This document shows, piece after piece, positions 1 through 64,000 of a stretch of DNA of 64,000 nt; the first letter of the stretch is position 1; the number at the start of each line of letters is the position of its first letter. Made by a program: the position numbers and the translations under genes. The notes below the pieces were generated by a model. That model ran no database searches. It was not told the DNA's origin and saw nothing but the letters and a program-made list of their open reading frames with translations. Source of the stretch: an uncultured Cryomorphaceae bacterium. Lineage in GTDB: Bacteria; Bacteroidota; Bacteroidia; Flavobacteriales; Schleiferiaceae. Location: positions 1 to 64,000 of the forward strand of contig CACMMX010000005.1 of assembly GCA_902614915.1 (NCBI GenBank). Direction: 5' to 3'.

Positions 1-1
1 C

Positions 2-802
2 CAACCTCTCGCCATATGGCTGTCTACAAAAACGGACATACCTATTATCGGACAATTTTTTGAACAATCTTGGCTTCATTATCTGTTTTCCTGGGGCGGA
101 GCACTTTATGACCTAAGTATACCGTTTTTATTATTAAATAAACGTACTCGTGGTATAGCATTCCTGTTAGTGATAGCTTTTCATGTTATGACCCGTATAT
201 TATTTCCAATCGGAATGTTTCCTTGGATTATGATTGCTGCTGCCACAGTATTTTTTTCTACAGAAACGCTGAAAAATATTCTCGCGAAAACTTTTAAATT
301 TCTTCGGCCAAAATTACAGCTAAAGGTTGCCTCAAGACTAGGTTTAAGTAAGGTTTTAGTTATAACGGTTATAACCTGTCAAATACTATTGCCATGGCGT
401 TATCTTCTTTATCCAGGTGAACTTTTTTGGCATGAACAAGGATTTAGATTCTCTTGGCGCGTAATGCTTATGGAGAAACAAGGTTACACCACTTTTAGGA
501 TAGTGGATAGGGATACCGGAGAAGGCTGGAAGGTCAAAAACGAGGACTTCCTTACTTCTTTCCAAGAGAAACAAATGGCTTTTCAGCCCGATTTCATTTT
601 AGAGTTTGCACACCACCTTGCTGAATACTATAGAATCAATAACGGTCGAAATGTTGCTGTATACGCAGACTCCTATGTAAGTTTAAATGGTAGAAGTGCA
701 AAACTCTTTGTGAATCCAGAAGTAGATTTAACAACTAAACATAGAAACTTGAAGCCAATAGATTGGTTGATACCATTTAACGATACTATTCATGGGATTT
801 AA
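2..802 (+). CDS. HTTM (vitamin K-dependent gamma-carboxylase-like) membrane protein, 5' partial
   Basis: The reading frame is open from base 2, so the N-terminus lies outside the window; 266 residues are visible. The visible part starts with several hydrophobic stretches, including one around a HVMTRILFPIGMFPWIMI segment, which is the conserved membrane core of the HTTM family. A soluble C-terminal part follows, with the family-typical FSWRVMLMEKQG motif. The family is related to vitamin K-dependent gamma-carboxylase, but the bacterial substrate is unknown. The stop overlaps the start of the TonB-dependent receptor by 11 bases, so the two are translationally coupled. In Bacteroidota this pair often sits with imelysin-like iron-regulated lipoproteins, so a role in iron uptake is inferred. 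The upstream gene would test that but is not in view. Confidence 0.85.
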   Translation, partial: QPLAIWLSTKTDIPIIGQFFEQSWLHYLFSWGGALYDLSIPFLLLNKRTRGIAFLLVIAFHVMTRILFPIGMFPWIMIAAATVFFSTETLKNILAKTFKFLRPKLQLKVASRLGLSKVLVITVITCQILLPWRYLLYPGELFWHEQGFRFSWRVMLMEKQGYTTFRIVDRDTGEGWKVKNEDFLTSFQEKQMAFQPDFILEFAHHLAEYYRINNGRNVAVYADSYVSLNGRSAKLFVNPEVDLTTKHRNLKPIDWLIPFNDTIHGI

Positions 803-3032
803 AAGATTTATTTTCGTGCTATTGCTACCTGTTGTTACCCATAGTCAACCTTCAGATACTACTGGTATTATTCTAAATGAAATAGAAATAAAAGAGAAAA
901 AGTTGGAGCTCCGTACAGCAATGAAAAGTGTTGATGGAATGAGTATTTACGCTGGAAAGAAGAGTGAAGTCGTATCCTTAGACCAATTAGTATCGAATAA
1001 AGGAGCGAATACAACAAGGCAACTATTTGCCGGAATAACTGGTCTGACTATTTTTGAAAATGACGACGCGGGATTACAACTATCTATAGGTTCAAGGGGT
1101 CTTGACCCAAATAGATCTTCAAATTTTAACACACGACAAAACGGTTACGATATCAGTGCGGACCCATTGGGGTATCCCGAATCTTATTATACTCCTACAA
1201 GTGACGGTATCGAACGAATAGAAGTCATAAGAGGTGCTGCAAGTTTACAATATGGTTCTCAATTTGGAGGTTTGCTAAATTTCCGAATGAAGGGACCTGA
1301 AAACGATGTTTTATGGTCAATTGAAAACAGTAACACAATAGGTTCTTATGGATTACGCACAAATTTTACGAGTGCAACGCTAAAAAAAGGTCCGTTTAGC
1401 GCCTATGGCTACTACAATAATCGTAAATCGCAGGGCTTTAGACCAAATAGTGCATTTAATGCAAATCACAGCTTCATACAGATTAACTTTACCCTTAACG
1501 AAGCCCATACGTTTAAATTTGAACACACCTACCTTTATTACTTGGCTCAGCAGCCCGGGGGGCTTACAGACGATCTACTAAATAGCAATCCTTTCTTTTC
1601 CAATCGTGGCCGAAACTTTTTCCGTGTGAATTGGAATTTGTTGCACGGGAATTGGACTTATTCACCAAATGTAAAAACGAAAATTAAAGTCAGTGTCACT
1701 TCATTGGAAGCAAACAGATTTAGTCTAGGCTTCAGAGGTATTCCAAGCATGATTAACTTAAATCCGATAACAACGGTTGATGAACGGTATGCCGATGGCT
1801 CATTTGTTTATGAACGCGATTTAATTGCTGGTCAATTCAATAATTTGACTGCGGAGGCAAAGCTTCTTCGACGTTATCGATACTACAATCAGCCGCGTGT
1901 AGCACTTTGTGGGATTAAGGCTTTCCAGTCGCTAAATCTGAGTGAACAAGGGCCTGGAAGCAATGGTAAAGACGCAGATTTTAGCTTTCGTTGGCAAGAG
2001 TATAGTAATTATCCAAATCAAAGCTCATTCACTTTTCCTAATCTGAACTTGGCTGTCTTCATGGAACATATCTTTTTTTTGGAAAATGGATGGACCATCA
2101 CACCGGGAATGCGTATGGAACATATTCGTACTGAAGCTCAAGGTTACTACACAAATGTTGTTTTTGATAACGCCGGAAATGTAATTGATAGAACCGAACT
2201 CAATGATGATTTTAGTTTTTCAAGAGGTTTTGTGCTATCAGGAATAGGGATTTCTAAAAAAGAAATAAATAACGAGAGGTATTTTAATTGGAGTCAGAAT
2301 TACCGTTCTGTCACCTTTGCGGACATTAGAACTGTCAATCCAACTTTCATAATCGACCCAGAAATCAAGGATGAGAAAGGTTGGACTAGCGATTTGGGAA
2401 TACGAGGTAAGAAAGGTCCGTGGGGATATGACGCCAACTTATTTACCTTATATTATGCAAATCGGATTGGTATTGTATTTAATAATCGAGCTCAGCGTGT
2501 TCGAAAGAATATTGGTGCTGCTCTGATGTATGGTGTAGAAAGCTTCATTTCCTATGACCTTACTTTCAAGAGCCAAAGTAAATGGAAAATAGACCTTTGG
2601 ACGAACACAGCTGTTACTGGTTCTAATTATATTCAAAGCGATGTTCCCAATGTTCGAGGTAAGCGTGTTGAATTTGTCCCATTATTAAATCTTAAAACTG
2701 GGGGCACAGTAAAGAGCGAAAAATGGAGTTTTAATTTACAAATGAGTGCACTGACCAAACAGTTTACTGATGTTGAGAATAGTGAAGTAGCTCAGCCTGG
2801 TGATCTTCGTGACGGTATATTAGGTCCAATACCTGCCTATAATGTCATTGACTTTAGTGGTCTATACAATCCAAAATGGGGAGCTATTGATTTTGGAGTA
2901 AATAATTTATTTAACCAAATATACTTTACGCGCAGAGCTCTAGGATATCCTGGGCCAGGTATCATACCTTCTGCACCACGGAATTTTTACTGCGGTTTAC
3001 GAATAAAATTGGATGATAAAACTAAATTTTAG
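792..3032 (+). CDS. TonB-dependent outer-membrane receptor, FecA-like
   Basis: This 746-residue protein begins with a short signal peptide (FIFVLLLPVVTHS, then Q). It has a plug domain at roughly residues 50-170, with the usual IERIEVIRGAASLQYGSQFGG segment near the end of the plug, and then a long beta-barrel of aromatic-rich alternating strands. It ends in Phe, as expected for BAM insertion. No carboxypeptidase-like (CarboxypepD_reg) N-terminal domain of the SusC type is seen, so it is closer to siderophore or Fe(III)-dicitrate receptors than to glycan importers. It overlaps the upstream HTTM gene by 11 bases. The ligand cannot be read from the sequence; ferric citrate or another iron chelate is an inference from family and neighbour. 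Confidence 0.92.
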   Translation: MGFKRFIFVLLLPVVTHSQPSDTTGIILNEIEIKEKKLELRTAMKSVDGMSIYAGKKSEVVSLDQLVSNKGANTTRQLFAGITGLTIFENDDAGLQLSIGSRGLDPNRSSNFNTRQNGYDISADPLGYPESYYTPTSDGIERIEVIRGAASLQYGSQFGGLLNFRMKGPENDVLWSIENSNTIGSYGLRTNFTSATLKKGPFSAYGYYNNRKSQGFRPNSAFNANHSFIQINFTLNEAHTFKFEHTYLYYLAQQPGGLTDDLLNSNPFFSNRGRNFFRVNWNLLHGNWTYSPNVKTKIKVSVTSLEANRFSLGFRGIPSMINLNPITTVDERYADGSFVYERDLIAGQFNNLTAEAKLLRRYRYYNQPRVALCGIKAFQSLNLSEQGPGSNGKDADFSFRWQEYSNYPNQSSFTFPNLNLAVFMEHIFFLENGWTITPGMRMEHIRTEAQGYYTNVVFDNAGNVIDRTELNDDFSFSRGFVLSGIGISKKEINNERYFNWSQNYRSVTFADIRTVNPTFIIDPEIKDEKGWTSDLGIRGKKGPWGYDANLFTLYYANRIGIVFNNRAQRVRKNIGAALMYGVESFISYDLTFKSQSKWKIDLWTNTAVTGSNYIQSDVPNVRGKRVEFVPLLNLKTGGTVKSEKWSFNLQMSALTKQFTDVENSEVAQPGDLRDGILGPIPAYNVIDFSGLYNPKWGAIDFGVNNLFNQIYFTRRALGYPGPGIIPSAPRNFYCGLRIKLDDKTKF

Positions 3033-3102
3033 TTGAGTTTTCGGAATATACCTGTAAATCTTGGCAATGAACCTGAAATTATTAACCGGAGGCTATTGAG
3101 CA

Positions 3103-3120
3103 TTTATAAGTACTTATAAA
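3103..3120. repeat. 18-bp perfect palindrome between convergent genes
   Basis: TTTATAAGTACTTATAAA is its own reverse complement. It lies in the 107-base gap between the receptor stop and the 3' end of hemG, and is followed by a second short inverted repeat (AAGAAA-G-TTTCTT, 3120-3132). A cruciform, a bidirectional terminator without a loop, or a protein binding site are all possible. Because both flanking genes end here, an operator role is unlikely. Confidence 0.5.
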
Positions 3121-3139
3121 AGAAAGTTTCTTAGAGGGG

Positions 3140-4393
3140 TTATATTTTCAAATTATAACCGGAGGAAAATGCGTCTGCCACCCCGACTTTTCCTAAATAG
3201 TTACCAGCGAGAAGGAGGTCTTTTGGCAGATTTTCCAGCAGCTCATTTTTCCATTGAGGGAAGCCCACATGAGGTTGCGGTATAGCTTTCTCCCAATGGT
3301 AATCGTGAAGGAGCTGACGTGGATTATTCCCTATAATAGTATTTAATTCTTCTTCTATTGACTCCCAATTAACACCCTTATGAAAAACAGTAATATTACG
3401 CAAGCCTTTAGGCGCACGACCTTTAAATATTGAGCTTGTAAACAATACCCCTTTTACTTTCATATTACAATAAGAAGGAACCAAGATTCCAAAACCATCA
3501 GGATATTGTTTACTCGAAGTCTCTGCAAAGTGACTGACAGATAACCTCTCATATTTTAACTTTTTTAAGTGGGTTTGAATATTACCTTTTATTAGTTGTG
3601 CAAAGACATACGCAGGGAGCGTACTGATTAATTTATTACAACTATAATTCCCGTTATTTGTCTTAATTAAATAGCCTGAGTCTATATTTTCAATATCCTG
3701 AATCAAGGTATTTAACTTGATTTGACTTTTAAACTTTTCTTTAAATGCAACCCCAATAGTGGCAAACCCACCCTTTAGGTTAATGATTTTTCGTGGTTTA
3801 GGCGGGTCTTTCATTAACGTTCGCAATAAAGAACCATTTTCTTGTTCTCCTTTTTTTAGTTTTTCTAAAACTGCAGCTGCACTTAAATAATTAATGTCCC
3901 CTGCATAAATTCCACCTAACACAGGTTCAGCTAATTTTTCCGTAGCGCTCTTCCCAATGCGTCGTGATAAAAATGAAGCAACAGATTCATCTTTTGCTGG
4001 GCCTTTTTTATGTAACGGCTCGCTTGCAAAACGCAGCTTAGCTCCTATGCTCAGCCATGAAGCGCCTAAAATATCGTTGATTCCGCTCACTGGTACTATC
4101 TTATTATTGTGAAATAGATAGCGTTTTTTGCTTAGTGCCGTGGCTTTCAAAATTTCGTCTTTAAGTCCAAGGTGATAAAGAAAAGCCTCAAAATCTTCAG
4201 ATATAACACAACTATTTGCACCGATATCAAGAGTGTGACCATTAACATCAATGGATTGCAAACACCCGCCAAGCCCTGATTTAGCCTCTATCAACAAGAA
4301 TTCACGTTGCCTCTTGTATGCATTAAATGCTGCACCCATGCCAGAGATACCGCCACCTAAAATGAGTAAAGGGACGTGTTTTATATCTTCCAC
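3140..4393 (-). CDS. hemG: protoporphyrinogen oxidase, HemY/PgoX type
   Basis: This enzyme oxidises protoporphyrinogen IX to protoporphyrin IX using FAD and oxygen. The N-terminus carries the dinucleotide-binding motif LILGGGISGMGAAF, and the C-terminus has the family-typical AGNYLGKVGVADAFSSG FAD contact. About 417 residues are predicted, slightly shorter than the usual 450-470. The reading frame is open further upstream to 4447, but that extension lies inside hemH and adds residues before the Rossmann strand. I choose the GTG at 4393 (GTGGAAGATATAA), which overlaps the hemH stop and gives a normal N-terminus. It is the last gene of the leftward AraC-hemH-hemG unit. Substrate specificity (protoporphyrinogen rather than coproporphyrinogen) is inferred from the presence of hemF. 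Confidence 0.88.
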   Translation of the reverse strand: MEDIKHVPLLILGGGISGMGAAFNAYKRQREFLLIEAKSGLGGCLQSIDVNGHTLDIGANSCVISEDFEAFLYHLGLKDEILKATALSKKRYLFHNNKIVPVSGINDILGASWLSIGAKLRFASEPLHKKGPAKDESVASFLSRRIGKSATEKLAEPVLGGIYAGDINYLSAAAVLEKLKKGEQENGSLLRTLMKDPPKPRKIINLKGGFATIGVAFKEKFKSQIKLNTLIQDIENIDSGYLIKTNNGNYSCNKLISTLPAYVFAQLIKGNIQTHLKKLKYERLSVSHFAETSSKQYPDGFGILVPSYCNMKVKGVLFTSSIFKGRAPKGLRNITVFHKGVNWESIEEELNTIIGNNPRQLLHDYHWEKAIPQPHVGFPQWKNELLENLPKDLLLAGNYLGKVGVADAFSSGYNLKI

Positions 4394-5397
4394 TCTTGTA
4401 TCCACTTTCCAAGTAGTGCAGACCAATCGTCCCGGTCGTTCAAACAAGCAATGGGCTGAAAATGCTCGCCGCCATTTTGCAAGAAATCCTCTTTCCCCTC
4501 CGCATTTATCTCCTCAAGAGTCTCTAGACAGTCGCTGACAAAAGCCGGACAAGCAACAGCTAATTTCTTTTTACCTTCACCCGCCAATTTCTCAAAACGC
4601 TTCGCCGTATATGGCTCTATCCAAGGGTCGCGGCCTAATCGGCTTTGGTAGGAAGTTTCATATGTACCTTCTTTTAAGCCAAGTTCCGCTGCTACCAGCT
4701 TAGTCGTCACCACAGTCTGATGCTTGTAACATACTTTATGCGCCTCTGAAGTAACACTGCAACAGTCCTTTACCTTGAAACAATGTTGGCCAGTACAATC
4801 ACTTTTTCTAACGTGCCGTACGGGAATACCATGATAACTGAAAAGCAAATGATAATCTTCAGGTAAGGCCTCATTGATACTGGCACTAAGTACTTTGATA
4901 TAATCCGCGTCATCATACCAAGGCTCCTTAAAAGTCAATTTTAATTCTGGAAAATCCTTTGTCGCTACTTCCTTAATGCGATCCACGACCGTCTCATAGC
5001 TGCTCATCGCAAAATGTGGGTACAAAGGAACCACGTAGAGCTCCTCAAGTTTCGGAAGCTCTTCCTTCATGACTTTTAGTGTCTGATGGATGCTTGGTTC
5101 GGCATAGCGCATTGCGAGATAAGTCGGTATGGTCGTTCGTTTTCTTACCTTTGAAATCAGACGTTTTGACAACACTATTAGAGGCGACCCTTCTTCCCAC
5201 CAAATTGTTTTATACGCTTCGGCGCTTTTTTTAGGACGAGTATTCAATATGATTCCTTTAACCAAAAGTGTGCGCACCCATTTTGGGAAATCGATAACGT
5301 GATCATCCATTAAAAATTCACCAAGATATTTTTTGACATCTTTAATATCTGTGCTCTTTGGCGAGCCTAGATTAATTAATACGGCTGCTTTTTTCAT
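4381..5397 (-). CDS. hemH: ferrochelatase
   Basis: Ferrochelatase inserts Fe2+ into the porphyrin ring, the last step of heme synthesis. The 338 residues show the family start (AAVLINLGSP), the active-site FSYHGIP with His189, and the later PAFVSDCLETLEEI segment. Just after the active-site His there is a Cys-rich insert with cysteines at 201, 206, 212, 213 and 223, which resembles the internal cysteine segment of bacterial [2Fe-2S] ferrochelatases; cluster binding here is inferred. The gene overlaps the AraC regulator stop by 4 bases (ATGA) and overlaps the start of hemG, so the three genes form one unit. Confidence 0.96.
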   Translation of the reverse strand: MKKAAVLINLGSPKSTDIKDVKKYLGEFLMDDHVIDFPKWVRTLLVKGIILNTRPKKSAEAYKTIWWEEGSPLIVLSKRLISKVRKRTTIPTYLAMRYAEPSIHQTLKVMKEELPKLEELYVVPLYPHFAMSSYETVVDRIKEVATKDFPELKLTFKEPWYDDADYIKVLSASINEALPEDYHLLFSYHGIPVRHVRKSDCTGQHCFKVKDCCSVTSEAHKVCYKHQTVVTTKLVAAELGLKEGTYETSYQSRLGRDPWIEPYTAKRFEKLAGEGKKKLAVACPAFVSDCLETLEEINAEGKEDFLQNGGEHFQPIACLNDRDDWSALLGKWIQEWKI

Positions 5398-6290
5398 AGC
5401 TGCTGCAAATACTTCTTTGGAGTGATTTGATATTTCTTCTTAAACGCAGTTATAAAATGAGATGGGTTTCCATAACCTAGTGCATATGCGACTTCGCCAA
5501 CTTGATAACTACGCGAATCTAATAAAGCTTTGGCTGAATTCATCTTATAGTCAAGGATAAATCCGCCCACAGTGTAACCGTAGATTTCCTTGAATCCAGA
5601 TTTCAGCTTATATTCACTAATACCTATCTCTAAGGCTAATTCCGCAATGCTCGGTGGATGTGTTATCCTTTCAATTAATATGTTCTTAGCTGATTTTATT
5701 TGCATTCTTGTCTTTTCATCTCTTAGGAACGGGCAAGCCTCCATATCCTCTGATTTTCGATCAAAATGAAGCGCTAAAACTTCAAGTAGTTTGCCTTTTG
5801 CAAAAATTTTTCGAGATGCGGGGCTTAAATCGCGGGTAAATAAACTTTCCAAAGCCCATTTTACCGACGGGCTACATTCACGTTCATCGTATAATGGCTG
5901 AGCCGCATTCTCACCGTTCAAAAATGTCAAAACCTCGCTTTCATCTACAAATAGGGAATGAAGTTTGTCCACCGTGGTATAGGCGGCAACCCATTTTGAA
6001 GAAAGATCAGGAAAAATTCCGAAGTTTAAACTCTTCTTCGGATTGTACATGAAAAAATAATTACCAGACTGTAATTGCTTTTTGTAAAACGGGCTAAAGT
6101 TGAATTCTAATTGGCCTTTTAAGCAGAAATAAAATTGGATGATTCTAGCCGGCACTTCACATTGCACGGTTCCTGTTTCATTTTTGTCTTCATTTAACCC
6201 CGTATATAGAGAAAGTCCATCTTCGACAAAGTCGCGCACAAAACTTCGTTCATCGGTATTTTGATTAATTTGAATGTCATGTACCGTCAT
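5394..6290 (-). CDS. AraC-family transcriptional regulator of the heme locus
   Basis: The 298-residue protein has an N-terminal sensing region (about 1-190, beta-rich and cupin-like) and a C-terminal double helix-turn-helix at about 200-298. The DNA-binding part contains PPSIAELALEIGISEYKLKSGFK, split by the usual linker, and VGEVAYALGYGNPSHFITAFKKKY, the classical AraC signature. It ends in ITPKKYLQQL. It sits at the divergent centre of the heme locus and is translationally coupled to hemH, so control of heme or iron genes is the obvious inference; the effector is not visible. A TAnnTTTG -7 box lies 20 bases upstream of the start. Confidence 0.9.
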   Translation of the reverse strand: MTVHDIQINQNTDERSFVRDFVEDGLSLYTGLNEDKNETGTVQCEVPARIIQFYFCLKGQLEFNFSPFYKKQLQSGNYFFMYNPKKSLNFGIFPDLSSKWVAAYTTVDKLHSLFVDESEVLTFLNGENAAQPLYDERECSPSVKWALESLFTRDLSPASRKIFAKGKLLEVLALHFDRKSEDMEACPFLRDEKTRMQIKSAKNILIERITHPPSIAELALEIGISEYKLKSGFKEIYGYTVGGFILDYKMNSAKALLDSRSYQVGEVAYALGYGNPSHFITAFKKKYQITPKKYLQQL

Positions 6291-6309
6291 TTTTTTGTCA
6301 AATAATTTT

Positions 6310-6317
6310 CAAATATA
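6310..6317 (-). promoter_or_regulatory. candidate -7 box for the AraC-hemH-hemG unit
   Basis: On the minus strand the sequence reads TATATTTG, an exact match to the Bacteroidota -7 consensus TAnnTTTG, placed 19 bases before the ATG at 6290. No clear TTG -33 box is seen at the usual spacing, so the call rests on the -7 box and position alone. Confidence 0.45.
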
Positions 6318-6428
6318 ATCTGTGATTACATCTGCTCTTCATATATTAACTACCATCGTGAGTTTTTTAACGCATAGCGGTATATTATTGTTCTAACCAG
6401 TTTTAATTTCGTTGAATTACAGTAATAA

Positions 6429-7610
6429 ATGACACAATTTAAGGGTTACAATTGGTATGCCTTCGGGATTACGCACAAACATGCCGCAGCACATGAGCGA
6501 CAAAATTACGCCCTCAGTGAGGAAGAACTTAAGCACTACTTTAAAGATATCTTCCCACAGAACGAATGTGCCGGTTTTATCGCAAACACTTGTAACAGAA
6601 CTTCCTTTTTTCTTTTTGGGAAAAACCCAGAAATCATAGAAAAATACTTTCTTCAGAAATTTGGCGGCAATGATATTTATGAAATAGGTAATCGTTTTAT
6701 CGGTAAAAAGGCCATAACGTATCTATTTGAGGTAACTGCCGGTCTTGATAGCCAGATTCTGGGGGATTTTGAAATTGTGGGTCAAATTAAGGCCGCATTT
6801 GATAAAAGTAAAGCACAAGGCGCAGGACTCGGTATCATTGAGAAAGTTGTCAATCAAGCCATATTTAGTTCAAGACGCATAAAAAACGAAACTGGATTAT
6901 CTAATGGTTCCTCTTCTACGAGTTATGCTGCCGTGCAATTCCTTAAATCTTCACTAAAGGACTTTTCAAAAGCTAAAATTCTGGTACTCGGTATGGGCCA
7001 AATTGGTAAGCGCACCCTGGATAATTTAGTTGCTGAAAAAGGTGCCAAAAATATTTTTATTGCGAATCGGAGCATAGCAAAGACTCGCAAACAAGCTGCC
7101 TTATATGACGTTCATATTCTTGATTGGGATGAAGCTTTTACTCGGATTGGTGAATTTGATGCAATAGTGAGTGCTGTTAGTGCTCCACGACCTGTTTTTA
7201 CTGAATCGATTCTTTCGACAATTAACGCAAAATGCATCGTAGACCTCAGTATCCCCTTTAGTGTGGCAGAAGATAATTATGAAGAGTTAAACATTCAGGT
7301 AGTCAACGTGGATCAACTGAGTAATACAATTGCAGAGCAGATGGACCAAAGGAAAAAATGGGTGCCACGAGCGTACAATATTATTCGAGAGGAATTGAAT
7401 AAATTCAGAGAATGGGAATTGGCTGTTGATGCTCTTCCAACGATAAAAGAATTGCAACGTCGATTGCAAGAGGAATGGGCATCTAAACATACCGATTCGG
7501 AAAAAATTCAGCGTATTAGCGCGAAGATTGAGGCACGTCTTTTCGAACGTGTAAGAAAGAATCCAAAAGAATTGAAAGAACTGCAAAATAAGCTTAATGG
7601 AAAACAGTGA
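6429..7610 (+). CDS. hemA: glutamyl-tRNA reductase
   Basis: This enzyme reduces glutamyl-tRNA(Glu) to glutamate-1-semialdehyde with NADPH, the first committed step of C5 tetrapyrrole synthesis. The 393-residue protein has the catalytic Cys in IANTCNRT (Cys55), the conserved LDSQILGDFEIVGQIK segment, and a Rossmann motif LVLGMGQIGKRT near residue 187. A C-terminal dimerisation helix region follows, ending in KNPKELKEL. It is the first gene of the rightward heme operon and overlaps hemCD by 14 bases. The 138-base divergent gap to the AraC gene should hold both promoters. It is the usual control point of the pathway. Confidence 0.96.
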   Translation: MTQFKGYNWYAFGITHKHAAAHERQNYALSEEELKHYFKDIFPQNECAGFIANTCNRTSFFLFGKNPEIIEKYFLQKFGGNDIYEIGNRFIGKKAITYLFEVTAGLDSQILGDFEIVGQIKAAFDKSKAQGAGLGIIEKVVNQAIFSSRRIKNETGLSNGSSSTSYAAVQFLKSSLKDFSKAKILVLGMGQIGKRTLDNLVAEKGAKNIFIANRSIAKTRKQAALYDVHILDWDEAFTRIGEFDAIVSAVSAPRPVFTESILSTINAKCIVDLSIPFSVAEDNYEELNIQVVNVDQLSNTIAEQMDQRKKWVPRAYNIIREELNKFREWELAVDALPTIKELQRRLQEEWASKHTDSEKIQRISAKIEARLFERVRKNPKELKELQNKLNGKQ

Positions 7611-9144
7611 ATTGCGTATAGCATCGAGATCTAGCCCATTAGCCCTTTTTCAAACAAATAAGGTTATCAATCGATTGGAAGAAATTCATAGTGACTGGTC
7701 TTATTCAATTGTTCCGATTACTACAAAAGGAGATAAGAACCAAAGTACATCCCTTCAAAATCTTGGACAGACTGGTATTTTTACTAAAGCGCTCGACGAT
7801 GCAATCTTAGCGGGTAAAGCAGATATCGGTGTCCACAGTTTAAAAGACTATCCCACGAATATCCCCAAAGGACTTCAACTTCTTGCTGTTCTTCCACGTG
7901 ATGGTCACTTAGACGCATTCATTCCTGGGGGAATCGCTAAGTCTAAAGACGAAAAACTCACCTTACTGAGTGGCTCGCCGCGCCGCAGGGCATTTTGGCT
8001 AAACAAATATCCAAAGCATAATTTTAAGGACTTGCGTGGTAATATGCTCACCCGATTAAAAAAAATTCTCGCTTCAGATGGTGGTATCGTCAGTGCTCCT
8101 GGTCTAGAAAGAATTAACTTACTTCCAGACAACGCTGAACTTTTAGACTGGATGCTTCCTGCCCCAGCGCAAGGTGTAATTGCCGTAATTGGTCGAGAGA
8201 AAGATTCTGAGGTGGAAGAATTAGTTGGTTTGATTAATCATTTTCAAACTTTTGCTTGTGCTCAGATAGAACGTGATTTTATGAGTACTATTGAGGCTGG
8301 CTGTAACGCTCCGCTAGGAGCATTATGCCAACCTCACAACGATGGTTTCATTTTCAATGGTGCACTTATTAGCTTAGATGGACAGAATAAAATCATGGTA
8401 AGCCGATTGGTCTCTAATTATCAATGGAAAGATGCGGGAAGTGTTGCCGCTAGGGAACTTTTGAATAATGGTGGTTATCAACTAATGCAAGAGATTAGAG
8501 CTCTTCAGCCTAAGGACATACTTTGTTTAAAAGAGATAGATGAAGAACAACGAGCTTTAGCTTTGGAAATGGGCCTTAAGCTTCATGATTTAGAAGTACT
8601 TAATCTTGTTCCAAAATCTTTTCAAATATCTTATTCTAAAATAGCTATAATAGGAAGTTATTTCGGGGCTAAGCAGCTTAAAAATAGTATAAATAAGCTT
8701 CCCAATAACCTTTGGATTGTAGGTCAAAAAGCATCCAATCTGCTCTGTGATTTCGGGTATAGAGGAAATATTAGAACTTTTAAAAACAGCAGTGAATTAT
8801 TGATTGCATATGAAAATGAGAAATGTGATTCGGCGGTTTATTACGGGGCAAAACATACGAGCCAAAAATGGGCCGTATTTGGAATTAAACACGTGATTAC
8901 ATACGTAAATAGAGAAAATCCTCCGCGCCTTGCAAGACAAAAATGGGATGCTATTCTAGCCTTTTCCCCGCTGGGAGTGCAGAGTGCTTTTAGATATAAC
9001 GACTTTTCGAAAAATACGCCTATCATTTGTATTGGTGCGCGTACTGCAGATACTGTGGCGATAATGGATTTTGAAAGAGTTAAGGTAGCCTCTAAACCTA
9101 ATTTCATGACTCTACTTCAAACCTTGAAAAATGAATTAAAATGA
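7597..9144 (+). CDS. hemCD: fused hydroxymethylbilane synthase / uroporphyrinogen-III synthase
   Basis: Residues 1 to about 300 are hydroxymethylbilane synthase: RIASRSSPLALFQTN at the start, VHSLKDYPT with the catalytic Asp, the Arg-rich GSPRRRAFW, LRGNMLTRL, and IEAGCNAPLGA with Cys236 as the dipyrromethane-cofactor ligand. The remaining 215 residues look like uroporphyrinogen-III synthase: low similarity, as usual for HemD, but with the WDAILAFSPLGVQSAF and CIGARTADT motifs. No separate hemD lies in the locus, which supports the fusion. Joining the two active sites would pass the unstable hydroxymethylbilane directly to ring closure. It overlaps hemA by 14 bases and hemE by 4. Confidence 0.93.
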   Translation: MENSELRIASRSSPLALFQTNKVINRLEEIHSDWSYSIVPITTKGDKNQSTSLQNLGQTGIFTKALDDAILAGKADIGVHSLKDYPTNIPKGLQLLAVLPRDGHLDAFIPGGIAKSKDEKLTLLSGSPRRRAFWLNKYPKHNFKDLRGNMLTRLKKILASDGGIVSAPGLERINLLPDNAELLDWMLPAPAQGVIAVIGREKDSEVEELVGLINHFQTFACAQIERDFMSTIEAGCNAPLGALCQPHNDGFIFNGALISLDGQNKIMVSRLVSNYQWKDAGSVAARELLNNGGYQLMQEIRALQPKDILCLKEIDEEQRALALEMGLKLHDLEVLNLVPKSFQISYSKIAIIGSYFGAKQLKNSINKLPNNLWIVGQKASNLLCDFGYRGNIRTFKNSSELLIAYENEKCDSAVYYGAKHTSQKWAVFGIKHVITYVNRENPPRLARQKWDAILAFSPLGVQSAFRYNDFSKNTPIICIGARTADTVAIMDFERVKVASKPNFMTLLQTLKNELK

Positions 9145-10163
9145 TACAAAACGATTTATTTTTGCGCACCCTTCGTGGTGAATCTACCGAGCGTCCTCCA
9201 GTTTGGTTCATGCGGCAAGCAGGGCGCTACTTACCAGAATACATGCTGCTGAAAGAAAAGTATTCGTTCTTTAAACGTGTTCAAAATCCTGATCTCGCGA
9301 GAGAAATTACTGTAATGCCAATTGACCAATTGGGTATGGACGCAGCTATCCTTTTTTCAGATATCTTAGTCATCGCACAGAGTCTCGGTGTTAAGGTCGA
9401 TATGGTACCGAATAGAGGTCCGGTTCTTCAGACCGCGACCACTGAAAAGGAAGTAGCTTCTTTAAATGTTGAGAATACTGAAGAATTTTTCCGCTATGTC
9501 ACTCCAGCTATCCAGGCAGTAAAAGAAGGGCTATATAATCGAGTGCCACTGATTGGTTTTGCTGGCTCCCCTTGGACTCTACTTTGCTATATGGTTCAAG
9601 GACAAGGTTCTAAAGATTTTGGCGAAGCGAAAAGGTTCATCCTAAATGAACCTCAGCGCGCCAAAGTGATGCTCGAAAAAATCACGGAGGCCACTATAAG
9701 ATATTTACATATTCAGATTGATTCAGGATGTGATGCCCTCCAAATATTTGATAGTTGGGGTGGTATGCTTAGTCCTACGATGTTTGATGAATTCTCATTG
9801 CCTTATATGGAACGTATCACTAAAGCAGTAAAGGACAGAGTTCCAGTAATATTGTTTGCGAAAGGTGCTTGGTATGCTTTGGATAAACTAAATGCTGCAG
9901 GTGCTTCCGCTCTTGGTTTGAGCTGGACTACTTCTCCGGATTATGCTCGTGAGTTATGTGGCCCAGAAACAGTATTCCAAGGTAACCTTGATCCAACAGT
10001 ACTGTTGGCCTCACCAGATGTTGTTGCGAAGGCCACCAAAGAGATGATTGAGTCCTTCGGTGGTGGGAACCATATCGTCAACCTCGGTCACGGTATTTTA
10101 CCAACAACAAGTGTAGACAGCGCTAAAGCATTTGTCGATACTGCTAAATCATATTATTACTAA
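9141..10163 (+). CDS. hemE: uroporphyrinogen decarboxylase
   Basis: The enzyme removes four carboxyl groups from uroporphyrinogen III to give coproporphyrinogen III and needs no cofactor. The 340 residues carry the signature RPPVWFMRQAGRYLPEY near the N-terminus, the FSDILVI segment with the catalytic Asp, GFAGSPWTL, and the C-terminal GHGILPTT motif. Length is normal. The start overlaps the hemCD stop (ATGA), and its own stop shares one base with the hemF start (TAATG), so it is in the middle of a tightly coupled operon. Confidence 0.97.
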   Translation: MIQNDLFLRTLRGESTERPPVWFMRQAGRYLPEYMLLKEKYSFFKRVQNPDLAREITVMPIDQLGMDAAILFSDILVIAQSLGVKVDMVPNRGPVLQTATTEKEVASLNVENTEEFFRYVTPAIQAVKEGLYNRVPLIGFAGSPWTLLCYMVQGQGSKDFGEAKRFILNEPQRAKVMLEKITEATIRYLHIQIDSGCDALQIFDSWGGMLSPTMFDEFSLPYMERITKAVKDRVPVILFAKGAWYALDKLNAAGASALGLSWTTSPDYARELCGPETVFQGNLDPTVLLASPDVVAKATKEMIESFGGGNHIVNLGHGILPTTSVDSAKAFVDTAKSYYY

Positions 10164-11074
10164 TGGAATTTAGGCCAAAAAAGAGGTTTTTTACCTTTAT
10201 AAAAGGTTTACAGAACGAGATATGTACAGCTCTCGAAGCCTTTGAAGTAAAATCTAAATTTATTGAAGATTATTGGGAGCGTGAAGCGGGTGGCGAAGGA
10301 TGGTCGCGTGTTTTAACAGGGCAAATTTTCGAAAAGGCGGGAGTTAATGTAAGTGAGGTATATGGACCTGTGCCTGATGTTTTAAAAAGTACCATTCCCG
10401 AGAGCGCTAAAGACTTTTACGCAACAGGAATTAGCCTAGTAATACACCCAATGAATCCTATGATTCCCACCACTCATGCGAATTTTCGCTATTTCGAGGT
10501 TACAAATAAAAATGATGTTATAGTAGACCAATGGTTTGGGGGAGGAGCAGATTTATCCCCCTATTACCTATTCGACGAAGATGCCGAGCACTTTCACCAG
10601 ACTCTAAAGCAAGCCTGTGACAAACACCACGAGAACTTTTATACCGAATTTAAGCCGTGGTGTGATCGCTATTTCTTCAATAGCCATCGTAATGAGTATC
10701 GGGGTATAGGAGGAGTCTTCTACGATCATTTACGCCCCGACGATAAATTACCTGGACCTGAGTTAGAGATATTTCAGAGAGAAATCGCCTCAAGCTTTAT
10801 TAAAGCGTACATTCCCATCGTAGAAAATCGCCGGTTCCTTAATTACAGCGCTGCTGAAAAAAAGTGGCAAGAAATTCGCAGAGGACGCTATGTTGAGTTT
10901 AATCTCCTTCACGATAGAGGCACTTTATTTGGTTTAAAAACAGGCGGTCGGATCGAAAGTATTTTTATGTCGCTGCCCCCTACTGTGCGCTGGGAATACA
11001 ACCACGAGCCTGAAGAGGGTACCGCTGAGGCTAATCTCATTCAAGTATTGACAAAACCAAAAAAATGGGCTTAA
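10163..11074 (+). CDS. hemF: oxygen-dependent coproporphyrinogen-III oxidase
   Basis: HemF converts coproporphyrinogen III to protoporphyrinogen IX with molecular oxygen, so the locus is built for aerobic heme synthesis. The 303-residue protein contains the strongly conserved NPMIPTTHANFRYFEV, WFGGGADLSPYY, HRNEYRGIGGVFYDHL and YVEFNLLHDRGTLFGL blocks and ends with a normal PPTVRWEYNHEPEEGT segment. It overlaps hemE by one base and is followed two bases later by the preferred hemB start. No radical-SAM hemN or hemZ is in the window. Confidence 0.97.
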   Translation: MEFRPKKRFFTFIKGLQNEICTALEAFEVKSKFIEDYWEREAGGEGWSRVLTGQIFEKAGVNVSEVYGPVPDVLKSTIPESAKDFYATGISLVIHPMNPMIPTTHANFRYFEVTNKNDVIVDQWFGGGADLSPYYLFDEDAEHFHQTLKQACDKHHENFYTEFKPWCDRYFFNSHRNEYRGIGGVFYDHLRPDDKLPGPELEIFQREIASSFIKAYIPIVENRRFLNYSAAEKKWQEIRRGRYVEFNLLHDRGTLFGLKTGGRIESIFMSLPPTVRWEYNHEPEEGTAEANLIQVLTKPKKWA

Positions 11075-11076
11075 TT

Positions 11077-12078
11077 ATGGCATTTCCAAATAACAGAAAA
11101 CGTATTAACCGAGCGAGCAGAAACGTACGCAATTTAGTAGCCGAAACGATTTTACATCCACACGATTTCATCGCTCCTCTTTTTATCGAAAGCGGCGCAA
11201 ATATTAAAAGTGAAATCCCATCAATGCCAGGATATTTCCGTTATTCGCTAGATTTTGTTTTGGATGAGATTCAAGAGTTAGTTGATGTAGGTATCCAAAG
11301 TGTTTTACTGTTTACTAAAGAGTCAGATGATAAAAAGGATAATACCGGTGAACATGCTTCCGACCCGAGCGGACTCATGCAACAATCTATTCGAGCCATC
11401 AAAGCACAGTTTCCTCAGCTTGTAGTAATGACTGATATTGCCCTCGACCCTTATTCAATATACGGTCACGATGGAATCGTCGATATAGAAAAAGGCGAAA
11501 TAATAAATGACGCGACAATAAGTGCCCTAGTTAAAATGGCCCTAAGTCATGTTAAATCAGGTGCCGATTGGGTTGCCCCATCAGATATGATGGACGGTCG
11601 AATTGGCGCTATACGAGAGGCATTTAATACTAACGGGTTTAAAGATAAAGGGATACTTGCCTATAGCGCTAAATATGCCTCAGCCTTATATGGCCCCTTC
11701 CGTGACGCTCTTGATAGTGCTCCCGGATTTGGAGATAAAAAATCCTATCAAATGGATCCGCGTAACCGTAAAGAAGGCATTGACGAAGCTAATCTTGACG
11801 AAGCTGAAGGTGCCGATATGCTAATGGTAAAACCCGGCAGTTATTATCTTGACCTGGTTAGTGATTTATCTAAATCTTCCAACTTACCTATAGCTGTGTA
11901 TCAAGTATCCGGAGAATACGCTATGATAAAAGCCGCCTCAGAGAAAGGCTGGCTGAATGAAAACGAGATCATGAAGGAAAGCCTAATAGCTTTTAAACGG
12001 GCAGGTGCTAAAGTCATACTTACCTATTTCGCAAAAGAGATTTGTAAGCACCTTATTAACAACTATCCAAATAGCTAA
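11077..12078 (+). CDS. hemB: delta-aminolevulinic acid dehydratase (porphobilinogen synthase)
   Basis: HemB joins two 5-aminolevulinate molecules into porphobilinogen. With the start at 11077 (two bases after hemF) the protein has 333 residues; an alternative ATG at 11065 would overlap hemF by 10 bases and add four residues. Active-site lysines are K199 (YSAKYAS) and K252 (MVKPGSYY). The metal site reads TDIALDPYSIYGHDG: the three zinc-binding cysteines of the E. coli type are replaced by Ala122, Asp124 and Asp132. This is the aspartate-rich, Mg2+-dependent variant known in the family. It lies between hemF and hemL with tight spacing. Confidence 0.96.
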   Translation: MAFPNNRKRINRASRNVRNLVAETILHPHDFIAPLFIESGANIKSEIPSMPGYFRYSLDFVLDEIQELVDVGIQSVLLFTKESDDKKDNTGEHASDPSGLMQQSIRAIKAQFPQLVVMTDIALDPYSIYGHDGIVDIEKGEIINDATISALVKMALSHVKSGADWVAPSDMMDGRIGAIREAFNTNGFKDKGILAYSAKYASALYGPFRDALDSAPGFGDKKSYQMDPRNRKEGIDEANLDEAEGADMLMVKPGSYYLDLVSDLSKSSNLPIAVYQVSGEYAMIKAASEKGWLNENEIMKESLIAFKRAGAKVILTYFAKEICKHLINNYPNS

Positions 12079-12080
12079 CA

Positions 12081-13352
12081 ATGTATTCTCAAAGCCAACT
12101 TCTTTTTGAACGTTCAAAGTGTATTATACCAGGCGGAGTAAATTCTCCGGTGCGCGCCTTTGGCAGCGTCGGTGGTTCGCCTATTTTCATTCAAAACGCT
12201 GAGGGTAGTAGACTTTTTGATGTGGATGGACGTGATTATGTAGACTTTATCAACTCTTGGGGCCCTATGATCCTCGGACATCAATTTAAACCAGTCATTG
12301 AAGCAGTTCAAACACAACTTACAAGTGGTGTTAGTTACGGTTGTCCTACTGAGGCAGAGCATACCATGGCTTCACTAATTACGGAAATGGTTCCTTGGGT
12401 AGATAAAGTTCGTCTTACCTCCTCAGGAACTGAAGCTTGCATGAGTGCACTTCGTGTTGCACGAGGATATACAGGCAAAAACAAATTCATAAAATTCGCT
12501 GGCAATTATCATGGTCACGCCGATCCGTTTTTGGTAAAGGCTGGTTCGGGCCTGCTAAGCTTTGCAGTTCCAGGAAGTGCAGGCGTGCCTGAGGGTGCGA
12601 CCCAAGATACCCTCATTGCAGAATATAATGATATTGACAGTGTACAAATGCATTTTGAGCGAGAGGGCGACAATATTGCCGCTATTATCGTCGAGCCAGT
12701 GGCGGGTAATATGGGCTGTATTCCACCTCAAAATGGATTTCTAGAAGGCTTACGCGCTCTTTGTGATCAATACGACGCTGTGCTCATTTTTGATGAGGTC
12801 ATGACCGGTTTTCGTTTAGCTCTTGGCGGTGCGGCAGATCGCTTTAATATTAAGCCGGATATGGTCACTTTTGGAAAAGTTATCGGCGGAGGAATGCCTG
12901 TAGGAGCATTTGGAGGCAAAGTGGAAATAATGAATGTTCTTGCGCCAAACGGACCCGTCTATCAGGCGGGAACACTGAGTGGTAATCCAATTGCTACAGC
13001 AAGCGGAATTGCTACGTTGACGTACCTGAAAAACAACATAGAGGTCTATGAAAAAGTTGAATTAACAACGGCTAAAATAGAAGGTTTACTCGAAGCACGC
13101 TTTGAAGGAGAAGACGTCTGTATCAATAGATTAGGTAGTATGATTAGCATACACTTTGGCATAAGATGCGTTTCCAATTACACCGAAGCCACCAACGCAG
13201 ATAATGACAGATTTAATTCTTTATTTCATCATCTATTAGAATCAGGAATTTATTTGCCCCCAAGTGCCTATGAAAGTTGGTTCATCTCGCAAGCAATTGA
13301 CGATGAAGACTTGTTTAGGCTAGAAAAAGCAATTCAAAGTTTTGAGAACTAG
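12081..13352 (+). CDS. hemL: glutamate-1-semialdehyde 2,1-aminomutase
   Basis: HemL is a PLP enzyme that isomerises glutamate-1-semialdehyde to 5-aminolevulinate. The 423 residues include the N-terminal PGGVNSPVRAF block, SSGTEACMSALR for phosphate binding, FDEVMTGFR, and the PLP-binding lysine K266 in TFGKVIGGGMPVGAFGG. Length and motif order are normal. It is the last gene of the rightward heme operon, two bases after hemB. With hemA it completes the C5 route, so no glycine-dependent ALA synthase is needed. Confidence 0.97.
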   Translation: MYSQSQLLFERSKCIIPGGVNSPVRAFGSVGGSPIFIQNAEGSRLFDVDGRDYVDFINSWGPMILGHQFKPVIEAVQTQLTSGVSYGCPTEAEHTMASLITEMVPWVDKVRLTSSGTEACMSALRVARGYTGKNKFIKFAGNYHGHADPFLVKAGSGLLSFAVPGSAGVPEGATQDTLIAEYNDIDSVQMHFEREGDNIAAIIVEPVAGNMGCIPPQNGFLEGLRALCDQYDAVLIFDEVMTGFRLALGGAADRFNIKPDMVTFGKVIGGGMPVGAFGGKVEIMNVLAPNGPVYQAGTLSGNPIATASGIATLTYLKNNIEVYEKVELTTAKIEGLLEARFEGEDVCINRLGSMISIHFGIRCVSNYTEATNADNDRFNSLFHHLLESGIYLPPSAYESWFISQAIDDEDLFRLEKAIQSFEN

Positions 13353-13385
13353 GGGATTGAAGAAATGGTTTAAGGCCTAAACGCT

Positions 13386-14579
13386 TTAATGCCGTATTAT
13401 GACTTTTAACGCCTTTATCATTCCCGCGTCAGAGAAGAATTGAAGGAAATATACACCATCAACTACAGAACTCACATCAATTTTATTTGAGGTTTCGGTG
13501 GCCGTGGAGGTAATCGATTGCCCTATGGAGTTTACCAATACAACTTCGGTTATGGCTTCATTATATTCCCAAGAAATGGTATTACTGGCCGGGTTAGGAA
13601 AGAAGCTGATTTCTTTTATTTGTTCTTTTTCAACTTCAAGAGTAGCCGCTGAAATATCAAAGCTTACAAGGTCATTAGGATAAGTACCAGTGAAACGATT
13701 AACACCTCCTAGAAAGAATATTTGATTATTAATCACAAAACTTCCTGGGGCCCACCTACTTTTGCCCGGATGCGGTGGAAATTGAAGCCAAGAATCGTTG
13801 GCTGGATTGTAGCGCCACATTTCACCTGTATCCATATAGCTGTGGTCATCTCCATCTCCACTCAAAATGAACCCGTAACCGTCGTGATTAAATTGAGTCC
13901 CAGCAACTCTGCCTTCTCCGGGAAACTGATTCATTGGCGTCCATGTATTCAGCGCAGTATCCAATTGGTACCAATCTTTGAAAATAATATTTCCGCTGTG
14001 TCCCATTCCTGCAAATATTTTACCACCTGCATTGAACATATAAGGGTGGTGCCTAGCTGGACCAGGTAAATTTGCCATCTGGGACCATGTATTGTCTGTA
14101 ATACTATAAACCCACCAATCTCTCTTATCACTAAATTGGTCATTTCCTAGGCCAACATAAATTCGATTTCCACTTGATATCATTGCAGGATGTCTTCTAC
14201 TCGAGCATCCGCAACTTGCAAGTTGAGTGTAGGTTCCACTGATGGGGTCAAAACTCCAAAAGTCTTTCAGATAAGAAGTGTTGGTGGCTCCGAATCCAAA
14301 ATAAGCTTTACCATTTAAAGTAGTTCCAATTCCGAAGCTGCGAGCTACGCCGGGAAATCTACTTAATGTATTCCAAGTATTGGTATTCGGGTCGTATTCA
14401 TAAACATCGTCTGTTGGCTGGCCTGAGGGGTTAGTACCCGAAATTGAATATCCTTTTCCGTTTAATGCAAATGTTATGGGATGATGTTTCCCTTGTGGTA
14501 CATCGGCTTTAGATACCCATGACTGCGCAGAGGATGATGTAGAAAAGAATATGAGAGTTATTAATAAGTACTTAATCAT
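13386..14579 (-). CDS. secreted kelch beta-propeller protein with T9SS sorting domain
   Basis: The 397-residue protein starts with a signal peptide (YLLITLIFFSTSSSAQS). About six kelch-type blades follow, each with a pattern such as YDPNTNTWNTLSRFPG or YNPANDSWLQFPPHPG and intervening Gly-Gly turns. From about residue 325 there is a type A T9SS C-terminal domain, beginning SFFPNPASNTISW and ending LKVIIRH, which directs export and surface attachment or release. Kelch propellers usually bind protein or carbohydrate; no oxidase residues are recognisable and no ligand can be assigned. It is convergent with hemL, and a 12-bp palindrome (ATTTGCGCAAAT, 14589-14600) lies just upstream of its start. 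Confidence 0.88.
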   Translation of the reverse strand: MIKYLLITLIFFSTSSSAQSWVSKADVPQGKHHPITFALNGKGYSISGTNPSGQPTDDVYEYDPNTNTWNTLSRFPGVARSFGIGTTLNGKAYFGFGATNTSYLKDFWSFDPISGTYTQLASCGCSSRRHPAMISSGNRIYVGLGNDQFSDKRDWWVYSITDNTWSQMANLPGPARHHPYMFNAGGKIFAGMGHSGNIIFKDWYQLDTALNTWTPMNQFPGEGRVAGTQFNHDGYGFILSGDGDDHSYMDTGEMWRYNPANDSWLQFPPHPGKSRWAPGSFVINNQIFFLGGVNRFTGTYPNDLVSFDISAATLEVEKEQIKEISFFPNPASNTISWEYNEAITEVVLVNSIGQSITSTATETSNKIDVSSVVDGVYFLQFFSDAGMIKALKVIIRH

Positions 14580-14830
14580 TCGAAAATTATTTGCGCAAAT
14601 GGTAATAGGTTAAATTCAAGTTATGCGTAATGGAAATTAGTAAAAATATTTATTCATGATGATGTTATAACTTCAGTTTACCTCAAATGTTCAGTTTTAA
14701 GTTATTGAGCGAAGTGATTGAGGATCCTATTCAAAAATAGAATCTGTGCAACAGGATTAAATGAAGAATTTAGCTTTTGAACAGTTTACATGGCATGAAC
14801 ATTGGTATCATAGAGAAAAAACCTTAGACT

Positions 14831-15181
14831 ATGCAAAAGTATCTTTTCATTCCCCTGATTTTAATGCTTGTCTCGTGTGAAAAAGAATGGACTACTAATT
14901 TATTTTTTTATGATGAGACTGGCTGCTCAGACGCTTGGTGGAAAGACGCTCCCCAAATTGATACACTCACTCCACAAATTTATGAAGAAAGGGTTACTAA
15001 CTATTTGGAAAACAAAAGTATAGAGGTGTTCTCTTTTGAAATCACCTACGATTCTACCGTGGTTGAATTATGCTTCGCTTGCCATTGTAAAACAGGCGTT
15101 GTTCTTGAATTAGAGGTGGAGTCTGGTAAAAGACGAAAAATGCGTCAATTGGGTTTTTTATCAATGATTGTAGATTTCTAA
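14831..15181 (+). CDS. small lipoprotein of unknown function with a CxxCxC motif
   Basis: The 116-residue product has a lipoprotein signal (FIPLILMLVSC, lipobox Cys16), so it should be anchored in a membrane facing the periplasm or the surface. The mature part is short and acidic near the start. It carries a C-F-A-C-H-C motif near residue 80 that could bind a metal or form disulfides. I recognise no family. It stands alone, divergent from the kelch gene across a 251-base gap in which I see no other gene, and a bidirectional hairpin follows it. Confidence 0.75.
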   Translation: MQKYLFIPLILMLVSCEKEWTTNLFFYDETGCSDAWWKDAPQIDTLTPQIYEERVTNYLENKSIEVFSFEITYDSTVVELCFACHCKTGVVLELEVESGKRRKMRQLGFLSMIVDF

Positions 15182-15186
15182 AATTC

Positions 15187-15222
15187 AAAAAACCTTGATT
15201 CACAAATAATCTAGGCTTTTTT
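15187..15222. terminator. bidirectional rho-independent terminator
   Basis: An A6-rich 5' arm (AAAAAACCTTGATT) pairs with AATCTAGGCTTTTTT across a CACAAAT loop, with one mismatch and one bulge. A and T tracts lie on the two sides, so it can serve both the upstream plus-strand lipoprotein gene and the convergent GH16 gene. Confidence 0.75.
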
Positions 15223-15240
15223 GATAATAGTATTACTTCC

Positions 15241-16308
15241 TTATTTCTTTATAAACTTTTCTTCAGCAAAAATGCCCGTTTCTCGATTTAGTGTTCGACA
15301 AAAGTAAATGCCTGAAGAAAGCGTAGATATATCTATATCAGTTTGGCCAAGACCCAATGTCTTTTCTATGACAGCTGTTCCTTTTACATCGTAAACAATG
15401 AAATTTGCATTTCTCCATGGTTGTTCTACGGTAATCCTTTCTTTAGCAGGACTTGGATAGATGGTGATGGAGTTGTATTCTAATTCGTCTTGATTTAAAG
15501 TGCTACTCTGATACACGCGTACATAATCCAAGATCATTGGACTTGATGTAAAGTTCACGTCAATACTGGATTGGATGGCAATATTCAATAGTAGGTATTG
15601 TGGATTATCAAACGGCCAAGTGAAGCTGGTTCTATCCACAGGTTCATAGGTGTAATGGACAATGCTATCCACACTGAACACCATTTTAGTTGGTGTCCAT
15701 TCCACGGCATAAGTATGAAAAGATGCGCTAACTCCCGGTATGGTGCGCCCGCCAACATTTATAGTATTCCCAAAACTAGATAAGGTATGCAGAGCGCTGC
15801 TCACATAATCTTGATTATTTCCCCAATGTTCCATAATGTCAACCTCTCCACAAGCCGGCCAATATTGATTGGCATACCCTTGCGTATCCCACCAAGCACC
15901 AATCTCATGAATGTTTTGACCTAACATCCAGATGGCAGGCCAAGTGCCCGCTCCCGTGGGTAACTGGGCACGTGCTTCAACTCGTCCATAAGTAAACGCA
16001 AACTTTGAATTTAAACGGGCAGAGGTATAGTCCTTGGTAACGTTTTGGTCTGTAAAAGTTTCTTTTCGAGCGGTTAGGTATAAATAACCATTTTCACAAT
16101 ACGAGTTGGTATCACGATTTGTGTAATGCTGAATTTCTCCATTCCACCAACTTTGTCCATTATTGGGCAATAGGGTTTGATGCCACCATTTGGAGCTGTC
16201 CAAACTTCCGTCTACGTTGAATTCATCCGCCCATACCAATGAATCAAAAACTTGAGAAGTCGCCAATAAACAGAAGAAACTAAAAAGTAATGCTAAAGGG
16301 GTTTTCAT
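15241..16308 (-). CDS. secreted GH16 beta-glucanase (laminarinase-type) with T9SS sorting domain
   Basis: The 355-residue enzyme has a signal peptide (TPLALLFSFFCLLATSQ), a GH16 jelly-roll domain at about 20-265 and a T9SS type A domain from about 275 (ITIYPSPAKERITVEQ) to the end. The catalytic motif reads GEVDIMEHWG, the E-x-D-x-x-E arrangement with the nucleophile and acid/base glutamates near residues 153-158. Sequence around it (QLPTGAGTWPAIWMLG) fits family 16 enzymes that cut beta-1,3 or mixed-linked glucans. Laminarin as substrate is inferred from the neighbouring GH17, GH30 and phosphorylase genes. It faces the same direction as the SGNH protein gene upstream, with a 48-base gap. Confidence 0.92.
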   Translation of the reverse strand: MKTPLALLFSFFCLLATSQVFDSLVWADEFNVDGSLDSSKWWHQTLLPNNGQSWWNGEIQHYTNRDTNSYCENGYLYLTARKETFTDQNVTKDYTSARLNSKFAFTYGRVEARAQLPTGAGTWPAIWMLGQNIHEIGAWWDTQGYANQYWPACGEVDIMEHWGNNQDYVSSALHTLSSFGNTINVGGRTIPGVSASFHTYAVEWTPTKMVFSVDSIVHYTYEPVDRTSFTWPFDNPQYLLLNIAIQSSIDVNFTSSPMILDYVRVYQSSTLNQDELEYNSITIYPSPAKERITVEQPWRNANFIVYDVKGTAVIEKTLGLGQTDIDISTLSSGIYFCRTLNRETGIFAEEKFIKK

Positions 16309-16356
16309 TGAATAAATTAATTTTATGGATTTACAACAGGTATAGCGAAACTGAAA

Positions 16357-17973
16357 TTAATGATTATTAGGTCCTTTAATTCCTGCATTAACGTATATCT
16401 CTATGAAATTCTCTTTTGGAGTTATTGGACATGAATATCCGTCTGTATAGGCACAATAAGGATTATAGGCATAATTGAAATCTAGTACTATGGTGTTACC
16501 TTCGGGCTTGGTGATATCCATGAAACGGCCCGTGCCGTAGGTGCTCACTCCCGTAGTTTTGTCCATGAAAGGAAGGAAGAGGTGGTCCTGATAGTCTTCC
16601 ATAGCCATCAATTGCTTGCTTTGGTAAAGGAACAATTCTAAGGTTTGACCGCGCAGCTCGAAGGAGGTCTTTGCATAACGGCGGTATTCTCGACTCACTC
16701 CTGAACTGGTGGCCATATCAAACCACGGTTCATTTTCGAGCACATGAATCTGCGCCTCAACTGCTAACTCCGGATTGTAGCGAAAGAATTCATGTCCGTT
16801 GAAAGCGGCGCGCTCCTTAGGCCTTAGAGGGCTAGTGGTTGAATCTCTATAAAAATGGTCCAATGCTTTTTGGAACTTCAATACCTCAACACGTTCAGGC
16901 GTTGCTAATGGCACAAGGTCACTAACCACTTCATTAGGTACCTCAAAGCTTAAGCTGTAGTGGTAGATTTTGAGGCCTTCTTTTGTTGCGCGTACAACAC
17001 CAACGCCTCTGCATTTGCCCATATGGGGTGAATCTAGACGCTCGTTGAACCATAAGGTGTTTCCCTTTCTGTACCAATGACGATCAAATGCTTCAAAGGT
17101 CCAAGCGCTTTCTCTTCGAAAATAAGGTGCTGCCCAAACGCTAAACTCCCCGGCAGTCCAGTATTCACTGCCGTCGGTGCCTTGGAAGATACTTTCATTA
17201 TTACAAAAGGCTCCGAAATAAGCTGCCGAATCTGCTTTAGCTGCTGCTTGGTGCCAGTTGTCGATGAACTCATTGAGTAATCGATCTTCTACGTATGAAT
17301 CACGAATTTCTTCAGCCATATGAAGGCCTAAGAGATGATTACCTTTATCGTTCAAGTGTAGTTTATCGAAAAAAAACAGCGCTGAATCGACTTGTCCATT
17401 GTTGTCGGTAAGCCATGGCCAGCAGTCCATGAAGTGGTAGTTATATCCATCGGCTAATTCTTCGAGAAGACTGTTCACGGCCTTGTATTTAGCAAGGTGG
17501 TTCCAACGCGCAGGAGAAGGTTTTGGTGAAAGTAGAAACACGCGAAGCTCTGGGTGGGTTTGCTGGATCCAATTCAAAAGTTGTCGAGCATCCAAAATAA
17601 TATTGAATATTTTTCTTTGGCCGCCATCTTCCTCTAAATGAACGATATCATTATCTCCTTCATAAATAACTAGGATATCTGGTTCGGTCGCAGAAATGAG
17701 TTGCTCTTTGTAGCGGTATAAATCATCATAACAAGAGCCTCCGATGCCAGCATTGACAACCTCGTATTCCGGGAAGCTTTCAGCAATGTTATTCCACAAC
17801 CTAAACGTCGAACTTCCAGCAAATACAATTCGATTTTGGCTGTGAGGTAACTGATTCGCTGTCGAGATAATTTTTTGTACTTGTTCATCATAATTGGCTC
17901 CGCATTGGGCGCTACTAGAAAATGAAAAGAGCCCTAAAAGACCTATAATGAACAGTGAATTTCTTCTGTACAT
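16357..17973 (-). CDS. secreted SGNH hydrolase / SnoaL-like / DUF1684 three-domain protein
   Basis: The 538-residue protein has a signal peptide (FIIGLLGLFSFSSSAQ) and three separate domains. Residues about 25-230 are a GDSL/SGNH esterase fold with all blocks present: FAGSSTF (Ser), NAGIGGS (Gly), EGDNDI (Asn) and DKLHLNDKG (Asp-His). Residues about 231-355 match the SnoaL_3/NTF2-like family (DNWHQAAAKADSAAYF, GKCRGVGVV, LKIYHYSLSFEVPNE). Residues about 368-535 match DUF1684 (TYGTGRFMDI, then LDFNYAYNPYCAY and SCPITPKEN). I know these families as separate proteins, so the combination is unusual. A deacetylase or esterase role on glycans is plausible; the roles of the other two domains are unknown. 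Confidence 0.85.
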   Translation of the reverse strand: MYRRNSLFIIGLLGLFSFSSSAQCGANYDEQVQKIISTANQLPHSQNRIVFAGSSTFRLWNNIAESFPEYEVVNAGIGGSCYDDLYRYKEQLISATEPDILVIYEGDNDIVHLEEDGGQRKIFNIILDARQLLNWIQQTHPELRVFLLSPKPSPARWNHLAKYKAVNSLLEELADGYNYHFMDCWPWLTDNNGQVDSALFFFDKLHLNDKGNHLLGLHMAEEIRDSYVEDRLLNEFIDNWHQAAAKADSAAYFGAFCNNESIFQGTDGSEYWTAGEFSVWAAPYFRRESAWTFEAFDRHWYRKGNTLWFNERLDSPHMGKCRGVGVVRATKEGLKIYHYSLSFEVPNEVVSDLVPLATPERVEVLKFQKALDHFYRDSTTSPLRPKERAAFNGHEFFRYNPELAVEAQIHVLENEPWFDMATSSGVSREYRRYAKTSFELRGQTLELFLYQSKQLMAMEDYQDHLFLPFMDKTTGVSTYGTGRFMDITKPEGNTIVLDFNYAYNPYCAYTDGYSCPITPKENFIEIYVNAGIKGPNNH

Positions 17974-18295
17974 GAAATGGAATCTATTGATACAGGTGAA
18001 GATACGTTAGTCTAAAACGAAATAAAGGGTACTTCCAAGCAAAAAAAGGCAAAAACTCCTTTGTCCTGCAATTGTCCGGATAACTTCTATGGCATAAGTT
18101 TTTATACTTGAAAGGACTAAAACCGCGCATATTTCGCTGAAAATTACCTAAAAAACAAGTATTCCCGCAGGGAGTGCGTTCAGAATTAAAAGTCCATTGA
18201 AATGTTGAAATAGAATTTTAATCCAGGTAAAGGATAAAGTGTATCAATAACCAATTAAAACAGATTATGTCCTGCCATAAAGGGAAGAATGATAT
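17974..18295. other. divergent regulatory gap before the beta-glucan operon
   Basis: This 322-base gap separates the SGNH protein gene from the divergent glucan operon, so it should carry both promoters. I find no exact TAnnTTTG box near either start; TATACTTG about 190 bases upstream of the phosphorylase gene differs at one position. No ORF of more than a few codons, no tRNA and no strong hairpin is visible. Confidence 0.4.
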
Positions 18296-21200
18296 ATGAA
18301 AGACTATAAAAATATATTTCTTGGTGAACAGCTTCGCAATGGTCAAGAAGAAGAAGTAAAAGGTGAAGAGGTAATGATCAACTCCGAGTCGTTTTATAAA
18401 ATTTCCAATTACGATTTAATGCGACCTTTCTTCATGAGCATTGTAAGTAATTCCAATCATTGGATGTTCATATCAAGTACGGGTGGGCTTACAGCGGGAA
18501 GAAAAAATAGCGAACACGCTCTTTTTCCATATTATACAGATGATAAAATAACGGAATCATCAGAATATACAGGTTCCAAAACCATTTGCTTGGTAGAACG
18601 AAAGGATAAAGTGTGCCTTTGGGAGCCTTTTTCTTCAAAATACCATGGAATTTACCGCGTGAGTCGCAACCTGTATAAAAACTCTTTCGGTAATAAGATT
18701 CGATTTGAAGAGATTAATCATGATTTGGAATTGACATTCTCCTACGAGTGGAATTCTAGTGATAAATATGGATTTGTCCGAAAATCGCTGCTAACCAACA
18801 ATGGGTCAAGCTCGGTGAGGGTTCGATTCGCAGATGGCCTTCAAAATCTATTACCCTATGGTGTTGAATCGTCGTTACAAGCGGCTTCAAGCAATTTAGT
18901 TGATGCCTACAAGAAGTGTGAGTTAGAAGCTGAAGTAGGTCTTGGTCTTTTTTCGTTGAGCGCTGTCATTGTTGACAAGGCAGAGCCGAGTGAGGCCTTG
19001 AAAGTCAATGTTGCGTGGGCACTAAATAGCCCAAATTCTACCAAACTGCTGTGTTCAAAACAGCTTGAGGCTTTTAGAAACGGAAAAGTTCCAATACAAG
19101 AAGTTGATATTAAAGCCGAACGCGGAGCATTCATGGTTTGCGATGAGGTAACCCTTGAGGCCCATACAAAAGAGCAATGGAGCATTGTTACAGATGTAAA
19201 TAAAGGCCCGGTGGAGGTTGCAGATTTACTAGAAGCTTTGAAATCTCCCGAGGCGCTGAGGAAGGAAGTTTTTACTGATGTTGAGGCCGGATCAGCTAAC
19301 TTAATGGTATTGGTTGCTGCCTCAGACGGTCTTCAACTTACTAATGACCGGCTTTTGAATATTCGTCATTTTGCCAACACCATGTTTAATATTATGCGCG
19401 GAGGTATTTTCGATGACCACTATAATATTGATAAAAGTGATTTTGAAAATTATATGGCCAAGGCCAATAAAATCGTTTTCAAAAGAAACAGTCAAACGCT
19501 AAGGAAGTTAGATTCTCATTTTAATCTTCACACCCTAAAGGCTCTTGCATCGTCATCTGAAGATACCGATTTCAAGAGACTTGCATTTGAATATTTGCCA
19601 TTGAAGTTTAGTCGTAGGCACGGCGATCCTTCTAGACCTTGGAATAAGTTTTCAATCAATACTCGCGATGAGGTCACGGGTGATAAAATATTGGACTATC
19701 AAGGAAATTGGCGCGATATTTTCCAAAACTGGGAAGCTTTAGCCCATTCTTATCCTGAATTTATGGAAGGGATGATTCATAAATTTCTCAATGCCACCAC
19801 TTTTGATGGTTACAATCCTTACAGAGTGGTAAAAGACGGTTTTGATTGGGAAACCATAGAACCTGATAATCCTTGGTCCTACATAGGTTATTGGGGCGAC
19901 CATCAGATCATTTATCTGCTAAAATTCTTGGAGTTTATTGAAGATCACTATCCAGGAACATTAAAGCAATATTTCAAGCAAGAGATTTTCGTTTATGCAA
20001 ATGTTCCCTATACCATCAAGGGCTATAGAGATATACTAAAAGACCCAAAAAATACCATAGATTTTGATCATCAAGGAGAAGAAGCCATAGAGTATAGAAT
20101 GGCATCCCTAGGTGCAGATGGAGCACTCTTGCTGAATCAAAATTCGGAGATTCACAAGGTTAATTTCTTGGAGAAAATCTTAGCCACCGTTCTTGCCAAA
20201 GTAAGCAATCTGATTCCTGAAGGCGGTATTTGGATGAATACCCAGCGACCAGAGTGGAATGATGCCAACAACGCCTTGGTTGGAAACGGTGTAAGTATGG
20301 TTACGCTTTATTATCTGAGAAGATTTTTGAGCTTCTTTGAAGAAGTGCTTCATCAAGAGAAAGGCGAAGTCAAAGTAAGTACAGAGTTAGCAGTCTTTTT
20401 CCGCGGTATTGCCGGGGCACTAGAGCACAACAAGGGTTTACTAAAAACAGGTTTTTCGGATATTCAACGAAAAGACGTTTTAGATTCTTTAGGTGAGCCC
20501 GCTAGTGTGTATCGTTGGAAAATTTATAAAAATGGTTTTTCTGGAACATTTGAAACGCTGTCCATAGATGAATTGAGTCAATTCGCAGAGTTGGCAAGAT
20601 TGTATATGGAACAGAGCATCCGCTCAAATAAACGCGAAGACGGGCTTTATCACGCTTATAATTTAATCACCGTCAAGGGCGATAGTGTTCAAGTGAGTTA
20701 TCTCTCAGAAATGCTTGAAGGTCAAGTCGCCGTTTTGAGTTCAAAATATTTAAATGCTTACGAAAACACAGATGTATTGGATGCTCTAAAATCGAGTGCC
20801 TTATTCCGCGAAGATCAATACAGTTATATACTTTATCCGAATAAGGATTTATCAAGATTTACATCAAAGAATTGCATTCCAACAGTGCGTGCAGAGGCCT
20901 CCGAACTTATCGCTGCCTTGAATAAGGCAGGTGATAAAACTGTGGTGCTTAAGGACCGAAACGGCGTATATCATTTCAACGGAATGTTCAATAATGTAAA
21001 CAGTTTAAACGATGCATTAGATCAACTTCCTAGTGGATTCGACGCATTGGTTTCCAGAGACCGAGCGTTATTATCATCCATCTTTGAAGAGGTCTTCGAT
21101 CATAAGTCTTTTACTGGTCGTTCAGGTACGTTCTTTGGATATGAAGGTCTTGGTTCTATCTATTGGCATATGGTAAGCAAGTTGCTGTTGGCTGCATACG

Positions 21201-21745
21201 AAAACACGAATGAAGCGTTAAAAACAAACGATGAGGTATTGATTGGTCGTATGTATGACCATTACTTCGAGATTTTAGCCGGTATTGGTGCGCATAAAAG
21301 CCCGAAACTTTATGGTGCATTCCCAACGGACCCGTATTCGCACACACCAGGTGGAAAGGGTGCCCAGCAGCCCGGCATGACCGGTCAGGTAAAAGAAGAT
21401 TTAATTAGCAGATTTGGTGAACTAGGTGTATGTGTTAAAGAAGGTAAACTGACTTTTGCACCAAGAATTCTCCGCAATGAGGAGTTCTTGAGCAATGAAG
21501 GTGTTTTTGAATACGTTAATATTGGAAATGAGGTTGATTCTGTAAAAGTCCCGAAAGAAGGACTGGCCTTTACTTACTGTCAAGTTCCTGTCATTTATGA
21601 GCGCTCAGACAAGCCTCAAATTGTAGTACACACCAAAAGCGAAGTACATACTATTGAAGGGGATACTTTAAGCGCTGAATTGACTTCGGCCCTGTTTCAA
21701 AGAACAAACAGAATTAAGAAAATCGTAGTTTCTGTAGTAAAATAA
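18296..21745 (+). CDS. cytoplasmic beta-1,3-glucan phosphorylase, GH149-type
   Basis: The 1149-residue protein has no signal peptide, so it acts in the cytoplasm. Its N-terminal half includes the beta-sandwich segment FISSTGGLTAGR with HALFPYYTDDKI, and the middle has the alpha/alpha-barrel motifs YQGNWRDIFQNWEAL and TQRPEWNDANNALVGNG. The W-N-D of the latter (Asp656) lines up with the catalytic Asp of GH94 phosphorylases. Length and motif set fit the GH149 family, which phosphorolyses beta-1,3-oligoglucans to glucose-1-phosphate. It is the first gene of an operon with GH17, a clan-A hydrolase, GH30 and a GPH transporter, which fits. GH94 or GH161 are the alternatives; a family search would settle it. 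Confidence 0.75.
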   Translation: MKDYKNIFLGEQLRNGQEEEVKGEEVMINSESFYKISNYDLMRPFFMSIVSNSNHWMFISSTGGLTAGRKNSEHALFPYYTDDKITESSEYTGSKTICLVERKDKVCLWEPFSSKYHGIYRVSRNLYKNSFGNKIRFEEINHDLELTFSYEWNSSDKYGFVRKSLLTNNGSSSVRVRFADGLQNLLPYGVESSLQAASSNLVDAYKKCELEAEVGLGLFSLSAVIVDKAEPSEALKVNVAWALNSPNSTKLLCSKQLEAFRNGKVPIQEVDIKAERGAFMVCDEVTLEAHTKEQWSIVTDVNKGPVEVADLLEALKSPEALRKEVFTDVEAGSANLMVLVAASDGLQLTNDRLLNIRHFANTMFNIMRGGIFDDHYNIDKSDFENYMAKANKIVFKRNSQTLRKLDSHFNLHTLKALASSSEDTDFKRLAFEYLPLKFSRRHGDPSRPWNKFSINTRDEVTGDKILDYQGNWRDIFQNWEALAHSYPEFMEGMIHKFLNATTFDGYNPYRVVKDGFDWETIEPDNPWSYIGYWGDHQIIYLLKFLEFIEDHYPGTLKQYFKQEIFVYANVPYTIKGYRDILKDPKNTIDFDHQGEEAIEYRMASLGADGALLLNQNSEIHKVNFLEKILATVLAKVSNLIPEGGIWMNTQRPEWNDANNALVGNGVSMVTLYYLRRFLSFFEEVLHQEKGEVKVSTELAVFFRGIAGALEHNKGLLKTGFSDIQRKDVLDSLGEPASVYRWKIYKNGFSGTFETLSIDELSQFAELARLYMEQSIRSNKREDGLYHAYNLITVKGDSVQVSYLSEMLEGQVAVLSSKYLNAYENTDVLDALKSSALFREDQYSYILYPNKDLSRFTSKNCIPTVRAEASELIAALNKAGDKTVVLKDRNGVYHFNGMFNNVNSLNDALDQLPSGFDALVSRDRALLSSIFEEVFDHKSFTGRSGTFFGYEGLGSIYWHMVSKLLLAAYENTNEALKTNDEVLIGRMYDHYFEILAGIGAHKSPKLYGAFPTDPYSHTPGGKGAQQPGMTGQVKEDLISRFGELGVCVKEGKLTFAPRILRNEEFLSNEGVFEYVNIGNEVDSVKVPKEGLAFTYCQVPVIYERSDKPQIVVHTKSEVHTIEGDTLSAELTSALFQRTNRIKKIVVSVVK

Positions 21746-21754
21746 TTAAAGAAA

Positions 21755-23023
21755 ATGAACGTATTCTGTGCACGAATTCTTGGTATTTACATCCTTACTT
21801 TGACGTTGGGTTTGAATTCATGTACAACCGCCGAAAAGCCTATGATAGCTGATAAAAGTGCAAAGGAAATATTAGGTAACCCTGAATATCGTGCCATTTC
21901 ATTTGGCGGATACAGAGGGAAGAAAAGAGCGGAGCAGCCAACAATATTGCAACTCAAGGAAGATTTAAGGATCATGTCTGCAATGGGCATCAAAATTCTT
22001 CGAACATATAATTTGCAGCTTCCGCATGCCTTGAATGTGCTTAAAGCCATTCGTGAATTGAAGCAAGAAGATGCTTCATTTGAGATGTACGTGATGCTCG
22101 GAGCTTGGATGGATTGTTACGGTGCATGGACTTCAGAGCAACCTGATCACAACAAGGAGAGTGAGGAAAACAACATAAGTGAGATAAAGAAGGCGGTACG
22201 GTATGCTAATGAATATCCGGACATTGTCAAAATAATAGCCGTGGGTAACGAGGCAATGGTGCATTGGGCTTCAAGCTATTTTGTTCATCCTTCAGTCATA
22301 TTGAAGTACGTAAATTATCTGCAAGAGCTCAAACGTATCGGTAAATTATCTTCTGAGGTGTGGATTACTTCTTCGGATAATTTCGCCTCATGGGGGGGCG
22401 GCGATGAGTCTTATCATATCAAAGAATTGGAGGAATTGGTACGAGCTGTGGATTACGTAAGTACCCATACCTATCCGTTTCACGACACTCATTACAACCG
22501 TGATTTTTGGGAGAGTCCTGTGGAAGAATCGGATGGATATTCCGTTCACGATAGGGTACTTATGGCCATGAAGCGTTCGGCTATTTATGCGCAAGGTCAA
22601 TATGAAAGTGTCAAAAATTATGTCCATGCCATTGCGCCCGGCAAACCTATTCATATTGGAGAAACCGGTTGGTCAAGCATTAGTATTGGCCTTTATGGCA
22701 ATAACGGCTCTTTTGCTGCCGACGAATACAAGCAAGCCTTATACTATCAGGCTATGCGTGAGTGGACGGATGCCAAGGGGATTAGTTGTTTTTATTTTGA
22801 AGCCTTCGATGAACAATGGAAAGATTCCAATCATCCCGAAGGTTCAGAGAATCATTTTGGATTAATTACGTTAGACGGTCAGGCTAAATATGCGCTTTGG
22901 GATTTGGTGGATTCGGGCGTATTTGAAGGATTGACTCGTGGTGGTGTGCAAATTACTAAGTCGTTTCACGGCGATTCAGTATTACTATTACAGACGGTGA
23001 GTGCGCCTAAAAGGAGGTATTGA
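21755..23023 (+). CDS. GH17 family beta-1,3-glucanase lipoprotein
   Basis: The 422-residue enzyme has a lipoprotein-like signal (IYILTLTLGLNSC, lipobox Cys23). It shows the TIM-barrel pattern of GH17: KILRTYNLQ at an early strand, the acid/base in VGNEAMV (Glu166) and the nucleophile in IGETGWSS (Glu303). GH17 enzymes cut beta-1,3-glucans such as laminarin, as endo-glucanases or transglycosylases. The mature protein would sit in the periplasm or on the outer membrane. It follows the phosphorylase gene after 9 bases. Its last codons (AAA AGG AGG TAT) form a strong Shine-Dalgarno for the next gene, so the two are coupled. Confidence 0.88.
   Translation: MNVFCARILGIYILTLTLGLNSCTTAEKPMIADKSAKEILGNPEYRAISFGGYRGKKRAEQPTILQLKEDLRIMSAMGIKILRTYNLQLPHALNVLKAIRELKQEDASFEMYVMLGAWMDCYGAWTSEQPDHNKESEENNISEIKKAVRYANEYPDIVKIIAVGNEAMVHWASSYFVHPSVILKYVNYLQELKRIGKLSSEVWITSSDNFASWGGGDESYHIKELEELVRAVDYVSTHTYPFHDTHYNRDFWESPVEESDGYSVHDRVLMAMKRSAIYAQGQYESVKNYVHAIAPGKPIHIGETGWSSISIGLYGNNGSFAADEYKQALYYQAMREWTDAKGISCFYFEAFDEQWKDSNHPEGSENHFGLITLDGQAKYALWDLVDSGVFEGLTRGGVQITKSFHGDSVLLLQTVSAPKRRY
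23011..23018 (+). promoter_or_regulatory. strong Shine-Dalgarno site inside the GH17 3' end
   Basis: AAGGAGGT lies 4 bases before the ATG at 23023 and 7 before the ATG at 23026. Near-perfect Shine-Dalgarno sites are rare in this window, so it is notable; it also argues against the upstream TTG at 23020 as the start of the next gene. Confidence 0.6.
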
Positions 23024-23994
23024 TGATGAAAAAAAGTATGATTCTTTTTGGAGTAATGATTTTGATGTCTTGTCAAAGCACAGGCGTGCAACCTCTTATT
23101 GAGCCCAAACACGATGAATACTTTAAAGCCATATGCTATCATCCAGTGAGTATTAGCAATTCACAGCGCAGCTGGGAATTTATTGATGAAGACCTGGATT
23201 TGATGCAAGAGGCGGGTATCTCTGTAATTCGTGTTTATATGCCAATCCAAGATAAAGCTATTCTGAATAAAATTGCAGAACGGGGAATGAGGCTAATTAC
23301 CGGTTTCGGCTACAATCAAGATTCTATTTATGATATAGTTTCTGGAACTTATTTGAATTATGTAAAAGAGTACAAAGATCATCCCGCCATGTTTCTATGG
23401 GAGTTGGGTAATGAGTATAATTATCATCCAGAATGGTTCGGGGGTGATTTAGTAAATTGGTACAGGACCTTGGAATCTGCGGTTGATGCAATACATGCCG
23501 TTGATACCATTCACCGCGTAAGTAGTGCACACGGTGAAATTCCAGATTCACTAGCTCTTTATCATGGCCGAAGGTTGGATTTATGGGGATTTAACGTATA
23601 TCGATGGGATGCGCCCGCCTCTTTTATTGAAGATTGGAAAAAAATTAGTAATAAGCCATTTTACTTCGCAGAATTAGGATCCGACAGTTATATGACAACA
23701 GCCAACGATAGTTTGGAAACTGGGGTAAATGAACTTGCTCAGGCCATTGCCATAGGTCACATAATTGATGATCTACTTCCTTTAAAGAATGAATTCGATG
23801 GCATCACACTGTTTTCATTTACGGACGGCTGGTGGAAAGCAGGTAATCCAGAAATACAGGATGTAGGGGGTTGGGCGCCAAATAGTAGCGGGGTACCTTA
23901 TGATGGTTCTCCAAATGAAGAATACTGGGGTATCGTAAATATTGATAGAACTAAAAAGATAGCTTTTGACGCAGTTAAAGCTCGATTTAAATAA
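23023..23994 (+). CDS. clan GH-A glycoside hydrolase lipoprotein, family unassigned
   Basis: The predicted 323-residue product has a lipoprotein signal (SMILFGVMILMSC). The start is ATG 23023, which overlaps the GH17 stop (TGATG); ATG 23026 is equally possible. The mature part looks like a compact TIM barrel: VIRVYMP at an early strand, WELGNEYNY with a probable acid/base Glu (near residue 131), and FYFAELGSDS with a probable nucleophile Glu (near 217). It lacks the accessory domains of GH2 and does not match GH17 or GH30 well. GH5, GH72-like transglycosylases and the catalytic module of GH2 are candidates. Its place in the operon points to beta-glucan chains as substrate. Confidence 0.75.
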   Translation: MMKKSMILFGVMILMSCQSTGVQPLIEPKHDEYFKAICYHPVSISNSQRSWEFIDEDLDLMQEAGISVIRVYMPIQDKAILNKIAERGMRLITGFGYNQDSIYDIVSGTYLNYVKEYKDHPAMFLWELGNEYNYHPEWFGGDLVNWYRTLESAVDAIHAVDTIHRVSSAHGEIPDSLALYHGRRLDLWGFNVYRWDAPASFIEDWKKISNKPFYFAELGSDSYMTTANDSLETGVNELAQAIAIGHIIDDLLPLKNEFDGITLFSFTDGWWKAGNPEIQDVGGWAPNSSGVPYDGSPNEEYWGIVNIDRTKKIAFDAVKARFK

Positions 23995-24000
23995 TTTCTT

Positions 24001-25494
24001 ATGCATTGTAGAACGATAATTACAACAATGTCGGCTATTCTATTGGTGTCCTGTGCCGAAAAAAATGACATGAAGTTTAAAGTCTTTGAAACATCCGCAT
24101 CAGGTAAAAATATAGAAGAGGTTAATAATTTTAATCAAACCGAAAACCATTCAAAAATTTCGGTTAATCTCGCTGTAGAGCGTCAAGCCATTATAGGATT
24201 TGGCGGGGCATTTACCGAATCATCAGCATATAATTTGAATAAGCTTAGTGCTGAGAATCGTGATGCTGTGCTTAAGGCTTATTTCTCTCAGGAAGGCTCA
24301 AATTATTCTTTAACAAGGACACACATGAATTCTTGTGATTTTTCAGTGAGTAATTATTCATACACTCCGGTACCAGGTGATATCCATTTAGAGCACTTCT
24401 CAGTGGACGAAGACAGAGATGACCTTATACCTATGATTAAAGATGCTCAAGCAATTAGTCAAGGAGGGTTTAAAATATTGGCCTCACCATGGTCTGCTGC
24501 GCCTTGGATGAAGGACAATAACGATTGGCGTGCCGGTAAATTGAAAGAAGAATATTATGATACGTGGGCTTTATTCTTTAGTAAATTTGCTTCTGCGTAC
24601 GCAGAGGAAGGAATAGATATATGGGGATTTACCGTTGAGAATGAACCGCATGGAAACGGTGGTAACTGGGAAAGTATGCATTTCACTCCGCAGGAGATGA
24701 CACGATTTGTTAACGAACATTTGGGTCCGAGATTAGAAGCTGATGGTAAGGGAGAACTCATCATTTTAGGATATGACCAAAATAGACAGATTCTTCAAGA
24801 ATGGGCGGATGTTATGTATAGGGATGAGACCTCAAAAAAATACTACGACGGTATGGCCCTTCATTGGTATGAAAGCACTTACGACTACTTCCCAGATGAA
24901 TTGGACTATGCCTATCATGCAGCTCCTGAAATGCTTTTATTACAAACCGAGGCTTGTGTGGATAATCAAGTGCCTGAGTGGCAAAATGATCGATGGTATT
25001 GGCAGAAAGAAGCTACGGATTGGGGCTATTATTGGCGGGAAGAAGAAAATAGATACTTGCACCCAAAATATGCTCCGGTCAATCGTTATGCTAGAGATAT
25101 CATTGGTTGTTTAAACCATTGGGTTCAAGGCTGGATAGATTGGAATATGGTCCTTGACCGTCAAGGAGGCCCAAATTGGGCTAAAAATTGGTGTGTTGCA
25201 CCAGTAATTGTGGATGTCGATAATGATGAAGTCTACTATACACCTATGTTCTATGTGCTTCAGCACTTCAGTAAATTTATTCGTCCCGAAGCGAAAGTTG
25301 TAGAGGTGTCCAAAACAGATGATAATTTGATGGTTACGGCAGCCAAAAACACAGACGGTTCTGTTGCCGTTGTTGTTTTCAACGAAGGAGAAGAGGCTAG
25401 AAGTTTTGATTTGGAACTTGATGGTCAAACCGCTTCAATTGCTGTTGAGCCACAGGCTTTACAGACTATATTCATTCAAAGGAATTCTGAATAA
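24001..25494 (+). CDS. GH30 beta-glucosidase / beta-1,6-glucanase lipoprotein
   Basis: The 497-residue enzyme starts with a lipoprotein signal (TTMSAILLVSC). It has the GH30 start GFGGAFTESSAYNL, the RTHMNSCDFS segment, the acid/base in TVENEPHGN (Glu215) and the nucleophile in LLQTEACVD (Glu317). A small beta-sandwich closes the protein, as is usual in GH30. The motifs fit subfamily 1 or 3, which include exo- and endo-acting beta-1,6-glucanases; removal of the beta-1,6-linked glucose branches of laminarin is the likely job. It lies 6 bases after the clan-A hydrolase gene and its stop shares a base with the transporter start. Confidence 0.9.
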   Translation: MHCRTIITTMSAILLVSCAEKNDMKFKVFETSASGKNIEEVNNFNQTENHSKISVNLAVERQAIIGFGGAFTESSAYNLNKLSAENRDAVLKAYFSQEGSNYSLTRTHMNSCDFSVSNYSYTPVPGDIHLEHFSVDEDRDDLIPMIKDAQAISQGGFKILASPWSAAPWMKDNNDWRAGKLKEEYYDTWALFFSKFASAYAEEGIDIWGFTVENEPHGNGGNWESMHFTPQEMTRFVNEHLGPRLEADGKGELIILGYDQNRQILQEWADVMYRDETSKKYYDGMALHWYESTYDYFPDELDYAYHAAPEMLLLQTEACVDNQVPEWQNDRWYWQKEATDWGYYWREEENRYLHPKYAPVNRYARDIIGCLNHWVQGWIDWNMVLDRQGGPNWAKNWCVAPVIVDVDNDEVYYTPMFYVLQHFSKFIRPEAKVVEVSKTDDNLMVTAAKNTDGSVAVVVFNEGEEARSFDLELDGQTASIAVEPQALQTIFIQRNSE

Positions 25495-26903
25495 TGGGTA
25501 CTGTTTCTAAAGTCCCTATGGGACAAAAAATTGCTTTTGGTATTGGGATGCTTGCCAACCAAATGTTCCCCGCGGCAATGAGCATATTTATGGTTGTTCT
25601 TGTCCAGGATTTAGGTTTTCCTGGCTGGATGTGGGGTGTAATATTCTTTGCGCCACGTGCCTTTGATTCCATTCTTGATCCAATTATGGGTTTTATTTCT
25701 GATAATACACGCTCCAAGTGGGGTCGGCGCCGGCAATATGTATTTTTGGGAGCTATACTCATGGGGTTCGCTTTTGCTATGCTTTGGCAATTGTATCGAG
25801 AAGACAGTATTCTTCACAATTTCACCCATGTGATGGTGTGGTCTTTTATTTTTTACCTGGGGCTTACAATTTTTGGTGTGCCCTATGTGAGCATGGGTTA
25901 TGAAATGAGCGATGACTACCATGAGCGCACCACTGTCATGGCTATTTCTCAATGGATTGGTCAATGGGCATGGGTGATTGCTCCTTGGTTTTGGGTAATC
26001 ATGTATGATCCTGAATGGTTTCCAACTGCCGATGAGGCTACTCGAACACTATCCATTTGGGTTGCATTGGTATTTACCTTGTGTGCTATTGCACCTGCTC
26101 TATTCATTAAAGGAGATAGCACAGTTAGAAGAATAGATTATGAACCTCTGAATTTAAGTGGCATTTTCGGTAGCCTAAAAAAGATTGCTAAAAATTTTGT
26201 AGAAGCCTTTGAATCTTCACCATTTAGAAAGTTGTGCATTGCTACGTTCCTCATTTTTAATGGCTTTAATACGGTTGCTAGTTTTACTTATTTTGTAATT
26301 CGATCTCATCTATTTGACGGAGCGGCTCCCGGCGTTTGGCCCACTCTATTTGGCTCCGTGGGTGCCTTAGTTACGACATTTATAGTGATTCCAATAGTAG
26401 CTAAAATGGCAAAATCTTTAGGTAAAAAGAGGGCATTTATTGTTTCTCAGTCCATTTCTATAGTAGGCTATACGTTACTGTGGTTTTTAATGATACCTGG
26501 TAAGCCACATATGTTTTTATTTGCACTTCCGTTCCACTCTTTTGGAATAGGAGGTTTATTTACAATTATGATGTCAATGACTTCTGATGTTTTAGACATT
26601 GATGAGCTGAATACAGGTAAGCGACGTGAGGGTGTATTTGGTGCAATTTACTGGTGGATGGTAAAGCTCGGATTTGCTTTTGCTGGAGCCCTTAGTGGAT
26701 TAATTCTGACTTTAGTTAATTACCAAAGCGGTGCTGCATTACAACCTGAAGGCTCGGTAGAAAATCTTCGCTTGGTTTTCTCTGGATTACCCATTGTTTG
26801 CACGCTAATTGCTATCGCAGTCATGTGGAATTATAAAGTAGATGAAAACTATGCAAAGGAGGTTCGAGCGGAGCTGGATAAAAGAAAACAGACACTAGGC
26901 TAG
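25494..26903 (+). CDS. GPH-family (MFS) sugar:cation symporter
   Basis: The 469-residue protein has about twelve hydrophobic segments and the GPH/MelB loop motif: DPIMGFISDNTRSKWGRRR near residue 62. A second characteristic segment is FTIMMSMTSDVLDIDELNTGKRREG in the later half. Members couple uptake of glycosides or oligosaccharides to sodium or proton flow across the inner membrane. It is the last gene of the glucan operon, overlapping GH30 by one base (TAATG). It likely brings laminari-oligosaccharides or glucose to the cytoplasmic phosphorylase. No terminator hairpin with a T tract is evident in the following 155 bases. Confidence 0.92.
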   Translation: MGTVSKVPMGQKIAFGIGMLANQMFPAAMSIFMVVLVQDLGFPGWMWGVIFFAPRAFDSILDPIMGFISDNTRSKWGRRRQYVFLGAILMGFAFAMLWQLYREDSILHNFTHVMVWSFIFYLGLTIFGVPYVSMGYEMSDDYHERTTVMAISQWIGQWAWVIAPWFWVIMYDPEWFPTADEATRTLSIWVALVFTLCAIAPALFIKGDSTVRRIDYEPLNLSGIFGSLKKIAKNFVEAFESSPFRKLCIATFLIFNGFNTVASFTYFVIRSHLFDGAAPGVWPTLFGSVGALVTTFIVIPIVAKMAKSLGKKRAFIVSQSISIVGYTLLWFLMIPGKPHMFLFALPFHSFGIGGLFTIMMSMTSDVLDIDELNTGKRREGVFGAIYWWMVKLGFAFAGALSGLILTLVNYQSGAALQPEGSVENLRLVFSGLPIVCTLIAIAVMWNYKVDENYAKEVRAELDKRKQTLG

Positions 26904-27058
26904 TTTTCTTGCTCAGAGGATCTCCTTTTATGTTTGCATATGAGTAAAGAATAGCCTCGTAAAGCACTAGACACTGAGATATATGGAATGCTTCAGTGCA
27001 TACGGTGAAGGCCAATCACTCTCGAGGTTATAAAGAATATTCGCCTCATCTTTGACAC

Positions 27059-27940
27059 ATGAATCACAAAAGCGGTTTTGTAAATATTATAGGCAATCCA
27101 AATGTTGGTAAGAGTACGCTTATGAACGCCCTTGTTGGTGAGCGATTAAGTATAATTACGCCAAAGGCACAGACAACTCGCCATCGTATTTTCGGAATTC
27201 TCAATGAGCCTGAATATCAAATTGTGTTTTCTGATACCCCTGGGGTAATTCAACCGGCTTATAAAATGCAAGAGCAAATGATGAAGTTTGTGTCAGATAC
27301 TTTTGAAGATGCCGATGTATTTTTGTACTTAGTTGAGCCTGGGGATCGAGCATTAAAAGATCAGGGATTCTTTTATAAGTTACTAAATTCAGAGTTTCCA
27401 GTTCTTCTAATAATTAATAAGATTGATGTCACTGATCAATCATCATTGGAAAACGAAGTGGCTTATTGGAATGATGCCCTGCCCAACGCAGAGATTATTC
27501 CCATCTCTGCTCTTCAAGAGGCTAATACGGATTATTTACTTGATCGTTTAATTAATTTGATACCTGTAGGTCCGCCATATTTTGATAAAGATGCCTTGAC
27601 AGATAAGACGGAGCGATTCTTTGTTAGTGAAATAGTTCGCGAGCAAATTCTTATAAGTTACAAAAAGGAAGTCCCCTATTCGGTAGAGGTGGATGTAGAG
27701 GAATTCAAGGAAGCTGAGGATATTATACGGATTCGCGCAGTCATTTATGTTGCCCGTGAGTCACAAAAAGGAATTATTATTGGTCACAAAGGCAAAATGA
27801 TAAAAAGTGTGGGAGTAGGGGCAAGAAAACAACTAGAAAAATTCTTCGTTAAAAAGGTACATCTAGAGACCTTTGTTAAGGTCAAGAAAAATTGGCGCGA
27901 TAGCGATTTACAGTTAAAGCGATTCGGTTATAAATATTAG
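27059..27940 (+). CDS. era: GTPase Era
   Basis: Era is a GTPase that binds 16S rRNA and helps mature the small ribosomal subunit. The 293 residues show the G1 motif GNPNVGKST, the switch region with the TTRHR segment, DTPG (G3) and NKID (G4), and a C-terminal KH domain containing IIGHKGKMIKSVG. Length is normal. The der gene begins two bases after its stop. A weak promoter-like box, CATCTTTG, ends 4 bases before the ATG. Confidence 0.97.
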   Translation: MNHKSGFVNIIGNPNVGKSTLMNALVGERLSIITPKAQTTRHRIFGILNEPEYQIVFSDTPGVIQPAYKMQEQMMKFVSDTFEDADVFLYLVEPGDRALKDQGFFYKLLNSEFPVLLIINKIDVTDQSSLENEVAYWNDALPNAEIIPISALQEANTDYLLDRLINLIPVGPPYFDKDALTDKTERFFVSEIVREQILISYKKEVPYSVEVDVEEFKEAEDIIRIRAVIYVARESQKGIIIGHKGKMIKSVGVGARKQLEKFFVKKVHLETFVKVKKNWRDSDLQLKRFGYKY

Positions 27941-27942
27941 GT

Positions 27943-29247
27943 ATGAGCAATATTGTTGCTATAGTTGGTCGCCCAAATGTGGGTAAGAGTACATTATTTA
28001 ATCGGCTTATTCAACGCAGGGACGCTATTGTTGACTCTGTTGCTGGTGTCACGCGTGATCGACACTATGGTAAAAGTGATTGGAACGGTAAGGAATTTTC
28101 CGTGATAGATACAGGTGGTTATATTGAAGGTTCAGAGGATATCTTTGAATCAGAGATTCGCCAACAAGTAGAATTGGCTCTTGATGAGGCCTCTGTAATT
28201 CTCTTTGTTTTAGACCTTCAATCAGGTTTAATGGAATTTGATAAGATAATTGCAAACCTTCTACGAAAAACGCAGAAGCCCGTTGTTTACGCTGTGAATA
28301 AAGTAGATAACAGTATGCTTGAGTTTGAAGCTACTGAATTTTATGGTTTAGGGATTGAAAAGTACCACACGATTTCTGCCGTTAATGGAGGTGGAACAGG
28401 TGATCTTTTGGACGAGCTTACAGAATATATGGATGAAAACCCTGTGGATGACTTTGAGAATCTGCCAAAGATGGCAATAGTAGGTCGTCCTAACGCGGGT
28501 AAGTCCTCCATTGTTAATGCTCTTTTTGATGAAGAGCGTAATATTGTTACAGATATTGCTGGCACCACAAGAGATACAGTAAATACGCGATTCAACAAGT
28601 TCGGATTTGACCTTATGCTGTTGGATACAGCGGGACTTCGCAAGAAAGGGAGGGTTCATGAAAACTTAGAATTTTATTCTAACATGCGTTCTATCAGGGC
28701 TATAGAACATGCGGATGTTTGTATGATGGTGGTTGATGCTACAAGAGGTTTTGAGGCTCAAGATTTATCCATTGTCTCATTGGTTGAAAAGAATAAAAAA
28801 GGTCTTGTAGTCGTTGTCAACAAATGGGATCTCGTAGCCAAGGAAACTAATACTATGCGAGATGCGGAGGCGTTGATTAAAAAGAAATTAGAGCCTTTTA
28901 CGGATTTCCCAATCATATTTACAAGTGCCTTAACCAAGCAGCGCGTTTTAAAGGCCTTTGAGGAGGGTGTTAAGGTATATAATCGAAGAAAACAGCGGGT
29001 TTCTACTTCTAAATTGAACGATATAATGTTAGCAATTATTCAAAATTATCCACCGCCGGCGGTTAAAGGTAAATATGTCAAGATTAAATTTTGCACTCAG
29101 TTACCTACAAGAACGCCCCAGTTTGCCTTCTTCGCCAATCTTCCTCAGTATATCAAGGAGCCATATAAGCGATATTTGGAAAATAAAATGCGTCAAGAGT
29201 TTGATTTTCATGGTGCCCCAATTGAAATATTCTTCCGAAAGAAATAA
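27943..29247 (+). CDS. der: GTPase Der (EngA)
   Basis: Der is a tandem-domain GTPase needed for assembly of the 50S ribosomal subunit. Both G domains are intact: GRPNVGKST, DTGG and NKVD in the first; GRPNAGKSS, DTAG and NKWD in the second. A KH-like domain at about residues 350-434 ends the protein. At 434 residues it has the usual length. It follows era by two bases and shares one base with the cupin gene (TAATG). The era-der pair is common in Bacteroidota. Confidence 0.97.
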   Translation: MSNIVAIVGRPNVGKSTLFNRLIQRRDAIVDSVAGVTRDRHYGKSDWNGKEFSVIDTGGYIEGSEDIFESEIRQQVELALDEASVILFVLDLQSGLMEFDKIIANLLRKTQKPVVYAVNKVDNSMLEFEATEFYGLGIEKYHTISAVNGGGTGDLLDELTEYMDENPVDDFENLPKMAIVGRPNAGKSSIVNALFDEERNIVTDIAGTTRDTVNTRFNKFGFDLMLLDTAGLRKKGRVHENLEFYSNMRSIRAIEHADVCMMVVDATRGFEAQDLSIVSLVEKNKKGLVVVVNKWDLVAKETNTMRDAEALIKKKLEPFTDFPIIFTSALTKQRVLKAFEEGVKVYNRRKQRVSTSKLNDIMLAIIQNYPPPAVKGKYVKIKFCTQLPTRTPQFAFFANLPQYIKEPYKRYLENKMRQEFDFHGAPIEIFFRKK

Positions 29248-29609
29248 TGCGAATTTTTACCCTAGGCTTATATTTAATTCCATTTCTAAGTCTTGCACAA
29301 CAGACTTTACCTGATCCGTTGGAAGCCGGATGGAAAGGACAAAAAGTCTGCGAGGTTTTGTTAGATAATGCGAGTGTACGCATGCTTAAATGCACCTTTC
29401 CGCCTAGTGTTGGGCATGAAAAGCATTTTCACAAGAAACATGTAGGGTATGCGCTTAGAGGAGGTATCTTTCAAATCAATGATGAAGAGGGAATTAGAGA
29501 AGTTCAAATCCCATCCGGGTATACCTTTTACAACGAAAGTGTTGTTTGGCATGAGGTGCTCAATATTGGAACCGATACCGCTATATTTTTGATTGTTGAG
29601 CCCAAATAA
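29247..29609 (+). CDS. secreted single-domain cupin
   Basis: The 120-residue product has a signal peptide (LGLYLIPFLSLAQQ) and one small cupin barrel. The first cupin motif reads GHEKHFHKKHVGYALRGG and the second GYTFYNESVVWHEVLNIG, so four likely metal ligands (His and one more) are present. No substrate can be assigned. It is coupled to der by a one-base overlap and its stop directly abuts the 3' end of the convergent lipoprotein gene. Confidence 0.8.
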   Translation: MRIFTLGLYLIPFLSLAQQTLPDPLEAGWKGQKVCEVLLDNASVRMLKCTFPPSVGHEKHFHKKHVGYALRGGIFQINDEEGIREVQIPSGYTFYNESVVWHEVLNIGTDTAIFLIVEPK

Positions 29610-32018
29610 TCAGAGCTCATAGCAGATGATGCTCTTACCCTGTCTTATTATAATGACAGGCATTCCTGTCTGACTTAGCCTTCCGGCAATGGCATGTGTT
29701 CCGGTGAACGTACCGTAAAGATTTCCATTCTTCAAGTTTACTGCTTTTATATTCTCTTGGGTTCGTATTAAGCCAGTGCCTCCGGGATAGCAATAAACGT
29801 CTTGAATTCCTTCTGCGGTAAATACTTGTGTTCTGTCTTCGTTTCTAACTTCCACAGTTTTATCGTTCCAAACCACCTTACCGTAATTTTCAAAAATCAT
29901 ACCGCTTAATTCGCCTAGATCATGGGTATGAGAAAAGGATGTGCCGTCCCAATTTTGACGTTGTATTTCCCCTTCACTCCCTATTCTTTCCGCAAAAGGA
30001 ATATCGCTGTTTTTGAGACTCCAAGGATTTAATGAAGTTGTCCATATCCCTGTGCTAAAACGAATTTCACCCCGTCTGTTCAAGATTAGTAGTTTTTGCG
30101 AGGTAGAAGTGACTATGTAGTCTTTTCCATTTTTTTGAAACAAGAAGGGCCTTTGAATCAATTTTGCCTCCGCCGCATGGCTATTCCAGCCTTTAATCAG
30201 ATTCCCTTCACTCGAAAAATTATAGAGTTTGCTGCCGGCAGGTACAAGAAACCTGTAGTTTCTATTTTTATCATAATCCAATACGCTTAGGCCAACGTCC
30301 GTGTTTTCAGGAAGCGTTATGGGATAATTTTCTACATCTCTACCCAATAAATCTATGCAATGCAGCTGGGAACTTGTTGTAAAGATTAATTGGTATTTCT
30401 GATTCTTAAACAAATCCACTTGGTGCACTACTCCTATAATAGATTCGCTCAAAGACTTTTTCCATTCTACAACTCCGTCAGAGTTTATCCAATAAAGCGC
30501 ATTTTTATCGTCTTGGACAATAATATCGTACTTGTCCGTTCTATGATTTTTCACAAGCCAGGGTCCGGAACTAATAGTAGATTCAAGGGCGATAGACCAA
30601 AGGTAATTGCTAGTTTTAACCTCATTTTGTTCCACTTCATACATCCTCGCATTTCCAAACGTGAGTGCATTTTTAACCGCTAAATTTCCATGAATTACAT
30701 ATTCGTTTGAGTGCTCATTAACGGGGAAATTCAAATAGCGGTTAATGGATTCGGAGGTGGCTTTCAGAGCAAGAGCAAAATGTCCTTTTTTGTCTATTCC
30801 TTTGGCTAAACCGTCTAAAGCTTTGACGCTGCTCCACGTCGCCTTTGCTGCTAATTCATTGGAATATACCTCTAATGTTTCTTGCGATGTTGAAACAAGT
30901 AGCCAATCTTTATAAATCATCCAAGATGGGGTGTTTAATTTTTTATACCACCATCCAAAGAGTGCACTGAATAGAAACTTATTTTGTTTTTTCAGCGTTC
31001 CAACCCTATGACCTTGAAATAGTTTAGATTCTTCACTAGCATTTTTCAATACCTTCTCTAATTCTTGATTGTCATTCAATTTCGCAGCAAGTACTTTTTC
31101 TTTACCGTACCCAATGTGCACGAAACTACCTTCAAACCAAGTTGATGCAGTCATAGGGTCCAAATTCAAAGGTTCTAAGACGGACAATGCCTGTTTTAAG
31201 CGTTGTTTCTTCCCTCTGAAGATATTGAAGCTGCGAATCCATTCAGAAGTATTTCCAACGTTCATTTTTACAGCATGTGATGAAGATGCGGCAACAACTT
31301 CACTCACTGCAGTATTTGTGAAAGATTCATGGAATGTGCTTAAAAATACATGTGCAGAATCTGGATTTATACTTACGGATGTTATTAGTACTCGACCTTG
31401 CCCAAAATCCATATCTAACTCAGACCAAACGGCTAAATTTTCCATCCAACTCCAATCTTCACCTACGAACCATTTTCCTACTGCACTTAGCTCCTCATGT
31501 TGAATAAATAAATTCAGCGCATCCAAAGAATTTGCATTAATCCAAAGCTTATTGAAGGCCTTATTATTGGCAATATTAAATCCGCTTTTAGATTGGTTCA
31601 AAGCATTTTGAATCAGTATTTTACTTGAACTTATCGCAAAAGCATTTTTATGATACAATGCGAAATAATTGGAGTCTAGGGACAGTATTACATCTTCTTC
31701 CAATATTTTGATTGAGCTGCTGTCGTGAAGGGTGGTTGTCCATATCCAATCCATTTTTTCCGCACCCGAATTGCACAAAGCACCGGTCCAAACGCCTTTT
31801 TTGATGCCTAGTAATTTTTCAATGGGTACACTCTGTGCTAAAGGAATTTTGGTCGAATCGGCAAATTGTGACCATTCACTTGCTTGATTGATTCTGAGGA
31901 TTACCGCACTGTTTATCGGTAAAAACAGCGTGGACGGATTTGATATAGGGGCAGTAGAACAGCTGACGGAAATTGCTATAAATAGAGTGAATATCCAAGA
32001 TAAACTTCGGTATTTCAT
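29610..32018 (-). CDS. large lipoprotein of unknown function, DUF3352-like N-terminus
   Basis: The 802-residue protein has a lipoprotein signal (FTLFIAISVSC, lipobox Cys20). The first half (about 30-480) has a pattern of alternating helices and strands (PINSAVILRINQ at the start) that resembles DUF3352-type lipoproteins; this match is from memory. The second half (about 490-802) has repeated strands such as IIVQDDKNALYWINSDGVVEWKKS and LLILNRRGEIRF, consistent with a beta-propeller of the PQQ/quinoprotein-like kind. Function is unknown. It lies downstream of rnhB on the same strand, and a stable nested hairpin sits in its leader. Confidence 0.8.
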   Translation of the reverse strand: MKYRSLSWIFTLFIAISVSCSTAPISNPSTLFLPINSAVILRINQASEWSQFADSTKIPLAQSVPIEKLLGIKKGVWTGALCNSGAEKMDWIWTTTLHDSSSIKILEEDVILSLDSNYFALYHKNAFAISSSKILIQNALNQSKSGFNIANNKAFNKLWINANSLDALNLFIQHEELSAVGKWFVGEDWSWMENLAVWSELDMDFGQGRVLITSVSINPDSAHVFLSTFHESFTNTAVSEVVAASSSHAVKMNVGNTSEWIRSFNIFRGKKQRLKQALSVLEPLNLDPMTASTWFEGSFVHIGYGKEKVLAAKLNDNQELEKVLKNASEESKLFQGHRVGTLKKQNKFLFSALFGWWYKKLNTPSWMIYKDWLLVSTSQETLEVYSNELAAKATWSSVKALDGLAKGIDKKGHFALALKATSESINRYLNFPVNEHSNEYVIHGNLAVKNALTFGNARMYEVEQNEVKTSNYLWSIALESTISSGPWLVKNHRTDKYDIIVQDDKNALYWINSDGVVEWKKSLSESIIGVVHQVDLFKNQKYQLIFTTSSQLHCIDLLGRDVENYPITLPENTDVGLSVLDYDKNRNYRFLVPAGSKLYNFSSEGNLIKGWNSHAAEAKLIQRPFLFQKNGKDYIVTSTSQKLLILNRRGEIRFSTGIWTTSLNPWSLKNSDIPFAERIGSEGEIQRQNWDGTSFSHTHDLGELSGMIFENYGKVVWNDKTVEVRNEDRTQVFTAEGIQDVYCYPGGTGLIRTQENIKAVNLKNGNLYGTFTGTHAIAGRLSQTGMPVIIIRQGKSIICYEL

Positions 32019-32042
32019 GAACTAGTGCTTTATTTCAAAGCT

Positions 32043-32079
32043 AATGCCCTCTTCAAGGCACTCCTTGTAAAAGGGCATT
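32043..32079. other. nested stem-loop between rnhB and the large lipoprotein gene
   Basis: The outer stem pairs AATGCCCT (32043-32050) with AGGGCATT (32072-32079). Inside it a second stem pairs CAAGG (32054-32058) with CCTTG (32063-32067) around a CACT loop. On the plus strand a T5 tract follows shortly after, but no plus-strand gene ends nearby. On the minus strand it falls in the 87-base spacer between rnhB and the next gene, without a T tract. It may be an RNA processing or leader structure, or an imperfect terminator. Confidence 0.55.
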
Positions 32080-32105
32080 CAGTTTTTCACAAATCAACAT
32101 TGACT

Positions 32106-32710
32106 TTAAGTATCGAATAAATTCAGTTGACTTGGTAATAATTGAAAGCTCAAACGGTGGTGGGGTGTCACTCCGAATTTACGAATGGCATCGCGATGCT
32201 CCTTGGTTGGATATCCGGCGTTCTTTTCCCAACCATATCCGGGATAATCCTGCGCAAGTTTATTCATATACTCGTCTCTGTAAGTTTTAGCAAGTATTGA
32301 TGCAGCGGCAATATTTAGGTAGGTCGCATCCCCTTTTACGTGACAGTGGTAGGGTATGTCTTGAATGGGCTTAAAGCGGTTACCGTCAACCGAGATGAAA
32401 TCGGGTTTTTGTTCGAGTTTTTGGATGCTTCGTTGCATGGCTAAAATACTCGCATTTAAAATATTGATTTCATCAATTTTTTTTGGAGATACATGCGCTA
32501 CAGCATAAGCTACAGCCTCCTTTTCAATTATGTATCTGAGCTCGTTGCGCTTGTTTTTTTGCTTAATTGTTTTGAGTCATTCAAGGTAGGATGTGTAAAA
32601 TTAGGCGGTAATATCACGGCAGCGGCGGTAACAGGACCACATAAACAACCTCTTCCGGCTTCATCGGTACCTGCCTCAAAAAGTGCATTAATTTTATGTT
32701 GTAGTTTCAT
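32106..32710 (-). pseudogene. rnhB: ribonuclease HII, reading frame broken at an A7 run
   Basis: RNase HII cuts RNA in RNA-DNA hybrids and removes misincorporated ribonucleotides. The N-terminal part (start 32710) has [20 protein letters not shown] with the catalytic Asp and Glu, then [10 protein letters not shown], and runs into a stop near 32528. One extra base, or a -1 shift, at the run of seven A residues (plus-strand T run 32554-32560) restores the frame: [19 protein letters not shown] and then the intact C-terminal half, with SVDGNRF, SILAKTYRDEYM and the final LPSQLNLFDT. About 201 residues would result. Explanations are a homopolymer sequencing error, a true mutation, or slippage. Its start overlaps the GT4 stop by 4 bases. 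Confidence 0.85.
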
Positions 32711-33789
32711 TCTTTGAGAGCATCAATAAACGGTTGTGCACTTTTCTCCCAATCAAAATCGTCTCCACGTTTCAATGATAGCTGGCTCCAGTGGTCATAT
32801 TCGCTAATCATTTTTTGTAATCCTTGAGTCCAAGCATCTACATTATAGGTTGGAAGTAATAAACCTGATTCCCCCACGACTTCTATAATAGCGCTGTTCT
32901 TGGAAGCAATTATTGGCGTTCCACATTGCATGGCTTCCACTAGAGGAATACCAAAACCTTCCATAGCACTCGGCATACAATAGGCCGTTGCACCTCTGTA
33001 GAGCATTTCTAAATCGTTATCATTAAGTCTGCCTAGCCATTCTATTCGCGATGAATGATTTAATCTTTGCAGATCGTACTGAAAATCTAAATCCTTAAAG
33101 AGTTCTGCCCCTGCGATTTTTAGCGTATGTTTTTGCTCTGTATTTTGACTACACCACCGATCAAATGCTTTAATAAGTGTGATGAGATTCTTCCGCGGTG
33201 CGATAGCACCTACCGCACAAAAATAGTTGTTTGTAAATCTAGATTTTCCCGGGGAAAATTCTCGTTGCGGAGCATTGGGCGTGACTATTATTTTTTCTTT
33301 TGAAATACCATAAGACGAAACAATATCATTTTTACTCCAATTACTTACTGTGAAGAGTTTTGCGGCGATTCGTGCTCCTCTTTTGATATTTTTTCGATAA
33401 TACTTCGCTACATTTGATTTTATCCATTCTGGATGATGCTCAAAGTTGAGGTCATGTATAGTTATCCATTGCGCTATTGGCGTTTGTGCTGGGAGTCCAT
33501 CAGGCGACCAATACAAATCAGCGCCAATAGTTTTGAGTTTCTTTGGTACAGAGAAGTCATTCCAGACTTTCCAAAGTATCGGGTGACGCGCTATTGGACT
33601 TACTACAATGAAGTTAACATTGGAGAAATTTAAGCCAAGAGAATCAAATTCTACTTTGCGATCAAGAAGTAGAAAAAAAATATGCTCAGGAAAGGCTAGA
33701 ATAATTTGTTGTAGCATTTTTAGAGTATATATGCCCGTTCCTTCTAATTTCCCCGGTATAAGCCAACGCGCATTTACAGCTACTTTCAT
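32707..33789 (-). CDS. GT4-family glycosyltransferase
   Basis: The 360-residue protein starts with the GT4 donor/acceptor loop [13 protein letters not shown] and has the C-terminal nucleotide-sugar site with the EX7E motif [28 protein letters not shown] segment and a [13 protein letters not shown] segment fit the mannosyltransferase-like branch of GT4. There is no signal peptide, as expected for a cytoplasmic enzyme of the inner leaflet. It is divergent from the flippase gene and probably belongs with that polysaccharide cluster, although it is co-oriented with rnhB. Confidence 0.9.
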
Positions 33790-33793
33790 CTTT

Positions 33794-33801
33794 CAAATGT
33801 A
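33794..33801 (-). promoter_or_regulatory. candidate -7 box for the GT4 gene
   Basis: The minus strand reads TACATTTG, an exact TAnnTTTG match, ending 4 bases before the ATG at 33789. If real, the transcript would be leaderless or nearly so. No matching -33 box is seen. Confidence 0.3.
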
Positions 33802-33860
33802 CAAAAGCCAAGTTCTACACGTTAGTAAAACGGTATATTCGCTACCAATTCATATTAACC

Positions 33861-35192
33861 ATGTTTAAAAGAATCAAACAATTTACCGATAGCCCTACTG
33901 GTTATGTTTTAGCAAAAGGTGGGTCCATCGTGTTATTATTCAAAGTGTTTGGGGCCTTAGGAGGATATGTTCTTCTCTACAGTCTTGGTATAGCAGGAGG
34001 CGAAGCCGCAATTGGTATTTATGAAGTAGCATATACAATAGTAATTATAGGCTCTGCACTATCTAGATGGGGTTTAGATACAGTTATAGTTCGTGAAATG
34101 GCGCGAGACCAACATTCTGGTTTGGCGAGTAGGGCTCTGTATCTATCAATTCTTAAAAGGGTGGTAATTTTATCAGTAGTGTGGACAATATTGGTTTTCT
34201 CAGCATCTTCATTACTTACAAATCTCTTTTTTAATGACACACCAGCTAACGTTCTTACTACGGCAGCATTTTCTATCATCCCATTCACTTTAATGCTACT
34301 AAACGCCGAGGTTTTCCGTGCCATGGGTAAATCTCTATTGTTTTCAATCAACCAGCATGGTACCATCTATGTATTGATAGGAATACTTATTACTGTTGTT
34401 CCTTTTCCTAAAGAGTATACTGCAGCAGCTACAGCACAAATCACACTTCTATTATTACTAGGCCTTTCAGGTTTATTTTTCTTATTATCAACAGTTTATA
34501 TTTTAATAAAAATGAGAGGAGAACAGGCATCTTCCAAGGGGTGGAAAGGTCAGTTATTTTCTTTAGGAACTCCAATGCTTATTTCTTCCTCTCTTTTTCT
34601 AGTGATTAGTTGGTCAGATACGTTGATGCTCGGTTATTATTTACCGGAAAGTAAAGTAGGAGTATATCGTATCGTTTTTAAAATAGTCACTCTAATTACA
34701 TTTACCCAATTTGCTTTGAATACCGTCGTTGCACCAATCGTGAGTGCACTAAGAATGGATCGTGATCGGCTTCATGAGATGACTCATAAAGTGGCCCAAT
34801 TGAATTTACTCACAGCAGGCCCGATTTTTTTAATAGTACTCTTTTTTGGTTCCTTTCTAGTAAAGATTTTTGGTGTTGATAATCCTCAAATGGCTTATCC
34901 ATGGTTGGTCATATTAGCGATTGGACAACTTATTAATGCCTTTGCAGGCCCAGTGATGAATATTCTCAATATGACAGGCTACGAAAAAAGTGCCCGAAAT
35001 ACTATGATGGTTATTGTTGTGCTAAATATTTTAATGAATTACGTACTCATCCCGTTTTACGGACCTTTAGGCGCGGCAATCGCTACAACCTTAACAATGG
35101 TCGGTTGGAATGTATGGGCTGCAACTCTTGTCTATAAATTTCATGGAGTAATAGCAGTTCCATTTTTAACTCATATTCGTCGCGATGCGTAG
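33861..35192 (+). CDS. oligosaccharide flippase (Wzx/MATE-like)
   Basis: The 443-residue protein is a polytopic membrane protein with about twelve to fourteen hydrophobic segments and a short N-terminal helix. It fits the polysaccharide-export flippase family that moves lipid-linked oligosaccharides across the inner membrane; typical segments are SRWGLDTVIVREMARD and WSDTLMLGYYLPESKVGVYRI. It opens a four-gene run (flippase, sulfotransferase, Wzz-like, O-antigen ligase) with overlaps or very short gaps. The polymer itself cannot be inferred. Confidence 0.88.
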   Translation: MFKRIKQFTDSPTGYVLAKGGSIVLLFKVFGALGGYVLLYSLGIAGGEAAIGIYEVAYTIVIIGSALSRWGLDTVIVREMARDQHSGLASRALYLSILKRVVILSVVWTILVFSASSLLTNLFFNDTPANVLTTAAFSIIPFTLMLLNAEVFRAMGKSLLFSINQHGTIYVLIGILITVVPFPKEYTAAATAQITLLLLLGLSGLFFLLSTVYILIKMRGEQASSKGWKGQLFSLGTPMLISSSLFLVISWSDTLMLGYYLPESKVGVYRIVFKIVTLITFTQFALNTVVAPIVSALRMDRDRLHEMTHKVAQLNLLTAGPIFLIVLFFGSFLVKIFGVDNPQMAYPWLVILAIGQLINAFAGPVMNILNMTGYEKSARNTMMVIVVLNILMNYVLIPFYGPLGAAIATTLTMVGWNVWAATLVYKFHGVIAVPFLTHIRRDA

Positions 35193-36093
35193 AGTAAATC
35201 TCTTTTTAATTGGCGCTGCAAAGTCAGGAACTACTGCTCTTTCGGAAGTTTTGAGTCATCATAAAGAAATAGCCTCTATGGTTATTAAAGAACCTGGACA
35301 TTTTTGTACTGATATTTACGAGAAGGGATTTTCGAGGGAGTATGCAAAACTTCTTGGCTGGTCGGAGAAAGCATATTTTGAAAAGAATTTTCAAAAGCGA
35401 CATATGTCTTTCATTAAGGATAGAGAAAACTATAATAGGTTAGTAGAAGAAACACCAGAATTGAGCTTTGTATTAGATGCTTCAACTGCGTATTTACCAA
35501 GTAAAAAAGCTGCAGAAAATATCGTTCACTACAATTCGAAGGCGAAGATTATCATTTGTTTACGAAATCCAATCACTCGTGCCTACAGTCATTTTAATAT
35601 GGCTGTGAAGTACGGCAAAGAAAAGCGGTCTTTTTTAGAGGCGTTGAAAGCAGAAGCAGAAGTGAATGCCCGTTGGGGTTGGGAAGAATGTTATTTAGAG
35701 TTAGGTTTATATGCACCGCAAATAAAACGATGGTTTCAGCATTTTGACAAAAATCAAATTCATATTATCTGGCACGAGGAATTGACAATAAACCCAATTA
35801 ACACATTAAAAAAAGTTCAGAATTTTCTTGCCTTATCAGAGCCATTTAAATCTGTCGAAGAAATACACGGTGCAGAAGTGCCTAAAAATAAATTTGCAAA
35901 GATATTGGTCAGTTTTTCTCCTAGAGGTTCTTCAATCCTGCCAGCCAACTTTAAGCGAATAGTAAAAAATCTATTACTTGCAAAACCTAAAGTAATTAAT
36001 GACGCGGCTCGCTCATTTTTACTTCGTTATTTTGCAGCATCTATTAAAGAATTGGAAGACCTCTTAGGTAAGGATTTAACGCATTGGAAATAA
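35185..36093 (+). CDS. sulfotransferase
   Basis: The 302-residue protein has the PAPS-binding 5'-phosphosulfate loop GAAKSGTTAL at the N-terminus and the 3'-phosphate motif RNPITRAYSHF near residue 132. These place it with Stf0/heparan-type sulfotransferases, which move sulfate from PAPS to a sugar hydroxyl or amine. It overlaps the flippase stop by 8 bases, so it is coupled to it. Sulfation of the exported polysaccharide, before or during flipping, is the straightforward inference. No PAPS synthesis genes are in the window. Confidence 0.9.
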   Translation: MRRVNLFLIGAAKSGTTALSEVLSHHKEIASMVIKEPGHFCTDIYEKGFSREYAKLLGWSEKAYFEKNFQKRHMSFIKDRENYNRLVEETPELSFVLDASTAYLPSKKAAENIVHYNSKAKIIICLRNPITRAYSHFNMAVKYGKEKRSFLEALKAEAEVNARWGWEECYLELGLYAPQIKRWFQHFDKNQIHIIWHEELTINPINTLKKVQNFLALSEPFKSVEEIHGAEVPKNKFAKILVSFSPRGSSILPANFKRIVKNLLLAKPKVINDAARSFLLRYFAASIKELEDLLGKDLTHWK

Positions 36094-36100
36094 AGATATT

Positions 36101-37108
36101 ATGGAATATAGTAGCTCAAATTTGATTTCATTTGTTTATAAAAACAGAAAGCCAATTATCATCATACCATTCTTGGCAATGATTGTTACTGTTTTTTTTA
36201 GTGGCCCAAGATTTATTAAACCGCTTTTCCAATCACAAGTTATTCTCTTTCCATCTACAACCAATTCTGTATCAAAAGCCTTATTGCCTCAAACTAATGG
36301 ATACGGTGATGAAGATATTTTTGAATATGGTGATGAGCAGCAAGCTGAGCAACTGCTTCAAATCTTAAGTTCAGGAGAGATACGTGATAGCGTGATAGCC
36401 AAATTTGATTTGATGAATCATTACGATATAGATAAAAAATCAGATTATCCTCGGACAAAATTATTTAAGGAATATGAGAATAAAATTGAATTCGTACGAA
36501 CACAATTTATGGCTGTAGAGATTAATGTTTTAGATACTGACCCTCAATTGGCTGCTGAAATTGCGAATTACATCTACAAGTTAGTAGATAAGGTAAAACG
36601 TCGTGTAGCAAAAGGTCGTGCTGAAATCGGCCTTCAGATTGTAGAGATTGAATATCGGAGTCTACAAAGTGAAATACAGGTAATGGAGGATAAAATCACC
36701 AAACTTAGGTTCAAAGGTGTACATGACTACGAAAGCCAGAGTGCTGTATTTAATGAGCAGTATGCTATTGCGCTTGCGTCAGGCGCTCCTCCAATAAGAT
36801 TGAAAAAATTAGAAACGCGTTTAGATACTTTAGCAAAGTACGGCGGAAAGTACGTAGCCTTACGTGATGAGCTTCAACTTTTGAAGGAAGAAGAAGTAAA
36901 GCTCAAGACTAAGTTTGATCAGGCTAAGGTGGATGTAAATCAGAATTTACCAGCTACTTTTAAAGTGGATGAGGCTCGTCCAGCAGAGCGCAAAACGTAT
37001 CCCAAACGTAGTGTTCTTATTCTAGCGATTGGTTTTACAACTTTCATCTTTGTGGTCTTTCTATTATTGGTTAGGAAGACGTTACTAGAATTTCACGCTA
37101 AAGCCTAG
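36101..37108 (+). CDS. Wzz-like chain-length determinant / polysaccharide co-polymerase
   Basis: The 335-residue protein has one membrane segment near the N-terminus (PIIIIPFLAMIVTVFF) and one near the C-terminus (SVLILAIGFTTFIFVVFLLLV). Between them is a periplasmic coiled-coil region with a charged helical core, and a Pro-rich PKRSVLIL boundary before the second helix. That is the layout of Wzz/PCP proteins that set polymer length. There is no cytoplasmic tyrosine-kinase domain. It follows the sulfotransferase after 7 bases and shares a base with the O-antigen ligase gene. Confidence 0.85.
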   Translation: MEYSSSNLISFVYKNRKPIIIIPFLAMIVTVFFSGPRFIKPLFQSQVILFPSTTNSVSKALLPQTNGYGDEDIFEYGDEQQAEQLLQILSSGEIRDSVIAKFDLMNHYDIDKKSDYPRTKLFKEYENKIEFVRTQFMAVEINVLDTDPQLAAEIANYIYKLVDKVKRRVAKGRAEIGLQIVEIEYRSLQSEIQVMEDKITKLRFKGVHDYESQSAVFNEQYAIALASGAPPIRLKKLETRLDTLAKYGGKYVALRDELQLLKEEEVKLKTKFDQAKVDVNQNLPATFKVDEARPAERKTYPKRSVLILAIGFTTFIFVVFLLLVRKTLLEFHAKA

Positions 37109-38532
37109 TGCTCAAATCGGTTCAAATAACGAATAAAGGGTTAGTTGTTCTTGCAGGAGTAATTCTATCATTAATTTCTTTAGTGATAGCTTTTGAACGG
37201 TGGGAACTATTGTTATTACCTCTAGGAATGCTTGTTGTCTGGCTAACATTGCACAGGCTAGATTGGGCAATGTGGTTTGTAGTCGCCGCAACCCCTTTAT
37301 CCGTCACTCTAACAAATTTAACTGGTGGCTCAGGCTTGTCTTTACCGACTGAACCTTTACTTGTGTTGATTACAGTATTAGTGACAATCAAAATGGCATT
37401 CTATGGAGAGTTTGACAAGCGTCTCATTAAACATCCAATTTCTACAGCGATTTATGTTTATTTGGTCTGGATGTTGTTCACTGTAATTACATCACAACTT
37501 CCTATAGTTTCGATAAAGCAATGGATTACACGTGTTTGGTTTATAATACCATATTATTTTTTTCTAGGCCATATTTTCTTACAAAATCCTAAAAATTGTA
37601 TTCGTTTTTTATGGATTTTTTTAATTCCTCTGATTATAGCATGTTGCTATACCATTATTATCCATAGCCAATATGGTTTTACTAAAAAAACCTCTACATG
37701 GGTTATGTTTCCGCTATTCAAAGAGCATACTTCGTATGGTGCTGTTTTGGCTCTGTTTTACCCTGCTGCTATTTATCTAGCTTTTCGTAAAGCAACTTGG
37801 GGCTTAAAAGTAATGGCTTCTCTAATCCTCATCATCCTTACTGTTGCTCTAGTTTTATCCTACACACGTGCGGCGTGGCTTTCTCTTGTCGGTGCGGGCT
37901 TAGTATACCTTATTTACCTTTTTCGTATGTCCAAATCTTTAGTTTGGACTTTGATTGCAATGATAAGCTTAATTACGTTGTTTAACTTCTCTTTGATAAG
38001 TTCTAAGTTTGAAAGAAATACTACCGATTCTTCTGATGACTTCAATGAACACATTGCATCCGTCACCAACATAAGCACTGATGCTTCTAACTTGGAACGC
38101 ATTAATCGCTGGAAGTGTGCTTTACGGATGTTTGAGGAACGTCCTCTTTTTGGTCACGGTCCAGGTACTTATATGTTTCTGTATGCTCCATATCAGAAGC
38201 CGTTTGATAAAACAATAATCTCAACTAACTTAGGAAACCGGGGTAATGCGCATAGTGAATATCTGGGATCGCTTGCTGAATCAGGAATTTTTGGATTAGC
38301 TACATATTTAGCCTTAATCATTTCAGTTGTTTTTGTTGCTATTAATACTTATCAGCGTATTAATCAGGGTTGGCTTCGGGGACTGCTTCGTTTGGCTTTT
38401 TTGGGCTTGATAACCTATTATTTGCATGGGTTTCTTAATAATTTTTTAGACATTGACAAGGCAAGCGCTCCTTTTTGGGGCTTTACAGCCATGATTGCAT
38501 CCCTTTCAATTAATTATCCTTCAAAGACCTAG
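37108..38532 (+). CDS. O-antigen ligase / polymerase family membrane protein
   Basis: The 474-residue protein is a polytopic membrane protein with about twelve hydrophobic segments and a large periplasmic loop. The WaaL/Wzy family pattern is seen in LSYTRAAWLSLVGAG and in the loop segment RPLFGHGPGTY, with the conserved HSEYLGSLAESGIFGL. It either ligates the glycan to a carrier or polymerises it; sequence alone does not decide. The start is GTG at 37108, overlapping the upstream TAG. It is the last gene of the flippase run. Confidence 0.88.
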   Translation: MLKSVQITNKGLVVLAGVILSLISLVIAFERWELLLLPLGMLVVWLTLHRLDWAMWFVVAATPLSVTLTNLTGGSGLSLPTEPLLVLITVLVTIKMAFYGEFDKRLIKHPISTAIYVYLVWMLFTVITSQLPIVSIKQWITRVWFIIPYYFFLGHIFLQNPKNCIRFLWIFLIPLIIACCYTIIIHSQYGFTKKTSTWVMFPLFKEHTSYGAVLALFYPAAIYLAFRKATWGLKVMASLILIILTVALVLSYTRAAWLSLVGAGLVYLIYLFRMSKSLVWTLIAMISLITLFNFSLISSKFERNTTDSSDDFNEHIASVTNISTDASNLERINRWKCALRMFEERPLFGHGPGTYMFLYAPYQKPFDKTIISTNLGNRGNAHSEYLGSLAESGIFGLATYLALIISVVFVAINTYQRINQGWLRGLLRLAFLGLITYYLHGFLNNFLDIDKASAPFWGFTAMIASLSINYPSKT

Positions 38533-38756
38533 AATTACCTATGTAATTATCGTTTGAATTTGCTAAAACTTCTTAATCATTTACTTTGGGTTAGTAATTA
38601 TTTTATTTATTGATATTAAAATGAGCAAACTTTTTTATTTCCTAACAATAACTTTTGAACTCAGCCAATAATATAGCTGTCAAAGACTATAGAAAGCGGG
38701 ATATTTGCATGAAAGTAAACTTATATTTTAGGTAATCAAACCATTCACCTCTCACT
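38533..38756. other. intergenic stretch with no gene
   Basis: These 224 bases follow the O-antigen ligase gene and lead to the end of a small minus-strand ORF. I see no RNA gene and no hairpin with a T tract. One short plus-strand ORF of 16 codons (starting near 38622) has no support. Confidence 0.5.
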
Positions 38757-38903
38757 CTATTTTTCGAATTTGTAACCTTCTTCCCAAGGAAGCTTTTTAC
38801 CTTTATTTTTTCTTTTGTAAGCTTTGACTGATTTTTCTACTCCTAGTGTTATCTTACCAACAGCATCTACAGCAACCTTTCCTGTTAATCCTTCATTTTC
38901 CAT
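38757..38903 (-). CDS. small basic protein of 48 residues, unknown function
   Basis: This ORF runs from ATG 38903 to TAG and encodes 48 residues. It has an alternating, well-formed N-terminal half (GLTGKVAVDAVGKITLGVEK) followed by a strongly basic segment (KAYKRKNKGKKLPWEEGY). The composition is that of a real small protein rather than a random ORF in AT-rich DNA, and it fills a gap that otherwise has no gene. I know no family for it. The basic tract could bind nucleic acid or a membrane surface. It is divergent from the small tail-anchored protein gene. Confidence 0.5.
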   Translation of the reverse strand: MENEGLTGKVAVDAVGKITLGVEKSVKAYKRKNKGKKLPWEEGYKFEK

Positions 38904-38942
38904 ATATTTTTAGCAAATTGACGTTTACAACTATTCTAATCT

Positions 38943-39293
38943 ATGAAACACATCCCCATTATATTATCTCTTCAAAATACTTTTGGTGAAAGCGCCATAT
39001 CCCGTAAAGAGATAAATTCCTTTCAAGAGAAATATCAATGCGTGATTGAGAATGATTGGTTGGAGTTTGATGAAACAGAAGATTGTTTTTACCTAACACC
39101 AGAGCTGTTAGATTATAAGCAGCCGCACTCTGATGAGACCTATGAAGTGCTAGGCCTCGGTAATCTTGAGGATAAAATAGTTGATGCCTTAGAACGCGGT
39201 AAATTAATCCCATGGGGGAAGCTTGCAATTGCTATGTGGTTCTGTTTCTTGTTTATTGTGATTTACGTTATAATAGAAGCCGTACTCAAATAA
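38943..39293 (+). CDS. small tail-anchored membrane protein, unknown function
   Basis: The 116-residue product has an acidic soluble part of about 90 residues (NDWLEFDETEDCFYL) and one hydrophobic helix at the C-terminus (LAIAMWFCFLFIVIYVII), so it should be anchored by its tail with the main part in the cytoplasm. I recognise no family. It stands alone between the small basic ORF and the convergent efp gene, whose end is 10 bases away. Confidence 0.65.
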   Translation: MKHIPIILSLQNTFGESAISRKEINSFQEKYQCVIENDWLEFDETEDCFYLTPELLDYKQPHSDETYEVLGLGNLEDKIVDALERGKLIPWGKLAIAMWFCFLFIVIYVIIEAVLK

Positions 39294-39303
39294 AAAGAAC
39301 CAC

Positions 39304-39867
39304 TTACTTTGATCGTTCCTTGTATGAACCGTCGGCGGTATTGATTACTATTTCTTCATCCGTTTTTATAAAAAGTGGTACCTGAATTTGCGCACCGCCC
39401 TCCACAGTAACCGTCTTCATGGCATTTGTTGATGTATTTCCTTTAACTGCTGGTTCTGCGTAGGTCACTTTTAAATTTACTGTGCGCGGTAATTCAACGG
39501 CCATTGCTCGGCCCTCCGTTGCATGAAACAGAACCAAACACATCATACCGTCTACTAAGAAATCTGGTGCATTGATTAAGTCTTTATCAAAAGTTAACTG
39601 CTCGTAATTTTCGGTATTCATGAAGTGGTATTCGGTGCCATTATTATATAAAAATTGATATTGACGAGTCTCTACGTCAATGGTTTCAATTTTTGAGCCA
39701 GCAGGGAAGGTATTATCTAAAACACGACCAGTTTCCAGGTTTTTGATTTTTGTACGCACGAATGCTGCACCTTTTCCTGGTTTTACATGTAAGAATTCAA
39801 TGATTTGAAACGGATGTCCATTAAAATTGATACACATTCCGTTTTTAATATCTGAAGTACTTGCCAT
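39304..39867 (-). CDS. efp: translation elongation factor P
   Basis: EF-P relieves ribosome stalling at consecutive prolines. The 187 residues show all three domains, with the KOW-like N-terminal part, the exposed loop HVKPGKGAAFVR (Lys32, the residue modified in many bacteria) and the C-terminal LPRTVNLKVTYAEPAVKGNT signature. No epmA or epmB homologue lies nearby, so the type of modification cannot be stated. On the minus strand a TATATTTA box (one mismatch to TAnnTTTG) lies about 19 bases before the start. Confidence 0.97.
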   Translation of the reverse strand: MASTSDIKNGMCINFNGHPFQIIEFLHVKPGKGAAFVRTKIKNLETGRVLDNTFPAGSKIETIDVETRQYQFLYNNGTEYHFMNTENYEQLTFDKDLINAPDFLVDGMMCLVLFHATEGRAMAVELPRTVNLKVTYAEPAVKGNTSTNAMKTVTVEGGAQIQVPLFIKTDEEIVINTADGSYKERSK

Positions 39868-39922
39868 AATGCAATTTTTTAAAGCTTAAATATAATTGAA
39901 ATCGTCCGCGCTTTTTCTCTTC

Positions 39923-40537
39923 TTAATAATGCTTATCCAGTATAAGTTTATCGTTGCAGAAGGCATATTCACACTCAATATAATTACTAGCAACAATAAC
40001 AGTTTTATCTGAAGCCAATTCATCAATGAGGTTTTGATAGAATTGAATTCCTTCCTTATCTAGATTACTGGTCGGTTCATCCAAGAGTAATAAAGAACGA
40101 TTGCTAGCAATAGCTATCAATAGGCGAACTCGCTGAAGCATTCCCGAGCTGTAGGTTTGAATTCGTTTGCCTTGATGTTTGCTCAGTCCTGCTTTTTCGA
40201 CCCATTCTGAGATTAAAGTAGTCTTCACAAACCCACACATCTTTTCGTGGAAACTTAGAGTTTCTGAAAGGGTGAACATTGGATTAAAGGCCATATATGG
40301 CGCTGCTATACTACAATATTTTCCAGCCTCATATGCCGCAAAAGATTTGTTGAAATAGTATTTAGGAGGATTATATGAGGCCTCAATGGCTCCGCTGATA
40401 ATTTTAATTAAGGTAGATTTTCCTGAACCATTTGACCCTAATACTACAGTTTTCGAGCCAGTTTCAAAAGTGTGCGTGATATTCCGAAGAATATGTTGAT
40501 TACCAAATTTTTTCTCAAGTCCGTTTAAAGTAACCAT
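39923..40537 (-). CDS. ABC transporter ATP-binding protein without visible permease
   Basis: The protein has the Walker A motif GSNGSGKST, the signature YSSGMLQR and Walker B LLLLDEPTS. From the ATG at 40537 it has 204 residues; an ATG at 40576 would add 13 residues inside lpxA, so I take the shorter form, which starts 4 bases after the lpxA stop. The size fits CcmA-like or other small exporter ATPases. No permease gene flanks it, so the partner and substrate are unknown. It is the last gene of the lpxD-lpxC/fabZ-lpxA unit, which could mean a link to envelope lipids, but this is weak. Confidence 0.88.
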   Translation of the reverse strand: MVTLNGLEKKFGNQHILRNITHTFETGSKTVVLGSNGSGKSTLIKIISGAIEASYNPPKYYFNKSFAAYEAGKYCSIAAPYMAFNPMFTLSETLSFHEKMCGFVKTTLISEWVEKAGLSKHQGKRIQTYSSGMLQRVRLLIAIASNRSLLLLDEPTSNLDKEGIQFYQNLIDELASDKTVIVASNYIECEYAFCNDKLILDKHY

Positions 40538-40541
40538 AGGC

Positions 40542-41312
40542 TTATTTTCTGATAAGACCTCGTTCACTAGATTCAATGAAATGAATTATTTCAGTAGCTA
40601 GTTGACTTGAACTAAACTCAACTTTAATTAAATCAACGGCTTGGCTAGTATTTTTACCACTTTGATAGATGATTCTATATATATCTTGAATTTCCTTAAT
40701 CTGTTCATTATTGAATTCCCTTCTACGCAACCCAATGCTATTAACACCTGCATATGATAATGGATCTCCTGCCGCAGTAATATATGGAGGAATATCTTTT
40801 CTAACCATTGCACCTCCACCTACCATAACGTGTTTTCCAATTTTTACAAATTGATGTACTGCGCTGAGTCCTGATATTATGGACCAGTCCCCAACCTCTA
40901 CGTGACCCGCGAGGGCAACAGAGTTTACTAGAATGACTTTATTTCCTATTATACAATCGTGTGCAATGTGTGCATAGGCCATTATGAGGCAGTCTTCACC
41001 TATTGTAGTTTTTCCGTATGCATTAGTACCTCGGTTGATAGTGGCACATTCGCGAATAGTAGTTCTGTCACCTATTTCAATTGTGGTATGCTCACCGTCA
41101 AATTTTAAATCCTGTGGTATAGCAGAAATTACTGCACCGGGATAGATGCTGCAGTAATTGCCAATCCTCGCGCCATCCATAATAGTAGCATTAGGACCAA
41201 TGATTGTTCCATCTCCAATTTCTACATCTGCCGCTATGGAGGTAAAAGGACCCACCTTGACTTGGTCACCAATCCTTGCGCTTGGATCTACATCAGAGAG
41301 ACTATGAATCAT
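40542..41312 (-). CDS. lpxA: UDP-N-acetylglucosamine acyltransferase
   Basis: LpxA adds the first 3-hydroxyacyl chain to UDP-GlcNAc, starting lipid A synthesis. The 256-residue protein is a left-handed beta-helix of hexapeptide repeats (for example IGDGTIIGPNATI). It has the catalytic His in MAYAHIAHDC and the C-terminal helical domain beginning SIGLRRREF. It is cytoplasmic. It overlaps lpxC-fabZ by one base (TAATG), the usual order in Bacteroidota. Confidence 0.96.
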   Translation of the reverse strand: MIHSLSDVDPSARIGDQVKVGPFTSIAADVEIGDGTIIGPNATIMDGARIGNYCSIYPGAVISAIPQDLKFDGEHTTIEIGDRTTIRECATINRGTNAYGKTTIGEDCLIMAYAHIAHDCIIGNKVILVNSVALAGHVEVGDWSIISGLSAVHQFVKIGKHVMVGGGAMVRKDIPPYITAAGDPLSYAGVNSIGLRRREFNNEQIKEIQDIYRIIYQSGKNTSQAVDLIKVEFSSSQLATEIIHFIESSERGLIRK

Positions 41313-42688
41313 TATTTGGTAATCTGGGCCATAAGTTCTGCCTCACTTACCAGCGTATCACCAACAAATGCGCGACCTAGCATATGAACAATACCTCTTC
41401 GAATCGGACTTATGAGTTTTAAATCAAAAATTAGCATATCTCCCGGAACTACTTTTTGCTTGAATTTCACATTATCAATTTTCATGAAATAGGTGAGGTA
41501 GTTTTCCGGGTCGGGAACAGTACTCAAGGCAAGAATTCCACCGCATTGTGCCATGGCTTCTACTTGGAGAACTCCAGGCATAACTGGTGCACCGGGGAAA
41601 TGACCAACGAAAAACGGCTCATTCATCGTTACGGACTTCACGCCTACAACGTGATCTTCCGTTAATTCCATAATTTTATCTACGAGTAGAAATGGTGAGC
41701 GGTGAGGAATTAAAGCCATTATATCCTCAACCGTTTTGACGGGAGGAACATTAGGGTCGTATTTAGGTGCACGTGGTTTGCTTTCTTCTTTACGAATCTT
41801 TGCTGCTAGCGCTTTTGTGAATTCTGCATTGACTCCATGCCCTGGTTTCGTTGCAATCAACCTAGCTTTTAAAGGACGACCAAGTAGAGCTATATCCCCT
41901 ATAACATCCAAAAGTTTGTGTCGTGCAGCCTCGTTTGAGAAGCGCAGTTCAATATTGTTCAGCGTACCTTTGTTGGTAACCTCAACGTCTTCTTTGCCAA
42001 ATGCGGCCTTAAGTTTTTCTAGAGTTACCGGAGCAATATCGTCATCCACGTATACGATAGCATTATTCAAATCTCCACCTTGAATAAGACCTTCATCTAA
42101 TAATGGTAACAATTCATGCAGAAAACTAAAGGTTCGAGCACTCGCAATTTCCTCTCGGAAATTGGTCATACGGTCTAGATGGGCATGTTGTGGACCGAGA
42201 ACAGAAGTACCGTAATCTATTAGTGCACTTACCTCAAAGTCGTTACTCGGAAGTGCCATAATTTCGCAACCGTCCTCATCTTTATATGTAAACGGCTCTT
42301 CAAGGATATAGTAGTTTTTCTCTTTATCTTGATCGCAGAGTCCTGTTTGCTCAATTAAATCGACTATGGGCGCCGCAGAGCCATCTAGAATGGGCACTTC
42401 ACCTCCGTTAAGCTCTATGCGAAGATTATCTATTCCAAGAGCATAAATACAAGCCATTAAATGTTCAACGGTACCTACTGAAGCATTCCCTTTTTGAAGG
42501 ATTGTTTGACGATTTGTACGATTGATGTGTTTTGCTAAGGCTGGGATTTCAGAATTTTCTAAATCCGTTCTTACAAATACAATTCCGGTATTTACCTCAC
42601 TGGGTATTAGGCTTACTTTAACGGATTCTCCTGTATGAAGGGCATTGCCTTCGAATGAAACAGTGTTTTTGAGTGTTTGTTGCAACAT
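41312..42688 (-). CDS. lpxC-fabZ: fused LpxC deacetylase / FabZ dehydratase
   Basis: Residues 1 to about 300 are LpxC, the zinc-dependent deacetylase that commits UDP-acyl-GlcNAc to lipid A: GNALHTGESV at the start, zinc-site EHLMA and HKLLDVIGD. From about residue 315 to 458 follows FabZ, the 3-hydroxyacyl-ACP dehydratase: LIPHRSPFLLVDK, and GHFPGAPVMPGVLQVEAMAQ with the catalytic His and Glu. This fusion is known in Bacteroidota and links lipid A to fatty-acid supply. It lies two bases after lpxD and overlaps lpxA by one base. Confidence 0.97.
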   Translation of the reverse strand: MLQQTLKNTVSFEGNALHTGESVKVSLIPSEVNTGIVFVRTDLENSEIPALAKHINRTNRQTILQKGNASVGTVEHLMACIYALGIDNLRIELNGGEVPILDGSAAPIVDLIEQTGLCDQDKEKNYYILEEPFTYKDEDGCEIMALPSNDFEVSALIDYGTSVLGPQHAHLDRMTNFREEIASARTFSFLHELLPLLDEGLIQGGDLNNAIVYVDDDIAPVTLEKLKAAFGKEDVEVTNKGTLNNIELRFSNEAARHKLLDVIGDIALLGRPLKARLIATKPGHGVNAEFTKALAAKIRKEESKPRAPKYDPNVPPVKTVEDIMALIPHRSPFLLVDKIMELTEDHVVGVKSVTMNEPFFVGHFPGAPVMPGVLQVEAMAQCGGILALSTVPDPENYLTYFMKIDNVKFKQKVVPGDMLIFDLKLISPIRRGIVHMLGRAFVGDTLVSEAELMAQITK

Positions 42689-42690
42689 AT

Positions 42691-43626
42691 CTATTGGCCT
42701 TGTTTTTTAAAGGCCGCAAATGATTTCAAAAAATGTCTGCGGTCTAACGCCGGCGAACCAAAGATAACCTTATTGTCCGGAACATCATTCATTACACCAC
42801 TTTGGGCATAAATGGTCACATTATTGCCGATTCTTAAGTGTCCAATGATACCTACTTGTCCTCCGAATTTGCAATTATCACCTACTCTTGTTGAGCCTGC
42901 AATCCCAGACTGTGCTGCCATTACACAGTTTTTCCCTATAGTTACGCCGTGGGCAATCATACATTGATTATCAATCTTGGTTCCTTCGCCTATTTGTGTA
43001 TCTGTAATCGCTCCTCGATCTACTGTTGAATTTGCTCCAATAAAAACATCGTCACATAAAATAGCTTTTCCAAGCTGCGGAATCGTATGATAGGATCCGT
43101 TTTTATCAGGGGCGAAACCAAATCCTTGGGAACCAATCACACATCCTGCTTCAACAATAACTCGATTTCCAAGACGCGCCGCAGCGAGAATTTTGGTACC
43201 AGCTCCAATTCTACAATGATTACCTAGCACTGCTCCTGCCGCTATGATTGCTCCTGTCTCAATTATGCAATCCGCTCCAATTATAGCTTTTGAGGAGATG
43301 TGTGCATTATTCCTATCATCTAGTGAGGTGCCACCAATTTCTTTTTCAAGGTGTACCAGGTGCATCATAAAAGTTATATACGGATCATCACATTGGATGA
43401 GCGCCGCGTTCGTTTCTATAGCCATATCCTTTTTAATGAATATGGCGGAAGCCTTAGAGGCGGCTGCTTCGGCGGCGTATTTTGGATTTGATAAGAAGCT
43501 CAAGAAACCTGTTTGTGCGTCCTCAAGTGCTGAAGTACCGATGATTTTGATGTTTTCTTGACCGGCAGGACATTTTACACCAAGTGAATCGCAAATAGAT
43601 TTTAAAGTTCTTTGGTTGTGTCTCAT
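42691..43626 (-). CDS. lpxD: UDP-3-O-(3-hydroxyacyl)glucosamine N-acyltransferase
   Basis: LpxD adds the second 3-hydroxyacyl chain, on the amine of the glucosamine. The 311-residue protein has the N-terminal uridine-binding domain (GFLSFLSNPKYAAEA) and a long hexapeptide-repeat beta-helix with the conserved SQGFGFAPD and DNQCMIAHGV (catalytic His) segments. It is a little shorter than the usual 340-350 residues. Its ATG overlaps the stop of the HD phosphohydrolase gene (ATGA), so it is co-transcribed with that gene and with lpxC-fabZ. Confidence 0.95.
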   Translation of the reverse strand: MRHNQRTLKSICDSLGVKCPAGQENIKIIGTSALEDAQTGFLSFLSNPKYAAEAAASKASAIFIKKDMAIETNAALIQCDDPYITFMMHLVHLEKEIGGTSLDDRNNAHISSKAIIGADCIIETGAIIAAGAVLGNHCRIGAGTKILAAARLGNRVIVEAGCVIGSQGFGFAPDKNGSYHTIPQLGKAILCDDVFIGANSTVDRGAITDTQIGEGTKIDNQCMIAHGVTIGKNCVMAAQSGIAGSTRVGDNCKFGGQVGIIGHLRIGNNVTIYAQSGVMNDVPDNKVIFGSPALDRRHFLKSFAAFKKQGQ

Positions 43627-44867
43627 AGTAAATGTCTTAATTCTCTTGGGAAACAGATGAAATGACGTTCAACGGGTTCGCTTAGTGCATTGATCGTCAT
43701 TTGATCTGCAGCGGTACTGATATCACTGATTCGTCCGTCCTTATACAATAATTTGATGTGTCCCTTCTCCTTGTTGTAAGCGTGATTCAAGACTTTATCA
43801 ATGATTAACATGTAATGCTCTTCTCCCTGTTCAAAACCGTATTGGTTTCTGATTCCTTCTGCCATTTTATGGGATAACTCTTTATCAAAGGGTTTTTCCT
43901 GCAAACGTATTTTCAGTAAGTCTCTATTGATAATTCTTGAGCTTAAATCACTCAATAAAACATCTTTATTGTGAATCCATTCTTTGATACCGATCATAAT
44001 GTCAAAGTCATCAAGGCTCAAGAACTTTTTGAGAAACTCAGGATTTTTCTCAAAGTCATTCCACGTGTATTCAGCTTTTAAAAAGTGCTTAAGTGTTCCG
44101 GGCCCATCCATTGTAATGCCTTGAGTTGTCAAATGCTTGGCACGCTTAAGAATATTGACCAACATAAACTCTGCGCTTATCACGGTCTTGTGCATGTAGA
44201 CTTGCCAGTACATAAGCCTTCGTGCTACTAAGAACTTTTCTACGCTATAAATCCCTTTAGAATCAACAACAAGTTCGTCGTCTTTGACATTCAGCATGGT
44301 AAGCAAACGCTCAGAATTAACACTACCTTCTGTCACCCCGGAGTAAAAAGAGTCTCTGCGTAAATAATCGAGACGATCTACATCTAACTGCGAGGAGATA
44401 AGTTGATGCAGATAGGACTTCGAATAATTATTGGTAAAAATATCTATGGCTAAATCAAGAGAACCGTTATATTCCATATTGAGTTCTTCCATGATTTTTA
44501 AGCTTAATGCTTCATGGCTGACCCCAGGAATTAGAGTATGTTCTAAGGCATGTGAGAAGGGACCATGGCCAATATCGTGAAGTAGTATTGCGATTAAAAC
44601 ACCGCGTTCTTCTTCATTACTTATCTCCTTTCCCTTTTGTCGTAATGTGTAAATAGCACGGCCCATCAAATGCATGGCGCCAATAGCGTGATGAAACCTA
44701 GTATGGTAAGCCCCAGGATATACTAAATAAGTAAGGCCTAATTGGGAAATTCGACGCAAGCGCTGAAAATAGGGGTGGTTAATCAACTCGTAAATTAGAG
44801 GATCTTTAATTGTAATAAATCCATATATAGGATCGTTAATGATTTTGTTCTTTGTGCTCAAACTCAA
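43623..44867 (-). CDS. HD-domain phosphohydrolase (dNTPase-like)
   Basis: The protein has an HD metal site: TRFHHAIGAMHLM (H, part of the metal ligands), LLHDIGHGPFSHALEH (HD) and a later DVDRLDYLRRDSFYSG, the pattern of the SAMHD1/dGTPase-like branch. The frame is open to a GTG at 44924, but comparison with the usual family N-terminus (STKNKIINDPIYGFITI) favours TTG at 44867 or 44861; I use 44867, giving 414 residues. Probable substrates are (d)NTPs. It leads the lpxD-lpxC/fabZ-lpxA unit, as it does in other Bacteroidota. Confidence 0.9.
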   Translation of the reverse strand: MSLSTKNKIINDPIYGFITIKDPLIYELINHPYFQRLRRISQLGLTYLVYPGAYHTRFHHAIGAMHLMGRAIYTLRQKGKEISNEEERGVLIAILLHDIGHGPFSHALEHTLIPGVSHEALSLKIMEELNMEYNGSLDLAIDIFTNNYSKSYLHQLISSQLDVDRLDYLRRDSFYSGVTEGSVNSERLLTMLNVKDDELVVDSKGIYSVEKFLVARRLMYWQVYMHKTVISAEFMLVNILKRAKHLTTQGITMDGPGTLKHFLKAEYTWNDFEKNPEFLKKFLSLDDFDIMIGIKEWIHNKDVLLSDLSSRIINRDLLKIRLQEKPFDKELSHKMAEGIRNQYGFEQGEEHYMLIIDKVLNHAYNKEKGHIKLLYKDGRISDISTAADQMTINALSEPVERHFICFPRELRHLL

Positions 44868-44957
44868 TAGTTTTACCTGTACCGTAAAAATACTACAGGT
44901 CTTAAGGCGAGCAGGGGTTCTCACGCATTACTTTTAACAAGAATTAAACGATTAATT

Positions 44958-46502
44958 ATGCCGGATATTTTATGGGTTGATGATGAAATTCATATGCTCA
45001 AAGGCCATTTGCTTTTTTTGGAGGGCAAGGGCTATACATTTCAAACTTGTAATAACGGTGGTGATGCCATTGAACTTTTTGATAATAAAGCTTTTGATGC
45101 GGTCTTTTTAGATGAAAATATGCCTGGATTGTCTGGCTTAGAAGTACTGGAGCAAATGAAGTTGAAACGCCCTGAAACCCCTATCGTGATGATTACCAAA
45201 AGCGAAGAGGAGCAAATTATGGAAATGGCGATTGGTTCAAAAATCGCCGATTACCTCATAAAACCTGTGAATCCGAACCAAGTTTTATTGTGTTTGAAGA
45301 AACTTCTCAAGGGAAAAGAACTTGTTTCCAAAAAAACTACTAGAGGCTATCAGCAAGTATTCGGAAAATTGACCATGGAAATGCAACAATTAGAAACATG
45401 GCAAGAATGGTCGGATTTCTATCGTGAATTATTGAAGTGGGAATTGGAACTTGAGAAAAGCGCAGAGGAAGGACTGAAAAGCGTCTTATCAACTCAAAAA
45501 AGCGAAGCCAACGAGTTGTTTTCTCGTTTTATTTCAAATAATTACGAGCGTTGGTTTGAATCTAAGGAGCGTCCTATGCTTTCTCATGAGGTTGTAAGCA
45601 AGATTGTTGGTCCAAAGATTAAAGCTGGTGAAAAAGTGTTTTTTGTTGTGGTGGATAACCTTCGATTAGATCAATGGATGGTTATTAAACCAATGATTTT
45701 AGAAGATTTTACCATAAAGTCAGAAGGTATCTACAGTAGTATTTTACCTAGTGCTACACAATATGCTAGAAATGCACTTTTTGCAGGAATGCTTCCTTTA
45801 GACATTAAGAACAAATTTCCAAAATATTGGAAAGAAGAGAATGAAGACGGTAGTTTGAATGAATTTGAAGGAGAACTCTTTAAAGAAAAGTTGAAAAGCT
45901 TGGGACTTGAATCAAAGAATGTCAAGTATACTAAGGTGACAAATATTCGTTGGGCTAATAAGTTTATTGCAAATATTCATCAAAATAAGGAGACGGATGT
46001 AGCAGTATTGGTTTACAATTTTGTTGATACACTTTCACACGCTAGAACAGATGTTGAGGTTATTAAAGAATTGGCTTCAGATGACAATGCCTACCGCAGA
46101 GTTACTGCAACCTGGTTTGAAGGCTCTCCATTGCGTAAGGCATTGAAATGGGCAGCGGAAAATGGTTTTAAAGTATTACTTACCACAGATCACGGAACGG
46201 TTAATGTCAATAAGGCATCAAGGTTGGTAGGAACACGCGACTTGACTACGAATCTGCGTTTTAAGAATGGCAATGGAATAAGCTATCAGGAAAAACACAG
46301 TTTTGTAATTAAGAAACCAGAAAAAATAGGATTGCCCAAAAACCACATTGCAGATGAATATATTTTCGCGTTGAGTGATTATTTCTATGCCTATCCCAAT
46401 AACTTTAATCATTACGTAAATTATTATCGCAATACATATCAGCACGGTGGGGTATCTTTGGAGGAATTAATTATTCCTTATGTTATCCTCGAAGGAAAAT
46501 GA
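44958..46502 (+). CDS. porX: T9SS regulator PorX: response regulator with PglZ domain
   Basis: The 514-residue protein has a CheY-like receiver at about 1-120, with acidic Asp8/Asp9, the phospho-acceptor Asp52 in VFLDENMPG and KPVN. A helical linker follows, then a PglZ alkaline-phosphatase-like domain at about 200-514 (VVDNLRLDQW, LLTTDHGTVNV, and QHGGVSLEELIIP at the end). That architecture is PorX, which works with the sensor PorY to control the type IX secretion system and is reported to hydrolyse oligonucleotides. It overlaps tsaE by 23 bases. PorY is not in the window. Confidence 0.95.
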   Translation: MPDILWVDDEIHMLKGHLLFLEGKGYTFQTCNNGGDAIELFDNKAFDAVFLDENMPGLSGLEVLEQMKLKRPETPIVMITKSEEEQIMEMAIGSKIADYLIKPVNPNQVLLCLKKLLKGKELVSKKTTRGYQQVFGKLTMEMQQLETWQEWSDFYRELLKWELELEKSAEEGLKSVLSTQKSEANELFSRFISNNYERWFESKERPMLSHEVVSKIVGPKIKAGEKVFFVVVDNLRLDQWMVIKPMILEDFTIKSEGIYSSILPSATQYARNALFAGMLPLDIKNKFPKYWKEENEDGSLNEFEGELFKEKLKSLGLESKNVKYTKVTNIRWANKFIANIHQNKETDVAVLVYNFVDTLSHARTDVEVIKELASDDNAYRRVTATWFEGSPLRKALKWAAENGFKVLLTTDHGTVNVNKASRLVGTRDLTTNLRFKNGNGISYQEKHSFVIKKPEKIGLPKNHIADEYIFALSDYFYAYPNNFNHYVNYYRNTYQHGGVSLEELIIPYVILEGK

Positions 46503-46953
46503 CGTTCTTAGATTCCAACAGGTCCAATTAGACGATTTGCCTATAGTGGCTATGGAAATACTTCAATTTGCAAGGTGTAGTGTTAATTTACTTCAAGCTC
46601 CAATGGGTTTTGGTAAAACAACCTTGTGTAATCAGATTATCAAGCAATGGGGCAGCAAAACTGAAGGGTCTTCTCCAACCTTTTCTTTAGTGGAAGAACA
46701 CCAAGGTCCGAATGGAATACTCTATCATGCAGATGCATATCGTATTGAAGAGGAAGAGGAGGCCTTTGATATTGGTTTTGAGGAATACATTGAATCTTGC
46801 AACCCTTTGTGGATTGAATGGCCGGAAAAAGTGGTATCTTTCTTACCTTTCAAGGTAGGAGTCGTGTACATTAAAATTGAGAGCACTCATACTCGCACGA
46901 TAGAATTTTACCCAGAATTGTATACGGCTCAAATACAATGGAAATATGAGTGA
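46480..46953 (+). CDS. tsaE: tRNA threonylcarbamoyladenosine synthesis ATPase
   Basis: TsaE is the ATPase of the complex that makes t6A37 in ANN-decoding tRNAs. The 157 residues include the P-loop APMGFGKTT, where Ala stands in place of the usual first Gly, then SSPTFSLVEEH and a DAYRIEEEEE segment in place of the usual DLYR. The only in-frame ATG is at 46480, inside porX. The C-terminus overlaps the start of ald by 8 bases. The porX-tsaE-ald order is common in Bacteroidota. Confidence 0.93.
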   Translation: MLSSKENDVLRFQQVQLDDLPIVAMEILQFARCSVNLLQAPMGFGKTTLCNQIIKQWGSKTEGSSPTFSLVEEHQGPNGILYHADAYRIEEEEEAFDIGFEEYIESCNPLWIEWPEKVVSFLPFKVGVVYIKIESTHTRTIEFYPELYTAQIQWKYE

Positions 46954-48157
46954 TTATTTAAGTTGGTCAGAGACTGCTTTGGCAACCCAGGAGGAGCGAT
47001 TGGCTGTAGATACTAAAAATGCTAAGTTGTTTATTGGTGTTCCCCGTGAGCGCGATATGGATGAACATCGCATTCTTTTAAATCCTGCAGCAGTTGAGGT
47101 ATTGGTTCAAAATGGAAATAAAATCCTTTTTGAAAGCGGAGCAGGGTTACTTGCTGGATGGGAAGACAAAGAATTCGCAGCAGCTGGTGCAAATATATCT
47201 TCAGATGCCAATAGCATTTTTCAATGTGATATAATTGCAAAAGTTGCCCCTCCTAATGAAAAAGAGATTGCCATGATGAAAGGCAATCAAACACTGATTA
47301 GTGCACTACAGTTGCGTACAAGAGATAGGGACTTTTTTAAAGCTTTAGCAGATAAGAAAATTACAGGTATTGCTCTTGAAGAAGTTCGTGATGCAGGTGA
47401 TCAAAGTGCTCTTCGTATTGCAATGAGTGAAATAGCAGGACAGCAGGCAGCTCGATTAGCTGCTAGTTTACTGGCTGAAGGATTAAGCGGTAAAAGAAAG
47501 GGTAAATTAATGGGAGGTGTTCCCGGTGTTGCTCCGGCGACAGTATTAGTCATTGGCGCGGGCGTTGCAGGAATGGCTGCTGTCCGACTTTCGCGCGGTA
47601 TGGGTGCTGAGGTTGTCGTATTAGATTATAGTATAAGTAAACTTCGATATGCTTCAGAGCAAATGGGCGGCGAATTAGTCACAGAATTAATTCAGGAATC
47701 TTTGCTTAAAAGTAGACTTCAACGAGTAGATGTGGTCATAGGCGCACTTTCACCTGTAGATGGAAGAACACCCACGGTAGTTACGGAAGAGATGGTAAAG
47801 TTAATGCCTGAAGGTAGTGTGATAATTGACATTAGCATTGATAGTGGTGGTTGTTTTGAAACTTCTGAAATCACTTCTCACGCTGAACCAACGTTTGTAG
47901 TTCATGATGTATTGCATTATTGCGTTCCAAACATGAATAGTGCTGTAGGAAATACATCCAGCATTGCTATGAGCAATATTGTGGGCCCCATGCTGATGCA
48001 ATTATCGGAAAATGGTGGGGTTAAAGAAAGTCTTTATTTCGACTTAAATATTCGGGCGGGTCTTTACCTGTACGGGGGGTTACTTACTAAACGTCATTTG
48101 GGTGAGTATTTTGATTTGCCTTATTCTAGTGATGATCTTCTTTTTGGAAATTTATAA
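46946..48157 (+). CDS. ald: alanine dehydrogenase
   Basis: Ald interconverts L-alanine and pyruvate plus ammonia with NAD. The 403-residue protein has the AlaDH/PNT N-terminal domain (GVPRERDMDEHRILLNPAAV), the NAD-binding motif VLVIGAGVAGMAAVR and the substrate segment with the catalytic His (VVHDVLHYCVPNMNSAV). The N-terminus carries about 25 extra residues compared with the E. coli-type enzyme. It is cytoplasmic. A direct link to T9SS regulation by porX is not implied by the enzyme itself; the linkage is positional. Confidence 0.93.
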   Translation: MSDYLSWSETALATQEERLAVDTKNAKLFIGVPRERDMDEHRILLNPAAVEVLVQNGNKILFESGAGLLAGWEDKEFAAAGANISSDANSIFQCDIIAKVAPPNEKEIAMMKGNQTLISALQLRTRDRDFFKALADKKITGIALEEVRDAGDQSALRIAMSEIAGQQAARLAASLLAEGLSGKRKGKLMGGVPGVAPATVLVIGAGVAGMAAVRLSRGMGAEVVVLDYSISKLRYASEQMGGELVTELIQESLLKSRLQRVDVVIGALSPVDGRTPTVVTEEMVKLMPEGSVIIDISIDSGGCFETSEITSHAEPTFVVHDVLHYCVPNMNSAVGNTSSIAMSNIVGPMLMQLSENGGVKESLYFDLNIRAGLYLYGGLLTKRHLGEYFDLPYSSDDLLFGNL

Positions 48158-48169
48158 CATTTGTTACCA

Positions 48170-48532
48170 ATGCATTTTTTGCGTCGATTCTTATTCTACA
48201 TCATTGGTATTGGACTTGGGGTCTCGTTGGTCTTTGCATTTTTTGGCGATAGGAATTTTGACTATGCCTATGGACCTAAAGCTCGAGTAAAAAAGAATTT
48301 TCGAACCAAGTTTATTGATTCTACTACCCTAATGCATGCACTGTTGGATATGCGCTCAGATAGTATCTACTATCACGCAGTAGCTAATGGTGAAATTCAC
48401 TTAGGTGCTAGCGCCCCTAGAAAAGAACCTTGTGGTGAATATCTGTACACCTTTTTGCACAAGGGTTATACCTATAAAATGATATTAGAAAATTGTGATA
48501 CCGTGAGAGTATTAAGCCTAGAGTTGGACTGA
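48170..48532 (+). CDS. small membrane-anchored protein, DUF4258-like
   Basis: From ATG 48170 the protein has 120 residues with one N-terminal membrane segment (FYIIGIGLGVSLVFAFF). A periplasmic or surface part with VKKNFRTKF and two cysteines follows. A TTG at 48161 would add three residues, but ATG is the better start. The pattern resembles the DUF4258-type proteins often found after ald in Flavobacteriia; this is a recollection rather than a search result. Function is unknown. It lies 12 bases after ald. Confidence 0.65.
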   Translation: MHFLRRFLFYIIGIGLGVSLVFAFFGDRNFDYAYGPKARVKKNFRTKFIDSTTLMHALLDMRSDSIYYHAVANGEIHLGASAPRKEPCGEYLYTFLHKGYTYKMILENCDTVRVLSLELD

Positions 48533-48534
48533 GA

Positions 48535-49698
48535 CTAAGAATTTCTACGAGCAAGCTCCTCACGAATTAATTTGAGTTCTCGTCCAGTTTGCCCTCCCAC
48601 TGATGTATTTTCTTCCGCACGGCGAAATAAATAAGGCAAAACGTCTCGCACAGGTCCAAAGGGCAAATATTTTACTGTATTTAATCCGGCATGAGATGCG
48701 TTAAAACTGATGTGGTCGCTCATTCCAAAAAGCTGAGCCACATGAACTCGCTGATGGTTTAGAGGTAATTTTGCGTCTTCTAAAAGCCTTGCGGTAAGTT
48801 GTACGCTTTCTTCATTGTGTGTACCAATAACTACCGCCATGTGCTGAATATTATTTATAACAAGCCTAAGTGCTTCGTTGTAGTCATGGTCGGTCGCAGC
48901 CTTATTTAGATGTATTGGTGAAGGATAACCTTTTGTTTTTGCCCTTTTACGTTCCTTTTCCATATAAGCGCCACGAACAATCTTTACCGCATAGATGTAG
49001 CCATTTTGTTTGGCTTTATCAAGGGCCTTTTTAAGGTGAGCAAAACGATCATGCCGATAAAGCTGTGCAGTGTTATAGACAATAGGCATCTCACGATTGT
49101 ATTGGTTCATATATTGAATTACAAGTTCATCTACGGCAGGTTGAATCCAGCTTTCTTCAGAATCAACCATCACAGGAATTTGCAACTCAGCTGCCTTTTC
49201 TATGATTGTTTGCCATCGATTAAGTGTGCGATTCCATGCAAATTTTTCTTTTCTATTCAGTTGTTTTTTTTGAGTGATTTTTTCATAAATATTTATATTT
49301 CCTAATCCCGTTGGCTTGAATACTCCAAAGGATACATTGTCGTTAATCTTAGCATATTGGAGCGTTTCAATAGTTGTTGCTAGTGTCCGATTGAAATCTT
49401 GTTCTTGTGCCTTTCCTTCAACACTATAATCCAAAATTGCTCCCACATTCATGGTAGCCAGCCGATTAATTTGTTCACGACATTCTTCAACACTTTCACC
49501 ACCGCAAAATTGGCGAAAAACGGTAGCCTTTAAAATTCCTTTAATGGGGAGTTTAACTGCTAGTGCAGTTATAGTGAACGACTTAAGAATACGAACTACC
49601 ATTGGGCTACTAAGTGCAGAGAATAGTAGTTTGCTTTGAAGCAAATCAATTTTTGTTTTCATTTTGAACGCCGTCTCGGTATTCGAGAAGTCTATCAT
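48535..49698 (-). CDS. proline dehydrogenase
   Basis: The FAD enzyme oxidises proline to pyrroline-5-carboxylate. It is a stand-alone TIM-barrel form: VRGAYMEKERKRAKTKGYPSPI with the conserved YMEKER, GTHNEESV, and LPFGPVRDVLPYLFRRAEEN at the C-terminus. I use ATG 49698 (387 residues). The frame continues to a TTG at 49719, but that TTG lies within the TATATTTG -7 box, which makes the shorter form nearly certain. It is divergent from aroB. No pyrroline-5-carboxylate dehydrogenase is in the window. Confidence 0.93.
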   Translation of the reverse strand: MIDFSNTETAFKMKTKIDLLQSKLLFSALSSPMVVRILKSFTITALAVKLPIKGILKATVFRQFCGGESVEECREQINRLATMNVGAILDYSVEGKAQEQDFNRTLATTIETLQYAKINDNVSFGVFKPTGLGNINIYEKITQKKQLNRKEKFAWNRTLNRWQTIIEKAAELQIPVMVDSEESWIQPAVDELVIQYMNQYNREMPIVYNTAQLYRHDRFAHLKKALDKAKQNGYIYAVKIVRGAYMEKERKRAKTKGYPSPIHLNKAATDHDYNEALRLVINNIQHMAVVIGTHNEESVQLTARLLEDAKLPLNHQRVHVAQLFGMSDHISFNASHAGLNTVKYLPFGPVRDVLPYLFRRAEENTSVGGQTGRELKLIREELARRNS

Positions 49699-49716
49699 GT
49701 TCTGTGCTTTGGTACT

Positions 49717-49724
49717 CAAATATA
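49717..49724 (-). promoter_or_regulatory. candidate -7 box for the proline dehydrogenase gene
   Basis: The minus strand reads TATATTTG, an exact TAnnTTTG match, ending 18 bases before the ATG at 49698. It overlaps the TTG that a longer ORF would use as start, so it helps to decide the start. No convincing -33 box is seen. Confidence 0.5.
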
Positions 49725-49738
49725 GTGCCGATAAGTGT

Positions 49739-49746
49739 TACTTTTG
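49739..49746 (+). promoter_or_regulatory. candidate -7 box for aroB-aroA
   Basis: TACTTTTG matches TAnnTTTG exactly and ends 4 bases before the aroB ATG, so transcription from it would give an almost leaderless mRNA. It lies back to back with the proline dehydrogenase box within a 52-base gap. No -33 box is evident. Confidence 0.3.
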
Positions 49747-49750
49747 AGAT

Positions 49751-50779
49751 ATGCATTGTACAGAAATAACTTCATACTTTGGAGCAGAAGGATTTAGAGC
49801 CTTAGATCAATTCTTATTCAAAAAGAAGGTATCCAAGACATTCATTTTAGTGGATGAAAATACTGCTTCCTGCATTGGTGAATTCTCTAATCAGCTAGAG
49901 CACTTAGATTCCGATTTTGATATTCTTGAAGTGCCCTCTGGTGAGGAGAGTAAGTCTGTTGAAGTAGTTGTTCAACTCTGGGAATCCCTGTTAAAATATG
50001 GTGCAGATCGTCAGGCGCTATTGATAAATCTTGGCGGTGGTATGATTTGTGATTTAGGCGCCTTTGTTGCCTCCACTTATAAACGTGGTATAAGCTATGT
50101 TCAGGTACCTACATCACTTCTGGCTATGGTTGATGCATCAATTGGTGGTAAAACAGGAATAAACTTTCAAGGTCTGAAAAATCAAATAGGGACCTTCAGT
50201 GAGCCAGATGCAATAGTGATTGCACCTATGTTTTTAGCCTCCTTATCTAAAAAGGAATGGATTAGCGGTCATGGAGAAATGATCAAGCATTCACTTTTGA
50301 ATGGAAGCGATTGGCCTGCAATCTTACAATTGGATGCGTCTATGAATATAGAGGAGGAGATTCGGCGTTCTGTGCAAATTAAATCAGATGTGGTCTCTTT
50401 AGATTTCAAAGAGAGCGGATTCAGAAAAGTACTTAACCTTGGGCATACCTTTGGTCATGCTTGGGAGAGTTTGATGTTAGAGAAAGGCACACCAATTCCG
50501 CACGGTATGGCTGTTATTCAAGGATTACACCTTGCATTGGCATTAAGTCAGCAAGATGAATTACAGAAGGAATTGTCCGGCAAGTATCCTTGGGAATTTG
50601 TAAATGACGATGACTTAACGCAACTCTGGACCAATCAGTTGGCGGATAAAAAAAATCAGAACCAAAGTATTCAATTTGTACTTATAGATGGATTAGGCCA
50701 ACCTACCATTGACAATCCTGTGGATATCAAACGTTGGATGGATTGTATACTACTCTTAAACCAGAAAGTCCATGGCTGA
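49751..50779 (+). CDS. aroB: 3-dehydroquinate synthase
   Basis: AroB cyclises DAHP to 3-dehydroquinate with NAD and a divalent metal, in the shikimate pathway. The 342 residues show the NAD site LGGGMICDLGAFVASTYKRG, PTSLLAMVDASIGGKTGIN and the metal ligands in SGHGEMIKHS and NLGHTFGHA. Length is normal. It overlaps aroA by 8 bases, so the two shikimate genes are coupled. Confidence 0.97.
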   Translation: MHCTEITSYFGAEGFRALDQFLFKKKVSKTFILVDENTASCIGEFSNQLEHLDSDFDILEVPSGEESKSVEVVVQLWESLLKYGADRQALLINLGGGMICDLGAFVASTYKRGISYVQVPTSLLAMVDASIGGKTGINFQGLKNQIGTFSEPDAIVIAPMFLASLSKKEWISGHGEMIKHSLLNGSDWPAILQLDASMNIEEEIRRSVQIKSDVVSLDFKESGFRKVLNLGHTFGHAWESLMLEKGTPIPHGMAVIQGLHLALALSQQDELQKELSGKYPWEFVNDDDLTQLWTNQLADKKNQNQSIQFVLIDGLGQPTIDNPVDIKRWMDCILLLNQKVHG

Positions 50780-51986
50780 GGTTATGCAGTTACAGAAACT
50801 AAGTGGTTCTATAACTGGTCGATTTGAATTGCCACTCAGTAAGAGTATGGTTAATCGAGCATTATTATTAGCAGCACTGTATCCGGAGATTACCTTGAGT
50901 GGAATGAGCACTTCCAAGGATAGTCAGTATTTAAAAGAGGTATTGGATGGTTATTTGGGTGAATCTGTACATGTTGGTGACGGCGGAACTACATTGCGCT
51001 TTGCGAGTGCCTATTGGGCTTGCCAACTGGGGGCTAGTCAAGAACTTGGTGGAACAACAAGATTAAATAAGCGCCCAATCGCGCCGTTGGTGGGTGCATT
51101 GAATGCTTTAGGTGGTGATGTACGTTATGCATTAACCAATAAGGAGGCACCGCTTGTAATTCATGGAAAAGAATTAACAGGCGGTTACTACAAATTTGGG
51201 CATTTGGAAAGCTCTCAATTCATAACTGCCCTGATGCTCATCAGTCCCAAAATGAAACAAGGGTTGCATCTTGAATGGGACAGCGTTCCTTCCCAGTCAT
51301 ATTTAGTGATGACCGCGGCTATTTTACGTGAAGCAGGATTTAAAGTTTTACTAACACCAGAAGAATTTAAAATCACTGGGGGACAGCAACCTAAAAAGGC
51401 TGAACTTTTCATGGAGCGTGATTGGTCAGCTGCTGCATTTTGGTGTGAAACTGTTGCCTTAGCTAACAAGGCAGAGATAGAGCTTTTAGGTTTCCAAAAA
51501 GAAAGTTTTCAAGGAGACAGTCGCGTGTTGGATTATTTTGAGCCTTTAGGCGTTAAGCACTATTTTAAAGGAGGCTCCTTATTTTTACAAAAGGCCCCCG
51601 TCTTGCCTTTAGGTAAGTTCTCAGCAAACCTGATATCAGAACCGGATCTAGCGCTACCATTAATTACCACTTTAGTAATGCAAAAAATTCCTTTTGAAAT
51701 CAACGGTTTACAGACTTTAGTGGTAAAAGAAAGCAATCGAATTGAGGCTCTTTCGGAGATGGCCGAGCGTTTTGGAGTGGAATTAAAAACCACGATGGAT
51801 AGCATTTCGTGTTTGGAATATCCCAATGAATATATTCTGGAAGACAATTGCTTCAATACACATGACGACCATCGAATTGCAATGTCCTTAGCACCTATTT
51901 CATTGCTATTTCCACTGCGTATAGAGCATCCAGAAGTTGTTGACAAGAGTTATCCTGAATTCTGGCAACACTTTGCTGAACTTTGA
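50772..51986 (+). CDS. aroA: 3-phosphoshikimate 1-carboxyvinyltransferase (EPSP synthase)
   Basis: AroA transfers the enolpyruvyl group from PEP to shikimate-3-phosphate. The 404 residues include the N-terminal PLSKSMVNRALLLAAL (Lys-Ser and Arg contacts), DGGTTLRFA, TRLNKRPIAPLVGALNALGG, SSQFITALML and the C-terminal THDDHRIAMSLAP. It is somewhat shorter than E. coli AroA, as often in this phylum. An ATG at 50784 could also be the start. The gene lies after aroB, and a 243-base stretch follows without any gene I can support. Confidence 0.95.
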   Translation: MAEVMQLQKLSGSITGRFELPLSKSMVNRALLLAALYPEITLSGMSTSKDSQYLKEVLDGYLGESVHVGDGGTTLRFASAYWACQLGASQELGGTTRLNKRPIAPLVGALNALGGDVRYALTNKEAPLVIHGKELTGGYYKFGHLESSQFITALMLISPKMKQGLHLEWDSVPSQSYLVMTAAILREAGFKVLLTPEEFKITGGQQPKKAELFMERDWSAAAFWCETVALANKAEIELLGFQKESFQGDSRVLDYFEPLGVKHYFKGGSLFLQKAPVLPLGKFSANLISEPDLALPLITTLVMQKIPFEINGLQTLVVKESNRIEALSEMAERFGVELKTTMDSISCLEYPNEYILEDNCFNTHDDHRIAMSLAPISLLFPLRIEHPEVVDKSYPEFWQHFAEL

Positions 51987-52229
51987 AGATTTATGATAGG
52001 TAGTTGTGATGCTTTCTTTTGCGCTTGGGGTTTTAAGATTCACCTGAACACGAGCGGTAATTCCATACCAATGGATTCTGCAAACTATTCCTACGAATTT
52101 TGAATACATTCCTTTGGTCCCTATGAAACTGGATTAATGGGAGAGGCAAACATAATTTTGCTTTCCTATGAAGTTGGACAAATTATGAGTTCAACTCTAA
52201 CGATGTGAAAAAGAAAAACTTTTACTAAA

Positions 52230-52679
52230 TCAGTAATAATTGACCAATTCAAGTCTAAATACTAATGGACTATACTCCGGGATTCCCAATCGTGCTGTAC
52301 TGCCGTATCCCAAGGTGGATGGAAAAACAACTACGGCCCGCCCGCCTTCACCAATAATTTTTAGACCTTCCTGAAAACCGACAACAAGTCCAGCTAAAGG
52401 AAAGTGATCTGATGGCGACCAGACATTGGCGAAAACAGTAGAATCTAGAAGGTATCCCATATGCTTGAAACTTACCTCATGGGAAGAATCTGGTATTCTA
52501 TTTGGGTTACCCGCTTGTTCAATGTGATAGTATAAACCTGTTCCACTTCCAGTGAATTCTAACCCCGAGTTTTCAATCCACACTTGAATATCATCCATCT
52601 GCTGCTGTAGGCGCTCCTTATCAGATGTGCAATTAGACAAAAGAAACACCGTAATCAAAAAAAGAAGAATTTTATTCAT
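52230..52679 (-). CDS. FKBP-type peptidyl-prolyl isomerase lipoprotein
   Basis: The 149-residue protein has a lipoprotein signal (LLFLITVFLLSNC, lipobox Cys17) and an FKBP domain at about 45-149. The FKBP pattern is seen in SHEVSFKHMGYLLDSTVFAN, VVGFQEGLKIIGEGGRAVVVFPSTLGYG and VFRLELVNYY. It would help fold proteins in the periplasm or outer membrane. It resembles the Bacteroidota lipoproteins (GldI-like) tied to gliding or secretion, though it is shorter and I do not assign it to them. It is divergent from the sensor kinase gene. Confidence 0.88.
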   Translation of the reverse strand: MNKILLFLITVFLLSNCTSDKERLQQQMDDIQVWIENSGLEFTGSGTGLYYHIEQAGNPNRIPDSSHEVSFKHMGYLLDSTVFANVWSPSDHFPLAGLVVGFQEGLKIIGEGGRAVVVFPSTLGYGSTARLGIPEYSPLVFRLELVNYY

Positions 52680-52745
52680 GGCTTAAATGTAATCAAACGG
52701 CTATGAAGTCAATTAGGAAAGCTCAATTTTGACTAACATTGTGGT

Positions 52746-54743
52746 ATGAAGAAATATCTACTTCTCTTTTTCCTTTTACTGACTTTCACTTTATCAAGTC
52801 AAATTTACGGTCCTGCACAAGGTTTTCCTTCTGACCCAGTAATTAGTGCAACTTGGTATAACGACCGCTTATATCTTGGGACTCAAGGATCGGGAGTGTA
52901 TGAATTTAAAGAAGGGTTTATTCAACATTCTAGGCGTTTTGAAAAATTCAATAGGTCATCCATTTACGATTTTCAAGAGGTAGACACTGGATTGGTTCCA
53001 CTGATTAGTGGGGAATTAAATCCTTACCCAATAGTGGTAAGCAATGAGTTTGGTACTAAGTATATTATCAATGAGGAAAATGTTAGGGTAAAATTCAGCG
53101 ATGCGGCAAATTCTATAAGCGCTCTTCCCTCGGGAATTTGGCGAATGATTCTTGATGGTGAAAGACTCAATTTTTTAAGGATGGGTTCTGAATTGGTCGT
53201 CTTAAATGATTTAGGTGAAGAGTTAGATAAACAGAAATTTCAAGGATTGTTATTTGATTTAGCCCCCACCGAATATGGTTTGGTATTAAGTGCAGAAAGC
53301 GGGTATTATAGATGGAATAATGGTTGGAAAAAAATCGGTTCAGGACTTCCTATTTTTGCCTTTGATGGTAAAATGGCCCGTACACCTCTTGGAAGTATTG
53401 AGGTTAATAAGCTTTTTACAGGGAATTGGTCATCAACGGATTTTTCTCAATTAGCCTACAAAAGAGAAGAATATGAGTTTGCTTACGATATTGATTCTAT
53501 AGGAACCCTCACATATACATTTTCTTCCCGAGGTGTCACGGTTGCGAGCAATAATAAGTTGTTATATCACATAGATTCTCATCGTGAATTACCCGACTTA
53601 CATCCAGGGAATTATGATGTTGCCATAATTGCGGGGCAGTTGTATATAGCTACACCATCAGGGATGTATATTTTTGAGAATGGAGGGCAACCTAATATCC
53701 CTTACCAGACTAATTTCAAACCATCCATAGATGGAATACCATCAGAATTTATTCCTCATAGAATTACTGCTCCAAATTCTTTATCCTTTTCAGCAGACGT
53801 TGAAATAGAGAGTAATACTCCTATTTTGGGACGATACAGAGTAAATGACGCCACTTGGGAATATTGGGATATCAATCGGCCTATATTGTTGGAGTACCCT
53901 GCACCAGGTAATTATAAGCTTCAAATACAGGTAGATAGTAGGCCCGATTTCGCCTCAAGTGAACCTACCTCTTATACTTTTAAAGTTTACGCAATTTGGT
54001 TTAAACGTACGCGTACATGGGTAGGAATAATCGTGTTCTTTGCAGCACTGATTGTGGTATGGCAGCGCAAGGAACGATTGCGTGCTAATGAACGCCTTGA
54101 ATTGCAAGAACGACTAGCAGAAGCTGAACTTCAGAGTAAACGTGGACAAATGAATCCGCACTTCCTCTTTAATGCATTAGATGCCATTTCAAATTTCATA
54201 CTTAAGAATCAGCCAAAAGATGCTGTTTTATATATGGGTAAGTTGGCAAAATTGATGCGATTAACCTTGGAAAGTTCTCGAAGCAATGAAATGGTTCTTG
54301 CAGATGAAATAGAACTATTAGTGAAGTATGTAGATCTGTCCATGCTGCGTTACGGTAAATTCAAATGGCAACTCAGTTTAGATGATACTATAGACCAATT
54401 TGAATTAACCGTACCTCCAATGTTGTTGCAGCCGTTAGTTGAAAACTCCGTTCAGCATGCGGTAAGGCCAAACTTAGCATCCAATAAATCTGGAGCGATA
54501 ACTACCAATATTAGCCTTCGAGATAATCATTTACTCATTGTTATTGAAGACAATGGTCCAGGTATTCAACATCCTGCCCAAACTTCTAAAAGCCACGGAT
54601 TAGCCATCCTAAAAGAACGATTGGAATTACTCTCTAGGAAAAATGATCAAGCATATGATTTGCAATTGGAATCCGTTGAAAATAGTGGTTCAATTTTTGG
54701 GACTCGTGTTTCACTCATTTTACCCATAAAGGGTATAGAATAA
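52746..54743 (+). CDS. LytS-type sensor histidine kinase with extracytoplasmic propeller
   Basis: The 665-residue protein has a signal peptide (LLLFFLLLTFTLSSQ), a periplasmic sensing part at about 20-410 whose repeated strands and final Y_Y_Y-like segment (NSLSFSADVEIESNTPILGRY) suit a two-component-regulator propeller, one membrane helix at about 424-440, and a cytoplasmic kinase. The His_kinase domain has the phospho-acceptor His in RGQMNPHFLFNALDAISN; the ATPase part shows PPMLLQPLVENSVQHAV (N box) and EDNGPGI (G1). It is followed after 29 bases by the LytTR regulator, its likely partner. The signal is unknown. Confidence 0.92.
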   Translation: MKKYLLLFFLLLTFTLSSQIYGPAQGFPSDPVISATWYNDRLYLGTQGSGVYEFKEGFIQHSRRFEKFNRSSIYDFQEVDTGLVPLISGELNPYPIVVSNEFGTKYIINEENVRVKFSDAANSISALPSGIWRMILDGERLNFLRMGSELVVLNDLGEELDKQKFQGLLFDLAPTEYGLVLSAESGYYRWNNGWKKIGSGLPIFAFDGKMARTPLGSIEVNKLFTGNWSSTDFSQLAYKREEYEFAYDIDSIGTLTYTFSSRGVTVASNNKLLYHIDSHRELPDLHPGNYDVAIIAGQLYIATPSGMYIFENGGQPNIPYQTNFKPSIDGIPSEFIPHRITAPNSLSFSADVEIESNTPILGRYRVNDATWEYWDINRPILLEYPAPGNYKLQIQVDSRPDFASSEPTSYTFKVYAIWFKRTRTWVGIIVFFAALIVVWQRKERLRANERLELQERLAEAELQSKRGQMNPHFLFNALDAISNFILKNQPKDAVLYMGKLAKLMRLTLESSRSNEMVLADEIELLVKYVDLSMLRYGKFKWQLSLDDTIDQFELTVPPMLLQPLVENSVQHAVRPNLASNKSGAITTNISLRDNHLLIVIEDNGPGIQHPAQTSKSHGLAILKERLELLSRKNDQAYDLQLESVENSGSIFGTRVSLILPIKGIE

Positions 54744-54772
54744 AACGTAGCTTGAAATAAACGCTTAAACCT

Positions 54773-55501
54773 ATGAATGCATTATTGTTAGACGACGAAC
54801 AGCCTGTGCTAGAAAGCTTAGCGGGAAAACTTAATTTATTTTGTCCAGAGGTCACAATTGTGGCACAGTGTAATACAGTGGATGAGGCTTTGACTGTGCT
54901 TGCCCAAGAATCTATTGATATTTTATTTTTGGATGTCAATCTTAATGGAGAAAGTGGATTTGACCTTATTGAGAAATGGTCAGGTGATGAGCTTCCTTCA
55001 CTCATATTCACAACAGCATTTGATGAGTTTGCTGTAAAAGCAATAAAACATGCTGCTTTAGATTACCTACTTAAACCTATTGATTCTGAAGACTTAGTGA
55101 AAGCGGTTCGCAAGGCAGGTAATAAAGTGAGTAGAGACCTTCAATATATAGTTAGCGAAGGGGCCAAAGGAGCACCTAAGAAGTTAGTCATTCCTACTAC
55201 TGAAGGTATGCACATCCTGAATGTTAAGGAAATTGTCCGTTGTGAAAGCAGCTCTAATTATACCACCTTTTTCCTCGCGAATAAATCGTCTGTATTGGCC
55301 TCTAAAACCATGAAGGAATACGAAATACTACTACGTCCGGCAGGCTTCGAGCGCGTTCATAAAAGCCATTTAGTTAATCTAGAAATGATCTCTCGATACA
55401 TAAGTGCGGATGGGGGCTATGTGCTTTTAAAAGAGGGGTCTACGGTTCCAGTGAGTAATCGGAAAAAGGAAATTCTGGTTAGTCATCTAAAGAGTCTCTA
55501 G
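54773..55501 (+). CDS. LytTR-family response regulator
   Basis: The 242-residue protein has a receiver domain at about 1-120 with the acidic pair LDDEQ and the phospho-acceptor Asp in ILFLDVNLNGESG, and KPID. A LytTR DNA-binding domain follows at about 138-242 (IVRCESSSNYTTFFL, RVHKSHLVNLEMI, VPVSNRKKEIL). It pairs with the sensor kinase upstream, 29 bases away. Targets are not visible; such systems in Bacteroidota often act on secreted-protein or envelope genes. Confidence 0.95.
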   Translation: MNALLLDDEQPVLESLAGKLNLFCPEVTIVAQCNTVDEALTVLAQESIDILFLDVNLNGESGFDLIEKWSGDELPSLIFTTAFDEFAVKAIKHAALDYLLKPIDSEDLVKAVRKAGNKVSRDLQYIVSEGAKGAPKKLVIPTTEGMHILNVKEIVRCESSSNYTTFFLANKSSVLASKTMKEYEILLRPAGFERVHKSHLVNLEMISRYISADGGYVLLKEGSTVPVSNRKKEILVSHLKSL

Positions 55502-55611
55502 TTACCCTCTCAAAATAGGCTTGCTCCCTCAGTAGTACTATTTTGGAAAGGCTTTGTTGGTAGTTTTGCTGTTTGAGTAGTCAATATCCCTGACTTAATA
55601 TTGAAATATTT

Positions 55612-56103
55612 CTATTTAGAATACTTGGCTTTTACCTCTTGAGCACCTTTCATGACTTTGGTCTTTAAGCCTTCTTTGTACGCTATGACGCGGTCCAAAA
55701 CTGTAGCATCCGAAGAGCCAACAATCTGTGCGGCAAGGATACCTGCATTCTTTGCACCGTTTAGTGCTACAGTAGCCACAGGAACGCCGCTTGGCATTTG
55801 AAGAATAGAAAGCACGCTGTCCCAGCCATGAATAGAATTAGAACTATTTACAGGAACACCAATAATCGGTAGCGGGCTTACTGAAGCCACCATGCCCGGT
55901 AGGTGTGCTGCACCGCCGGCACCTGCAATGATTACCGTGATTCCTCTTTTGTGTGCGTTTTGACCGTAATCTATGAGCTTCTCAGGCGTACGGTGTGCAC
56001 TAACTATATCAACTTCATAAGCTAGGCCTAATTCGTCCAAAACATCAAAGGCTTGTTGCATAACTGGCAGATCTGAAGTGCTGCCCATAATGATTCCGAT
56101 CAT
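55612..56103 (-). CDS. purE: 5-(carboxyamino)imidazole ribonucleotide mutase
   Basis: PurE converts N5-CAIR to CAIR in purine synthesis. The 163 residues carry the class I signature IIMGSTSDLPVMQQA, VDIVSAHRTPEKL and the GAGGAAHLPGMVAS loop with the catalytic His. It follows purK by two bases. Because a purK partner is present, this is the class I two-enzyme route. Confidence 0.97.
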   Translation of the reverse strand: MIGIIMGSTSDLPVMQQAFDVLDELGLAYEVDIVSAHRTPEKLIDYGQNAHKRGITVIIAGAGGAAHLPGMVASVSPLPIIGVPVNSSNSIHGWDSVLSILQMPSGVPVATVALNGAKNAGILAAQIVGSSDATVLDRVIAYKEGLKTKVMKGAQEVKAKYSK

Positions 56104-56105
56104 GA

Positions 56106-57260
56106 TTATTTGCTTTTGACCAATATACTATTCTTTGCCCATTCCGCGCGTTTGCGTGCTTCGTCTCTATTTTTTGCTATCACGGTAACGTGTCCCATTT
56201 TACGGAATGGACGGGTTTGCGGTTTACCGTAAATGTGAATGTTAACCCCGGGTTCTCCAAGCAATTCGTCATACCCTTGATATACTACATCGCCGCGATA
56301 TCCCTCAGAACCCACTAGGTTAGCCATAACTCCAGCTGCTTTAAGTTCGGTGCAACCTAAGGGTAGGTCTAGGACAGCACGAACGTACTGTTCGAATTGG
56401 CTCGTATAACAAGCTTCTATGGTATGGTGTCCGCTATTGTGCGGGCGCGGGGCAACTTCATTCACTAAAATTTCTCCATCCTTAGTAATGAATAGTTCCA
56501 CTGCAAGAAGCCCGCAGATATCGTAGGCTTCCGCGGTGTTAATCGCAATATCTTCTGCCTTTTTCTGCATCTCCGCGGAAAGCACAGAAGGGCAGAGGAC
56601 ATATTCGACTTGGTTAGCTGTGGGATGGAATTCTTGATCTGCTATAGGGAAGGTCTTTACGTCACCACTTTCGTTTCTAGCGACAATGACGCTCACTTCA
56701 AGGTCAAAGTCCACAAATTCCTCTAGCATGCCTGGTGTATCTGGAATGTTCTGAACGTCGTCCTCGTTACGGCATACTACCACTCCAAAACCATCATAGC
56801 CACCTGTTGCTGCCTTCCAGACAAAGGGGCTATGCCAGTGATTACAAGCCGCTTGTACTTCTGCTTTACTGGAAACCATCTCAAAACGGGCGGTAGGAAT
56901 GTTATGATTAGCGTAGAATTGCTTTTGTTTGGTTTTATCTTTAATGAGCTCTAAACTATCTGGATTGGGATAAACTTTTTTACCTCGAGCACGAAGATCT
57001 TTCAAGGCTTGTACGTTCACAGCTTCAATCTCAATACAGATGCTATCACAATCAGAGGCAAAAGTCATAACCGTATCGTAATCTTGCAATGATCCTACTT
57101 GGAATTCACTGGCACCAAATTGCGCTGGAGCATCTACAGAAGGGTCAAGAACTTTGGTACGGATGTCAAACTTGCGTGTGGTGTAGAGCATCATTTTGCC
57201 CAATTGGCCACCGCCCAATATTCCCAATGTATAATCTGTAGAGAAAATATTCTTAGCCAT
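56106..57260 (-). CDS. purK: 5-(carboxyamino)imidazole ribonucleotide synthase
   Basis: PurK uses ATP and bicarbonate to carboxylate AIR. The 384-residue protein has the Rossmann start LGILGGGQLGKMM, the ATP-grasp region with GYDGFGVV and EEFVDFDLEVSVIVARN, and the catalytic ELFITKDGEILVNEVAPRPHNSGH. It is co-transcribed with purE. On the minus strand a box reading TACCTTTA (one mismatch to TAnnTTTG) sits about 18 bases before the start. Confidence 0.97.
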   Translation of the reverse strand: MAKNIFSTDYTLGILGGGQLGKMMLYTTRKFDIRTKVLDPSVDAPAQFGASEFQVGSLQDYDTVMTFASDCDSICIEIEAVNVQALKDLRARGKKVYPNPDSLELIKDKTKQKQFYANHNIPTARFEMVSSKAEVQAACNHWHSPFVWKAATGGYDGFGVVVCRNEDDVQNIPDTPGMLEEFVDFDLEVSVIVARNESGDVKTFPIADQEFHPTANQVEYVLCPSVLSAEMQKKAEDIAINTAEAYDICGLLAVELFITKDGEILVNEVAPRPHNSGHHTIEACYTSQFEQYVRAVLDLPLGCTELKAAGVMANLVGSEGYRGDVVYQGYDELLGEPGVNIHIYGKPQTRPFRKMGHVTVIAKNRDEARKRAEWAKNSILVKSK

Positions 57261-57312
57261 GAACGCCTTAATTTGTGGTAAAGGTAGTATTTGCGTTGCT
57301 ATTCATCCTTAT

Positions 57313-57912
57313 TCATGCTGGTTCAACTTGTGCAACTAGAGGAATAGTGAATTGCTTTTGACTAGCAATTTCCTTCACCAAGGCCCTAGTTCTTCTATTT
57401 TCTAGCTTTTTAAACTGACGACCTTTGAAAAAGAATACTGTTCCAATGTTAATATCTGCTAAAAGGGTGAACGCTAAATCACTATCTAAAGAGAGAATTA
57501 CTTTTTGCAATCTAGGATCAGCACCAACAGCGCTTTTGGGGTGCGTTGCATGTTGTAGAATAGCCAGGCGGTATTGTTCAGGCCAAGTACATTCTTGCTC
57601 CAATTCAATCAGCATTGCCCCAAATATAGTTTTCCATTCTATACCATGAGGAGCGGCATTGCATCCATGAGCATTCCATACATTTAAATGTGCGATTTCA
57701 TGCACTAGTGTCGTTAAGAATTGGTACTTCCCTAAGTTACTGTTTAAGGTAATTTTGGCACATGCTCCTTTTTTCGGAGGTCGAAAATCTCCCAATTTAG
57801 TAGCACGAGGTCTACTAATAGCGAGTTCAAATTCTTTGTTTTTCAACCACTGACCCAAAAGCGGTAATACTTCTTTCTTTGGCAGATAAGGCAAAAGAGG
57901 TTTTAAGTCCAT
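57313..57912 (-). CDS. SprT-like zinc metalloprotein
   Basis: The 199-residue protein has the SprT/zincin motif VHEIAHLNVW, the H-E-x-x-H site, near residue 67, in a compact domain beginning ATKLGDFRPPKKG. The rest has no recognisable domain. SprT-like proteins include proteases acting on DNA-protein crosslinks, but this short bacterial form is uncharacterised, so only a metal-dependent hydrolase role is inferred. A small lipoprotein ORF ends 8 bases upstream on the same strand. Confidence 0.82.
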   Translation of the reverse strand: MDLKPLLPYLPKKEVLPLLGQWLKNKEFELAISRPRATKLGDFRPPKKGACAKITLNSNLGKYQFLTTLVHEIAHLNVWNAHGCNAAPHGIEWKTIFGAMLIELEQECTWPEQYRLAILQHATHPKSAVGADPRLQKVILSLDSDLAFTLLADINIGTVFFFKGRQFKKLENRRTRALVKEIASQKQFTIPLVAQVEPA

Positions 57913-57920
57913 TATCCTTC

Positions 57921-58031
57921 TTACTCAGAGTTAATAGATGAAAAAGAATGGCAATCACAGTCTTTAGCTGATCCACAGCTACCTAATACAAGTGCTATTA
58001 GTACAATAGAAATAGTGGCAATTCTCTTCAT
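57921..58031 (-). CDS. 36-residue lipoprotein
   Basis: This short ORF encodes a lipoprotein signal with a clear lipobox (IALVLGSC, Cys19) and a 17-residue mature tail (GSAKDCDCHSFSSINSE). The Cys-x-Cys-His motif in the tail could bind a metal. The start ATG is at 58031 and the stop lies 8 bases before the SprT-like start, so the two are probably co-transcribed. Short lipoproteins of this kind are often missed; the lipobox makes chance less likely. Confidence 0.6.
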   Translation of the reverse strand: MKRIATISIVLIALVLGSCGSAKDCDCHSFSSINSE

Positions 58032-58073
58032 AACTTAGAAGTTTATCCTTCAAAGAAAATGTAAATTAGCTAA

Positions 58074-58826
58074 ATGATCACGAACTTTTTCGAAGGAATT
58101 GGTGCTTACGGTATTTTATTAACGAAAGTCTTTCGTAAACCGGACCGTTGGAAACTTTTTTATCGATCGACAATCAAGGAAATTCATTTATTAGGAATCG
58201 ATTCTATTGGTATAGTTGTTATACTTTCTGTCTTCATGGGCGCGATTGTAACCATTCAAACCGCATTTCAATTGAGTGACGATCCCCTTATTCCAACTTA
58301 TTACATCGCCATGGCAACTCGTGAATCTATTACTCTCGAATTCAGTCCAACGGTCGTGAGTCTTATTCTTGCAGGTAAGGTGGGTTCTAATATTGCTTCA
58401 AGTTTAGGAACTATGCGCGTCTCCGAGCAAATTGATGCTTTGGAGGTTATGGGTGTGAACAGTGCGAACTTTTTGATTTTACCAAAGATAATTGCCCAAT
58501 TATTTTTCAACCCTTTACTAATTTTAATGTCAATGTTTTTAGGACTTTGGGGCGGAGCGATGGCAGGAGATTTGTTGGGACTTATAGCCTTTCAAGAAAG
58601 CATAAGCGGTTATCAATTAGAGTTTATTGTTTTTGAAAACGTAATTTATGGACTAATTAAGTCTATCGTGTATGCTTTTATTATTGGATCAGTAAGTGCC
58701 TATTGCGGATATACCGTGAAAGGTGGTGCTGTTGAGGTTGGTATTGCAAGTACCAATGCTGTCGTACGCTCTTGTTTGGTAATTATCTTATCCAATTATG
58801 TATTAACCGATTTGTTATTGAACTAA
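58074..58826 (+). CDS. mlaE: MlaE-family ABC permease
   Basis: MlaE forms the membrane part of the system that moves phospholipids between outer and inner membrane. The 250 residues contain about five hydrophobic segments and the family-typical TRESITLEFSPTVVSLILAGKVGSNIASSLGTMRVSEQIDAL region, read here in pieces: ILAGKVGSNIASSLGTMRV and EQIDALEVMGVN. It overlaps mlaF by one base. The MCE-domain partner MlaD is not in the window; a terminator after mlaF suggests this is a two-gene unit. Confidence 0.93.
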   Translation: MITNFFEGIGAYGILLTKVFRKPDRWKLFYRSTIKEIHLLGIDSIGIVVILSVFMGAIVTIQTAFQLSDDPLIPTYYIAMATRESITLEFSPTVVSLILAGKVGSNIASSLGTMRVSEQIDALEVMGVNSANFLILPKIIAQLFFNPLLILMSMFLGLWGGAMAGDLLGLIAFQESISGYQLEFIVFENVIYGLIKSIVYAFIIGSVSAYCGYTVKGGAVEVGIASTNAVVRSCLVIILSNYVLTDLLLN

Positions 58827-59581
58827 TGATTCAGGCGAAGGGGATACATAAAAGTTTTAAGGAAAATCGTGTTCTGAACGGGGTAGATGTGCATTTTAAT
58901 CGCGGCCAAGCCAACCTGATAATTGGTAGTTCAGGCTCGGGAAAGACAGTTTTTCTCAAGACTATTTTAGGACTGCACCAACCCGATCAGGGTCAAATTA
59001 TATATGATGGAGAGGTTCTTAGTGAAATGAGTAAGCAACGCGCAAAAAAACTTCGTCAAGAGATAGGAATGCTCTTTCAGGGGGGTGCACTTTTTGATAG
59101 TATGACCGTCGCACAGAATATTCGTTTTCCCTTGGAAATGTTTTCAGAGTTGACCGCACACCAAATGGATGAGCGCGTCAAATTTGTCATGAATCGTGTC
59201 AGATTGGAGGGTGCAGATTCAAAATTTCCAAGTGAGATTTCTGGCGGTATGCAAAAGCGTGTAAGTATTGCGCGTGCCATTTCTATGAGCCCAAAGTATC
59301 TTTTCTGTGATGAGCCTAATTCGGGATTAGATCCAGAAACTGCCATTGTGATAGACCAGCTGATTCATGAGATTACCCATGAGTTTGATATGACTACTAT
59401 TGTAAACACGCATGATATGAACTCCGTACTTGAAATTGGAGACCATGTGATTTTTATGAAAGGGGGGCATAAAGTTTGGGAAGGAAATAGCTCAGAAGTA
59501 TTGAAGTCCACCAATGAGGACGTCGAGGAATATGTCTTCAGGTCCAAACTATTTAAGCAGGTCAGACAGGCACTTCGCTGA
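58826..59581 (+). CDS. mlaF: MlaF-type ABC ATP-binding protein
   Basis: From ATG 58826 (TAATG overlap with the permease) the protein has 251 residues; an upstream ATG at 58772 lies deep inside the permease gene and is not used. Walker A is GSSGSGKT, the signature is SGGMQKRVSIARA, and Walker B is YLFCDEPNSGLDP. These fit the MlaF branch, which powers MlaE. A strong hairpin follows 29 bases after the stop. Confidence 0.94.
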   Translation: MIQAKGIHKSFKENRVLNGVDVHFNRGQANLIIGSSGSGKTVFLKTILGLHQPDQGQIIYDGEVLSEMSKQRAKKLRQEIGMLFQGGALFDSMTVAQNIRFPLEMFSELTAHQMDERVKFVMNRVRLEGADSKFPSEISGGMQKRVSIARAISMSPKYLFCDEPNSGLDPETAIVIDQLIHEITHEFDMTTIVNTHDMNSVLEIGDHVIFMKGGHKVWEGNSSEVLKSTNEDVEEYVFRSKLFKQVRQALR

Positions 59582-59609
59582 TTACTTTATTGACATAGAG
59601 GTATAAAAA

Positions 59610-59640
59610 AAACTGGGGCTGCATCAGCAAGCCCCAGTTT
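59610..59640. terminator. strong rho-independent terminator between convergent genes
   Basis: An 11-bp perfect stem (AAACTGGGGCT with AGCCCCAGTTT) encloses a nine-base loop. On the minus strand it is followed by a long T run (the A run at 59605-59612), which gives a strong terminator for the T9SS cargo gene. On the plus strand a weaker T-rich stretch follows, so it can also end the mlaEF unit. Confidence 0.9.
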
Positions 59641-59668
59641 AAGTTTGTTGTATTGAGATAAGTAAGTT

Positions 59669-60934
59669 TTACTTAATGGTAATACGTTCCACTGTATTTA
59701 CACCTTCTCCTTCGACGGACAATATATACATGCCTTTCGCATTATTGCTCAAATCAATGGTTTTACGTTCACCAGCTGTAAATGATTCGCTAGAAGCATA
59801 AACTAATTGACCTAATACATCTACAACGGTCACCATTGCTGAAGCTGTTTTATCAAGTTCTATGTTTACAACACCATTACTTGGATTCGGGAAAATAGTT
59901 ACTGAACTTAATATATCGTCTTCTATATTAAAACTTGATTGGCCTGTTGCATGAACAGACATGGCCAACATTCTTCTTGAACTAGGAAGTAAGTAATTAT
60001 TTAAGAAACTTTGCCCACCGGTGAAGGATCCATAGCGATTTTCCCCATAGGCAAAAAGGTTGGTCATCATATGGGTTTCTTGATAATAAGTCCAAAACTG
60101 ACCTGTTTGAGGCTCCTCTTGGTCTGAAGAAAAATACACATTGAAGTTATTCGTCGTACCATCGTTTGTGTTTAAACGTACTGTATCGTTAAAGCCATAA
60201 GACCCTGGTATAAATTCAAAATACATACCAAATGTTTCTCCAGCAGAAAGCTGAAATCCACCAGGAATATGAATAGCGTGTGTTGTATTAGAGCTGTCAC
60301 TTATACTCATTAAATAGTCAATAACGGTTGTATTTGGCACTGTAATATTACCTTTATTACCTTGAGCAGTATCTCCTTGATATTTCATCGTCCAAGGATT
60401 CAAAAAATCAAGAGGAGAAACGAAACCAATTCCACCGTACAGACCGCTGTTTGCTGAAAGGGTATCAGCTTTGAATATATGTACTCGTAAAGTATCTTTT
60501 TGAGATCCATTATTGATACCATACCGACCTGCTATGAATATTGAATCAACAGTAACCATATCTCCATCATCAAAAGGGTTATCCCAAAATGGCATACTAA
60601 AATCGTAAAGAGCTCCAACTCCTGTAAAACCATATTTTAATATGGAGGTCTCCGTTCCATCATACCAATATATAGTGGTAGTTGTGTCTGGCATCATTGG
60701 CCCCACAAAATTGCCGTAAGTGCTTGAGTTTGCCCATTGAATGGCAAGATCGTAAAAGCTAAAATATTGGGATATCTGACCGCCTTTATAACTTGATACA
60801 TTCTTTGGAAGTCCTTCAAATTTCTTTGATGTAGTTAAAACATTATCAGTTTTATCTAGTTCTACGATGCTTTGACTAGATAAAGCATAAGTCGTAAAGA
60901 TTAGTAATAAGGGTAAAAACTTTTTCATAATCAT
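59669..60934 (-). CDS. secreted T9SS cargo protein of unknown function
   Basis: The 421-residue protein has a signal peptide (LPLLLIFTTYALSSQ), a long beta-rich middle part without recognised domains, rich in Tyr, Asp and Thr, and a type A T9SS sorting domain from about residue 340 (VTIFPNPSNGVVNIELDK, ending ERITIK). It would be exported and cleaved or attached at the surface. Either ATG 60934 or 60928 may be the start. It is downstream of the O-methyltransferase gene but separated by 43 bases. Confidence 0.8.
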   Translation of the reverse strand: MIMKKFLPLLLIFTTYALSSQSIVELDKTDNVLTTSKKFEGLPKNVSSYKGGQISQYFSFYDLAIQWANSSTYGNFVGPMMPDTTTTIYWYDGTETSILKYGFTGVGALYDFSMPFWDNPFDDGDMVTVDSIFIAGRYGINNGSQKDTLRVHIFKADTLSANSGLYGGIGFVSPLDFLNPWTMKYQGDTAQGNKGNITVPNTTVIDYLMSISDSSNTTHAIHIPGGFQLSAGETFGMYFEFIPGSYGFNDTVRLNTNDGTTNNFNVYFSSDQEEPQTGQFWTYYQETHMMTNLFAYGENRYGSFTGGQSFLNNYLLPSSRRMLAMSVHATGQSSFNIEDDILSSVTIFPNPSNGVVNIELDKTASAMVTVVDVLGQLVYASSESFTAGERKTIDLSNNAKGMYILSVEGEGVNTVERITIK

Positions 60935-60977
60935 TATTAAACATTTAGAGATGTAAGTTAAGAAACAAACTTGTAAT

Positions 60978-61619
60978 TTACATCTTACGCACCATCATTA
61001 TTCCATCTCGAACGCTCAAAATAACTTGTTCTACACGTATATCCTGTGCAACACGCTTGTTTAAGGCAACAATAATCTTTGTGTCTTTATCATTTGGTGA
61101 TAATTTATCAACTACTTTTCCTGACCATAGTATATTATCTATAAGCATGATTCCACCGGATGGCATTAGTGGAATAAGTATTTCGTAATAGTTTAGGAGG
61201 CCTTTTTTATCGGCATCAAGAAAAATGAAATCCCAAGGCTTTTGTATCTCTCTTAATTTAATTTCTGCAGGCCCTAAATGAAGATGCATCTGCTTTGATT
61301 TTAAATTCTTTTGCCAATATTTTCGGATAATGGATTCTAATTCCTCATTAATTTCAATAGCATGGAATTCACCGTCTTCTGTTAAACCCTCCACCAAGTA
61401 ATGCGAAGCATAACCTGTGAATGTGCCAACCTCTAGTATATACTTTGGTCTTTTCATTAGAGTAAGAAGCTTTAGGAGTTGGCCTTGAACATGTCCACTA
61501 AGCATACGCGGCATAATTACTTTCACCCAAGTTTCACGCTCCAATTCATTTAAGTATTCGGGTGCTTTGGTGGTATGCTCACTGATGTATTTATGTATTT
61601 CGTCGCTAAGAAATTCCAT
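60978..61619 (-). CDS. SAM-dependent O-methyltransferase (CCoAOMT-like)
   Basis: The 213-residue protein is a class I methyltransferase: ILEVGTFTGYASHYLVEGL for SAM binding, FIFLDADKKGLLNYYE with the metal-binding Asp, and LIDNILWSGKVVD. This resembles caffeoyl-CoA or catechol O-methyltransferases, which need Mg2+. The natural substrate is unknown. It is two bases downstream of the M16 peptidase gene. Confidence 0.92.
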   Translation of the reverse strand: MEFLSDEIHKYISEHTTKAPEYLNELERETWVKVIMPRMLSGHVQGQLLKLLTLMKRPKYILEVGTFTGYASHYLVEGLTEDGEFHAIEINEELESIIRKYWQKNLKSKQMHLHLGPAEIKLREIQKPWDFIFLDADKKGLLNYYEILIPLMPSGGIMLIDNILWSGKVVDKLSPNDKDTKIIVALNKRVAQDIRVEQVILSVRDGIMMVRKM

Positions 61620-61621
61620 AA

Positions 61622-62851
61622 TTAAGCTTTAGTATAAATAAGGGTGAATGCATCGTTTTTATTCAAGTAATCATTAGCGACTCTTTGTACGTCTTTATTC
61701 GTTAATTTATTTATCTGTTCTGCTACGAATTCAAAAGTATTTACTTTGCCAAAATGCATAAGTGATCGAGCAGCTCCTATTGCGCTATTTAAACCATTGT
61801 CTTCTGAAAGAGCCATTTGTCCAATAAATTGATTTTTAGCTTTACTCAATTGCAGAACACCAAGTGAACGAGACTTAAGTTTCTCCACCTCTTTATGAAC
61901 CAGTTGCTCGGCTTTCGCGGTTTGATTTGGGTCACATCCAAGATAAATACCAAGTAATCCAGTATCGCTGTAGAGGTTCATGTAGCTCTCAACATTATAA
62001 GCAATCCCGTATTTTTCTCTAATATTGAGGCCTAATCTACTATTCATGGCTGGTCCGCCAAGCAAATTATTCAATAATAAAAGTGCCCTGCGGTCTACAG
62101 AATGAATACCTGGAATACGCCAACCCGTCATAAAGTGATCTTGAAATTGAGACTCAGAACTGATAATTCGTTGTCCTTTATTGCACACTTTCTCATTAGC
62201 TGTCCAATTGCTATACTTGGGCGTCCAATGCCCAAAGAATCCTTCAGTCATGGACTCAATTCTTTCCAATCCAAAGGGTCCAACTGCAGCAATTTTGATA
62301 CGACTGGCCGTGTAGGTGCGAGATCTGAATTCTAAGATGTCTTCACGAGATAATTGATCTACGCTTTCCGGGGTACCTAAAATATTTCTGCCAAGTGAAT
62401 TTCCATGAAAAATTAAATCTTCAAAATCATCGAAAATTCTTTCGGATGGAGCGTCTTTGTAGCTGAATATTTCGTCTTTTATGACTTCTTTTTCTTTTAT
62501 AAGTTCTTTTTCAGGGAATGTACTTGCAATAAGCACATCACTGAGCAGATCCATGGCTCTTCTCAAGTCGCCCTTCAAGAAACTTGCGTGAATAATGGTT
62601 TCTTCTTTAGTGGTGTATGCATTTAGTTCGCCACCGACGTCGTCTAGTCTACTGAGAATATGATAGGCTTTCCTATTTTTTGTGCCCTTGAAAAGATTGT
62701 GCTCTATAAAATGAGCGAGTCCTTGTTGGTGTTCAAGTTCGTCTCGTGAACCTGCCTTAATGGCAATGGCGATATGGGCTACAGGTGTCTTTTTGTATTG
62801 AAAAGAACATTGTATTCCATTGGGTAGGGTAAAAATATGGTTGGGTTTCAT
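61622..62851 (-). CDS. M16 family zinc metallopeptidase
   Basis: The 409-residue protein has the inverted zinc motif HFIEHNLFKGT (H-x-x-E-H) near residue 48, with a downstream Glu ligand in a conserved helical segment (KEKEVIKDEIF). It contains one M16 active module followed by the M16_C domain, as in the mitochondrial-processing-peptidase-like bacterial proteins. There is no signal peptide, so a cytoplasmic role is likely. It overlaps DUF4286 by 4 bases. Confidence 0.94.
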   Translation of the reverse strand: MKPNHIFTLPNGIQCSFQYKKTPVAHIAIAIKAGSRDELEHQQGLAHFIEHNLFKGTKNRKAYHILSRLDDVGGELNAYTTKEETIIHASFLKGDLRRAMDLLSDVLIASTFPEKELIKEKEVIKDEIFSYKDAPSERIFDDFEDLIFHGNSLGRNILGTPESVDQLSREDILEFRSRTYTASRIKIAAVGPFGLERIESMTEGFFGHWTPKYSNWTANEKVCNKGQRIISSESQFQDHFMTGWRIPGIHSVDRRALLLLNNLLGGPAMNSRLGLNIREKYGIAYNVESYMNLYSDTGLLGIYLGCDPNQTAKAEQLVHKEVEKLKSRSLGVLQLSKAKNQFIGQMALSEDNGLNSAIGAARSLMHFGKVNTFEFVAEQINKLTNKDVQRVANDYLNKNDAFTLIYTKA

Positions 62852-63168
62852 TCGTTTTCTTCCAAAACTTCAAGCACGGTTCTAAAGGCTAGAGCTTGTT
62901 CACCCCAAGTTTTAGCGCATTTAGATCTAAGTTCGTTAGCGTACATCTGCATATATAGTTTTATACTTTCAAGATCGTCTGCTCGGTATTGTATACTGTA
63001 ACTGGGGTGATCTTGTTCTTGTTCGGGGAAAACTTGAGTAAAAAGAAAAGAAGAAAATAATCCCGTTTTCATAACGTCAGGAATGTGCTCTTCCCGCATC
63101 CATTTCAGCCAACGCTCTTCCACAGCAGGATTTACTACAACGGTAACGTTATAAATGTGTTCGCTCAT
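62848..63168 (-). CDS. DUF4286 family protein
   Basis: The 106-residue protein starts NVTVVVNPAVEERWLKWMREEHIPDVM, which fits DUF4286, and continues with the short alternating pattern of a ferredoxin-like fold (YSIQYRADDLESIKLYM). No catalytic residues are evident. It lies between a TPR-like gene and the peptidase gene with 4-base overlaps on both sides. Function is unknown. Confidence 0.85.
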   Translation of the reverse strand: MSEHIYNVTVVVNPAVEERWLKWMREEHIPDVMKTGLFSSFLFTQVFPEQEQDHPSYSIQYRADDLESIKLYMQMYANELRSKCAKTWGEQALAFRTVLEVLEENE

Positions 63169-64000
63169 AAACCAAAGGTACGGTACATTAATCGAGCTTG
63201 TTCGTAATAAAAACCACCAGGATAATTCAATAGGTACTGTTCAATGGCTGGTTGGGCATGCTCATCCTTAGAGTTAAAAAGGCATTTGGCATAATAAAAA
63301 AAGCTTTCTTCCTTCCACATTCCCTCTCCGGCAGCGCCTTGAAGAACTAAAAAAGTGCGGGCCGCATCATTGAACCTTCCTAGTTTTAATTGGACCCTTC
63401 CTTTTTTATATAACAAATCGTCATATACCTCATTGGCCAAAAGGACGTGCTCTGCTTTTTCATAGGCCATTAAAGCTTCTTCATTCTTGTTCATTACTTC
63501 CAAGAGCATGGGAACACGCAGCATTTGTAATCCCTCAAATAAGGTGTCTTCAACGGTATTTGCTGCTATCAATAAAGCGTTTTCTAGAGCATCATTTGCG
63601 ATTTCTTTGCTTGTGGACTGTAGCAATACTTCTAATTGTGTTTTTGCCCAATCAATGTCGCCACTATAAAAGGCACACATTGCACGTGCTAATCTTGATT
63701 CATCTCCTTCTTTAGAATCTCCAAGTAAGGTTTCCGCCCGAGCATATTCAATCAGCGATCTATCAAAATCACCAGTAAGTTGTAAGATTTCAGCAAAGCT
63801 CTTATACGTCAATCCGTGCCAGAGGCTTTCTGAATAGATATCTCTAAGCTTCTCCATGGTCTTGCCGTAATCTAAGGCGGTGATGCTATCAAGGTTATTT
63901 GACTTAATAATAAATTCCTCTCGAGCCAATTCCCAACTAAAGCAAGAACCACATTCTTGATTTTTAAAATCTTCAATCAATTGGTAAGCCTTTCCTAGTT
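63165..64000 (-). CDS. tetratricopeptide-repeat-like protein, 5' partial
   Basis: The frame stays open to the end of the window; the TTG at 63980 that would start a 271-residue product is probably internal, and the N-terminus lies outside. Helical pairs repeat along the sequence, for example DYGKTMEKLRDIYSESLWHG, GDFDRSLIEYARAETLLGD and DDLLYKKGRVQLKLGRFNDA, as in TPR proteins. Such proteins act as binding scaffolds. Residues just inside the window include a Cys-x-x-Cys (CGSCFSWELAREE). It overlaps DUF4286 by 4 bases. Confidence 0.75.
   Translation of the reverse strand, partial: LGKAYQLIEDFKNQECGSCFSWELAREEFIIKSNNLDSITALDYGKTMEKLRDIYSESLWHGLTYKSFAEILQLTGDFDRSLIEYARAETLLGDSKEGDESRLARAMCAFYSGDIDWAKTQLEVLLQSTSKEIANDALENALLIAANTVEDTLFEGLQMLRVPMLLEVMNKNEEALMAYEKAEHVLLANEVYDDLLYKKGRVQLKLGRFNDAARTFLVLQGAAGEGMWKEESFFYYAKCLFNSKDEHAQPAIEQYLLNYPGGFYYEQARLMYRTFGL

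Follow-up and report, generated by a model that had tools for sequence, protein, structure and literature searches.

Results

The window (the whole 64,000-nucleotide stretch of DNA analyzed here) carries on its minus strand a gene for a protein that begins with a predicted signal peptide and continues with three domains identified by Pfam, in the order SGNH/GDSL hydrolase, SnoaL_3 (NTF2-like) and DUF1684. The features of the gene are as follows:

16357..17973, minus strand: coding sequence of the fused protein, 538 aa, ATG start, stop codon included, without an internal stop
17908..17973, minus strand: signal peptide as predicted by reading the sequence, covering about residues 1-22 (SSSA/QCG)
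17308..17907, minus strand: SGNH/GDSL hydrolase domain, residues about 23-222, with Ser55, Gly78/79, Asn108, Asp203 and His206
16924..17277, minus strand: SnoaL_3 (NTF2-like) domain, residues about 233-350, from PF13474 and the model fold
16360..16863, minus strand: DUF1684 domain, residues about 371-538, from PF07920 and solved relatives
16429..16455, minus strand: conserved Cx7C pair of DUF1684, C507 and C515

Domain calls were judged against the curated Pfam cut-offs, and all three exceed theirs: Lipase_GDSL_2 (PF13472) matches residues 58-213 (E 1.2e-17, 65.4 bits against a cut-off of 32.9), SnoaL_3 (PF13474) residues 234-345 (E 1.9e-17, 64.2 bits, cut-off 22) and DUF1684 (PF07920) residues 390-533 (E 7.7e-41, 140.1 bits, cut-off 25), the last over profile positions 2-139 of 139; an NCBIfam profile search of the fused protein returned no match. 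The original prediction, that three families are joined behind one signal peptide in a gene that is not broken, is borne out by this single frame, by the SGNH blocks and the SnoaL_3 match, and by the DUF1684 signature with C507 and C515. All four blocks of the SGNH/GDSL family, with their Ser, Gly, Asn and Asp-x-x-His, are present: block I is G53-S54-S55 (nucleophile Ser55), block II is GIGG at 76-79, block III is G106-D-N108-D and block V is D203-K-L-H206, and Ser55, Gly79, Asn108, Asp203 and His206 are invariant across the aligned orthologs and two stand-alone relatives. The domain was aligned with a PAF-acetylhydrolase of solved structure, and the solved proteins closest to it, a GDSL lipolytic protein and PAF-acetylhydrolases, are not polysaccharide esterases. 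The DUF1684 match takes in the C-terminal signature with Cx7C, which is a motif of this family (PMC9426492), and there are two solved relatives, both haloarchaeal (2lnu and 2lok/4dlh/4fj4).

For the SnoaL part, sequence searches of the PDB with the single sequence or a 5-row profile found no relative. Modeled alone with AlphaFold2 (pLDDT 57.9, a modest confidence), the domain matched the SnoaL-like 3lza in Foldseek (E 2.8e-4) and aligned with the isomerase NsrQ (Z 9.4, rmsd 3.0, 114 residues aligned); the profile match and the cone-shaped alpha+beta fold of this modest-confidence model identify the middle domain as an NTF2/SnoaL fold. Structure prediction was thus informative for the SnoaL domain alone but not for the joined protein, whose full-length AlphaFold2 model, built from 8 close orthologs, has a mean pLDDT of 40.4, and we therefore make no statement on domain packing.

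The protein had initially been described as secreted. It does carry a predicted signal peptide, a stretch that is poorly conserved relative to the domains (mean pairwise identity 0.29), but a T9SS C-terminal Por_Secre_tail, sought with Pfam and NCBIfam, gave no match in the fused protein, unlike the adjacent GH16, which has one. Inspection for a lipobox (A, G or S before Cys) found Gln as the residue preceding Cys24, which does not mark a lipoprotein. Because the signal peptide is accompanied by neither a lipobox nor a T9SS tail, the description is better narrowed to an exported protein whose location is probably the periplasm.

A genome search found a single copy of the fused gene in the genome from which the window derives, its DUF1684 being the only one there. 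Within one genus (Schleiferiaceae-type), 25 species genomes were searched and 22 gave a match to the fused protein; the three-domain protein is complete or nearly so in 15 of these 25 and is cut by a contig end in 5 more, and two (G010 and G020) encode SnoaL-DUF1684 only, with a signal peptide of its own. Over 14 orthologs, SGNH has a median dN/dS of 0.11, and SnoaL and DUF1684 one of 0.06 each, with ortholog identities of 0.77, 0.88 and 0.87, in that order, and the fusion is under purifying selection. That the fused frame might be an artefact of assembly or annotation, or else a decaying gene, is exceedingly improbable when the same frame recurs, at low dN/dS, in the genomes of different species, 15 of which hold it complete or nearly so; we found no support for this explanation and reject it as refuted by the ortholog set.

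Outside the genus, the matches listed from 395 sampled genomes of the order each cover one domain only, in a ranking where any multi-domain match would stand above single-domain ones. The sole other full-length match among 395 sampled genomes of the class (78% identity) is in G901, a MAG binned to another family, where the gene lies on a contig (L120, identical with L024) of 6891 bases (6.9 kb) whose DNA shows 92.5% identity to the genus member G018 over 2.6 kb, comprising the gene, the gap and the start of GH149. Given the short contig and this DNA identity, we rejected the idea that the fusion had passed horizontally into another family, and the G901 copy is probably a misbinned contig. A literature search found no description of an SGNH-SnoaL fusion. 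Judged by these sequences, the architecture is a new one built of known domains and, within the samples searched, confined to a single genus; as the original prediction had supposed, the middle and last domains match Pfam and the order of the three domains is uncommon.

Of 395 Bacteroidota genomes sampled, 196 contain DUF1684 itself. We rejected longer DUF1684 frames from other parts of the phylum as candidates, as they represent a long form of DUF1684, in-frame upstream codons or a fusion to peptide deformylase. In the Bacteroidota genome G414, one exported 418-aa frame (L056:3473-4729, minus strand) joins DUF1684 to a polypeptide deformylase domain, and an exported deformylase is odd in its own right.

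Stand-alone SGNH proteins of Flavobacteriales (such as L050 and L054) are like the fused SGNH domain in their four blocks and catalytic residues and have a K-x-S-x-x-R segment in common with it, but they are unfused proteins of about 215 aa that are 36% and 26% identical to it, and the L050 gene, unlike the fused gene, has no adjoining beta-glucan operon. Stand-alone exported SnoaL_3 proteins of the same order (such as L046, L048 and L053) belong to the same Pfam family and are 43-50% identical over the domain, but have this domain only, and their neighbors by eye include, for example, Fe-S assembly-like genes. The solved haloarchaeal DUF1684 proteins are alike over the whole domain, including Cx7C; they differ in being short and single-domain, and are titled 'uncharacterized protein'.

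The genes on either side of the fused gene are these:

15241..16308, minus strand: GH16 with a T9SS sorting tail, on the same strand as the fused gene and 48 bp downstream of it
18296..21745, plus strand: GH149 beta-1,3-glucan phosphorylase, the divergent neighbor (NF058639, 1722 bits, cut-off 1150)
21755..23023, plus strand: GH17 family protein (PF00332)
23020..23994, plus strand: 324-aa exported protein without a Pfam or NCBIfam match
24001..25494, plus strand: GH30 family protein (PF02055/PF17189)
25494..26903, plus strand: MFS_2 sugar transporter (PF13347)

Both the adjoining GH16 and the divergent beta-glucan operon are as originally claimed. The GH149-GH17-(324 aa)-GH30-MFS operon spans 18296-26903 on the plus strand, back to back with the fused gene, and the window brings GH149, GH17, GH30, GH16 and MFS together in the manner of a laminarin locus. 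The link of the fused gene to this operon is in fact stronger than first claimed, resting as it does on the near-invariant element in the gap described below and on synteny: the fused gene diverges from GH149-GH17-(324 aa)-GH30-MFS in all 7 of the three-domain neighborhoods read, as far as the contigs reach, and is followed on the same strand by GH16, directly or one gene away, in 5 of them. In G003 and G005 the usual place of GH16 downstream of the fused gene is held by a 280-aa exported protein (L042:1522-2364 and L041:12344-13186) that has a GNSF motif and looks SGNH-like by eye. The 324-aa protein of the operon is kept across the genus; its fold, guessed by eye only, suggests that it may be a TIM-barrel glycoside hydrolase from a group not yet described.

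GH149 loci of other genera in the family contain GH16, and mostly GH30 and GH17 as well, but no SGNH/SnoaL/DUF1684 gene, and the fused protein is therefore not required for GH149 function. Furthermore, in the six neighborhoods read around stand-alone SGNH, SnoaL and DUF1684 genes of other genera, none lies in a beta-glucan locus. The suggestion that the locus might supply a genomic context for DUF1684 cannot be carried over to the family as a whole, given these observations and the finding that SnoaL-DUF1684 of G010 and G020 has neither an SGNH domain nor the GH149 operon beside it.

The gap between the divergent genes contains two conserved features:

18062..18079, plus strand: putative regulatory element TGTCCTGCAATTGTCCGG, a direct repeat TGTCC-N6-TGTCC, between the divergent genes
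18103..18110, plus strand: TATACTTG, located 23 bp downstream of the element, -7 box-like and facing GH149, in conserved TTnTTAnnnTTG columns of the gap alignment

In the gap alignment of 15 species, TGTCCTGYAATTGTCCGG at 18062-18079 stands as a nearly invariant block amid otherwise diverged DNA, and its TGTCC direct repeat has a period of 11 bp. The downstream TATACTTG resembles the Bacteroidota -7 box (consensus TAnnTTTG); a scan for sigma-70 type promoters, a model unsuited to Bacteroidota, remained at chance level. At up to 3 mismatches there is no second match to the element in the window (shuffles average 0.06), at 0 or 1 mismatch it is present at this locus in 19 genus genomes, and a control with the reversed pattern across the genus gave 0 matches. 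Most genus genomes contain one further match, usually TGTCCGGYATTTGTCCGG, and at all 7 loci read this site closely precedes a gene for a SusC-type receptor; the genes that follow it encode SusC, SusD, a lipoprotein, GH16, a CBM48-like T9SS protein, a Reg_prop/Y_Y_Y sensor and a GH5-type enzyme. Two susC partner loci preceded by TGTCCGGYATTTGTCCGG are:

L153:8940-19989: partner locus of G016
L155:7348-20000: partner locus of G005, with the GH5-type gene next

The window's own genome, an assembly that is 86% complete, gave no susC-side element at up to 2 mismatches, and another clade has a diverged variant of it. The four species G017, G003, G021 and G019 (L149:1501-1518, L151:1501-1518, L152:1501-1518 and L125:1501-1518) have a further variant, TGTCCTGTnnTTGTCCGG, within the opening codons of the gene for the Reg_prop/Y_Y_Y sensor; it could be a site of autoregulation, or a chance match derived from one ancestor.

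Direct-repeat DNA motifs upstream of polysaccharide loci are a feature of the Bacteroides HTCS/SusR regulons (PMC3878776), although HTCS repeats average about 21 bp apart (PMC3878776) and the TGTCC repeats here 11 bp. HTCS regulators are of the AraC-type hybrid two-component kind; the sensor near susCD matches Reg_prop and Y_Y_Y without an AraC match, and its C-terminus is only weakly LuxR/sigma-4-like. With a shared element taken as the proxy for co-regulation, the fused gene probably belongs to one laminarin-type beta-glucan regulon over two loci, in which the TGTCC repeat would be the putative operator, because the element is common to the gap and the susCD/GH16 locus and is missing from the genomes with the two-domain form.

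In the two genomes with that form, G010 and G020, the gene order is Era, SnoaL-DUF1684, GH16, without the operon in between; a genome search found the TGTCC element absent from both, and G010 retains the operon on another contig. The protein tree and the Era/Der tree alike place these genomes as a deep lineage, the position of the root being weakly supported. As the SGNH domain, the adjacent operon and the element are all missing there, the SGNH domain was presumably gained or lost jointly with its neighbors; domain and operon probably came to, or left, the locus as one block, in either direction. Since the pair exists fused without SGNH, SnoaL and DUF1684 may have been joined first.

Discussion

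We propose, with belief and doubt about equally balanced, that the fused protein works in the periplasm as an O-acyl carbohydrate esterase attached to a SnoaL-DUF1684 unit that already existed, and is co-induced with beta-glucan use. The gene would be switched on jointly with the uptake and breakdown of laminarin (beta-1,3-glucan, a sugar stored by algae), and the SGNH domain would act as an ester hydrolase through Ser55-Asp203-His206, freeing imported glucan oligosaccharides, or glycans taken up along with them, of O-acyl groups (most simply acetyl), such that exo-acting enzymes and the GH149 phosphorylase might finish the chain. SnoaL-DUF1684 would be the more ancient part, with one-to-one counterparts in other members of the order; its NTF2 fold may supply a small-ligand pocket, and DUF1684 is probably a disulfide-bonded domain (Cx7C), the two presumably aiding binding or stability and not adding another activity on carbohydrates. 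The main weakness of the deacylation reading is that laminarin, to our knowledge, is not usually described as O-acylated.

A carbohydrate-esterase role of the SGNH domain is plausible. Fll1 and Fll4 of Flavimarina are multimodular SGNH-type carbohydrate esterases of marine Flavobacteriia with xylan targets (PMC12247016), and resemble the fused protein in placing an SGNH esterase within a multi-domain protein at a polysaccharide locus, but their partners are other CE, GH or CBM modules in place of SnoaL and DUF1684 (PMC12247016). Among solved structures, the SGNH domain comes closest to a GDSL lipolytic protein and to PAF-acetylhydrolases, and those stand-alone relatives of SGNH, SnoaL and DUF1684 whose surroundings were read lie outside beta-glucan loci, as might be expected if the fused gene were tied to the operon by position and regulation and its SGNH domain were an envelope maintenance esterase during growth on glucan. 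This is conceivable, though we are inclined to doubt it, as operon synteny is genus-wide, the shared element recurs before susCD, and the Bacteroidota carbohydrate esterases CE3 and CE6 likewise have the SGNH fold (PMC12247016). Lysophospholipid, peptidoglycan or lipid A acyl groups would be the candidate targets of such an enzyme, and are to be regarded with similar doubt.

The slower evolution of SnoaL and DUF1684 relative to SGNH (identity 0.88 and 0.87 against 0.77; dN/dS 0.06 against 0.11) and the occurrence of the two-domain form alone in G010 and G020 point toward yet another arrangement, wherein SnoaL-DUF1684 is the core, engaged in periplasmic redox or small-molecule handling via Cx7C, with SGNH captured by chance at insertion of the operon and the fusion persisting mainly through its core. 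The Haloferax DUF1684 protein HVO_1043 is hypochlorite-induced and has been put in a thiol-relay group for its Cx7C (PMC9426492), which is in keeping with that arrangement. However, the SGNH domain is clearly under purifying selection with its catalytic set intact, and a cysteine pair in an exported protein may be a mere structural disulfide; as such, we consider the core arrangement unlikely.

The proposal of a co-induced carbohydrate esterase can be carried a step further, to a novel type of periplasmic enzyme for processing glucan, whose SGNH domain strips an unrecognized O-acyl decoration from marine beta-1,3-glucans while DUF1684 and SnoaL_3 serve as a substrate-binding platform. We hold this to be quite improbable; if true, it would furnish the first defined role for DUF1684 as well as an acylated laminarin-type substrate.

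The novelty of the protein is modest, being a genus-restricted fusion of three exported proteins that are separate in other bacteria. Also new is a conserved putative control element common to the gap beside the fused gene and the susC-susD-GH16-sensor locus of relatives, and TGTCC-N6-TGTCC is a candidate operator for a beta-glucan regulon of two loci, in an aquatic genus of Flavobacteriales that is represented here by MAGs only. DUF1684 is widespread and its structures have been solved, yet it is without a known function, and its natural fusion to a predicted esterase within a recognizable regulon offers a concrete assay and an inducing condition.
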